DNA of 35,794 nt, taken from positions 1 to 35,794 of IMG/VR virus record IMGVR_UViG_3300022169_000012. One strand, written 5' to 3'. The translations under genes and the position numbers were made by a program. Below the pieces are notes generated by a model. That model had not been told where the DNA came from. It did no database searches and saw only the letters and a program-made list of their open reading frames with translations. Shown piece by piece: positions 1 through 35,794 of the stretch (its first letter is position 1; each line of letters opens with the position of its first letter). This stretch comes from a virus.

Positions 1-54
1 CAATCATAGTGGTAGTGAGTGTCCTCTCCCTTCAATATCTATAGAGGATATGTT

Positions 55-264
55 ATGAGTAAAACAATTAAAAAGTTTATAGCAAGAGCTGATCATGGCG
101 GTTGTTACTTTGAAGTTGAAGCAGAGACATTTGATGAAGCAAGAGAACTACTCAAACATGATGGATTCAGCGGTTACTTGTACGAAGAAACATATCAACT
201 GATTAGCACAACACCGCACATAGTTGGAGAAGTAGAGAGATCGTTCGCACAATATAATTATTAG
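55..264 (+). CDS. Small conserved phage protein, unknown function
   Basis: A 69-residue acidic protein. The reading frame is open from position 19, but I chose the ATG at 55 because a purine-rich AGAGGA (about 42-47) sits just ahead of it and the upstream residues look non-coding. It contains an N-terminal basic stretch followed by a helix rich in Glu/Ala (EAETFDEARELL) and a C-terminal TTPHIVGE segment. No catalytic motif, signal peptide or membrane segment is visible. It precedes a promoter and the metalloprotease-like gene, so it is probably the last gene of an upstream transcription unit. Function not recognised. Confidence 0.7.
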   Translation: MSKTIKKFIARADHGGCYFEVEAETFDEARELLKHDGFSGYLYEETYQLISTTPHIVGEVERSFAQYNY

Positions 265-309
265 GTATATGCATATAACACAACGGTATAAAAATAAGTG
301 AAATAGTTG

Positions 310-338
310 TGTACATTGCCAAAAACGTGTGGTATAAT
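310..338 (+). promoter_or_regulatory. Sigma70-type promoter with extended -10
   Basis: A perfect TATAAT lies at 333-338, preceded by TGG at 330-332, giving an extended -10 (TGnTATAAT). The -35 region at 310-315 (TGTACA) is a weak match with a 17-base spacer. It sits in the 105-base gap between the first two genes and about 30 bases before the ATG at 370, so it would drive the metalloprotease-like gene and those behind it. No other element was seen in this gap. Confidence 0.6.
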
Positions 339-369
339 GGTTATATTGAATTGAAAGAGAGAATATATT

Positions 370-1008
370 ATGAATGTGAGAGGATATCCTGAACGAAGCC
401 CATACGATATGCCTATCTACGATTCGAACGAATACAAGTACAATCAGTACTTAGTAAAACATCGTGAGAAACAGAATAAAGGTTCGAGTACTCGTGATTC
501 TGAACGTCAGAAGACATATGCGGCAGAGAATCTGTTCATGCGTATGTGCGACAACCCCACCTTCGACACTCTTGACGAGGTGACTAAGTTCTCCCGAAAG
601 ATCTACAAGTCTAAGACTTGGATTAAGTTGTGGGAGAAGTCGATCGAGAGTGACGTGGCTCGTATCTTTACCGCACAACCGGTCATCGCTCAGATGAACT
701 CTAGAACCAAAAAGATGTCTGGTTTCACTAATGGTCACACGGTTACTCTATGTCCGATCACTGGTTTCAACAAGTATGTTCTACTACACGAACTTGCTCA
801 CACTCTGGGTCATATGCACCACGGACGTTCGTTTCGTCAGTGTCTCCTGAGTCTGGTCGGTACCTTCATGGGTGCTCACGAGAAGAAGGTACTTGCGAAT
901 GAGTTTAAGAGGAAGGGTCTGTCTTATGGAGATGCACGTAAACCCCAGACCTTTGAAGTTTGGATGGCAGCAAAACAACGCATGTCAAAAATGAGAGAAT
1001 TGAAATGA
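370..1008 (+). CDS. Putative zinc metalloprotease/metallohydrolase (HExxHxxGxxH)
   Basis: A 212-residue protein with a clear zinc-binding motif HELAHTLGHMH at residues 140-150, which fits HExxHxxGxxH (His140, Glu141, His144, His150). The motif is followed by a basic helix and a C-terminal region rich in Lys/Arg. The N-terminal half is charged and has no signal peptide, so the protein should act in the host cytoplasm. Small phage and actinobacterial putative metallohydrolases have a similar arrangement; I cannot assign a substrate. The start is supported by GAGAGAA a few bases upstream and the promoter at 310-338. Its stop overlaps the next start (ATGA at 1005-1008), so the two are translationally coupled. 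Confidence 0.7.
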   Translation: MNVRGYPERSPYDMPIYDSNEYKYNQYLVKHREKQNKGSSTRDSERQKTYAAENLFMRMCDNPTFDTLDEVTKFSRKIYKSKTWIKLWEKSIESDVARIFTAQPVIAQMNSRTKKMSGFTNGHTVTLCPITGFNKYVLLHELAHTLGHMHHGRSFRQCLLSLVGTFMGAHEKKVLANEFKRKGLSYGDARKPQTFEVWMAAKQRMSKMRELK

Positions 1009-1184
1009 TTGATTTAGAACAGCGATATATAACGATTGGAGTATTGTTTTTAATAGCATTCACTGTGGGTGCTATACTAGGTGCAGGTTCAGTACAATCT
1101 GCTTGGCGACTTGATGCGGCATCAACTGAGTGTGCTCAGTTTGATCCTGCGAATGGTCAATTTGAATGGATAAAGGATAAGTAA
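1005..1184 (+). CDS. Small single-pass membrane protein
   Basis: A 59-residue protein with a hydrophobic helix at about residues 9-29 (ITIGVLFLIAFTVGAILGAG) and an acidic, soluble C-terminal tail. The frame is open from 960, but the ATG at 1005 overlaps the stop of the metalloprotease-like gene in an ATGA junction, which is the normal junction in this genome. It may be a small inner-membrane protein; no family recognised. Confidence 0.65.
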   Translation: MIDLEQRYITIGVLFLIAFTVGAILGAGSVQSAWRLDAASTECAQFDPANGQFEWIKDK

Positions 1185-1186
1185 GA

Positions 1187-1474
1187 ATGAGTTTTGATGT
1201 AAATGAAATTGTATCTGTATGTACATTAACGGGTGAGTTTGTTGGTAAGTTTGTAGTTGAGAATGTTGATTCTTATGAGATTGATGATCCCCGTCTATTA
1301 ACCCCGACACAGAATGGTCAGTATGCGTTTCTCCCATCGGTCTGTATGAGTGGTGAGGTTGATCCCAAACGGGTTAAGTTCAACAAGTCAGCGGTGCCGT
1401 TTGTTGTGAAGTGTGCGCCCGAAGTATCCAAGGAATATCGACAGGTCGTATCTGGGTTAGTCTTACCTAACTAA
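1187..1474 (+). CDS. Conserved phage protein, small beta-rich domain
   Basis: A 95-residue protein that follows the membrane protein by two bases. The sequence alternates hydrophobic and polar residues (EIVSVCTLTGEFVGKFV) and contains an LTPTQNGQYAFLPSV segment. This pattern suggests a small beta-barrel, loosely like Sm-type folds found in other T4-group unknowns, but that is only an impression. No catalytic residues are apparent. It is the last gene of the 370-1474 unit. Confidence 0.6.
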   Translation: MSFDVNEIVSVCTLTGEFVGKFVVENVDSYEIDDPRLLTPTQNGQYAFLPSVCMSGEVDPKRVKFNKSAVPFVVKCAPEVSKEYRQVVSGLVLPN

Positions 1475-1522
1475 AGGTTATAACGAAGTCGGTTTTTATT
1501 CCAAAATGTTCTAAAAATGTTA

Positions 1523-1551
1523 TTGCCTTTATTATGAAAACAATGTATAAT
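1523..1551 (+). promoter_or_regulatory. Sigma70 promoter, 17-base spacer
   Basis: TTGCCT at 1523-1528 and TATAAT at 1546-1551 are separated by exactly 17 bases. The element lies in the 112-base gap before the DUF932 gene; transcription would start about 30 bases ahead of the ATG at 1587. The rest of this gap holds nothing else I can identify. Confidence 0.75.
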
Positions 1552-1586
1552 ATACCTATATTAAACACTGAGAGAAGGAAATTATT

Positions 1587-2534
1587 ATGAGTCATCAAGT
1601 TGAAACAATGGCATACGCAGGACAAGTTCCATGGCATGGTCTGGGAGAGCGAGTTCCCTCAGACCTTTCGCCTCGTCAAATGATGGAGAAAGCAGGTTGT
1701 GATTGGGAAGTTAAGAAGATCCCAACATACGCTGCCCCCGATGATGGTGATCTAATCATCACTGGTACCTCCGCTCTAGTTCGTTCAACCGACAACCGTG
1801 TTCTTGCTCCGTCTGTGGGTGAGGGTTGGAATCCCGTTCAGAACAGTGAAGCGTTCGAGTTCTTTAACGAGTACTGCATGGCGGGTGACATGGAAATGCA
1901 CACCGCAGGTTCACTGAAAGATGGTCAGATGGTATGGGCACTTGCGAAGGTTAATGAGTCGTTCAACGTGTTGGGTGAAGATCAGGTAGATTCCTACCTT
2001 CTGTTCTCTAACCCTCACCAGTACGGTAAGTCAATCAACGTACGGTTCACTCCGATTCGTGTAGTGTGTAACAACACTTTGACTATGTCACTTAATGCGA
2101 ACGCAAAGAACGAAGTTGCACTTAACCACCGTAAGGCATTCAACGGTGATCTGGTCAAAGAACAGTTGGGTATCGCCCATGAGAAGTTTGCCCAGTACAA
2201 AGAAGCTGCACGTTTCCTCGCAAAGAAGAAGACTAAGCACGAAGATTTGGTTCAATACTTCAACGCGATCTTCCCTGTGAAAGAGAAGTCGGTTATGGAT
2301 TATGTTGATCTGTCTCGTTCTGCACAACGTACGTTCGATGCACTAGAGACTCAACCCGGTGCTGACATGGCGATGGGTTCATGGTGGAACGCAGTTAACG
2401 CAGTAACTTACATGACTGACCACGAGTTGGGTCGTTCAAACGATACTCGAATGCAGTCTGCATGGTTCGGTTCCAACCAAGCGAAGAAACTCAAGGCGAT
2501 GAACCTTGCATTGAAAATGGCGGAGGTTGCATAA
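1587..2534 (+). CDS. DUF932 / phage-plasmid-like protein
   Basis: A 315-residue protein that matches the DUF932 (TIGR03299-type) family. The typical N-terminus (GQVPWHGLGERV), the central RVVCNNTLTMSL segment and the conserved C-terminal WWNAVNAVTYMTDHELGR-like region are all present, and the length is normal for the family. These proteins are common in phages and plasmids; their biochemical role is not established. It has its own promoter (1523-1551) and a GAGAGAAGG ribosome site. Its stop overlaps the next start in TAATG, so it heads a three-gene unit with the following acidic protein and the HD hydrolase. Confidence 0.85.
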   Translation: MSHQVETMAYAGQVPWHGLGERVPSDLSPRQMMEKAGCDWEVKKIPTYAAPDDGDLIITGTSALVRSTDNRVLAPSVGEGWNPVQNSEAFEFFNEYCMAGDMEMHTAGSLKDGQMVWALAKVNESFNVLGEDQVDSYLLFSNPHQYGKSINVRFTPIRVVCNNTLTMSLNANAKNEVALNHRKAFNGDLVKEQLGIAHEKFAQYKEAARFLAKKKTKHEDLVQYFNAIFPVKEKSVMDYVDLSRSAQRTFDALETQPGADMAMGSWWNAVNAVTYMTDHELGRSNDTRMQSAWFGSNQAKKLKAMNLALKMAEVA

Positions 2535-2908
2535 TGGAAGAGATCACTTATCACTCATACGATCAAATACCGGCGGAGGTTCGCCGGTTCATCCTTGACG
2601 AGACTGGGGAACGACGTGTTAAACGTGTCAACCTAGAACTTTGTAGTGAACTTGCGATGGACTACTATCAGTATTCTCAAGAAGAAGAGGAGTTGAAACG
2701 ATTCCAGTTACACTTCCAACGTAGTGATGGTGTTGTTCATGTGAAAAATTATGATAATTATAAGGCGGCAGCTGTTGCCTTGGATCTAGAACTGGAGTAT
2801 AATGTAACAAGTAATCGGGAACTCACTGCGGTGATTACCCAAAACGGTCGTCCTGTTCGCGGGTACGAAAATGGTAAAGTACTCTTTAGGCACAGTATCT
2901 ATGGTTAG
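2534..2908 (+). CDS. Hypothetical acidic protein
   Basis: A 124-residue protein. The frame is open from 2462, but the ATG at 2534 forms a TAATG junction with DUF932 and has a GGCGGAGG ribosome site, so I use it. It is acidic with a mixed alpha/beta look and no recognisable motif. It overlaps the HD hydrolase by eight bases, so it is likely co-expressed with it. Confidence 0.65.
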   Translation: MEEITYHSYDQIPAEVRRFILDETGERRVKRVNLELCSELAMDYYQYSQEEEELKRFQLHFQRSDGVVHVKNYDNYKAAAVALDLELEYNVTSNRELTAVITQNGRPVRGYENGKVLFRHSIYG

Positions 2909-3434
2909 TTTAGAAGAAGTTAAGATGTTTGCTATCAACGCCCATGAGGGTCAGGTACGCAAGTTCACTGGGGAACCCTATGTCGAACATTGTTATGCTG
3001 TCGCTGCGAACGTGTTTGAGTATATGGCCGTTCCAAACCCTGATATGGTGAAAGCTGCATATCTTCATGATACCGTAGAAGATACTGATGTTACCATGGA
3101 GGATATCGTACAGAGATTCGGAGATACTGTTGCAGAAGCAGTCTGGTATCTGACCAAACCTGAGAGTTATGTTGGTAACCGTTCTCAACGCAAAGCCCTA
3201 GATCGTGCGAGACTTGGACTTGCACCCCCAGAGGTTCGTATGGTAAAGATCTGTGACCTCATGCACAACATGCCTAGTATCAAAAAATACGATAAACCAT
3301 TGTGGTCTACATGGAGAATAGAAGCCCTTGAACTGTTGGGTGCAATGGACGCACGTTATACTTGGGACAACCTTTGTGACCGATCCAAGAAGGATGTGTA
3401 TGAAACCTTTATTGAGGAGTTGCTTGACGCTTGA
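2901..3434 (+). CDS. HD-domain (p)ppGpp hydrolase-like protein (SpoT/MESH1 type)
   Basis: A 177-residue HD-superfamily protein. The first His is at residue 30 (YVEHCYAVA), the HD pair at 56-57 (YLHDTVEDT) with the ED pair at 60-61, and Asp119/Asn123 in VKICDLMHNM corresponds to the KLADRLHNM motif of SpoT and RelA. No synthetase or regulatory domains are present, as in the small single-domain alarmone hydrolases (MESH1 type). The expected reaction is removal of the 3'-pyrophosphate from (p)ppGpp, which would keep the infected cell in a growth-permissive state; that role is inferred. I chose the ATG at 2901 because it overlaps the upstream stop; an open frame reaches back to 2871. The tRNA gene follows. 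Confidence 0.8.
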   Translation: MVSLEEVKMFAINAHEGQVRKFTGEPYVEHCYAVAANVFEYMAVPNPDMVKAAYLHDTVEDTDVTMEDIVQRFGDTVAEAVWYLTKPESYVGNRSQRKALDRARLGLAPPEVRMVKICDLMHNMPSIKKYDKPLWSTWRIEALELLGAMDARYTWDNLCDRSKKDVYETFIEELLDA

Positions 3435-3470
3435 TGTGGGTGCAATACCTACACTCCTCACCTTTTTAAT

Positions 3471-3542
3471 GCGGAATTAGTATAACGATTACGTCGGGTG
3501 TCCAACCCGAAGATGGAGGTTCGAAACCTCTGTTCCGCTCCA
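3471..3542 (+). tRNA. tRNA-Gly (anticodon TCC), CCA encoded
   Basis: A 72-base cloverleaf. Acceptor stem GCGGAAT pairs with GTTCCGC (3471-3477 with 3532-3538), the D-arm is GTAT...TTAC, the anticodon stem TCGGG/CCCGA spans 3494-3498 and 3506-3510, and the T-arm has loop TTCGAAA. The discriminator T is at 3539 and CCA at 3540-3542 is encoded. The seven-base anticodon loop reads TGTCCAA, so the anticodon is TCC (3501-3503), and the molecule aligns well with bacterial tRNA-Gly(UCC). The base at position 33 is G (3500) instead of the nearly invariant U. A terminator follows at once. Confidence 0.85.
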
Positions 3543-3558
3543 ATTTATCTCTCCCTTC

Positions 3559-3584
3559 GGACGCTTGACAGCGTCCTTTTTTTT
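3559..3584 (+). terminator. Rho-independent terminator after tRNA-Gly
   Basis: A perfect 6-bp stem GGACGC/GCGTCC (3559-3564 and 3571-3576) encloses a six-base loop TTGACA and is followed by eight T residues (3577-3584). It separates the early-type block and the tRNA from the late block, whose promoter begins only 14 bases further on. Confidence 0.85.
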
Positions 3585-3597
3585 GTGTATGATTCCT

Positions 3598-3605
3598 TAT
3601 AAATA
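3598..3605 (+). promoter_or_regulatory. T4-type late promoter TATAAATA
   Basis: An exact TATAAATA box lies 23 bases before the ATG at 3629. In T4 this element alone is recognised by the phage late sigma factor gp55; no -35 box is needed. Its place directly behind a terminator and ahead of a long late-looking gene supports the call. Confidence 0.8.
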
Positions 3606-3628
3606 GTATCAATAACGAGGAACTGTAC

Positions 3629-5008
3629 ATGGCCGGACTATCTGGTGGAAAATATATAACATTCGAGAAACCCTACATCGGTAAGGTTGCAGCATTGATC
3701 GAATCCGAGAAAGAGATTCTGATGACGGATCGCACTCGTCAAACAATCATCCACTCTCCTACAGTGAAGGATTGGTTACGTGCAGTATCACAGACCAATG
3801 AAGCGCAGATCAAAACCATACTCAAACCCTCCACCAACTTTGTACCTCTATTCAATGGGTACAAGTGGTCGGAGATAGAGAAGTCTCAGTTCACGGGGGG
3901 TGGTGGTTCCAATGCCAAGACCACGGCGATGCAAGAGAACGCCACTATGTTTGCAATACAAAAGAGTATTGAGAACAACGGTTACCAAGACCAGAAGAAG
4001 TTCTACCAGTTGTACCGGAATGATCTGTTGAAGATCTATCCAGACATGAACGAGACGTGGGAGAATGCAATCTTCCAACAACAACTGACAACCTATCGTG
4101 AGGTGGGCAGTACGTCATATGGTCATTACTCTCGTGACGGTGGTTTCATGGATTACATCACAGATACCTGTAAGACCCTCTATAAGATCCCTAAGAAGGA
4201 CACATGGAACCCCGCAGACATCTGGTTGGTATCTGATCTGGAAAGGGTCAAGAGAGAACTAGACGCCAAGATACGAGACAATTCTACATCCCTACAGGAG
4301 TTCAATGCGATACTCCGATCCATGTTTAAGAAACGTCAAGTGGTTGGTATCTCCTTGAAGTTGATCTCCGGTAATAATGCGAAGTGGGAGTTGGTTAACC
4401 TTGACTCACAAGACGTGTTTGATGGCGATCAGTACTCATTTCAGTTTCAGAAAGCAGATCTCACCTTCGCCTTGCAAGGGGATCAGTTCCGAAAGACAGA
4501 CTCCTTGGTGTTCATTGGATCATCCAAACAAGAAATTAAGTTTCAGATACGACAGAACGAACAGGGTAATGCGAACCTCAAGTTGGAGGCAACTGACCTA
4601 AGTGCACAGTCTGCACGTCTAGGTAAGGTACCTCTAGATATGGCATCATCTTTGTTTAGGAATGTCGGACTGGAGAGTCAACGATGGAGATCGTGGAAAA
4701 ACTATCCGACCAACACTCAAGAGTTTCTAGACGATGTAGAGACTCATGTGGATAGATTCAAGAAACTTCAAGCGACACGTAATGTTGATCTGGGTGTTCG
4801 AAACGATGCAGAGTTCGTGAAGAATATGACCAGAGTATTCGAGAAAGGTAGATCCGATGTTGCACTCAGTAAGTTGATGCAGTTGGATATCTTGAACGAG
4901 ATGTTTTCAATACGAAATAGAACACAACTAAACAATGCCCTGACAGATTTGGGGTTTCTTGCACAGAAAAAGGGTGATTTGTTTGGCCCATTTGCAAAGT
5001 TGTATTAG
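3629..5008 (+). CDS. Late protein of unknown function (459 aa)
   Basis: A 459-residue soluble protein expressed from its own late promoter, with a GAGGAAC ribosome site. The N-terminal part contains a glycine run (TGGGGSNAKT, about residues 90-99). The centre has KKDTWNPADIWLVSDLERVKREL, cited here as KKDTW, NPADIW and LERVKREL, followed by a beta-rich section around residues 230-310 and a helical C-terminus. No enzyme motif was seen. The late promoter and the virion-like genes behind it suggest a structural or assembly protein, but I do not recognise the family. Confidence 0.75.
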   Translation: MAGLSGGKYITFEKPYIGKVAALIESEKEILMTDRTRQTIIHSPTVKDWLRAVSQTNEAQIKTILKPSTNFVPLFNGYKWSEIEKSQFTGGGGSNAKTTAMQENATMFAIQKSIENNGYQDQKKFYQLYRNDLLKIYPDMNETWENAIFQQQLTTYREVGSTSYGHYSRDGGFMDYITDTCKTLYKIPKKDTWNPADIWLVSDLERVKRELDAKIRDNSTSLQEFNAILRSMFKKRQVVGISLKLISGNNAKWELVNLDSQDVFDGDQYSFQFQKADLTFALQGDQFRKTDSLVFIGSSKQEIKFQIRQNEQGNANLKLEATDLSAQSARLGKVPLDMASSLFRNVGLESQRWRSWKNYPTNTQEFLDDVETHVDRFKKLQATRNVDLGVRNDAEFVKNMTRVFEKGRSDVALSKLMQLDILNEMFSIRNRTQLNNALTDLGFLAQKKGDLFGPFAKLY

Positions 5009-5025
5009 ATTGAGATTCAAACTTG

Positions 5026-5033
5026 TATAAATA
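5026..5033 (+). promoter_or_regulatory. T4-type late promoter TATAAATA
   Basis: An exact TATAAATA box in the short gap after the 459-residue late gene. It would start transcripts about 80 bases before the GTG at 5121, and so covers both the basic protein there and the nucleotidyltransferase gene at 5594. Confidence 0.75.
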
Positions 5034-5120
5034 ATATACATAACTCAGTTAGTGAACGTGGTACTTGTCTTAGACTTATCACATTATATATTTAAACCAA
5101 TGGTAGAGACGGAGGACGAA

Positions 5121-5594
5121 GTGGCTAAACCACTTAATTTCAAAGATTTTTTGGCAGTAGACTATGCGCCGGGCCAAGACGGTCAGATATCCAAGAACGC
5201 GAAGAAGCGTAAACAGGATACCGCGACTGGAAACACTGGGGAAAGTAAAGACCCCTTCTGGGCAGAGGACTCTGAACAAAACGAAGTCTTGAGTTTCCAA
5301 GGACGACGTGCCCTTGCACGTGCGATGAAACGCAACAAGTCCAGAATGAAGATGGCTCGTAAACGATCCATGCAGAAGTCGGCAACTAAAGACACTCTCA
5401 TGAAACGTGCAACCAAACAAGCACGGAATCAACTATTCAAAAAGTTCAGTAAGGATGCCTCCCGAGGTGACCTCACTCCACAACGTCGTGGAGAAATTGA
5501 AAAGCGAGTGGGTAAAATGAAGACTCGCGTCTCGGCAATTGCACGTAAGTTATTGCCTAGTGTTCGTCAGACTGATAAGGATAGAAAATCGTAA
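5121..5594 (+). CDS. Basic late protein, putative virion/internal protein
   Basis: A strongly basic protein of 157 residues. The frame is open from a GTG at 5052 and an ATG at 5100, but neither has a ribosome site; GGAGG at 5111-5115 lies five bases ahead of the GTG at 5121, so I prefer that start. The N-terminus then reads MAKPLNFKDFLAVDYAPG, related to other late proteins here that begin with an F-x-x-F/Y-L segment. The middle holds KNAKKRK and Arg/Lys-rich helices (ARAMKRNKSRMKMARKR), which suggest DNA contact inside the head. It overlaps the next gene by one base. A DNA-binding internal protein is an inference. Confidence 0.7.
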   Translation: MAKPLNFKDFLAVDYAPGQDGQISKNAKKRKQDTATGNTGESKDPFWAEDSEQNEVLSFQGRRALARAMKRNKSRMKMARKRSMQKSATKDTLMKRATKQARNQLFKKFSKDASRGDLTPQRRGEIEKRVGKMKTRVSAIARKLLPSVRQTDKDRKS

Positions 5595-7318
5595 TGTTAC
5601 CCTCATTTAAACAATATTTGGTTGAAGAACAGAGAGAAGTCTTCTTCACCTACGGTAGAATGAACCCTCCTACGACAGGTCATGGTAAGTTAATGAACGC
5701 CATGTCTGCGAAGTCGGGTAAATCCCCCTATAAGATCTACCTGTCTCAGACTCAGGACGCAAGAAAGAACCCCCTCAGTTACGACCAGAAGATCAAACAC
5801 GCACGTAAGATGTATCCTAAACACGCACGTAGCATCATGTCAGACAAAGGTTCTCGTACCGTCTTTGATGTTGCAGTAAAGTTATATGATGAAGGATACA
5901 ACAAAGTCAATATGGTCGTGGGTGCAGACCGTCTCACCGAGTTTAAAACTCTCCTGAACAAGTACAACAACGTCAAGGGTCGTCACGGATTCTATAACTT
6001 TGAGAAGATTAATATCATCTCATCTGGTGATCGTGATCCTGACGCAGAGGGGTTGGAAGGTATGTCCGCCTCTAAACAGAGAGACAATGCAAAACAGAAC
6101 GACTTCACGTTGTTCTCACAGGGCATTCCCACCTCTATGTCTAATCGCGATGCAAAGAAACTATTCAACGATGTACGCATAGGTATGGGTCTTAAAGAAA
6201 CCCGTGAGTTCTACCATAAGTTAAACTTAGAACCTGTATCAGAAACTCGTGAGAAGTATATCGAAGGTGAGTTGTTTGTTGAGGGTGATAAGGTAACAGT
6301 CAAGAGTGGTCAGACCGGATCTATCCATCGTCTAGGAACTAACTATGTTATCGTTGCACTAGACGAAGGTAACGTAACACGTCAATGGTTAGAAGACGTA
6401 GAACTGATCGAGAACTCCCCTATTGTTAAGAAAGGGGTAGTAATAACCACCAAGAAACAACCCGAAGAAGGTACCCCTCAAGCAGTCAAGAAGGCAGTCA
6501 AGATGACTCCCGGTATTGATCGTGCACAGAACATCCTGAGTCGTCGCCGTTCTTTCAAAGAAGAAGTATCTCAGAAAGAACTCAATGACCTAGAGAAGTT
6601 TGCTGATCGTCTCCTGAATAAGTTTGATGTTGACATCGAGTTCACACGTCACTTTGCTGACCGTATGAATGACAAACGTAACAAACCTGCTATTACTGTT
6701 GCAGAGTTACAACGTCTGTTCAAGAAGATGGCCGCCAACAAGGGTAAGAAGATCAAGAAACACGGTAACTCAGAGGCAATCCTCAAGGATATGCAGTCTG
6801 ACCTTAACCTACCTGTCGTGATCAACTGGAAGAACGGTGAGTTCGAAGTTGTTAACAAAACAATAATGCGTAAGAAAGCATTCAAGTCACCTGATCCCGA
6901 ACTCAAGTATGAACAAGTCATTGAGTCGGTGGAAGAGATTGATGAGATGTCTACCGCTCGTGCTATCACTGCTTTTCTTTCGAAAACATTTAAGGCAAAG
7001 AAGTATAGAGAAGTTGCCAAGTTTGTTCGAAAGGAAATGGAGAAGGACAAAGGTCGTCACGGTGCAGAGTACCATGCTGCACAGATTCTACGCAAGTACA
7101 ATGTCAAAGGTGTTGATGCACGTGAACTGGGTAAAGTCGCAAAGATGGCAGAGTCCATAGTCACAGAAGATGCAGTAGATCGTGCCAAAGAGAGAATCAA
7201 TCGTGAGAAGGAACAGGATATGAAGAAACACGACCGTATCCTTGACCGTGCGAGACTTGCACGTACGAACGCAATCAACCGTAAAACCAAACCTAAGACT
7301 AATGAGGAAAAGAAGTGA
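5594..7318 (+). CDS. Late multidomain protein with HIGH-type nucleotidyltransferase domain
   Basis: A 574-residue protein. Residues 1-12 (MLPSFKQYLVEE) resemble the T4 capsid-targeting sequence. Residues 16-165 look like a cytidylyltransferase-type HIGH-superfamily fold: TTGH at 27-30 takes the place of HIGH/TxGH and GMSASK at 156-161 that of the KMSKS loop. Next comes a small beta domain (about 222-270; FVEGDKVTVKSGQTGSIHR) that resembles KOW-type modules. An HFADRMNDKRN domain begins near residue 353, and the C-terminus is a long basic helix. Marine T4-like phages carry related proteins annotated as cytidylyltransferases. The substrate is unknown. Its N-terminus and late promoter suggest that the enzyme is packaged in the head. 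The stop overlaps the next start (GTGA). Confidence 0.75.
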   Translation: MLPSFKQYLVEEQREVFFTYGRMNPPTTGHGKLMNAMSAKSGKSPYKIYLSQTQDARKNPLSYDQKIKHARKMYPKHARSIMSDKGSRTVFDVAVKLYDEGYNKVNMVVGADRLTEFKTLLNKYNNVKGRHGFYNFEKINIISSGDRDPDAEGLEGMSASKQRDNAKQNDFTLFSQGIPTSMSNRDAKKLFNDVRIGMGLKETREFYHKLNLEPVSETREKYIEGELFVEGDKVTVKSGQTGSIHRLGTNYVIVALDEGNVTRQWLEDVELIENSPIVKKGVVITTKKQPEEGTPQAVKKAVKMTPGIDRAQNILSRRRSFKEEVSQKELNDLEKFADRLLNKFDVDIEFTRHFADRMNDKRNKPAITVAELQRLFKKMAANKGKKIKKHGNSEAILKDMQSDLNLPVVINWKNGEFEVVNKTIMRKKAFKSPDPELKYEQVIESVEEIDEMSTARAITAFLSKTFKAKKYREVAKFVRKEMEKDKGRHGAEYHAAQILRKYNVKGVDARELGKVAKMAESIVTEDAVDRAKERINREKEQDMKKHDRILDRARLARTNAINRKTKPKTNEEKK

Positions 7319-8805
7319 GGGACTACGCGAAAGAGTATGCCAACTATCATTCTGATCCCGAACAGATTAAACGACGGACTGCACGAAATGCGGCACGTCG
7401 TGCAATGCGAGGTCGTAAAGATCTGACTGACGAGAAGGACGTTCATCATAAGGATAACAATCCTATGAACAACGACAAATCAAATCTCTCTATTGTGACT
7501 CAACACTACAATAGAAGAGAACCTAGACTGCGTATGGAAGATCTCCGTAAGTGGTTTGGTAAAGGAAAGAAGGGTGATTGGGTTCGTGTAGGTACCGATG
7601 GAGATATCAAGGGTGACTGTGCAAGAGAACCAGGCGAAGGTAAACCTAAGTGTATGCCCCGAGACAAAGCACACAGTATGAAGAAGAAAGACCGTGCATC
7701 TAGTGCACGTAGAAAGAGAAGTGCTGACCCAGATACAGATCGACCGGGAACAGGAAACAAACCTATTATGGTTAAGACAGATAAAAAGGAATCAGCAGGG
7801 ATGCAAGAAAAAACTAATTGGAAAATGGGTGATGGACGACCAAGGAACGGCGCTCGTATCGAAAACGATAGATTCTGGAACTTACCAAAAGCGCAATTGA
7901 TGTACATTAGGAAAGATGCACATGATGCCATGAAAGCAAATCCTACTGGAAAAAAGGCAGGAAAGTACGCAGACGAAGTCAATGATGCTGCAACTGTTTT
8001 GGCTTGGAGAAAGAAAAACGGTATAAGAGAGTCGGTCGAACTTGAAGAAAAAAACGTACCTACTAACCCTGCGTTATGGTCTAAGTTTAAGTCACAGGCA
8101 AAGGCAAAGTTTGACGTATATCCCTCCGCATATGCAAACGGATGGGCATCTAAACAATATAAAGCTGCCGGTGGTAGTTGGAAAACGGAGAGTGTACAGG
8201 AAATGATGACTTTTAGTCAGATGAGAGAAGCGGTTCAAGATTGGAAAGTTACGGTTACAAAACCAGTCAACAAGTTAAAGAAAGGTGCATCCCAGTCAGT
8301 TAAAGCCCGTTCTGCATTTGAAGCAATCAACAAAGCAATCAAACTATGGGGTGATCCAGCTCTTAAAACGGCACCAGCAAGTTCGTTTAGTGTTGCTAAA
8401 GATAAGTTTCCCACTAACACTAGTGCTACCCAAGGTAAACGAATGGGAGAGTCGGTAGACCTCGAAGAAGCAAAGGAAATGACCTACACTGTAGTTCATG
8501 CTAGGAAAGGTAAGGTTGTAGTTAAAGCAACTAGTTCATATGATGCGGCACAGAAAGCGGCAAAGCAATGGAAACTAAAGTCTACTGCCGGTGTTGATGC
8601 TTATCTTATGGAGGAAAATGTTGATGAAACAAAAGTACCTGCACTAAAAACCTCAGATTATCCCAAAGGCACTTCTCAGTCTGCACAGGCATTCAAAGAT
8701 AGGTTCGCTAAAAAGAAACCTGTATCTCAAATGACTCCTGCTGAGAAAGCAGCGAACGATAAGAAACGTAAAGAATACAACGCCTACCAGAAATCTAGGA
8801 AATAG
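7315..8805 (+). CDS. Composite late protein: HNH-like, DUF5872-like and other small domains
   Basis: A 496-residue basic protein starting with GTG in a GTGA overlap. Residues 1-70 contain an HNH-like core (DVHHKDNNPMNNDKSNLSIV, with the His pair at 44-45 and His64). A W-F-G-K-G-K-K-G-D-W-V segment with CAREPGEGKPKCMPR follows, then FWNLPKAQLMYIRKDAHDAMKANP. Around residues 252-295 is a DUF5872-like stretch (KFDVYPSAYANGWASKQYK). Two nearly identical linkers, ESVELEE and ESVDLEE, separate parts. At codon 298 an internal ATG (8206) gives MTFSQMREAVQD, which again looks like a capsid-targeting N-terminus. The make-up suggests a virion protein assembled from modules and perhaps cut by the prohead protease; nuclease activity is possible but unproven. 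Confidence 0.7.
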   Translation: MRDYAKEYANYHSDPEQIKRRTARNAARRAMRGRKDLTDEKDVHHKDNNPMNNDKSNLSIVTQHYNRREPRLRMEDLRKWFGKGKKGDWVRVGTDGDIKGDCAREPGEGKPKCMPRDKAHSMKKKDRASSARRKRSADPDTDRPGTGNKPIMVKTDKKESAGMQEKTNWKMGDGRPRNGARIENDRFWNLPKAQLMYIRKDAHDAMKANPTGKKAGKYADEVNDAATVLAWRKKNGIRESVELEEKNVPTNPALWSKFKSQAKAKFDVYPSAYANGWASKQYKAAGGSWKTESVQEMMTFSQMREAVQDWKVTVTKPVNKLKKGASQSVKARSAFEAINKAIKLWGDPALKTAPASSFSVAKDKFPTNTSATQGKRMGESVDLEEAKEMTYTVVHARKGKVVVKATSSYDAAQKAAKQWKLKSTAGVDAYLMEENVDETKVPALKTSDYPKGTSQSAQAFKDRFAKKKPVSQMTPAEKAANDKKRKEYNAYQKSRK

Positions 8806-8827
8806 GATTAGTTAAGGAGACAACCAC

Positions 8828-9649
8828 ATGGCACAGTACTCAACATTTAGACAGAATCACTTTGGTAGAAGGAATAAAGACCTTCACGAAGTGGTTATGT
8901 TGGCAGACAAAGACGGTAACCTATCAAACGCCTTTGGAGCGGCATCTAACATCCCATTATCAAATGGTGATATTTCGGGTTACATACCCGTACATAAGTT
9001 TGGTGCGATTGACGGCACTGTCGGTACTGGTTGGTCAACTGTTTGGACTGGTGCGGAAACTACTGATCAACAGTTGTATCCTTGGCCTGCAATCGGTGCT
9101 GCCAGTGTTGTTACTGTAGTATCTACTAGTGGCAGTGACATAACTACTGTTACACTAGAAGGTTTGGATGCTAACTATGCATTCCAGACTGAGACTCTTA
9201 CCTTGACTGGAGAAACACCTGTAACTGGTGCCAAGACTTGGCACAGAATCAACCGTGCGTTTATGTCTGGTACTGCCACTAACGTGGGTACTATTATTGT
9301 TAAGAATGCGACACCTACTGTTATCACAGAGATTAAAGCAGGGCGTGGGCAATCACTACAGGCATTTTACACTGTTCCCGCAGGTTGTACTGGGTTCTTA
9401 AATAGTATACAGATGACTTCAAGTAAGGCCCAGCCAGCAGAGATATCTATGTTTGCCCGTCCTTTTGGTGGTGCATTCCGAGTCGTTAGTGGGGTGTTCT
9501 TATACCAAAGTGACCACACTATCGAGTATGCTACTCCGATTAAGTTCACTGAGAAGACCGACATTGATGTTCGTGCTATTGGTGCCTCTAACGGTGTTAT
9601 ATCGGTGTCGTTTGATTTAGTCCATGTTGAAAATAGTGTCCTTACATAA
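8828..9649 (+). CDS. Putative virion structural protein (beta-rich)
   Basis: A 273-residue protein with a strong AAGGAG ribosome site. It is rich in Thr, Val, Gly and Ser and poor in charge, with repeated beta-strand patterns (SVVTVVSTSGSDITTVTLEG) typical of fibre, decoration or capsid-surface proteins. The motif TVWTGAETTDQQLYPWP and the closing VSFDLVHVENS segment resemble structural proteins of other marine phages. There is no enzyme motif, signal peptide or membrane segment. Late-gene neighbours on both sides agree with a virion role; its exact position in the particle is unknown. Confidence 0.7.
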   Translation: MAQYSTFRQNHFGRRNKDLHEVVMLADKDGNLSNAFGAASNIPLSNGDISGYIPVHKFGAIDGTVGTGWSTVWTGAETTDQQLYPWPAIGAASVVTVVSTSGSDITTVTLEGLDANYAFQTETLTLTGETPVTGAKTWHRINRAFMSGTATNVGTIIVKNATPTVITEIKAGRGQSLQAFYTVPAGCTGFLNSIQMTSSKAQPAEISMFARPFGGAFRVVSGVFLYQSDHTIEYATPIKFTEKTDIDVRAIGASNGVISVSFDLVHVENSVLT

Positions 9650-9668
9650 ATCTGTACATTTCATAAGG

Positions 9669-9676
9669 TATAAATA
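9669..9676 (+). promoter_or_regulatory. T4-type late promoter TATAAATA, almost at the start codon
   Basis: An exact TATAAATA box only five bases ahead of the ATG at 9682. With the usual T4 spacing, transcription would begin at or very near the start codon, so mRNA from this promoter would be leaderless or nearly so. AAGG at 9665-9668 could serve as a distant ribosome site on read-through transcripts. Confidence 0.65.
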
Positions 9677-9681
9677 GATTA

Positions 9682-9951
9682 ATGAAATCATTTAAACAAC
9701 ATTACAACGAAGCGACTTATCAGGGGAAGAAAGTTTCTCTGAATAAACCAATGTCTGGGGATGTAAAGAAGTCCAAAGTTTATGTTGACCCTGACGGTGA
9801 CGGTAAGGCAAAGAAAGTTAACTTCGGTGACAAAAACATGACGATCAAGAAGAATATTCCTGCCCGTCGAAAATCATTCAGGGCACGTCATAACTGCGAC
9901 AATCCGGGCCCAAAAGACAAGGCGCGATATTGGTCGTGTAAGGCGTGGTAA
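9682..9951 (+). CDS. Small basic late protein with capsid-targeting-like N-terminus
   Basis: An 89-residue basic protein. It begins MKSFKQHYNEA, close to the T4 internal-protein leader MKTYQEFIAEA, with an NE|A site where gp21-type proteases cut. The remainder matches a family widespread in phages and large viruses: a VYVDPDGDGKAKKVNFGDK stretch and a C-terminal PARRKSFRARHNCDNPG...RYWSCKAW signature with two Cys. The basic signature suggests nucleic-acid contact. Late promoter directly ahead. I infer an internal head protein; its activity is unknown. Confidence 0.75.
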   Translation: MKSFKQHYNEATYQGKKVSLNKPMSGDVKKSKVYVDPDGDGKAKKVNFGDKNMTIKKNIPARRKSFRARHNCDNPGPKDKARYWSCKAW

Positions 9952-9952
9952 T

Positions 9953-10243
9953 ATGAGTGCAGATACAAACGCAAATCGTCTAAATCGCATCGAAGAAAAA
10001 ATCGATAAGATGACCGATGCCATTGTTTCACTAGCAAGGGTGGAAGAAAAAATCGAAGACTTGGAAACACGTCGAGCGGAACAGCACGAACGGATGAACC
10101 GTTTGTCCGGTAAAATCGACAACATAGAAACACACGTAACTACTCTAGTAGAGAAAGTTGCGTACATGCAAAAGTTTGTTTGGATAGTCTTAGGTACTAT
10201 TGCAACCTGTCTTAGCGCTTACTTTACACAATATATTTCTTGA
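9953..10243 (+). CDS. Coiled-coil protein with C-terminal membrane anchor (XhlA-like)
   Basis: A 96-residue protein. Residues 8-68 show heptad repeats (RLNRIEEKIDKMTDAIVSL), and a single hydrophobic helix near residues 73-92 (FVWIVLGTIATCLSAYFTQY) ends the protein. This tail-anchored layout is like XhlA-type haemolysin/holin-associated proteins and some phage membrane proteins, so it may assist lysis. Similarity is in layout only. Confidence 0.6.
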   Translation: MSADTNANRLNRIEEKIDKMTDAIVSLARVEEKIEDLETRRAEQHERMNRLSGKIDNIETHVTTLVEKVAYMQKFVWIVLGTIATCLSAYFTQYIS

Positions 10244-10261
10244 TCGGAGAAACTAAACAAA

Positions 10262-11242
10262 ATGAACAAAGAACTGTACGACAAAATGGCAACCCTCTGG
10301 TCACAGGTAACTGAGAAAACCCTTGATCCAGTAGATAAAACAGCGGTCAAGAAGAAGTTTGATGACCGTAAAGACCAAGACTTAGACAACGATGGAGACA
10401 CCGACTCTACGGACAAGTATCTTCATAAGCGTCGTAAGGCGATCACTAAGGCGGTCACAAACGAAGATGCGGACGAAATGACCGAGTGTCCAGAGTGCGA
10501 TGGTTCTACAGAGAACCACGATCCGGATTGTCCTCGTGCCGAAAAAGGTGACAAGAAGAAGATCGACGAGAAGGATCTTGACCAAGACAACACTAAGAAG
10601 GCATTGAAGCACGACTGTGCATCTCATGTGACTTCAGAACAGTGGGGTTATGGAGAGTGTCTCGCTGGTGAACATACTCTGGTAGAACAAGAAGACGGTA
10701 CTGGTGTTGTTACTCATTACGTAGTAATGTTTGAACATGGTGTAGAACTCGTTTCTGTAGAAGAACTGACTGTCGTCAAAGAGAAGTCTCATATTCATGC
10801 AGGTAAGAAACCTCCTTTCGATGGCCCTTATAGTAAATCAGATAAGGAAACCAAGGATCGTTTTGGAAACGTTGTCAAGAAGAAGAATCTCGCAAAACAC
10901 CTAGCAAAGAAAGGTATGTCGAAGTTTGCAAAGAAAGAGTCGTATACTCCTGAAGATATGGAAAGCATGATTGATGCCGCAATCGACTTAGCACTCACCG
11001 AGAAGACTCGTGAGAAGAAGACTGGTGAGAGTGCACTTGACAAGTTCAAAGGTAAAGGTTCTAAGGACATGGCAGCAGACAATAGCGTCGGCAGTCCTAA
11101 AGAAGCAGACATCACAACCGATGAAGAAGGTCACGATGATGCGTCAAAGGCAGGTAAAGTAACTAAAGCTGCAAAAGCACGTGGCGCTGGAGACCAACTT
11201 TCCAACGGCGATAAGACTATAGTAAAAGGAGGAACGAAGTAA
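10262..11242 (+). CDS. Late acidic/basic repeat-rich protein with Ca-binding-like DxDxDG motif
   Basis: A 326-residue, highly charged protein. Near residues 39-58 it has DQDLDNDGDTDSTDKYLHKR, a dockerin/EF-like calcium-binding signature found in several phage late proteins. A CPECDG...DPDCPR cluster at about 75-90 could bind zinc. Residues 118-170 form a distinct small domain (HDCASHVTSEQWGYGECLAG). The C-terminal third is low-complexity with KTREKKTGES and DLALTE. It overlaps the next gene by one base. Several LxE sites could be cut by a prohead protease. A scaffold-like or internal virion role is possible; I do not recognise a named homologue. Confidence 0.65.
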   Translation: MNKELYDKMATLWSQVTEKTLDPVDKTAVKKKFDDRKDQDLDNDGDTDSTDKYLHKRRKAITKAVTNEDADEMTECPECDGSTENHDPDCPRAEKGDKKKIDEKDLDQDNTKKALKHDCASHVTSEQWGYGECLAGEHTLVEQEDGTGVVTHYVVMFEHGVELVSVEELTVVKEKSHIHAGKKPPFDGPYSKSDKETKDRFGNVVKKKNLAKHLAKKGMSKFAKKESYTPEDMESMIDAAIDLALTEKTREKKTGESALDKFKGKGSKDMAADNSVGSPKEADITTDEEGHDDASKAGKVTKAAKARGAGDQLSNGDKTIVKGGTK

Positions 11243-11535
11243 TGTCAGCACCAAAGAATGCAATACCTACCCCCAATGGTTGGATTCACGAGAAAACTGG
11301 TGAACTTCTAAAGTCACAGAAGTTAACATCTACATTTATTGCAGCATGGCACGGTATAACTGAATTGACTGAGGTTGTACCTGCACCTAAACCTGCACCT
11401 AAACCTCGTGTTACAAAACCCAAAGTACAAACCTTACGCGAAGCACCTGCGGTAGAACGTGAAGTCCAAGAAGAAGAAAAGTCTTGGCACGACTCACCAG
11501 CTGTTTTCACCCCACAGGAATTAAAGGAAGACTAA
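11242..11535 (+). CDS. Small late protein with proline-lysine repeat
   Basis: A 97-residue protein. The N-terminus (AIPTPNGWIHEKTGELLKSQKL) is like other T4-like phage proteins that start with NGW and GELLKSQ. The centre has tandem Pro-Ala-Pro-Lys repeats (PAPKPAPKPR, coded by a duplicated 12-base unit near 11382-11405), probably a flexible linker, and the C-terminus is acidic. Its start overlaps the previous stop. Function unknown; location in the late block suggests a virion component. Confidence 0.65.
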   Translation: MSAPKNAIPTPNGWIHEKTGELLKSQKLTSTFIAAWHGITELTEVVPAPKPAPKPRVTKPKVQTLREAPAVEREVQEEEKSWHDSPAVFTPQELKED

Positions 11536-11536
11536 T

Positions 11537-11866
11537 ATGTCCGATACTAAAACAATCGATTCTAGTTTACTTGACGGTGTCGATGCTAATGGTGATGGAC
11601 ATATATCGAAAGAAGAACTTGAGATGCATCTTGAGTTCAAACGGAAAGAGTTAGAAGATCAGGACGCAATGCGTGATGCACAAAGAAGCATGACGTGGTT
11701 TGCATTGGGTGGATTGTTGTTATATCCATTTGCTGTAGTACTTGCAGCTCTGTCTGGACTTGATGAAGCTCAAAAGACTTTGGGTTCAATGGCACCCACA
11801 TACTTTGTAGCTGTTGCTGGTATTGTTGCAGCATTCTTTGGTGCACAAGCTTACTCTAAAAAATAA
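11537..11866 (+). CDS. EF-hand membrane protein
   Basis: A 109-residue protein. A canonical EF-hand loop at residues 16-27 (DANGDGHISKEE: ligands Asp16, Asn18, Asp20, Ser24, Glu27) is followed by a charged helix, then two hydrophobic helices near residues 52-70 and 86-105. The loop should bind calcium on one side of the inner membrane. T4-like marine phages carry similar small EF-hand membrane proteins of unknown role; involvement in lysis or envelope change is a guess. Confidence 0.75.
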   Translation: MSDTKTIDSSLLDGVDANGDGHISKEELEMHLEFKRKELEDQDAMRDAQRSMTWFALGGLLLYPFAVVLAALSGLDEAQKTLGSMAPTYFVAVAGIVAAFFGAQAYSKK

Positions 11867-11878
11867 ACTAGAACAAGG

Positions 11879-11910
11879 TGTTCCAACAAGGATAGAACTG
11901 AGTTGGAACA
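11879..11910 (+). other. Inverted repeat, possible weak terminator or regulatory hairpin
   Basis: A perfect 9-bp inverted repeat TGTTCCAAC/GTTGGAACA (11879-11887 and 11902-11910) with a 14-base loop, in the 99-base gap between the EF-hand gene and the exported-protein cluster. The sequence after it (TTCTTTGC) is only moderately T-rich, so termination would be weak. A poor -10-like TATACT at 11924-11929 follows. Confidence 0.5.
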
Positions 11911-11965
11911 TTCTTTGCATATATATACTATGCAACACAATATTATTTTAAAGGATGGTTACATT

Positions 11966-12529
11966 ATGCAAAAGTTTATCATATTCTCATTGATGGTTTT
12001 CAGTAGTTTGACATTCGCTCAGACTGAACCCAGCGATGAAGTGCCGCAGGATATTATCTACACAGATAGTACAACGGATAGCACGGTCAGGTCACAAGCG
12101 TCTTCAACCACTACGTTAAAATCCCCGCCTGCTTCTGCGATCACACCTACTATAAACACCTCCAACTCGGATCTCTGTACATTCGGAGTCGCTGGTGCCG
12201 TACAGACCCAGATATTGGGTATTTCTACGGGAACACAGGTCACGGATGATAATTGTGAAAGGTTAAAAAATGCGAAGACCCTGTATGATATGGGTATGAA
12301 AGTTGCAGCAGTATCAGTAATGTGTACTGACCGTCGTGTTTTTGACGCTATGATGAATGCAGGTACTCCATGTCCCTATGATGGGATGATTGGTAAAGAG
12401 GCAAAGACCGCATGGGAAATTGCAGAAGCAAACGGCGAAGATGTCGTAGAGGAGGATTGGAGTGATGGTACTAAGACAATGGCTGGTGCCGGTGCTGTTA
12501 TTACTTTGTTGCTCGGTCTCTTACTCTAG
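11966..12529 (+). CDS. Exported protein with signal peptide and C-terminal hydrophobic tail
   Basis: A 187-residue protein. The frame is open from 11903, but the ATG at 11966 has AAAGGATGG just upstream and gives a clean signal peptide (basic MQK, hydrophobic FIIFSLMVFSSL, cut after FA). A Ser/Thr-rich linker follows, then a compact Cys-containing domain (CERLKNAKTLYDMGMKVAAVSVMC, given here as CERLKNAK and YDMGMKVAAVSVMC) and a last hydrophobic segment (AGAVITLLLGLLL). Four Cys residues could form disulfides in the periplasm. Related exported proteins occur in T4-like marine phages. First of five exported proteins in a row. Function unknown. Confidence 0.7.
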   Translation: MQKFIIFSLMVFSSLTFAQTEPSDEVPQDIIYTDSTTDSTVRSQASSTTTLKSPPASAITPTINTSNSDLCTFGVAGAVQTQILGISTGTQVTDDNCERLKNAKTLYDMGMKVAAVSVMCTDRRVFDAMMNAGTPCPYDGMIGKEAKTAWEIAEANGEDVVEEDWSDGTKTMAGAGAVITLLLGLLL

Positions 12530-13340
12530 TACCGAATATGGTATTACAGGTAATGCCGCACGTGACAATGCTTTACAGTGGGTGATGAGTAATATCTTAC
12601 CCCAACAGGCAGGGTTACAAGTAAACAGTGTATTCTATCGATATACGACGGTTAAGAACCCGGAAGACGATATGTTAGTACATGTGCAGAATGAAAATGC
12701 ACGAGGAACTGGATATATCTTTCGAGAGACAGATGACTGGAGTGGAGTGAACGGTAACACGATCACTAAGTCTGTTCCTGTGCCCCTGATACCAATTGAT
12801 TTTTGGGGTAATGGATCTATAGAAGTGGAAGGTCAAGGATCGGTAGTTGACACAGAGGTTGTTTATGGATACCAGTTTGATCCATGTTTCGACCCACAGT
12901 CTAACCCCACATGTCCAAACTATGTAGATCCAATGGCAGTTGTGAACGAAGCGATCGATGTAATAGATCCACTGGACGAGGATTACATTCAGGCAGAGTT
13001 AGATAGAAAGTCAAACATGCGAGCACAGGACGAGGAAGACGAACGTCGTGAACGCCGTGCGACTGCCGAACAGGTAGAAGAAGATGATACAAGACTGGAA
13101 GTCTTACTTGGTATTGCAATAGAGTCCGAGTTTAGTGCAGATCAACTTGTATTACATAACAATTTAATGGCGTTGAAGGGTATTCCAACGTCATACACGT
13201 ATACTATAAATGGGGGGACATACAACGACGCGGTGACGTTGAAGGATGCTAAACTTCCCAAGAATAGTAAAGGATTGAGAGTGAGTCTGGCGCAGGATCT
13301 TAAGCACCAGCAAATAGTTAATTTACAGTATGCAAAGTAA
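12465..13340 (+). CDS. Exported protein, 65-base overlap with upstream gene
   Basis: A 291-residue protein. ATG at 12465 (a GTG lies just before it) is chosen because AGAGGAGG at 12448-12455 is an almost perfect ribosome site. The signal peptide VLRQWLVPVLLLLCCSVSYS is coded entirely within the end of the previous gene, in another frame. The mature protein has a beta-rich first half, a CFDPQSNPTCPNYVDP segment with two Cys, a helical stretch of Glu/Arg (EEDERRERRATAEQVEED) and a beta-rich end. Not recognised. It is coupled to the upstream exported protein, so the two may act together. Confidence 0.65.
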   Translation: MVLRQWLVPVLLLLCCSVSYSSTEYGITGNAARDNALQWVMSNILPQQAGLQVNSVFYRYTTVKNPEDDMLVHVQNENARGTGYIFRETDDWSGVNGNTITKSVPVPLIPIDFWGNGSIEVEGQGSVVDTEVVYGYQFDPCFDPQSNPTCPNYVDPMAVVNEAIDVIDPLDEDYIQAELDRKSNMRAQDEEDERRERRATAEQVEEDDTRLEVLLGIAIESEFSADQLVLHNNLMALKGIPTSYTYTINGGTYNDAVTLKDAKLPKNSKGLRVSLAQDLKHQQIVNLQYAK

Positions 13341-13361
13341 GTAAGTAAAGGAGAACATAAA

Positions 13362-13865
13362 ATGTTCAAGAAGTCTTTTGTATTATTGTTATTGATGATT
13401 TTAGGTAACACTGCAATTGCGAGTACTCAGATACCAGTTAGTGGTTCTGTAGAAAGCAAATGTGTAGTGACTCAGGATATCGGTGGGGTGTTTGGTAACC
13501 CTGCTCCCGGTACCCTAAGTACCGATCCTACTGATGGTGGTGTACGTCCTATAGTGCGATTTGATGTCGTTCAGGCAAGTTATTACAAAGCAGTAATAAC
13601 TTCTCCGGACGCTTTCACAGAGAGTCCCGCACTATCTGATGTTGTATACTGGACAGGAGAGGTTACCGTTGATCAAGTATCGGACAGCACTATGAGTTCA
13701 TATGATACTGACAAAGTAGAATACAACAACGTAACTGAGATCACTCTCAGTGTCGCTGGTTCTACTTGGTTCAAGATCGACTCTGAAGTAGTTTATGGCG
13801 TAGGTCGTGCATTCCCCGGTGGTTCTTATCAGACTGCTGTGGTTGCCGAGTGTATTGCCATCTAA
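13362..13865 (+). CDS. Exported beta-rich protein, pilin/spore-coat-U-like appearance
   Basis: A 167-residue protein with an AAAGGAG ribosome site and a signal peptide cut after AIA. The mature part is nearly all beta-strand pattern, starts IPVSGSVESKCVV and ends AVVAECIAI, so a Cys near each end could form one disulfide, as in fimbrial or spore-coat-U proteins. That resemblance is in layout only. A terminator follows at 13892. It may be secreted to the periplasm or cell surface. Confidence 0.65.
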   Translation: MFKKSFVLLLLMILGNTAIASTQIPVSGSVESKCVVTQDIGGVFGNPAPGTLSTDPTDGGVRPIVRFDVVQASYYKAVITSPDAFTESPALSDVVYWTGEVTVDQVSDSTMSSYDTDKVEYNNVTEITLSVAGSTWFKIDSEVVYGVGRAFPGGSYQTAVVAECIAI

Positions 13866-13891
13866 GAACCGTGCACGTTTTTCCACCGAAT

Positions 13892-13916
13892 AAAGTGGCA
13901 TTTACCCACTTTTTTT
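13892..13916 (+). terminator. Rho-independent terminator
   Basis: A 7-bp stem AAAGTGG/CCACTTT (13892-13898 and 13906-13912) with a seven-base loop, running into a T tract (13910-13916). It lies between the third and fourth exported-protein genes. Confidence 0.7.
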
Positions 13917-13933
13917 AACTGAGTAATAGAGTG

Positions 13934-14335
13934 ATGAATGGATTAAGACGTGCATACGTTTTCATAATGTTTTTAGCCATGAGTGGGTACGCAAGTGCCC
14001 ACGAATGGATTCCTACGTACCCTAAGTTAGAGATGTCACACATTCCCCGCGTGTTCACTACTCAGATGAGACTGTTCAACACTAGATCTGACGTGGCATA
14101 TTACAAAATACAGGTGTTTGATGCAGAGTGGGAGAAAGTTCCGTTTGCACTAAGTACGGCAACTGTTGCCACACACACCGTTCATGTACCTTTCCAATCT
14201 AGAAAGAAGATAGATATATACATAAGGTCAGTTGAATCTAGTCGTGCAGTGTATGTGTGTTCTAAGTCCAGACCCTTAAAAGTCGCAGTAACTAAAACTA
14301 TGTTATATTCGAGAATCTGCTCGAAGATAAAGTGA
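13934..14335 (+). CDS. Exported protein with Ig-like/chaperone-like pattern
   Basis: A 133-residue protein. GTG (13931) and ATG (13934) are adjacent; I use the ATG. The signal peptide runs to YASA, and the mature protein starts HEWIPTYPKLEMSH. The pattern MRLFNTRSDVAYYKIQVFD, with alternating strands and a later VYVCSKSR segment, resembles the first Ig domain of periplasmic pilus chaperones, though the key chaperone residues cannot be confirmed by eye. Similar exported proteins occur in other T4-like phages. It follows the pilin-like gene after a terminator and adjoins the next exported protein. Confidence 0.65.
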   Translation: MNGLRRAYVFIMFLAMSGYASAHEWIPTYPKLEMSHIPRVFTTQMRLFNTRSDVAYYKIQVFDAEWEKVPFALSTATVATHTVHVPFQSRKKIDIYIRSVESSRAVYVCSKSRPLKVAVTKTMLYSRICSKIK

Positions 14336-14336
14336 G

Positions 14337-14792
14337 ATGCAAATGAGAAGTATTTTAATTATACTCTTAATGATGATAAGTGTACATGTGTGGGGACAAT
14401 CTAGTTCTGTCAGCATGGCGTTACCAAGTTCATCACAGAGTTACCAGTCCGACAGAGTTCGGGCAGGACAGTTTGAGTGTACACAGGCCATTGGTTCTGC
14501 AACGAATCTAGAGTTCGGTGTAGTAGGCGTGTTGAACCAGAACGATCCATACGATACATACAACCAACAGAACGTCGGTGTGTATCCCGAAGGATACAAT
14601 CCTAACGGATTCATGAGAGACGTTGGAGTGTATGCAAAAATAACAATTCCATTGGGGAAGGTACCCAAGACAAGGTTGGATTGTAACCGACTATATCAGT
14701 TAGAGTTACGTGCAAGGGAATTGGAAATAAAAAAACTGGAAGCAGAGGTATACAATCTACGTAACCTCAAGTTTGCAGAGGGCACGGACTAG
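14337..14792 (+). CDS. Exported protein with C-terminal coiled coil
   Basis: A 151-residue protein that starts one base after the preceding stop. The signal peptide (RSILIILLMMISVHVWG) is cut before QSSSVSM. The mature centre has AGQFECTQAIGSATNLEFG and a DVGVYAKITIPLG beta segment, with Cys in FECTQ and LDCNR; a short coiled coil (LRARELEIKKLEAEVYNLRN) ends it. It resembles a small outer-membrane-linked or periplasmic protein. Fifth and last of the exported series. Function unknown. Confidence 0.65.
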   Translation: MQMRSILIILLMMISVHVWGQSSSVSMALPSSSQSYQSDRVRAGQFECTQAIGSATNLEFGVVGVLNQNDPYDTYNQQNVGVYPEGYNPNGFMRDVGVYAKITIPLGKVPKTRLDCNRLYQLELRARELEIKKLEAEVYNLRNLKFAEGTD

Positions 14793-14804
14793 GGAGAACA
14801 GATC

Positions 14805-15263
14805 GTGGCAGAAATAGAAATTGCAGGTATAAAGTTTCAAGGTGGTATGATGGCGATTGCATTTACCGCATTGACCACACTCGGTGGTGCATCATGGGGT
14901 ACATTCGAGTTTTACAAAGACTATATGGACATGAAAGAAATTGTTCAGAACATCGACGTGGGTGATATTCAAGCACGTAACGATGTGATTGAGGTCAAAC
15001 TCGATGAGGCAATCGACTACTCTCGATCAATTAAGAATGACCTAAGAGACGATTTTAACCGCATGGAACGTCGTGTAGACCGCTTCTCGACCACTGTAAG
15101 GTCAATGGAAGAGAAGGTGGATGATCAGGTAGAACGGGCAAACGAGAAGTTTGACATGAAACGAGAGACCCTACAGAATGACACCAGACTCATGGTTGAA
15201 CAACTCGAAGACCGATTAAACAAAAAGATTCAGAGCGTTTTGGATAATCCACTGGCAGACTAA
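14805..15263 (+). CDS. Membrane-anchored coiled-coil protein (holin-like layout)
   Basis: A 152-residue protein starting with GTG behind AGGGAG. Residues 1-12 are soluble, a hydrophobic helix covers about 14-33 (GMMAIAFTALTTLGGASWGT), and the rest is a long charged coiled coil (YMDMKEIVQNIDVGD onward). One N-terminal membrane helix with a coiled-coil tail would suit an envelope or lysis protein. Similar proteins sit in late regions of marine T4-like phages; no function is established. Confidence 0.65.
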   Translation: MAEIEIAGIKFQGGMMAIAFTALTTLGGASWGTFEFYKDYMDMKEIVQNIDVGDIQARNDVIEVKLDEAIDYSRSIKNDLRDDFNRMERRVDRFSTTVRSMEEKVDDQVERANEKFDMKRETLQNDTRLMVEQLEDRLNKKIQSVLDNPLAD

Positions 15264-15296
15264 ATAGAAACACGATAATCTATTTGGAACTGTTTT

Positions 15297-15668
15297 ATGC
15301 ATTTGTTTGATGAATTACAAGACTCTACCTTTGAGCTATACGCGATACGACACTACTACAATCCACGATGTGTGGACGCAGAAGAGTTCTATGAAGATCT
15401 AAAACGTTTTAAGTACATTAAACGTCTCATTACCCGTTACAATGATAACGGAAATCCCCCAGTCAATCTACTACTTAACCACCTCATCGTTGTATTCAAC
15501 GTGTTTGGGGTGGATGCGGGTCTACGAATGTTAGAGTTCAAGATCCAAAGTGAAGATGATTGGTCAATAATAAAACCCTTCCTGATCTATCTTAGACATA
15601 TAGAAAACACTAAATATGCTAGTACCCCAATGGATCCACGGATCGTTGAAGAACTGAGGAAAATATAA
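15297..15668 (+). CDS. Conserved T4-type phage protein (DUF7207-like)
   Basis: A 123-residue helical protein with a conserved signature, FELYAIRHYYNPRCVDAEEF and LLLNHLIVVFNVFGVDAG, ending PMDPRIVEELRKI. I recognise this as a family of unknown function found across T4-like phages, usually next to the RAGDLYYTF family as here. The short intergenic gap contains CTAAATA (15260-15266), a poor late-promoter match. One-base overlap with the next gene. Confidence 0.75.
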   Translation: MHLFDELQDSTFELYAIRHYYNPRCVDAEEFYEDLKRFKYIKRLITRYNDNGNPPVNLLLNHLIVVFNVFGVDAGLRMLEFKIQSEDDWSIIKPFLIYLRHIENTKYASTPMDPRIVEELRKI

Positions 15669-16252
15669 TGTCACTAGCATCAAGAGCAGGTGATCTCTAC
15701 TACACATTTCGATTCATCAAGATGTTAACCACACCTTGGGAAGAGACTGACGCATTCAAGTTAGGTCTCATTGACAATAACGGTAAACGTGATAAGTCAA
15801 AAAAGATATCAACTGCTGAAGAGAAGGATGCCTATAGCACATTCATGCGTTTAGTATTTAACGTCAAACGTCTACTGAACAAAGTACCCGGTGGATCAAG
15901 TAAACTTGCATCCTATGCTGCTGCACTATTCCTGATCAAAGAAAAGTACGAGATGAGTGATAGGTCAATAGACAAGATCGTTGCCAATTCGGATTTAGAT
16001 TTTGAATTACTTGAAGGTGATTCTTCGTGGTATACTTCAGACGCAGGACAACTAGGACAAGGTGTCTACCGACTGAATGAAAACAAACTGGACATTACAC
16101 ACTATTCAGAAATCGCAAACAAAAACGATACAGTGAGAGTTAAGGATGGATGTTTCCCTGTAGGAAACGTGTTGGGTCACAAGGTTTATTGTGTCGAACA
16201 TATAAATACAGGACATTCCTTATATATCACTCTAGGAGAAATAACTCGGTGA
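15668..16252 (+). CDS. Conserved T4-type phage protein (RAGDLYYTFRFIK family)
   Basis: A 194-residue soluble protein. Its N-terminal signature RAGDLYYTFRFIKMLTTPWE and the later NVKRLLNKVPGGSSKLASYAA segment are shared by T4-like marine phages, where it follows the previous gene. The first 110 residues are helical and the C-terminal part is beta-rich. A late promoter for the next gene (16201-16208) is embedded near its 3' end. Probably a late assembly protein, but the role is not established. Confidence 0.75.
   Translation: MSLASRAGDLYYTFRFIKMLTTPWEETDAFKLGLIDNNGKRDKSKKISTAEEKDAYSTFMRLVFNVKRLLNKVPGGSSKLASYAAALFLIKEKYEMSDRSIDKIVANSDLDFELLEGDSSWYTSDAGQLGQGVYRLNENKLDITHYSEIANKNDTVRVKDGCFPVGNVLGHKVYCVEHINTGHSLYITLGEITR
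16201..16208 (+). promoter_or_regulatory. T4-type late promoter TATAAATA inside the preceding gene
   Basis: An exact TATAAATA box lies within the end of the previous coding region, 40 bases before the GTG at 16249, with a TAGGAG ribosome site between them. The spacing fits a real late transcript, although the codons Tyr-Lys-Tyr could also generate the sequence by chance. Confidence 0.6.
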
Positions 16253-16410
16253 AAACCTTTAAACAGATGTACGAAGATGCCATGACTACGGCAGACGCAG
16301 GCATACCTCAAGACACGAAGGATATGATGCCTAAGAAGAAGAGGAAGACCAGACCACTAACCCGTAACTATATTGAAGTTGCAGGTAAAAGGGTTAAAAG
16401 ATCTAAGTGA
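16249..16410 (+). CDS. 53-residue protein with capsid-targeting-like N-terminus
   Basis: The frame is open from 16150, but the GTG at 16249 has TAGGAG in place and overlaps the previous stop. The peptide begins MKTFKQMYEDAMTTADAG, very close to the T4 internal-protein leader, and continues into a lysine/arginine-rich body (MPKKKRKTRP, AGKRVKRSK). This is the make-up expected of a small internal head protein: a leader removed by the prohead protease and a basic, DNA-contacting remainder. Late promoter 40 bases upstream. It overlaps the next gene by GTGA. Confidence 0.7.
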   Translation: MKTFKQMYEDAMTTADAGIPQDTKDMMPKKKRKTRPLTRNYIEVAGKRVKRSK

Positions 16411-16703
16411 AGACGTACGCATCCCTACTATGTCTGGTGTTACTGACAGGATGTGTTGCGGTCTCTGGTAACCTAGAACAAAGGAAGAACATTGAGTCAG
16501 GTGATCCTTACTTCGTAATTGGTATGGAAGTTAGTTACCCCGCAAAGAAGTTTATATCCCCCGAAGAGTGGATTGAGTTTCATAAACTACCCGGTCACCA
16601 AAAAACCATGATGTACGAGTACTATAAGGAGCGAGAAGAAATTGAAGAAAATTGGGCAAGGATTATCGAGGATTGTCTCCTCCGTTTCACAATCGATTGT
16701 TAA
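16407..16703 (+). CDS. Small lipoprotein
   Basis: A 98-residue protein starting with GTG in a GTGA overlap. It has a lipoprotein signal with lipobox LLTGC (Cys16), so the mature protein should be attached to a membrane of the Gram-negative envelope. The mature part is acidic with a charged helix (YYKEREEIEENWARII). It may be a phage exclusion or lysis lipoprotein; no family recognised. It overlaps the following gene by 62 bases. Confidence 0.65.
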   Translation: MKTYASLLCLVLLTGCVAVSGNLEQRKNIESGDPYFVIGMEVSYPAKKFISPEEWIEFHKLPGHQKTMMYEYYKEREEIEENWARIIEDCLLRFTIDC

Positions 16704-16884
16704 GTTATACACCAATGAGTGGGAAGTTCATATATGGAGAGACGAGTCCTCACGAGTAGAGTACCGTTTTAAACATATAGATAAAATCAACAGCAAATGT
16801 CTGAAGGGGGTTCTGACCACCGGAGAGGCGTTTGAATTGACTACTCAATATCCCTTTAATTACCAGATCAAAAAGGTTAAATAA
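16642..16884 (+). CDS. Conserved small phage protein, TTG start
   Basis: An 80-residue protein. The only usable start is TTG at 16642, inside the lipoprotein gene, preceded by purine-rich GAGCGAGAAGAA. The body, YTNEWEVHIWRDESSRVEYR, LKGVLTTGEAFEL and PFNYQIKKV, matches a small beta-strand family seen in T4-like marine phages. It ends by overlapping the spanin-like start by one base. Function unknown. Confidence 0.6.
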   Translation: MKKIGQGLSRIVSSVSQSIVKLYTNEWEVHIWRDESSRVEYRFKHIDKINSKCLKGVLTTGEAFELTTQYPFNYQIKKVK

Positions 16885-17300
16885 TGTTCGGAATGATAAA
16901 GATGTTACCCATCCTAATTATACTTGCAGTTGCAGGTTGGGGATACCACACAGTGACTCTCGGTAAAGCTGAGAAACAAATCGCACAGTTAGAATCTAAC
17001 AACGTCATACTCAAGACCAATCAGATCCAGATGGAACAGGCACTGGAAACAGAGAAGAAGTCAAGAGAACGTGCAGAAAACAATCTACAGAATCAACTCA
17101 AAGCAGTAGGGGAATTGACTGAGAAGTCTAACCAACTGAAAGCGGAACGTGACGAGTACCTAAGTATATTCAAACGTCATGATATGACCAGACTTGCACG
17201 TGCGAAACCCGGTCTTATAGAACCCCGTATTAATAAAGGAACGGCTGCGGTATTCCGTTCAATTGAGACAGACAGTAAGGAGATAGAAAATGCTGAATAG
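16884..17300 (+). CDS. Putative i-spanin (inner-membrane, coiled coil)
   Basis: A 138-residue protein. It has an N-terminal membrane helix (about residues 5-22, MLPILIILAVAGWGYHTV region) and then a long coiled coil to about residue 95, with HDMTRLARAKPGLIEPRINKG near the end. This is the topology of inner-membrane spanin subunits (Rz type), which span the periplasm. The next gene is a lipoprotein overlapping it by 11 bases, as expected for a spanin pair. Spanins fuse inner and outer membranes at lysis; no direct homologue was checked. Confidence 0.65.
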   Translation: MFGMIKMLPILIILAVAGWGYHTVTLGKAEKQIAQLESNNVILKTNQIQMEQALETEKKSRERAENNLQNQLKAVGELTEKSNQLKAERDEYLSIFKRHDMTRLARAKPGLIEPRINKGTAAVFRSIETDSKEIENAE

Positions 17301-17736
17301 GATCCTTGCGATATCATCATTAGTGTTACTGACAGGATGTGCAGGTCTACCATCGTGGAATGCCACCCCCGTCATCCCAGAACCAGTCATCAAGACTGTA
17401 ACTGAATACAAGACTTTAGAGATTTACCAACCACCATTACCACAAGCTATCTCCCTAGAGGATGTGGAGTTCTTTGTAATCACGGAGAAGAATAAGGATG
17501 AGAAGATTGCTGAGTTAGAAAAAATGCAGTCAGGATCATTTGTCCTATTCGGATTAACTCCACAGGGTTATGAGAACATGGCGTATAACCTACAAGAGAT
17601 TCGTAGATATATACGTGAACAGAAAGAGATTGTTCTGTACTATCGAAAAGCAACACAAGAAGATGAAGATACCGATAGTCAGGATTGGTTGAAAAAGAAT
17701 GAAGAATTGTCATCTGATCAATTGACAAACGACTAA
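17290..17736 (+). CDS. Putative o-spanin-like lipoprotein
   Basis: A 148-residue protein with lipobox LLTGC (Cys17), then a proline-rich start (SWNATPVIPEPVIKTV, PPLPQ) and a helical LTPQGYENMAYNLQEIRRYI segment, ending acidic. Outer-membrane spanin subunits are proline-rich lipoproteins coded beside or inside the i-spanin gene, which fits, although this protein is longer than most. The overlap at 17290-17300 supports coupling. Confidence 0.6.
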   Translation: MLNRILAISSLVLLTGCAGLPSWNATPVIPEPVIKTVTEYKTLEIYQPPLPQAISLEDVEFFVITEKNKDEKIAELEKMQSGSFVLFGLTPQGYENMAYNLQEIRRYIREQKEIVLYYRKATQEDEDTDSQDWLKKNEELSSDQLTND

Positions 17737-17750
17737 GTATAGCGTATAAT
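17722..17750 (+). promoter_or_regulatory. Consensus sigma70 promoter for nrdA
   Basis: TTGACA (17722-17727) and TATAAT (17745-17750) with a 17-base spacer, a full consensus match. The -35 box lies in the last codons of the spanin-like gene. Transcription would begin about 40 bases before nrdA, so the reductase genes can be made early by unmodified host polymerase. Confidence 0.9.
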
Positions 17751-17797
17751 GTACTCTTACAAAACACTTTAAAAACAAAAAACCGAGACAAACCTAT

Positions 17798-19777
17798 ATG
17801 TCAGTCAAGATTGAGAAAAACCGCGACTCCGTCCTTCAGGATTACGCAGTAGGAATGCTGAAAGACTTCTACCTAATCGAAGGGGAAAAGACTCCACAAG
17901 AAGCTTATAAACGTGCAGCGACCGCGTGGTCAGGTGGTGATGATGCACTCGCTCAGAGACTATATGATTATGTCTCTCAGAAGTGGTTCATGTTTGCTTC
18001 ACCGGTACTGTCTAATGCCCCCGCCCTTAACGGCAAAGGTAAGCAGAAAGGATTGCCTATATCATGTTTCTTGACATATGTACCTGATACTCTTGAAGGT
18101 CTGATCGACCATACCGCAGAACTACGATGGTTGTCTGTGTTCGGTGGTGGTGTAGGTGGACACTGGAGTGATGTACGCACAGTGTCTGATGTTGCACCTG
18201 GCCCTATGCCGTTCATTCATACCGTAGATGCGGACATGATTGCATACCGCCAAGGTAAGACTCGTAAGGGTTCCTACGCAGCATACATGGACGTGTCTCA
18301 CCCCGATATCATTGAGTTCCTGAACATGCGTATACCTACGGGTGACGTACAACGTAAGGCATTGAACCTACACAATGCTATCAATATTACTGATGAGTTC
18401 ATGGTAGCAGTCACCACTGGCGTCGACTTTGACCTACGAGACCCCAAAGATCAATCAGTCAAAGAAACTATCAACGCACGTAAGTTATGGGAACGTATCA
18501 TTGAGACTCGTTTCCGTACGGGCGAACCTTACTTAAACTTCATTGACACTGCAAACCGCGATCTACCCCAACCTCTAAAGGATCTGGGATTAAAGATCAA
18601 TGGTAGTAATCTCTGTAATGAGATCCACCTACCCACTTCAGCTGAACGTACTGCGGTGTGTTGTTTGTCGTCGCTTAATTTGGAATATTATGATGACTGG
18701 AAAGACACTACAATCGTCCAAGACCTTATTTGCATGTTGGATAATGTCCTTGACTATTTCATCGAACACGCACCCGACAGCATTCAACGTGCAAAGTTCT
18801 CTGCCTCCCGAGAAAGAAGTATCGGACTTGGTGCAATGGGTTTCCACTCCCTATTACAGAAACATGGTGTTGCGTGGGAGTCAGACAAGGCACGAGAGAT
18901 CAATGATGTCGTGTTCGACCATATTAACACAGCAGCAGTGGCAGAGACTAAAAGACTTGCAGAGACAAAAGGTGAATATCCAGATGGGATTGGAAGTGGA
19001 CGACGCAACTCGCACCTGCTTGCAATTGCACCAAATGCCTCATCTGGAGTCATACTATCAACCAGTCCCTCTATAGAACCACTGAAGGCATGTGCGTATA
19101 CTCATAGAACTCGCGCTGGTTCCTTCCTTGTAAAGAACATATACTTGACGGAGTTGTTGGATGCGAAAGGTGAGAACACCGAGTCTAACTGGACTTCAAT
19201 CATTACCAACAAGGGTTCGGTACAACACTTACCATTCTTGACTGAAGGTGAGAAGGCAATATTTAAGACCGCACAGGAGTTGGATCAGAACTGGGTAGTA
19301 CAACACGCAGCGGATCGACAGAAGTATATCTGTCAAGGACAGTCAGTAAATCTGTTCTTCCCAACGGGAGTACCAAAGTCTTACGTGAACAGCGTCCACA
19401 TTAAAGCATGGAAAGAAGGACTTAAAGGTCTGTATTACCTAAGAACTGAAGCAAAGTCCCGTGCAGAGAATGTATCGGAGAAGGTAGAACGTGTTGCATT
19501 GCAAAGTGACATGCGTACTCTAGTATATACTAAAAAGAATTGTCCCTTCTGTCAACTCGCAAAGGAAGAGTTGAAATTAAGGGGAATACCATACGACGAG
19601 ATAGATCTAGCAGAAGTGGGTAAAACTGCTGCGGAAATAACTGGCCGGAAGGATGTTAAAACGGTGCCGCAGATTTATCTGGACGGCGAATACATTGGCG
19701 GATACGACGACCTCATGGCAGTTTTGAACAATACAAATGCACAAGAGTCTGAGGAATGTCGTGCATGTGAGGGTTAA
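17798..19777 (+). CDS. nrdA: Ribonucleotide reductase class I alpha subunit with internal glutaredoxin domain
   Basis: A 659-residue protein that reduces ribonucleoside diphosphates to deoxy forms. Catalytic features are all visible: the first redox Cys in GLPISCFL, Asn-x-Cys-x-Glu in NGSNLCNEIH, the second redox Cys in AVCCLSS, and the radical-transfer pair in LYYLRT. The N-terminal ATP-cone is absent, so dATP inhibition should be lost. Residues 572-647 form a glutaredoxin domain with CPFC at 582-585 and TVP-containing segment. The C-terminal redox tail EECRACEG (Cys654, Cys657) follows the glutaredoxin, so the reductant is built into the chain. Transcribed from the consensus promoter at 17722. 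A methyltransferase gene separates it from nrdB. Confidence 0.95.
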   Translation: MSVKIEKNRDSVLQDYAVGMLKDFYLIEGEKTPQEAYKRAATAWSGGDDALAQRLYDYVSQKWFMFASPVLSNAPALNGKGKQKGLPISCFLTYVPDTLEGLIDHTAELRWLSVFGGGVGGHWSDVRTVSDVAPGPMPFIHTVDADMIAYRQGKTRKGSYAAYMDVSHPDIIEFLNMRIPTGDVQRKALNLHNAINITDEFMVAVTTGVDFDLRDPKDQSVKETINARKLWERIIETRFRTGEPYLNFIDTANRDLPQPLKDLGLKINGSNLCNEIHLPTSAERTAVCCLSSLNLEYYDDWKDTTIVQDLICMLDNVLDYFIEHAPDSIQRAKFSASRERSIGLGAMGFHSLLQKHGVAWESDKAREINDVVFDHINTAAVAETKRLAETKGEYPDGIGSGRRNSHLLAIAPNASSGVILSTSPSIEPLKACAYTHRTRAGSFLVKNIYLTELLDAKGENTESNWTSIITNKGSVQHLPFLTEGEKAIFKTAQELDQNWVVQHAADRQKYICQGQSVNLFFPTGVPKSYVNSVHIKAWKEGLKGLYYLRTEAKSRAENVSEKVERVALQSDMRTLVYTKKNCPFCQLAKEELKLRGIPYDEIDLAEVGKTAAEITGRKDVKTVPQIYLDGEYIGGYDDLMAVLNNTNAQESEECRACEG

Positions 19778-19782
19778 ATGGG

Positions 19783-20496
19783 ATGGAAAGCATACCAAGT
19801 TTTGGCGGTAAGACAAGAATAAATGGATGGATGATGTTGACGAAAGAGAAGTCCATGTCTTTCCGCAATATGGTTGAGGGCAAAGGGAATTATGATCATA
19901 ACTTTTGCCTAAAACTAAATAAGTTCTTTACAAGGAATGCAACTAAGAGAAGAGTTGCAATTGATGTTGGTGCATCATACGGGTTCGTGAGTGAATATCT
20001 TGCGGGGGCGTTCTCCGAGGTCAAAGCCTTTGAGATCGTACCACAGATTAGAGAATGTTTGATAGAAAATGTGAGTTATCGATCACTAGCTTCTGTTGAA
20101 GTTTTCCCATATGGATTGGGAGAGGAAGAAGGTGAAATAGATATATATTTCAACCCACTCTATACAGGACATTCATCACATTATAAAAACATTGATATTC
20201 AAAATGAGGAACCTTTGCAATGTGAAGTTAGAACGTTAGATTCCTTTGAGTTTGATGAGGTAGACTTCATCAAGATAGATGTTGAGGGTTTCGAACTTCA
20301 GGTGTTGAAGGGTGCATTAGAAACGATAAAGACACATCGACCAGTCATCACCACAGAACATTCCATACAGACACCGAGTGCAGTAAAGAACTCATTCGGT
20401 GTTGTGCAATTAATGGAGAGTCTGGATTACGAATATATTCGTACAATCGGTGGGGACTTCATATGGAGTCCAAAAGAATACAACCATATAGTTTAA
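19783..20496 (+). CDS. FkbM-type methyltransferase
   Basis: A 237-residue SAM-dependent methyltransferase. The SAM-binding motif AIDVGASYGFVSE is near residue 61, and the FkbM signature FIKIDVEGFELQVLKGA is present. FkbM enzymes O-methylate sugars or polyketides; the substrate here is unknown. It follows nrdA by five bases and precedes nrdB by 19, interrupting an operon that is usually contiguous. It looks more AT-rich and has different codon preference than nrdA, which suggests a later insertion. The start ATG at 19783 is tentative; another ATG lies at 19778. Confidence 0.8.
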   Translation: MESIPSFGGKTRINGWMMLTKEKSMSFRNMVEGKGNYDHNFCLKLNKFFTRNATKRRVAIDVGASYGFVSEYLAGAFSEVKAFEIVPQIRECLIENVSYRSLASVEVFPYGLGEEEGEIDIYFNPLYTGHSSHYKNIDIQNEEPLQCEVRTLDSFEFDEVDFIKIDVEGFELQVLKGALETIKTHRPVITTEHSIQTPSAVKNSFGVVQLMESLDYEYIRTIGGDFIWSPKEYNHIV

Positions 20497-20515
20497 TTAA
20501 TCAGAGGCAAGATAA

Positions 20516-21484
20516 ATGCTGTTAGAGTTCAGTAAAACGTATAAACCTTTCATGTACCCATGGGCAGTCGAACTGACAAAGAAACATGAAGAGGTTCACT
20601 GGGTAGAAGATGAAGCTGAACTTAGTGAAGACGTTCAGGATTGGAAGACTAAACTTACGACAGAAGAGAAGGAGTTTATTACTCAGGTACTGCGTTTGTT
20701 CACACAGAGTGACGTACAGGTAGGAGAGAACTACCACGAGTTATTGATTCCTAAGTTTAAAAACAATGAAGTTCGTAACATGTTGTCATCCTTTGCGAAT
20801 CGGGAAGGGGTACACCAACGTGCATATGCATTGTTGAATGATACTCTTGGTCTACCAGATGAAGAACATTCTGCATTTATGGAATACAAGGAGATGGCGG
20901 ACAAGATTGACTTCATGAAAGAGGGTAATATCAATACCCAAACAGGTCTTGCATTAATACTCGCACAGTCTGTATTCAACGAAGGTATGTCATTGTTCGC
21001 ATCGTTTGTGATGTTGTTGAACTTCCAACGTTTCGGTAAGATGAAAGGTATGGGAACAATCGTTGAGTGGTCTATCAGAGATGAGACTATTCACGTGCAG
21101 GGTAATGCAAAGTTATTCCGTGAGTTCTGTGACGAACATCCTCGCATCGTAAATGATGAGTTGAAGTCTAAGATATATACTATGGCAAAGAATGCTGTTA
21201 AACTGGAAGATCGATTCATCACTCTGGCATATAAGTCAGGCGATATTGAAGGTTTATCAGAGACTGATGTGAAACAATATATCCGTCACATTGCAGATCG
21301 TAGACTGTTACAACTGGGTATGAAACCTAAGTTTGGCGTCAAGGATAATCCGTTACCGTGGTTGGACTGGGTATTGAATGGTGCATCACACGATAACTTC
21401 TTTGAGAAACGTGTTACCGAATATTCGGTTAACGGAATGGAAGGCGACTGGGGTTGGGAAGACCTAAAGGTCGTCGCGGTATGA
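20516..21484 (+). CDS. nrdB: Ribonucleotide reductase class I beta subunit
   Basis: A 322-residue protein that houses the diiron-tyrosyl radical cofactor. The expected metal ligands are present in order: Asp66, Glu97 and His100 (REGVHQRAY), Glu156 (FNEGMS), and Glu190 and His193 (RDETIH). Tyr104 is the radical tyrosine (seven residues after Glu97, as in the E. coli enzyme). The length is slightly short for the family, but complete. AGAGGC lies ahead of the ATG. It partners NrdA; the FkbM gene lies between them. Confidence 0.95.
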   Translation: MLLEFSKTYKPFMYPWAVELTKKHEEVHWVEDEAELSEDVQDWKTKLTTEEKEFITQVLRLFTQSDVQVGENYHELLIPKFKNNEVRNMLSSFANREGVHQRAYALLNDTLGLPDEEHSAFMEYKEMADKIDFMKEGNINTQTGLALILAQSVFNEGMSLFASFVMLLNFQRFGKMKGMGTIVEWSIRDETIHVQGNAKLFREFCDEHPRIVNDELKSKIYTMAKNAVKLEDRFITLAYKSGDIEGLSETDVKQYIRHIADRRLLQLGMKPKFGVKDNPLPWLDWVLNGASHDNFFEKRVTEYSVNGMEGDWGWEDLKVVAV

Positions 21485-21494
21485 GGAATTGCCA

Positions 21495-21626
21495 ATGGAA
21501 TATGAATACGAAATGGTCTGTGGGGTGTGTGATGTCTCCTCCTCACTAGTAGTGAAAGACTCTGAAGAGAAACCTACCCACTGTCCTATGTGTGGTACGC
21601 CTTCTCAAGAGGAGTGGGAAGATTAA
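21495..21626 (+). CDS. Zinc-ribbon miniprotein (43 aa)
   Basis: A small ORF just after nrdB. ATG at 21495 and TAA at 21624-21626. The peptide has two Cys pairs, CGVC and CPMC, the arrangement of a zinc-ribbon or rubredoxin-like fold, and an acidic C-terminus (TPSQEEWED). AGGAA lies upstream. Its 3' end contains AGGAG, the likely ribosome site for the next gene. Function unknown. Confidence 0.65.
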   Translation: MEYEYEMVCGVCDVSSSLVVKDSEEKPTHCPMCGTPSQEEWED

Positions 21627-22047
21627 TAATTGGTTTTATGAAAACCTAGCCTTTGAACCCGACGAAGAGTTTCTAAAAGACTTCGTCGGGTTTGTCTATT
21701 GTATCACCGACCCAGATGGGAAGAAATACATAGGCAAAAAGTTCTTCTGGTCGACTCGAAGACTCCCTCCTTTGAAGGGATCTAAACGAAAACGGAAAGT
21801 CACCAAACAGTCTGACTGGAGAGAGTACTACGGTAGTAACGAGACTCTAAAGATACTGGTAGAACATCAAGGCGGTGAAAAATACGAACGAGAGATCCTG
21901 CGTCTATGTAAGACGAAGGGGGATTGCTCTTATTACGAGGCTAAACTTCAGTTTCAATACGATGTTTTGTTGCGTGATGATTATTACAATGCCTTTATTG
22001 GATGTAAAATACACGCAAAACATTTAACTGGAGAACCAGATGGCTAA
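21592..22047 (+). CDS. Putative GIY-YIG-like endonuclease
   Basis: Up to 151 residues. The GIY-YIG pattern appears as GFVYCIT and KYIGKKFFW, followed by SDWREYYGS and CKTKGDCSYYEAKLQFQ with Glu as a possible catalytic residue. The start is uncertain: a GTG at 21592 has no ribosome site, while AGAGGAG at 21609-21614 is correctly spaced for an ATT codon at 21622, so translation may begin there. An inverted repeat of 12 bp lies early in the frame. Closeness to nrdB recalls GIY-YIG homing endonucleases near T4 nucleotide genes, but nrdB is uninterrupted. It overlaps the carbamoyltransferase gene by eight bases. Confidence 0.6.
   Translation: MVRLLKRSGKINNWFYENLAFEPDEEFLKDFVGFVYCITDPDGKKYIGKKFFWSTRRLPPLKGSKRKRKVTKQSDWREYYGSNETLKILVEHQGGEKYEREILRLCKTKGDCSYYEAKLQFQYDVLLRDDYYNAFIGCKIHAKHLTGEPDG
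21656..21692 (+). other. 12-bp perfect inverted repeat within the nuclease gene
   Basis: AACCCGACGAAG at 21656-21667 and its exact reverse complement at 21681-21692 enclose a 13-base loop. The hairpin starts about 35 bases after the suspected ATT start. It is followed by TTTGTCTATT, too weak a T tract for confident termination. Confidence 0.6.
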
Positions 22048-23803
22048 CTTGGCCGCTGCATATTGGGGACACGATTCCTCAATATGTTTTTATAACGACC
22101 AAAGTAAAACCTTTCACGTAATAGAAATAGAGAAACTAACCGGAATTAAACACTATCGTGGACATGCACGATACGAAGAACAAAAAGAAATACTAGAGAG
22201 ATGTCTTAAAGTATCCGAAGAAGACTTCGGCATCGAGAACGACTATGACGTTTTCATTGTGGGATCAGATGTCGATGAACAGATAAATCCTCTGTGTCTA
22301 GATCCAGACATTGTCAAACAGGTCTTCAATGTACGCGAGACCACCACTCATCATCGTCACCATGCTGCACATGCATGGGGCGCATATGCTCAGTCCCCAT
22401 GGGTAACTAAACCGTGCACTGTCTTTACTCACGATGCGGGTGGAGACGACGGTCATACTCATATATGGAGAGCTAATTCCAAACGTCTCCGATCCTTAAA
22501 TGAAGTAAACTACGACAGAACCGCCTACGAGAACATTGACACCAGATTTTTTGGTCGTAACTATAATATTTCTTCTGGTCTCGGATGTCAAAACATGGTA
22601 GGTGTAACCCCCAACCCATTAGATATGGCAGGTAAAGTCATGGGTGCATCTGCATATGGCGATCATATGTCATACTTCGGTCACTGTGGTAAGGGTCTGA
22701 TAAACGAAGACGAAGAGATTACTGAGGCAATAAATCCATCTTTCCCTTGGTTCCGACAGCAGTACACGAAGACCGAACAAGGTCTCGTGCGAGATAACAT
22801 TATTCGTTATGGAAGGACATTTAGTAGTGGTAAGGAATGGTGGGTTGATAATCAAGCAGACTCGCCGGAAGAACATAACTATTTTCAAATGTTCATTAGT
22901 CCTTTACAACTCACGTGGGAAGAAGAGTGTGACGTTGCAGCAGGTATCCAAAGACAACACGAAGACAATGTATTAGAGTACCTACAGACACCCAGAGTGT
23001 GGGAAGAGATTGTCCGTAATGGTAAACGTCTAGTGATCTCGGGTGGTTGTGGATTAAACATACTAACCAATACTCGTATACAAGACGAGTTGGGTCTTGA
23101 GGTATTTGTTCCACCCGATGTGCATGATAGTGGATTACCTTTCGGTATGTTATGTAAATATATGTCAGTCAATGGTATGCGTGAGTTCGAAGGGGTGGAC
23201 ATTCGATATGCAGGTCAACCTATACAGGACATGGAATTGTTGGATGTACATGAATCAACTATAATTACTCTGGAACAATTAGCGGATCTATTAAAGGATG
23301 ATAAGATACTAGGATTGGTTCAAGGTACCTCAGAGGTAGGCCCTCGTGCGTTAGGCAACCGTTCTATCATCTGTGACCCCAAGGGTTGGGATAAGAAGGA
23401 CAAGGTTAACATAGTCAAATGCAGAGAGAACTACAGACCGTTTGCTCCCATGGTAAGACAGGAAGACGCACATATATACTTTGAAGCAACATCATATGAC
23501 AACCTAGAGTATATGAACTTCAGTGTCAAAACGCGTGAAGAGTATAAAGAAGAACTTGCAGCAGTGACTCATGTAGATGGCACGGCAAGGGTGCAGTCAG
23601 TTACCAGAAAGTCGAATGCGCTTGTGTACGACCTTCTCAGTGCGTGTGGCGGGGTGTTACTGAACACTTCTTTCAATGTTAAGGGGAAACCGATACTAAA
23701 TACTTTGAAAGAAGCATTTGAAGTATTGGAAGAAACTGCGTTAGATGGAGTCGTGGTATATCATGATGAAAAACTTCATTACTTTACTTCCGAACTATTA
23801 TAA
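22040..23803 (+). CDS. O-carbamoyltransferase (NodU/CmcH/TobZ family)
   Basis: A 587-residue protein with the full two-domain layout of the family. The N-terminal Kae1-like domain has the histidine cluster HHRHHAAH at residues 104-111 and DAGGDDG at 132-138, and the C-terminal YrdC-like-associated part has the conserved GTSEVGPRALGNRSI and YRPFAPMV segments. The family transfers a carbamoyl group from carbamoyl phosphate, via carbamoyl-AMP, to a hydroxyl group on a sugar or other acceptor. Some phages use such an enzyme on 5-hydroxymethylcytosine in DNA. No TET- or hydroxymethylase gene is visible here, so the acceptor is open. A late promoter follows directly behind. Confidence 0.9.
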   Translation: MANLAAAYWGHDSSICFYNDQSKTFHVIEIEKLTGIKHYRGHARYEEQKEILERCLKVSEEDFGIENDYDVFIVGSDVDEQINPLCLDPDIVKQVFNVRETTTHHRHHAAHAWGAYAQSPWVTKPCTVFTHDAGGDDGHTHIWRANSKRLRSLNEVNYDRTAYENIDTRFFGRNYNISSGLGCQNMVGVTPNPLDMAGKVMGASAYGDHMSYFGHCGKGLINEDEEITEAINPSFPWFRQQYTKTEQGLVRDNIIRYGRTFSSGKEWWVDNQADSPEEHNYFQMFISPLQLTWEEECDVAAGIQRQHEDNVLEYLQTPRVWEEIVRNGKRLVISGGCGLNILTNTRIQDELGLEVFVPPDVHDSGLPFGMLCKYMSVNGMREFEGVDIRYAGQPIQDMELLDVHESTIITLEQLADLLKDDKILGLVQGTSEVGPRALGNRSIICDPKGWDKKDKVNIVKCRENYRPFAPMVRQEDAHIYFEATSYDNLEYMNFSVKTREEYKEELAAVTHVDGTARVQSVTRKSNALVYDLLSACGGVLLNTSFNVKGKPILNTLKEAFEVLEETALDGVVVYHDEKLHYFTSELL

Positions 23804-23806
23804 ATA
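23799..23806 (+). promoter_or_regulatory. T4-type late promoter TATAAATA
   Basis: An exact TATAAATA box overlapping the carbamoyltransferase stop region, 26 bases before the GTG at 23833 with AAGGA between them. The kinase gene seems to be transcribed from this site as a solitary late unit. Confidence 0.8.
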
Positions 23807-23832
23807 ATTGTATCATAAAATAAGGATTCACC

Positions 23833-24513
23833 GTGTTAACCTTTGAACAATTTTTAAACGAGGGTGTCAATGACCCTGCAATCTTCAAAGCAATCTTCCT
23901 TGCGGGCGGGCCAGGTTCTGGTAAGTCATTCATTGTCGGTAAGACAGGTCTGACCTCTATGGGTTATAAAGTTGTAAACTCTGATGATGCGTTCGAGTCT
24001 GCAATGAAGAAGGCTGGTATGGAAATGGATCCAGACAACATCTTCTCTGTTCAAGGACAAGAACTTCGTGGTAAGGCAAAGAAACTAACTGGTACCAAAC
24101 AAGCTATGTACATTAAGGGTCGTCTAGGTTTGGTAATCGATGGCACTGGTAAGGATCCACGTAAGATTTCTAAACAGGCAATTCAACTACGTGCGCTTGG
24201 TTACGATGTCGCAATGATTTTCGTAAACACTGATCTCGATACTGCGATCTCCCGCGATGCACAACGTTCTCGTACACTGGGTGCTAAAGGCGTCACAGAT
24301 TACTGGAAAGCGGTACAAAAGAATATTGGTAATTTCCAGCAAATGTTCGGTAAAAAGAACTTCCTAGTAGTGGATAACTCTGAAGGTAAGGATTACCAGA
24401 AAGAGACTGTCCGTGCATACCGTGATGCCACTAAGTTCACTAAGGCACCTATAGCGAATAGTAAGGCGAAGGGTTGGATCAAGAAAGAGACGGCCAAGCG
24501 TAGTAAAAGATAA
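23833..24513 (+). CDS. P-loop kinase with capsid-targeting-like N-terminus
   Basis: A 226-residue protein. It begins MLTFEQFLNEG, close to the T4 internal-protein leader with an LNE|G cleavage site. A Walker A motif GGPGSGKS follows at residues 25-32, then VVNSDDAFE and a GLVIDGTGKDPRK segment, like zeta-toxin or polynucleotide/nucleoside kinases. A basic tail ends it. The enzyme may phosphorylate a nucleotide, sugar or nucleic acid. With its own late promoter and a host-type promoter after it, it stands alone as a late gene among non-late genes. Start is GTG with AAGGA upstream. Packaging in the capsid is inferred. Confidence 0.75.
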   Translation: MLTFEQFLNEGVNDPAIFKAIFLAGGPGSGKSFIVGKTGLTSMGYKVVNSDDAFESAMKKAGMEMDPDNIFSVQGQELRGKAKKLTGTKQAMYIKGRLGLVIDGTGKDPRKISKQAIQLRALGYDVAMIFVNTDLDTAISRDAQRSRTLGAKGVTDYWKAVQKNIGNFQQMFGKKNFLVVDNSEGKDYQKETVRAYRDATKFTKAPIANSKAKGWIKKETAKRSKR

Positions 24514-24516
24514 CGC

Positions 24517-24545
24517 TTGACATAACACCTACATAACTGTATAAT
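24517..24545 (+). promoter_or_regulatory. Consensus sigma70 promoter
   Basis: TTGACA (24517-24522), 17 bases, TATAAT (24540-24545), a perfect consensus, 30 bases before the ATG at 24576. It opens a new unit running through the small genes, PhoH and lysozyme, and perhaps into the glycan-like operon. Confidence 0.9.
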
Positions 24546-24575
24546 GAGCTTCAATGCGTTAAGGATAAGAATATT

Positions 24576-25013
24576 ATGGCACTAACTGCTATTAGATACC
24601 AAGTCTATGAGATACTAGATAAAGTAACTAACACTAAATCAAGACAAGACAAAGTATCTATACTAAAAGAATACCAGAATAATGCACTAAAAGATGTATT
24701 ACGGGGTACCTTTGACAATGTTATTCAGTGGAATCTACCTGCTGGATCGGTACCCTATAACCCCACCTCCGAAGAATCTCCCCCTACATCCCTGCTCAAG
24801 CAACACATGAACTTCAAGTATTTTGTGAAGGGATTGTTGGCGTCTGAACAGTTGACAAAGGTTCGAAGAGAAAAGATGTTTTTGGATATGTGTGAATCCA
24901 TACATCCTCGTGATGCGGACTTGATCATCGGTATGATTAACAAGAAGATGCCTGTTAAAGGTATCACCAAGAAGCTGGTAATGGAGGCATTCCCAGAATT
25001 ACTTCATGAATAA
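24576..25013 (+). CDS. Conserved phage protein (DUF6433-like)
   Basis: A 145-residue helical protein. Features shared with a T4-like phage family of unknown function are the YEILDKV region near the start, IQWNLPAGSVPYNP in the middle, and KMPVKGITKKLVMEAFPELL at the end. No catalytic motif is visible. First gene behind the consensus promoter. Confidence 0.7.
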   Translation: MALTAIRYQVYEILDKVTNTKSRQDKVSILKEYQNNALKDVLRGTFDNVIQWNLPAGSVPYNPTSEESPPTSLLKQHMNFKYFVKGLLASEQLTKVRREKMFLDMCESIHPRDADLIIGMINKKMPVKGITKKLVMEAFPELLHE

Positions 25014-25039
25014 CTAACCCAATAAGATAAGGAGAGAGT

Positions 25040-25213
25040 ATGGTTGGAACCACAAATCAACTTGAAAGACTTAGAAAAGACTCGCGAGAGTTGGGACATT
25101 TCATTCATAAACTAAATAAGAAAGGCAAACCGGACATTGCATATAAAGTCGCGAAACGTCAAACGTTTTTAGAGACTGCAATCTCTCAAGCTGAATCTCG
25201 CCTAAGGGGGTGA
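25040..25213 (+). CDS. Small helical basic protein (57 aa)
   Basis: ATG at 25040 preceded by GGAGAG, TGA at 25211-25213. The peptide is basic and helical (NQLERLRKDSRELGHF, KVAKRQTFLETAISQ), with no Cys. Its last codons overlap the hairpin that opens a possible RNA switch ahead of the next gene. Function unknown. Confidence 0.6.
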   Translation: MVGTTNQLERLRKDSRELGHFIHKLNKKGKPDIAYKVAKRQTFLETAISQAESRLRG

Positions 25214-25275
25214 TCCTGTATCTGGAACAGGCCCCTTTATTGGGGTCTATTTCATACAGGAACTATAATATTATG
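25204..25275 (+). promoter_or_regulatory. Candidate bistable RNA element before the 25273 gene
   Basis: Two exclusive folds can be drawn. Fold 1: AAGGGG (25204-25209) with CCCCTT (25232-25237) above CCTGT (25215-25219) with ACAGG (25227-25231). Fold 2: CCTGTAT (25215-25221) with ATACAGG (25254-25260), enclosing GGCCCC (25230-25235) with GGGGTC (25242-25247). Fold 2 hides the AGG of the likely ribosome site for the ATG at 25273, and fold 1 frees it. The first strand also contains the stop codon of the upstream small gene. Confidence 0.45.
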
Positions 25276-25512
25276 CCAACATACGATCTGAAGAATACCA
25301 AGACCGGAGAAGTCAAAGAAATGATTGTCTCTATCAGCACCATGACCGAAATGGTCGAGTCCGGCGAATGGACTAATCAAATAAACTCTGCACCAAAACT
25401 AGTCACTCACAGCGGTTCTATACTGAACAAGACCAGTTCTGACTGGAAAAACAAACTCACCCAAATTAAACAGGGCACTAGTCGCATGGTTAAGAATAGT
25501 ATTCATGACTAA
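25273..25512 (+). CDS. Small FmdB-like phage protein without the zinc Cys
   Basis: A 79-residue protein. The open frame begins at 25210, but ATG at 25273 gives the characteristic N-terminus MPTYDLKNTKTGEVKE. This looks like FmdB-type zinc-ribbon regulatory proteins (start MPTY), yet the Cys pairs of that family are missing. Other T4-like phages have similar Cys-less versions. Its ribosome site AGGA (25258-25261) is part of the possible RNA switch. It overlaps the next gene by eight bases. Confidence 0.6.
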   Translation: MPTYDLKNTKTGEVKEMIVSISTMTEMVESGEWTNQINSAPKLVTHSGSILNKTSSDWKNKLTQIKQGTSRMVKNSIHD

Positions 25513-25684
25513 ATGGTGGAGAATCTGGGCGAAGAGTCTAGGGGAGAAAGTTGGTGAAACAGATAAACAAGCTAATACTATTGCTTTTATTAGGACTCTT
25601 TGGTGGTTTACTCATATGGCGACTTGTGTCGCTATCATCCTTAACGCAGTAGCAAATCACGGTTGGGGGTTAATAGGATTATAA
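25505..25684 (+). CDS. Small inner-membrane protein (59 aa)
   Basis: ATG at 25505 within the end of the upstream gene (ATGACTAA), TAA at 25682-25684. The N-terminal half is basic and Trp-rich (TKWWRIWAKSLGEKVGETD), and residues 33-50 form a hydrophobic helix (WWFTHMATCVAIILNAVA). Similar Trp-rich membrane miniproteins sit near the same genes in other T4-like phages. Function unknown. Confidence 0.65.
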   Translation: MTKWWRIWAKSLGEKVGETDKQANTIAFIRTLWWFTHMATCVAIILNAVANHGWGLIGL

Positions 25685-26004
25685 CTATAACTCCCCCCGC
25701 ACTAGACGTTCTAAAGAAAAGATTAGAGGGTCGTTCTGACTGTGATGGTATTCGTCTGAGAGTCGACACTGCTGGATGTAGTGGTTACGCATATGGAATG
25801 GAATATTCTTACGCCCAATCGTATGAGGATATAACAGTGACCGTAGAGGACGTGACTTTAATTATTGATCCTAAGAGTGTGCCGTTTCTAACTGGGACAA
25901 GACTTGAGTATCTGGTCGAAGGACTGAACGAAGGGTTTCAGTTCGTCAACCCTAATGTAACTGGCGAATGTGGTTGTGGAGAAAGTTTTTATGTGGAGAA
26001 ATAG
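25663..26004 (+). CDS. A-type iron-sulfur cluster carrier (IscA/ErpA/HesB)
   Basis: Up to 113 residues with all three Fe-S ligands of the family: Cys39 in GCSGYAYG, and Cys103 and Cys105 in ECGCGESF (numbering from the TTG at 25663). The family delivers Fe-S clusters to apo-enzymes; here the radical SAM enzymes downstream could be clients, though that is inferred. Typical homologues begin MIxVTPAA, which aligns with ITITPPAL, so the true start may be the ATT at 25678, reached by GGGGG at 25665-25669. Overlaps the previous gene. Confidence 0.85.
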   Translation: MGVNRIITITPPALDVLKKRLEGRSDCDGIRLRVDTAGCSGYAYGMEYSYAQSYEDITVTVEDVTLIIDPKSVPFLTGTRLEYLVEGLNEGFQFVNPNVTGECGCGESFYVEK

Positions 26005-26010
26005 TTTTAA

Positions 26011-26703
26011 ATGAAGAGAGAACATTCAGAATCCATGAATATACGCATGGAACATTTACGTACCATCGAACCCGCCACTATACGACAGCAAGATGCATTT
26101 GATGCATATAAGGCGGGTAACAACCTTGCACTGGTAGGTACGGCGGGTACAGGAAAGACTTTCCTTGCAATGTACTTCGCACTGGTAGAGATACTTGACA
26201 AGAGTACCCCTTATAGTCATCTTCACATCATTAGATCTGCGGTACCTACTCGCGAGGTGGGATTCTTACCGGGAACTATTGAGGAGAAACTACAAGCATT
26301 CACTGGGCCATATCGTGCAGTCGCTGCAGATCTTTTTGAAGACGATCGCGCCTATGAGAAGTTGGTTCATAATAAATACATTGAGTTCGAGTCGACATCA
26401 TACATACGAGGTATCACATTTGACGATACTATAATATTAGTTGATGAGATGCAAAACCTGAACTTCCATGAACTCGATTCGGTGATTACCCGTATAGGTA
26501 ATAACTGTAAGGTGATTTTCTGTGGGGATGGTAAACAGTCGGACTTCAAGACAGACAAAGATAAGAAGGGTATTAGTACGTTCCTAGAGATACTGGAACA
26601 GATGAAACTCTTCGAAACAGTGAACTTCTCGTGGGAGGATATAGTCAGAAGTGGTCTAGTAAGAGACTATATAATGACTAAGGAACACATGGGAATCGCA
26701 TAG
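26011..26703 (+). CDS. phoH: PhoH-like ATPase
   Basis: A 230-residue P-loop protein of the PhoH family, standard in marine T4-like phages. Walker A is GTAGTGKT (residues 43-50), Walker B is TIILVDEMQN, and GDGKQSD follows as the sensor segment typical of PhoH. It binds ATP and probably has RNA-related helicase or nuclease partner functions; the phage role is unknown. Small variation in length is normal. Confidence 0.9.
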   Translation: MKREHSESMNIRMEHLRTIEPATIRQQDAFDAYKAGNNLALVGTAGTGKTFLAMYFALVEILDKSTPYSHLHIIRSAVPTREVGFLPGTIEEKLQAFTGPYRAVAADLFEDDRAYEKLVHNKYIEFESTSYIRGITFDDTIILVDEMQNLNFHELDSVITRIGNNCKVIFCGDGKQSDFKTDKDKKGISTFLEILEQMKLFETVNFSWEDIVRSGLVRDYIMTKEHMGIA

Positions 26704-26717
26704 CGAGGAGAAGAACA

Positions 26718-26963
26718 ATGAGTGATATATTCGATTTTGGTTTTACTGCGGTAACAGAGGACGAGTTAGAAGTCGTCACTACCGAACGTGAAGCTGGGAC
26801 TGAGACGCAAGAACGACTGGAAAGGTTGTTCAACGCAATCACCCCACTGTTAAACAATCTCAAAAAGAATCCGGAGAAGGATTACATTCTCTGGCCAAAC
26901 AGACTAAGTAAAGTAGAACAGTTTGAAGACATGTTACAATCAATCTATCAAGGAGACAAGTAG
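26718..26963 (+). CDS. Conserved small T4-like phage protein (FDFGFTAV family)
   Basis: An 81-residue acidic protein starting MSDIFDFGFTAVTEDEL, an N-terminus shared by many T4-like marine phages, with helical C-terminus (NPEKDYILWPNRLSKVEQF). The GCGAGGAGAAG ribosome site is good. It joins lysozyme by a one-base overlap. Function unknown. Confidence 0.75.
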   Translation: MSDIFDFGFTAVTEDELEVVTTEREAGTETQERLERLFNAITPLLNNLKKNPEKDYILWPNRLSKVEQFEDMLQSIYQGDK

Positions 26964-27409
26964 TGAATAGGCAAGAAGTGTTTGAAACATTAAAAGTGGA
27001 CGAAGGTGTAGAATATGAAATCTATAACGACCATCTTGGGTACGCAACATTTGGTGTCGGGCACCTCGTACTTGAAACTGACCCCGAACACGGACAACCG
27101 GTTGGAACCCCAATCAGTGAAGACAGAGTTGCCGAGTGTTTTGACAACGACCTCAATACAGCAATCAGCGAGTGTCATGCTTTATACGGACAGGGCGACT
27201 TTGATTCGTTACCAGACGGAGTACAAGGTGTACTTGTCAATATGATGTTCAACATGGGACGCACTCGTTTGAGTAAGTTCAAGAACTTCAATAGTGCAAT
27301 CGCAGAAGGTGATTGGGTTCGTGCAGGTGTAGAAGGTCGAGACAGTCTTTGGCACCGACAGGTTACAAACCGTGCGGAAAGACTAATGGTACAACTAGAA
27401 CAGGTATGA
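26963..27409 (+). CDS. T4-type lysozyme (GH24)
   Basis: A 148-residue muramidase. Catalytic residues correspond to T4 Glu11, Asp20 and Thr26: Glu14 in VDEGVEYE, Asp23 in YNDHLGYATFGVGH, and Thr29. No signal peptide is present, so a holin should be needed for access to the cell wall; the spanin-like genes and the membrane proteins lie far upstream. The start is GTG, overlapping TAG of the upstream gene. Length is slightly below the T4 enzyme's 164. Confidence 0.9.
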   Translation: MNRQEVFETLKVDEGVEYEIYNDHLGYATFGVGHLVLETDPEHGQPVGTPISEDRVAECFDNDLNTAISECHALYGQGDFDSLPDGVQGVLVNMMFNMGRTRLSKFKNFNSAIAEGDWVRAGVEGRDSLWHRQVTNRAERLMVQLEQV

Positions 27410-27424
27410 AGGTAGGATAGTAAC

Positions 27425-27565
27425 ATGGCGAAGTATACCCGCTTTGACCCCCGAAATAAAAAGAAAGATCGTCATAAACAACAGTATCAGGGTTTTACCG
27501 TAAAGGTTAAGAAAGAAGAACCTAAAAAGGATACTTGGACTGATGGAACCGTAAGAGTGAAGTAG
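27425..27565 (+). CDS. Small basic phage protein (46 aa)
   Basis: ATG at 27425, TAG at 27563-27565. The peptide starts MAKYTRFDPRNKKKDRHKQ, a family signature seen in other T4-like phages, and is rich in Lys. It is separated from the glycan-like operon by two bases. Function unknown. Confidence 0.65.
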   Translation: MAKYTRFDPRNKKKDRHKQQYQGFTVKVKKEEPKKDTWTDGTVRVK

Positions 27566-27567
27566 TT

Positions 27568-28416
27568 ATGATTGATGTGTACCGTGAGCCTATCTCAGGT
27601 CAACCAATAACGGTGAACGAAGACTATGAGATTGACTGGCGCGGTACCATTGGTGTCGGGGATATTTTATATGGTCTCAATGCCGCTCATGCATTGGCCA
27701 AGATGTATGACCATCCAATAAAGATGAATGTTTTCTGGACGCATGATGAGGACTATGTCTACCATTATGATGATCCAGAAACAATCATTGAACGTACCCA
27801 CGTACTTCATAGTTTGTACCATAACCAACATGATGTTACTGTAAATCATATCTTCAATTCAACAGATGAGGAGATAGAGAAACTACGGTGGCGAGGTTTT
27901 GGTCACAAACGAGATCAACAGAAGGTGCTCACCTTCCACCACTGGATATTCCGCAAGGATCTATTCCAACGTTCTGAAAACAAAGTAGTGTTCTGGAGAC
28001 CCACCTTTAACCGTGAGATACCTTCGGGTGGAAAGAAATGGAAGATGACCTTCTCTGTAAAAGAATGGGAAAGGATCATTATGTTTCTTGAACTCAAGGG
28101 TTACAATCTTGTGGAGTTAACCTACCGCACTCCTGTAAGGGAGGCAATTTATCATATAAGTACTTCCAAGTTCTGCATCTTTTATGATGGGATGTGGCAG
28201 TACATCGCCCGTAACTTTTGTAAACCCGTTATCACACTAGGTGGTAGTAGTATCGCAAAGATACATTCACCGCAGGGCGTACACTTCAGTAAACCCCATG
28301 ATGACAGTAACTGTTTTTGGGATTACCTATATAAGTTACCTAAGAACGAAATGCATTTGTTGAGTCGTGCAAAACGTTATAAGAAACAATTAATGGATAA
28401 GATAGATGACTTTTAA
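27568..28416 (+). CDS. Putative glycosyltransferase-like protein (GT-B appearance)
   Basis: A 282-residue protein. Features seen: GTIGVGDILYGLNAAHALAK near residue 30, a basic centre, and FCIFYDGMWQYIARNFCKPVIT near residue 215, which resemble the two ends of a GT-B fold enzyme (such as heptosyl- or sialyl-type transferases) where a glycine/aspartate loop binds the sugar nucleotide. The match is weak. It opens the coupled operon and overlaps the first radical SAM gene by 11 bases, so it probably works with it. Confidence 0.5.
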   Translation: MIDVYREPISGQPITVNEDYEIDWRGTIGVGDILYGLNAAHALAKMYDHPIKMNVFWTHDEDYVYHYDDPETIIERTHVLHSLYHNQHDVTVNHIFNSTDEEIEKLRWRGFGHKRDQQKVLTFHHWIFRKDLFQRSENKVVFWRPTFNREIPSGGKKWKMTFSVKEWERIIMFLELKGYNLVELTYRTPVREAIYHISTSKFCIFYDGMWQYIARNFCKPVITLGGSSIAKIHSPQGVHFSKPHDDSNCFWDYLYKLPKNEMHLLSRAKRYKKQLMDKIDDF

Positions 28417-29383
28417 AATTGATCGTGCAGTGATCGAGATCAACGGGGGATGTAACTACTCGTGTTCTATGTGTCCTCAAGACGTACGAACAGGTGGACG
28501 ACACAAAGACTTCCTCAAGAAAATGTCACTTCAAGAGTTCGAGGACAACGTAGCAGACTGTGCACAGTACGGTCTACGTGTTGTTAATCTCGATGGTTCA
28601 GGTGAAGCAACACTCAATCGCAATCTACCCAAGTACATCGAAATCGTTAAGAAGTATGGTGCGAAGGCATTCATCTTCTCGAATGGTTATCGTATGGAAG
28701 GGAAGTTCATGCGTGACTGCGTAGATGCAGGGTTAGACTTCTATAGATTCTCTTGGATTGGATATGATGTCGAAGCATATGACAAGTGGATGTACAACCG
28801 AATCGCAGGTAACTTTGATAACACATGGGCCAAAGTAAAAGAAATGCGGGATTATGTCAAAGAGACTAATTCAGATTGTGTTGTGTCTACCTATCATCTA
28901 ATCACAGACAACGACAATCTAGACTTTGAGTTAGATCATTACAAACGTATTGTTGACGAACTCGATGTCAAAACAGAAATATGGAAGATGCACAACTGGT
29001 CGGGTGTCACTGACATCTCTGAGTCTGGTGTACGTAAAGGAGCAGTGAAGACTTGTGGAAGACCCTTCTCTCCAGATGTTGTAATCCGTGCAGGTGGATT
29101 GGAAGGCAAGAAGGGTGCTGTCCATCCGTGTTGTCAAGTACTTGGTAGAGATGAGGAAGCAGTCCTAGGACACACAAGTGAAACTGATATCAAGTCCATC
29201 TTCTTTGGAGAGGAATATTCTAAACTACGAGATCAACACACTTCAGGAGATTATCCTGATTTCTGTAAGTCGTGTGATTTTCTAATAGACGACCCAGAGG
29301 TACTAGTGTACACAAACCACGAACGCGATCTTATGAAGATGCATGGCACTGAGTTCAATCTGCGTGACTATCAGTCAGAATGA
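28406..29383 (+). CDS. Radical SAM enzyme with SPASM/twitch-like C-terminus
   Basis: A 325-residue protein. The radical SAM cluster motif is CNYSCSMC (Cys16, Cys20, Cys23), followed by a normal SAM barrel (LDGSGEATLN near residue 63). The C-terminal part has Cys-rich segments TCGRPFSPDVV, HPCCQVLG and FCKSCDFL that suit one auxiliary Fe-S cluster (SPASM or twitch type). Such enzymes modify peptides, proteins or sugars using 5'-deoxyadenosyl radical. Substrate unknown. Start overlaps the previous gene by 11 bases; its end overlaps the next by four. Confidence 0.85.
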   Translation: MTFKIDRAVIEINGGCNYSCSMCPQDVRTGGRHKDFLKKMSLQEFEDNVADCAQYGLRVVNLDGSGEATLNRNLPKYIEIVKKYGAKAFIFSNGYRMEGKFMRDCVDAGLDFYRFSWIGYDVEAYDKWMYNRIAGNFDNTWAKVKEMRDYVKETNSDCVVSTYHLITDNDNLDFELDHYKRIVDELDVKTEIWKMHNWSGVTDISESGVRKGAVKTCGRPFSPDVVIRAGGLEGKKGAVHPCCQVLGRDEEAVLGHTSETDIKSIFFGEEYSKLRDQHTSGDYPDFCKSCDFLIDDPEVLVYTNHERDLMKMHGTEFNLRDYQSE

Positions 29384-29937
29384 AACCTGATGTATGGATG
29401 ATCCAGATGCCCGACAACCCCACTTCGATGTACTATCGTGGTAGAGTTGAGGCCTCATGGGAAGGATATAATGTAAAATATTTTAATGCGATTACTCCAG
29501 AAACAATGGATAAACTGGGGTACTTGCATTTTGGTAAGAAACGTGGTACAATAGAGTTCACACCGACAGAGAAAGCAGTGTGGTATAGTCATGTAGAGTT
29601 ATGGGCAAAGGCAAGAAGGAAACCTATAATAATCATAGAACATGACGCAATGTTAGTATTGCCTGTACCAGATGACCTGTTATGGGAAAAACATGACATG
29701 GTGTGTCTAGGTCATACAGGTAAAAACAAGAAGGCGTTACCGGGACTTGCGTACTATCTGAAACCCGAAGTCGCGACTCGTATGGTCAGAGATGCGAAGA
29801 GTATAGATAATATCACATGGAACTCAGATGGTACTATCCACGGGTACTGCGATAAGAACGGGGTATTTGTAACCAAACACGTGTCTCAGATACAGAATAG
29901 ATCTATTGGCACAACTATTGAGCATAAGAAAAAGTGA
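29380..29937 (+). CDS. Glycosyltransferase family 25-like protein
   Basis: A 185-residue protein. It has the GT25 look: TPTEKAVWYSHVELWAKA (residues 61-78) followed by IIIIEHDAML (residues 83-92), where the family's acidic EDD-type motif binds the metal-sugar nucleotide. Family members add galactose to lipooligosaccharides. Shorter than usual, and the motif reads EHD rather than EDD. It is linked on both sides by 4-base overlaps. Confidence 0.65.
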   Translation: MKPDVWMIQMPDNPTSMYYRGRVEASWEGYNVKYFNAITPETMDKLGYLHFGKKRGTIEFTPTEKAVWYSHVELWAKARRKPIIIIEHDAMLVLPVPDDLLWEKHDMVCLGHTGKNKKALPGLAYYLKPEVATRMVRDAKSIDNITWNSDGTIHGYCDKNGVFVTKHVSQIQNRSIGTTIEHKKK

Positions 29938-30725
29938 AACGATTAGTATATCAAGTTTGTTTAGGCAAAGCGAGAGACTCGAAACTATACCAGCACTGTA
30001 TTGAATCTGTAAGTCAGTACTGTAAGAAGTATGGATTCATCCATATGGTACAACAAACTCCTATGCTGAACATACGTCCAGATCCATTCATGAGTAATAG
30101 ATCAGAGGACTCGTGGAAGAAACATGGCGGTTTCCTACCTATCTACGAGAAGGAGAATGCATTCTCTTTCCTCAATGAGTATGATCAGATCGCGATCGTT
30201 GATGCTGATATCCTCATCCGCGAAGACGCACCAAACATCTTTGAAGACTTCGGTACTGATAAACCCTTTGGTGCAGTATGTGAACGTGAGATGAACATCA
30301 ACGATCAGTATGTTCAGAAGATAAGAAACTATAGTACTATGCAATACAACATGTTGCACAGTAAAAAGACTGACTTCAAACCTAACGATAAGGGTTTCGA
30401 GTTTTTCAACATGGGTCTGATTCTACTCAACTCAAAACTATTCCGTCCATACCTGAATGGTCAAACCCCCTCAGAGTTCATCACACGGTATGAGTTCATG
30501 GACTTTGTCAATGGTAAAGGGCCATGGAAGTGGTCGACTGACCAAACATTACTGAACTACTTCCTGAAGAAATATAAGATCCCTACTGTCCATCTGGATC
30601 AAAAATGGAATGGATTATTCACGGCAAACAAGGACATCTCTAAATGTCACTTTGTTCATTTCTTTTTAAAAGATTTGTTACCGGCTAAGGGTGAAAACGT
30701 AGAGGAGTTAATGGGTCTAATATGA
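29934..30725 (+). CDS. Glycosyltransferase (GT-A, DxD)
   Basis: A 263-residue protein starting with GTG. The DxD motif is IAIVDADILIRED (Asp90, Asp92), which binds the metal and sugar nucleotide; FNMGLILLN and STDQTLLNYFL later in the chain also fit GT8-like or related GT-A families. The protein is cytoplasmic, with no signal peptide. It is coupled with both neighbours. Confidence 0.75.
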   Translation: MKRLVYQVCLGKARDSKLYQHCIESVSQYCKKYGFIHMVQQTPMLNIRPDPFMSNRSEDSWKKHGGFLPIYEKENAFSFLNEYDQIAIVDADILIREDAPNIFEDFGTDKPFGAVCEREMNINDQYVQKIRNYSTMQYNMLHSKKTDFKPNDKGFEFFNMGLILLNSKLFRPYLNGQTPSEFITRYEFMDFVNGKGPWKWSTDQTLLNYFLKKYKIPTVHLDQKWNGLFTANKDISKCHFVHFFLKDLLPAKGENVEELMGLI

Positions 30726-31834
30726 GTGAGAGTTTCGAAGAGAAGACACAGAAATATTCTACGTGGGGAGACAAGTATCTCCAACACACTGACGTACTGT
30801 ATTCTATCCAGTATGAAGATACTTTCAAACCTATCAATATACAACTATGTTTGTGTGAAATGTGTGATAGTGATTGTCCGTTCTGTTCAGTTGCTGCACG
30901 TCCACTCAAGAGTTATATACCGTGGGAGAAACTGGAGAAGTTATTTGAAGACTTCCATAAGTTGGGTGCAAAGGCAATTGAGATTACCGGTGGTGGTAAC
31001 CCAATGTTATACCGCGATAAGGTTGCAAAGAAGAACATTAATGACGTAGTTCTACTTGCAGCAAGTTACGGGTTCGATGTGGGTATCATCACCAACACGG
31101 AGAAACTAGAACGTCACCTTAGACCAGAGGTTTACCCTCATCTCAAGTGGATACGAGTCAGTCTAATTAAGTTAGACGAGAAGTGTGCACCCGAAGACTA
31201 TGACTTTGGTTCGTTTCCAAAAGATAAGATCGGTCTATCCTATATCATCTATGATGGTACCAATGGTATACCGGATGAGTTGTCACGTACGAATAAACCC
31301 TACACTGGTACAACCGTAGAGTCGATCAAGAAGATCGCAAAGTTGATTGAGTTGAATCCTGAGATCAAGTTCTGTCGTCTCGCAGGTAATGCCTTGATTG
31401 ATGGTGCACAGGTAGAAGTACAGAACCAGTGGAAAGAGGTTGTGAAACAGGTTGATGTCGATAACAAGTTCTTCATCAAGGACATCTGGGATAACGCGAC
31501 ACCTTACGAAAATGGTTGTTATGTGGGTCTCACACGTCCCTACATTGCGCCACACCCCGATGGTGGAGATTATCAGGTGTATGTGTGCACAAGTCACGTA
31601 CTTGAGAAACGTACATATGATCTAGATTTTTCATTGGGATCTATTGACAATATCCTTGAGATATGGGATACTTGTAACATACAATACGCGAAGACTGGTA
31701 TACCTTATACGATAAGGGGTGCAGGTGACGGTGGTTGGAAAGCAGCATGTCCCAACTGTTTTTACTTCAATAACAATAAACTATTACATACGGTCGCTCA
31801 AGAGATGAGTCCAGACGATAGGAACTTTGCATAA
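30722..31834 (+). CDS. Second radical SAM enzyme
   Basis: A 370-residue protein. The cluster motif is CDSDCPFC (Cys48, Cys52, Cys55), preceded by extra Cys residues in LCLCEM. The glycine-rich SAM site is EITGGGNPML, and the C-terminus has YVCTSHV and ACPNCFYF, Cys pairs that could hold an auxiliary cluster. It is not an obvious duplicate of the first radical SAM protein: spacing, length and C-terminal segment differ. Neighbouring transferases and methyltransferase suggest sequential steps on one acceptor. Confidence 0.85.
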   Translation: MSESFEEKTQKYSTWGDKYLQHTDVLYSIQYEDTFKPINIQLCLCEMCDSDCPFCSVAARPLKSYIPWEKLEKLFEDFHKLGAKAIEITGGGNPMLYRDKVAKKNINDVVLLAASYGFDVGIITNTEKLERHLRPEVYPHLKWIRVSLIKLDEKCAPEDYDFGSFPKDKIGLSYIIYDGTNGIPDELSRTNKPYTGTTVESIKKIAKLIELNPEIKFCRLAGNALIDGAQVEVQNQWKEVVKQVDVDNKFFIKDIWDNATPYENGCYVGLTRPYIAPHPDGGDYQVYVCTSHVLEKRTYDLDFSLGSIDNILEIWDTCNIQYAKTGIPYTIRGAGDGGWKAACPNCFYFNNNKLLHTVAQEMSPDDRNFA

Positions 31835-32427
31835 TGATTACAGATTCAGACTTCGGTGAAGCATATTACAGTACGGTAAACTATGTCGACTTCTTAAAAA
31901 GAGGTGACCGGTATAAGAGACTCGCAGCAGACATCAATGATCTGTTAAAGAAGATCGGACTCAACAAAGGGCCTGTTCTAGACTTCGGATGTGCAGTTGG
32001 GTTTGTTGTTGAAGCTATGGAGAACGAAGGATACGAAGATGTGTCCGGTGTAGATATCAGTGAGTGGGCGTTGAATCAATGCAGAGAGAAAGGATTGGAC
32101 GTTCGTAACACTGTTGATTGGGACAAGGAGTATGGTCTCACCTTTGCACTAGACGTATTGGAACATATGAATCTAGACCAAGTAAACGATTTTCTGTTTG
32201 GTTTAAAGTCAGAGACTCTGGTATTTCGTATGCCGATATGTGCAGAAGCTGGGGAAGATTATGTTTTAGATTGTTCAAGACAAGATCCCACACATCAAAT
32301 TAGGATGACAAGAGATGAGTGGGAAGACATTTTCAATAGGTCTGGATACTACTGTGTAGATCTTAATCTACCTACTATTTACTGTAGTGACGGTGTGTAT
32401 TCCGGACTCGCAATACGGAGAGATTGA
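31834..32427 (+). CDS. SAM-dependent methyltransferase (class I)
   Basis: A 197-residue protein. Motif I is VLDFGCAVGF (residues 48-57), then VDISEWAL as motif II, and ALDVLEHM as the acidic post-motif, typical of class I methyltransferases of the UbiE/Bud23-like group. The substrate may be a sugar, peptide or metabolite. It starts on the stop of the radical SAM gene (TAATG) and its own stop overlaps the next ATG. Confidence 0.8.
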   Translation: MITDSDFGEAYYSTVNYVDFLKRGDRYKRLAADINDLLKKIGLNKGPVLDFGCAVGFVVEAMENEGYEDVSGVDISEWALNQCREKGLDVRNTVDWDKEYGLTFALDVLEHMNLDQVNDFLFGLKSETLVFRMPICAEAGEDYVLDCSRQDPTHQIRMTRDEWEDIFNRSGYYCVDLNLPTIYCSDGVYSGLAIRRD

Positions 32428-32789
32428 TGAAATATTTAATGGTAGGAATACATGGTGACCCTTCTTGTAACGTGGTGAACGGCATGATGGAGGTATGGTG
32501 TAACCAAAACAATCATATGTACGAATACAATTACCTCCCGAGTCTGACTCCTGAGTGGCAGACCATGCTGATGGAAGTTGCACAACGTGAGGATCCAAGT
32601 TACAGGGGAGGATTTGAACCAGAAGATAACTGGGAACTTGCAGGTACATTTACTGACAGTGATACACCACGTATGGATTTTGCTGAGATTTCTAACTTCC
32701 GTATTGTCCCGCAGTGTTTTACAATTGAAGATGGTAACTGGGGATATGTTGGTGGAATGGAAGAGATTAAAGACCTATGCGAGACATAA
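32427..32789 (+). CDS. Unrecognised small acidic protein inside the operon
   Basis: A 120-residue protein. ATG at 32427 overlaps TGA of the methyltransferase gene, with CGGAGAG as ribosome site; a TTG lies one codon before. Acidic and Trp-rich (EVWCNQNNHMYEYNY, TPEWQTMLMEVAQRE), with four Cys (SCNVV, VWCNQ, PQCFT, DLCET). Its position between radical SAM/methyltransferase and sugar-nucleotide genes leaves open that it is a substrate or an adaptor; I have no family evidence. Confidence 0.55.
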   Translation: MKYLMVGIHGDPSCNVVNGMMEVWCNQNNHMYEYNYLPSLTPEWQTMLMEVAQREDPSYRGGFEPEDNWELAGTFTDSDTPRMDFAEISNFRIVPQCFTIEDGNWGYVGGMEEIKDLCET

Positions 32790-32792
32790 CTT

Positions 32793-34154
32793 ATGAACAC
32801 CAAACTAATCCTCTTCGATCTCGACGGGGTATTGATTGATGCGAAGGACATTCACTACAGGGCATTAAATGATGCTCTGGGTGAGGACTTTGCAATCTCC
32901 CCCGAAGACCATCGGAACATATATGATGGTCGCAAGACCTACGAGAAGTTAGAGATACTGACAAAACGTAAAGGTCTCCCTTCTGAACGACACGAACAAA
33001 TATTCCAAGATAAACAGTCCGCGACCGTTAAAGAGTTACAGTCCATATCTTTGAACCTTCCTGCAATAAAACTGCTTGACAATCTTCAGGATCTCGGTTA
33101 TACTATAGGGGTATGTTCAAACTCTATACGACGTACTGTTCTAACTGCGCTTGCGAAGAGTGGGTTAATTGAGTTCTGTTCAGTGATTCTATCTAACGAT
33201 GATGTCCAGAACTCCAAACCTCATCCCGAGATCTACTGGAAAGCAATGTCCATGATGAAGTGTCTACCCGAAGACACTGTCATTATCGAAGACTCTCCAC
33301 CCGGATTACTTGCCGCAGAGAGATCACGGGCACACTGCATACGGGTATCAAACCCAACCGAAGTGACCATTGATAATATATTACCAAAACTGACGAGATT
33401 GGAAGATCCTATGAATAGTAAATGGCAAGACGATAAATTAAACGTCCTCATCCCTATGGCGGGTGCAGGTTCTCGTTTTCAACAAGCGGGTTATACCTTC
33501 CCCAAACCACTGATTGATGTCAATGGTAAACCCATGATACAGGTAGTGGTAGAGAACCTAGGACTGGACGCAAACTTCATCTTCGTTGTACAGAAAGAAC
33601 ATCGTGAACGTTTTCATTTAGAAAACATGTTGCCATTGATCGCCCCAAACTGTAAAATAGTAGAAGTAGAAGAGATGACGCAGGGTGCTGCGTGTACTGC
33701 GTTACTTGCAAAAGACTACATTGATAACGAGTGTCCTCTGTTCTTTGCGAACAGTGATCAGTGGGTAGACTGGAACCCCACCCAATTCATGTATGAGATG
33801 CAAGAGACCGCTGCAGATGGTGGTATCGTAACATTCAAAGCGACTCACCCTAAGTGGTCATTCGCAAAGGTAGACGATAACAACTTTGTGACAGAGGTCG
33901 CAGAGAAGAATCCTATCAGTAACAATGCGACTGTGGGTTACTACTACTGGAAACATGGTTCGGACTTTGTTAAGTATGCAGAACAGATGATCGAGAAAGA
34001 CATCCGAGTCAATGGTGAGTTCTACGTTTGTCCCGTATTCAACGAAGCAATTGAAGACTGTAAAGAGATCAGAATCCACGAAGCGACTGATATGTGGGGT
34101 CTGGGTACACCAGAAGATTTAGAATATTTTTTATCAAGTGAGAGAACCCGATGA
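32793..34154 (+). CDS. HAD phosphatase fused to sugar-phosphate nucleotidyltransferase
   Basis: A 453-residue two-domain protein. Residues 1-205 form a HAD phosphatase: nucleophile motif FDLDGVL (Asp9, Asp11), CSNS as motif II, Lys142 in SKPHPEIYW, and IIEDSPPG. From residue 217 a nucleotidyltransferase follows, with IPMAGAGSRF (222-229), FPKPLIDV and ANSDQWVDW, as in NDP-sugar pyrophosphorylases. Together these could dephosphorylate and activate a sugar phosphate for the glycosyltransferases. An internal ATG at 33411 with GGAAGA upstream could yield the second domain alone. It follows the previous gene by three bases and overlaps the next by four. Confidence 0.85.
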   Translation: MNTKLILFDLDGVLIDAKDIHYRALNDALGEDFAISPEDHRNIYDGRKTYEKLEILTKRKGLPSERHEQIFQDKQSATVKELQSISLNLPAIKLLDNLQDLGYTIGVCSNSIRRTVLTALAKSGLIEFCSVILSNDDVQNSKPHPEIYWKAMSMMKCLPEDTVIIEDSPPGLLAAERSRAHCIRVSNPTEVTIDNILPKLTRLEDPMNSKWQDDKLNVLIPMAGAGSRFQQAGYTFPKPLIDVNGKPMIQVVVENLGLDANFIFVVQKEHRERFHLENMLPLIAPNCKIVEVEEMTQGAACTALLAKDYIDNECPLFFANSDQWVDWNPTQFMYEMQETAADGGIVTFKATHPKWSFAKVDDNNFVTEVAEKNPISNNATVGYYYWKHGSDFVKYAEQMIEKDIRVNGEFYVCPVFNEAIEDCKEIRIHEATDMWGLGTPEDLEYFLSSERTR

Positions 34155-34525
34155 ATAGTTTAATTAGAAATGCCATGCAAACTCCTGACGGAACGATCTT
34201 AGAATCGACCCATCGTCACGATTATAAGACACATACTGATGCCAATGGTAAAGAATACATGGTTGACGGTGGTTTAGATTATTTGAGACGGTCTATTCAC
34301 GATGATCAGATTGACCTGAGTGAGTATGATGATGCGCCTCATGAACGACAACGTGAGTTACTTACGTGGGGAACATACGGTATCAATGGCGACCAACCAT
34401 TGCAGTATAAGACTATCGCAGAAATGGAAACCGGACACCTCGAAGCTGTAGTAAAAATGACTGGTATATGTCCAAGACGAAGAAAATGTATGCAAAAAGA
34501 ATTGGAGTTACGAAATGAAAATTGA
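34151..34525 (+). CDS. Conserved T4-like phage protein
   Basis: A 124-residue protein with a signature shared by many T4-like phages: TPDGTILESTHRHDYKTHTD, VDGGLDYLRRS and ELLTWGTYGINGDQPL. Role unknown. Coupled to the HAD-nucleotidyltransferase gene but likely not part of its pathway. Confidence 0.75.
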   Translation: MNSLIRNAMQTPDGTILESTHRHDYKTHTDANGKEYMVDGGLDYLRRSIHDDQIDLSEYDDAPHERQRELLTWGTYGINGDQPLQYKTIAEMETGHLEAVVKMTGICPRRRKCMQKELELRNEN

Positions 34526-34667
34526 AGTAGAGTTAGACCACGAAAAAACTGATGAGATTGTTATTGCGGATTTGCAACAACATATTGACAACTTAGAAGA
34601 AGACGGTGCGAACAATGAAGAATATCTTTCGGCGTTTCGTTTAGTGTTGGATTGGTACGGAGGATAA
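34515..34667 (+). CDS. Small acidic protein (50 aa)
   Basis: ATG at 34515 overlaps the upstream gene by 11 bases; TAA at 34665-34667. Acidic and helical (DEIVIADLQQHIDNLEEDGA), with a YLSAFRLVLDWYGG end. Similar short proteins occur in this place in T4-like genomes. Unknown function. Confidence 0.6.
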   Translation: MKIEVELDHEKTDEIVIADLQQHIDNLEEDGANNEEYLSAFRLVLDWYGG

Positions 34668-34670
34668 GTG

Positions 34671-34766
34671 ATGAAACGTAATGCTATGATAAACGTAATA
34701 ATCCGATTTACAGTTGGATTTGTTATTGGTTATGGACTCATGTACTTATTGCAGGCTATCCTATGA
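34671..34766 (+). CDS. 31-residue membrane peptide
   Basis: ATG at 34671 (GTG just ahead at 34668), seven bases after GGAGG (34659-34663); TGA at 34764-34766 overlaps the next ATG as ATGA. The peptide is basic at the start (MKRNAM) and then a single hydrophobic helix. The strong ribosome site and coupling support it as a real gene. Confidence 0.5.
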   Translation: MKRNAMINVIIRFTVGFVIGYGLMYLLQAIL

Positions 34767-35041
34767 CTATGCCAAATGAAAGACGTAATGCTGTTAACCG
34801 TACTCGTATATTCTTACTTGACTTAATGGATCCTAAGAAGACACCACGTGTACCAAAATCCATAAGAAAAGAAGCGGCAAGTTGTCTGAGACATTACCCA
34901 GGCGAATACTATATGCTATTAGCTTCAGAACAGGCACCAGAAGTATTTGGTGAATGGAATAGTGGATGGCCAGACCTAGACCTAGAGAGTGACCCTGTTC
35001 TGGCGGTAATAGACAAAGTTTTTGAAGAACACGGTAAGTAA
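34763..35041 (+). CDS. BPSL0761-like small protein
   Basis: A 92-residue protein whose start MTMPNERRNAVNRTRIFLLDL and PKSIRKEAASCLRHYP segment match the BPSL0761-type family known from bacteria and phages. Function unknown. ATGA overlap with the membrane peptide. Confidence 0.65.
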   Translation: MTMPNERRNAVNRTRIFLLDLMDPKKTPRVPKSIRKEAASCLRHYPGEYYMLLASEQAPEVFGEWNSGWPDLDLESDPVLAVIDKVFEEHGK

Positions 35042-35042
35042 A

Positions 35043-35366
35043 ATGATGAACGAATACACACCAGACAACTGGGTTGTGTTGAAAATAACTTCTAGTGAAG
35101 AAACATTATATAAGGTACTCGGTGGTTGGAGTGGTGGGTATCTTGATGGTGACTCTTGGCGGATGAACAGCGGTATCACTGGCGTAGAGAAACAAGCATA
35201 TCTGTATGGATTCTACGGTAGCTCTGGTTCTGTGTATTGGTGCCATCAAGGAGGTTACGGGTTGCGTATGAATAACACCGGCGTGTATAATCAACTTAAA
35301 GAACGCTTTGGGGATGCAGTTGAACTGATGCCTGAAGACACTAATTGGCATGAGGTGAAGTGGTGA
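35043..35366 (+). CDS. Tandem paralog A, small beta-rich phage protein
   Basis: A 107-residue protein. The frame is open from 35022, but ATG at 35043 (with another at 35046) follows GGTAAG and matches the start of its paralog. Key segments: YTPDNWVVLKI, GGWSGGYLDGDSW, MNSGIT, GLRMNN and MPEDTNW. The same segments occur in the next gene. T4-like phages carry single copies of this family, with no known role. Confidence 0.7.
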   Translation: MMNEYTPDNWVVLKITSSEETLYKVLGGWSGGYLDGDSWRMNSGITGVEKQAYLYGFYGSSGSVYWCHQGGYGLRMNNTGVYNQLKERFGDAVELMPEDTNWHEVKW

Positions 35367-35379
35367 AAGGAGAAGATGA

Positions 35380-35718
35380 ATGATCATTGAAGGTGGTGGT
35401 AGATATACCCCAGACAACTGGGTGGTACTAAAGTTTGACATTGAAGGATCTCCAGTTATCTATAAAGTATTATGTGGTTGGTCAGGAGGTTATCTTGACG
35501 GAGATGCGTGGCAAATGAATAGCGGTATCACGATGGTCTTTGAAAGAGAAGATAGAGTAGACTTCTACGGTAATAGCGGCAGCTGCTATATCTGCTATAA
35601 AAACTCTTATGGTCTGCGAATGAATAATGCAGGTATGTTCGATAAACTGAAAGCGGGGTTTGGTGACGGCGTTGAGATGTTGCCAGAAGATACTAATTGG
35701 CGGGAGATGGAGTGGTGA
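35380..35718 (+). CDS. Tandem paralog B, small beta-rich phage protein
   Basis: A 112-residue protein behind AAAGGAG. It repeats the layout of the preceding gene: YTPDNWVVLKF, GGYLDGDAW, MNSGIT, GLRMNNAG and PEDTNW. Two tandem copies show a local duplication followed by divergence. The two genes may work as a heteromer or differ in specificity. Function unknown. Confidence 0.7.
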   Translation: MIIEGGGRYTPDNWVVLKFDIEGSPVIYKVLCGWSGGYLDGDAWQMNSGITMVFEREDRVDFYGNSGSCYICYKNSYGLRMNNAGMFDKLKAGFGDGVEMLPEDTNWREMEW

Positions 35719-35794
35719 AAACTTATACTGTACTAGTGAATCGTGGGGGTGATGCTGAAAAACATACCTATTTTGTTGGCGTGTATGGTGATCT
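35715..35794 (+). CDS. Partial gene, small protein (continues outside the window)
   Basis: GTG at 35715 overlaps the TGA of the preceding gene (GTGA). Twenty-six codons are visible (MKTYTVLVNRGGDAEKHTYF...), with no stop before the window ends. Basic start and beta-like pattern; not recognised. Confidence 0.5.
   Translation, partial: MKTYTVLVNRGGDAEKHTYFVGVYGD

Follow-up and report, generated by a model that had tools for sequence, protein, structure and literature searches.

A chain of small modules joined by (L/I/V/M)xE linkers in a marine T4-like virus: a candidate prohead polyprotein

The chain at 7315-8805 and its neighbouring genes

The window analysed here is a 35,794-nucleotide stretch from an uncultured marine T4-like virus (IMG/VR record IMGVR_UViG_3300022169_000012). 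The open reading frame at 7315-8805 (+ strand) begins with a GTG that overlaps the upstream gene's stop codon, is oriented like its neighbours, and encodes a chain of 496 amino acids that is predicted, from the reading frame and its relatives, to be a prohead polyprotein. A protein scan of IMG/VR returned 80 relatives of up to 770 amino acids, in which the same modules recur in differing order and company. The AlphaFold model of the whole chain, made with seven mosaic relatives, had a mean pLDDT of 41, which is too poor for module borders or fold searches.

Six predicted products, all on the + strand, can be laid out along the chain (a bar marks a predicted cut). Product 1 (7315-7809, residues 1-165) would comprise an HNH-like module (residues 2-73) and the EDLRKWFGKGKKG module (residues 75-158) and end at GMQE|K; it matches phrog_12753 and phrog_3477 at approximately 1e-13, and no (L/I/V/M)xE is found between its two modules. 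The HNH label given by the first-pass annotation holds weakly, with a PF13392 match (E = 5e-4) that is under the Pfam curated cut-off and matches to PHROG HNH families down to 2e-6. This is the sole Pfam match in the chain, and the search found no peptidase domain. The DUF5872 label proposed alongside it was rejected, as the Pfam search at E <= 1 gave no match. Product 2 (7810-8049, residues 166-245) would consist of the NWKMGDGRPRNG module, which among the relatives has xxE before it in all but one of 9 contexts (8 of 9), followed by the linker IRESVELEE; within this linker, ESVELEE (8029-8049) has predicted cuts after E239 and E245. Product 3 (8050-8202, residues 246-296) would carry the KNVPTNPALW module and end at ESVQE|M. 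It is followed by an internal peptide resembling a capsid-targeting sequence (CTS), MMTFSQMRE|A (8203-8229, residues 297-305). Product 4 (8230-8469, residues 306-385) would contain the DWKVTVTKPVNKLKKG module, the spacer FPTNTSATQGKRMG and the linker ESVDLEE (8449-8469), with predicted cuts after E379 and E385. Product 5 (8470-8628, residues 386-438) would hold the TYTVVHARKGKVVVKATSSYDAAQKAAKQWK module and end at YLMEENVDE|T, leaving product 6 (8629-8802, residues 439-496) with the KVPALKTSDYPKG and PVSQMTPAEK modules, each of which is found separately in other chains.

The two ESV(E/D)LEE linkers lie within 1 nt of where they had first been placed, and the accompanying claim that their DNA is repeated is borne out by a 45-nt direct repeat of 71% identity with a 23-nt core identical at 20 of 23 positions (3 differences). 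Seen in a single protein, the pair might reflect chance or duplication, but it is far beyond chance, since the same linker recurs at one junction after another in the relatives.

The upstream gene (5594-7318, + strand) encodes a cytidylyltransferase chain (phrog_395, E = 1e-68) with a CTS-like N-terminus, MLPSFKQYLVE|E, and an internal linker, ESVEEIDE|M, at 6923-6946. Among named phages, C48C1 (Kyanoviridae) comes closest; its cytidylyltransferase shares 61% identity with this upstream protein over 48% of the latter. Several C48C1 proteins have N-terminal CTS-like sequences, and one of them is a chain with an ESVELEE linker; related modules are also present in Methylophilales phage Melnitz. 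Downstream of the chain, the gene at 8828-9649 (+ strand; phrog_8198) encodes a homologue of S-CREM2 ORF176 (37% identity, E = 6e-43). The small protein at 9682-9951 (+ strand) opens with the CTS-like MKSFKQHYNE|A; next comes a YQGKKVSLNKP module, which in C48C1 and Melnitz has an internal position behind LTE|A or MME|S. A further protein of the cluster (10262-11242, + strand) contains a DxDNDGDTDSTDKYLHKRRKAI module, and a module of the same type occurs inside the gp22 scaffold protein of the related contig L110.

Homologues of several of these proteins have been found in virions. Mass spectrometry of purified virions of cyanophage S-CREM2 detected ORF154 (a cytidylyltransferase), ORF155, ORF160 and ORF176, the last with 20 peptides (PMC10665884), and a cytidylyltransferase was also detected in virions of S-SM1 (PMC3037559). 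ORF154 begins with MKNFSSFLTEADE and is 35% identical to the upstream protein of the window, while ORF155 begins with MSRFEELR. The likeness of ORF160 to the window chain is limited to phrog_727 and only two shared modules (40% and 42% identity), and its detection in virions is not evidence of cutting. Separately, residues 17-70 of ORF160 (L206, 6343-7236) match phrog_696, 'major head protein' (E = 5e-10); either the family is misannotated or ORF160 may contain a fused region that resembles a head protein.

Two other loci of the window were noted in passing. At its end, 35022-35366 and 35380-35718 encode adjacent paralogous small proteins (VLKxxxxxYKVLxGWSGGYLDGDxWxMNSGIT), a tandem duplication. 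At 23833-24513, a P-loop kinase-like protein (GPGSGKS) with a GTG start begins with the CTS-like MLTFEQFLNEG and, judging from this N-terminus, may be packaged in the head, too.

The internal capsid-targeting-like peptide

The resemblance of the sequence at 8206 to a capsid-targeting sequence, pointed out in the first-pass annotation, is upheld by comparison with C48C1, as MTFSQMREA resembles the N-terminal CTS MKDFFELREA and MKKFTEIREA of that phage. Of the ACAGGA described before it, AGG lies at 8198-8200, 5 nt upstream of the in-frame ATG at 8206; a second in-frame ATG lies beside it at 8203. These features would fit two proteins from two starts, the second beginning at ATG 8206 and headed by a CTS of its own, and T4 offers a precedent in gp21, which has an essential internal start (PMC9026906). 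Among the relatives, L012 has lost the Met, L015 has it at a shifted position and L013 is without the entire peptide, and no Shine-Dalgarno-like bases are found before the internal start in L002, L006, L008 and L014. These losses rule out the start at 8206 as a conserved feature and make the two-protein explanation highly improbable; a start at this position is possible in the window, L001, L003 and L004. The peptide itself is mostly kept across the relatives and is conserved better than its start site. It may be the CTS of a formerly separate gene that was fused into the chain, either a relic or an element that still functions at its internal position.

The N-terminus of the chain carries no CTS; it starts with MRDYAKEYANYHSD, the HNH module, which is internal in relatives. 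Where true N-termini can be recognised elsewhere by an upstream stop and a ribosome-binding site, the order is CTS, linker, module. An example is L183, which begins MKDFFELRESVDLEE-NKIFFVKVGDGRD (module NKIFF) and whose linker-module unit is internal in L005. Two further observations concern the position of such sequences. In the chains of L102, L114 and L148, a CTS-like sequence (ESTALKTLSDIRE or similar) is located at the C-terminus, which recalls the C-terminal propeptide of T4 Alt. In C48C1 (L203), a small gene between gp20 and gp21 has the CTS MRTFKELREA at GTG 14434, which is probably its true start, whereas the annotated start is at 14491.

Linkers and module borders

The linkers of the relatives' chains have the consensus ES[V/T]x(L/M/I/V)xE, within a broader ES[V/I/T] type. 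Borders were located by seeking modules from one chain behind unrelated sequence in others, which avoids borders defined by the motif itself. Among 166 module starts re-found in this way, [LIVMF]xE stands exactly at the border in 87, compared with 3.8 in random placement (maximum of 10 in 300 trials); about half of the borders are without an exact site. ES[VIT] is missing at 91 of the 166, and 41 of these keep [LIVMF]xE within 2 residues. The KNVPTNP module, which follows the first window linker, illustrates the point: (L/I/V)xE precedes it in 13 of 13 contexts (YLDE, YIEE, SLDE, SIQE and VLNE among them) while the rest of the linker varies. Generic borders taken from all local alignments pointed in the same direction (49% vs 32%) but were noisy, and the context-controlled test was used instead.

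Within the window protein, all 10 [LIVMF]xE motifs fall at junctions, some of them with V or M at P3, although its scarcity in the rest of the chain does not reach significance when this protein is taken alone (P = 0.16). Across the family, no depletion of LxE was found inside modules, so the selectivity of any cutting would depend on folding.

The acidic positions of the linkers differ in how they tolerate Asp. In approximately 130 distinct linkers, the ratio of Glu to Asp is 109:4 at P1, compared with 73:39 at position 4 (P = 5e-10) and 42:55 at P2 (P = 4e-19), and it is 74:2 at P1 once sites with similar flanks are removed (P = 1e-6 and 1e-15). Cleavage by T4 gp21 occurs after L/I-X-E, and an Asp in the final place prevents the IPIII propeptide from being processed (PMC9026906). 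The linkers thus display the pattern of a substrate of the S77 protease family, (L/I)-x-E with Glu and not Asp at P1. The Glu-only P1 also argues against cleavage of the phiKZ type after S-X-E; a cut of this kind at E-S-V-E is ruled out, as the Glu there exchanges freely with Asp (73:39).

These counts bear on the explanation that the chain is an uncut multi-domain virion protein, with the linkers as flexible or exposed spacers between folded modules. The linkers are indeed acidic and hydrophilic, and the homologues are virion proteins without known cleavage (PMC10665884). However, a spacer predicts neither a Glu-only position beside neighbours that tolerate Asp nor a hydrophobic residue kept two positions before it, and we regard the uncut protein as unlikely. 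The linkers might alternatively be docking or targeting motifs, remnants of CTS that bind the scaffold core and remain uncut. In accord with this idea, they overlap the tails of CTS or stand immediately behind them (the L183 N-terminus quoted above is an example), and also precede the gp22 core. In the T4 CTS, the N-terminal part (residues 4 and 7) governs targeting, while positions 8 and 10 govern processing (PMC9026906). It is the processing part that the linkers keep, mostly without the targeting part, and docking in place of cleavage seems very unlikely.

Cassette turnover and the head genes

The chain of contig L001 has 95% protein identity to the window chain but is short of exactly one cassette. 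Approximately 215 nt, corresponding to 8399-8613 of the window (+ strand, approximate ends), are missing from it in frame; the gap runs from where the DWKVT module ends to the linker that precedes KVPALK. The absence ends at the ESVDET linker of L001. The flanks of the missing cassette are 93% and 98% identical between the two genes, and most of the remainder is approximately 80% identical. A separate difference lies at L001 7435-8001, where approximately 565 nt between the upstream gene and the homologous part include additional N-terminal sequence of the chain; this stretch is absent from the window, in which the gene starts at the GTG on the upstream stop codon. Scanning viral contigs with the linker DNA pattern returned further contigs in which other modules are joined likewise. 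Among the matches listed (at least 125), 55 of 125 are in open reading frames with at least two linkers, and some others are clearly unrelated.

Could the linkers be mainly DNA recombination seams, without a role in the protein? In-frame loss of a cassette at a linker, with 93-98% identity beside it and approximately 80% elsewhere, is what such seams would leave, and the linkers share a codon signature (Ser TCN, GAG): almost all of their Ser codons are TCN, a larger share than among other ES pairs. This shared signature suggests that most linkers probably descend from one another and that part of their similarity reflects descent. The third positions of Ser and Val match the background, yet the P1 Glu is kept, and the borders without ES[VIT] retain (L/I/V/M)xE. 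A seam and a cleavage site are compatible, so the seam is rejected only as the sole role of the linkers, and in that form it has little probability.

The genes for head assembly were also compared. Neither an S77 protease nor gp23 was found in the 35.8-kb window fragment. In C48C1, the S77 protease, the T4_CASP scaffold and gp23 adjoin one another, and among 25 contigs chosen because they contain related modules or linkers, most of them fragments, 5 have both S77 and gp23. The gp23 maturation site was placed by alignment to FLTE65|A66 of T4 (mature chain of 456 of 521 residues), giving predicted sites of TLEE|A, NLQE|A, SLME|A, SLTE|D and FLTE|T in related phages. TLEE|A is the site in two contigs that carry the HNH module of the window protein; consequently, LEE|A of the second window linker equals the predicted site of the shell protein itself in these two contigs.

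The same cassettes occur in the scaffold protein. In L110, gp22 lies between gp21 and gp23 and has linker-module units ahead of its T4_CASP domain, and a relative with a 98% identical gp22 core has one unit fewer. Other gp22 proteins have KVESVDF[DE]E just before the core. The cassettes are therefore present in the counterpart of a T4 protein that gp21 is known to cut. The L110 gp22 gene (8734-10449) has ESVELEE linkers with its inserted modules; in addition, the L110 gene before gp21 (7525-8070), in the position of T4 gp67/gp68, encodes a module with DELDE|A on one side and DDLDE|A on the other.

Proposed processing and comparison with known systems

From these comparisons, we consider it probable that the chain is a prohead polyprotein cut by an S77 protease into small internal head proteins, and that its linkers double as seams for cassette exchange. 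The first-pass annotation had raised cutting by the prohead protease as a possibility, and this idea gains comparative support from the (L/I/V/M)xE at borders, the Glu-only P1, the linkers in gp22 and the homologues detected in virions, with the cleavage itself inferred; its other suggestion, two translation starts, did not survive as a conserved feature. The chain would be synthesized late and enter the core of the assembling head, where a protease like T4 gp21 would cut after the Glu of (L/I/V/M)-x-E at the linkers and free approximately six small products of roughly 50-165 residues. The products might remain in the head with the DNA or exit with core debris, and those that remain would probably be ejected into the host, by analogy with T4 internal proteins. 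Modules with their linkers would be gained, lost and swapped in frame between phages.

If true, this reading would account for a large class of mosaic Kyanoviridae proteins annotated as 'hypothetical' and give start and end points for their products. It would also predict a hidden set of small proteins in virions, with possible effects on hosts or host defences, and it would make ES[VT]x(L/M/I/V)xE, with Glu only, a simple rule for finding packaged modules in marine genomes. Furthermore, it suggests that proteins could be loaded into T4-like heads from mid-chain or on the scaffold. A broader claim is offered more tentatively, namely that marine T4-like heads possibly use a polyprotein strategy in which a protease-coded array of cassettes, both stand-alone and in gp22, loads exchangeable small injected proteins, and in which in-frame insertion of a linker-module unit recruits effectors.

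The T4 internal proteins IPI, IPII, IPIII and Alt are single units from which an N-terminal CTS is removed once by gp21, Alt also being cut C-terminally. The window chain resembles them in its CTS-like M(K)xFxx(I/L)xE sequence, in its (L/I)-x-E sites with frequent Ala or Ser after the cut, and in late expression, homologues in virions and rapid turnover between related phages. Unlike them, it has many modules per chain, a site at most junctions, and a CTS-like peptide that is internal; the chain would act like a set of T4 internal proteins, but because an N-terminal CTS is absent it is not classed as one. The scaffold proteins gp22, gp67 and gp68 of T4 are cut by gp21 into several fragments, debris that mostly leaves the head. 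Several sites for the same protease per chain are likewise predicted here, and gp22 of L110 carries linker-module units; in contrast to the T4 scaffold proteins, each piece between two sites is a distinct, conserved module, exchanged as a whole.

Head proteins of SPN3US and phiKZ have long propeptides that are cut several times after Glu by an S77-related protease (PMC10052503). Multiple after-Glu sites in one head protein are thus a shared feature, predicted from sequence in the present case, whereas in SPN3US and phiKZ the cut part is a propeptide before one mature protein and exchange of modules at the sites is undescribed. Polyvalent proteins of phages and conjugative elements, such as DdrB of P1, combine many domains, and packaging into the head and transfer to the host are predicted for them (PMC5512222). 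The chain is similar in placing many domains in one polypeptide; unlike the large enzyme domains of polyvalent proteins, often with a peptidase of their own, its modules are small and joined by repeated linkers of the prohead-protease type. Nor do its 496 residues show the multiple enzyme or effector domains, usually accompanied by a peptidase, that define the class.

The open-access literature, against which the novelty of the polyprotein reading was judged, yielded work on T4, SPN3US and polyvalent proteins only, with no description found of a phage head polyprotein split into modules by the prohead protease. Polyproteins are familiar from RNA viruses, and the arrangement proposed for the window chain would be a variation on the packaging of T4 internal proteins.
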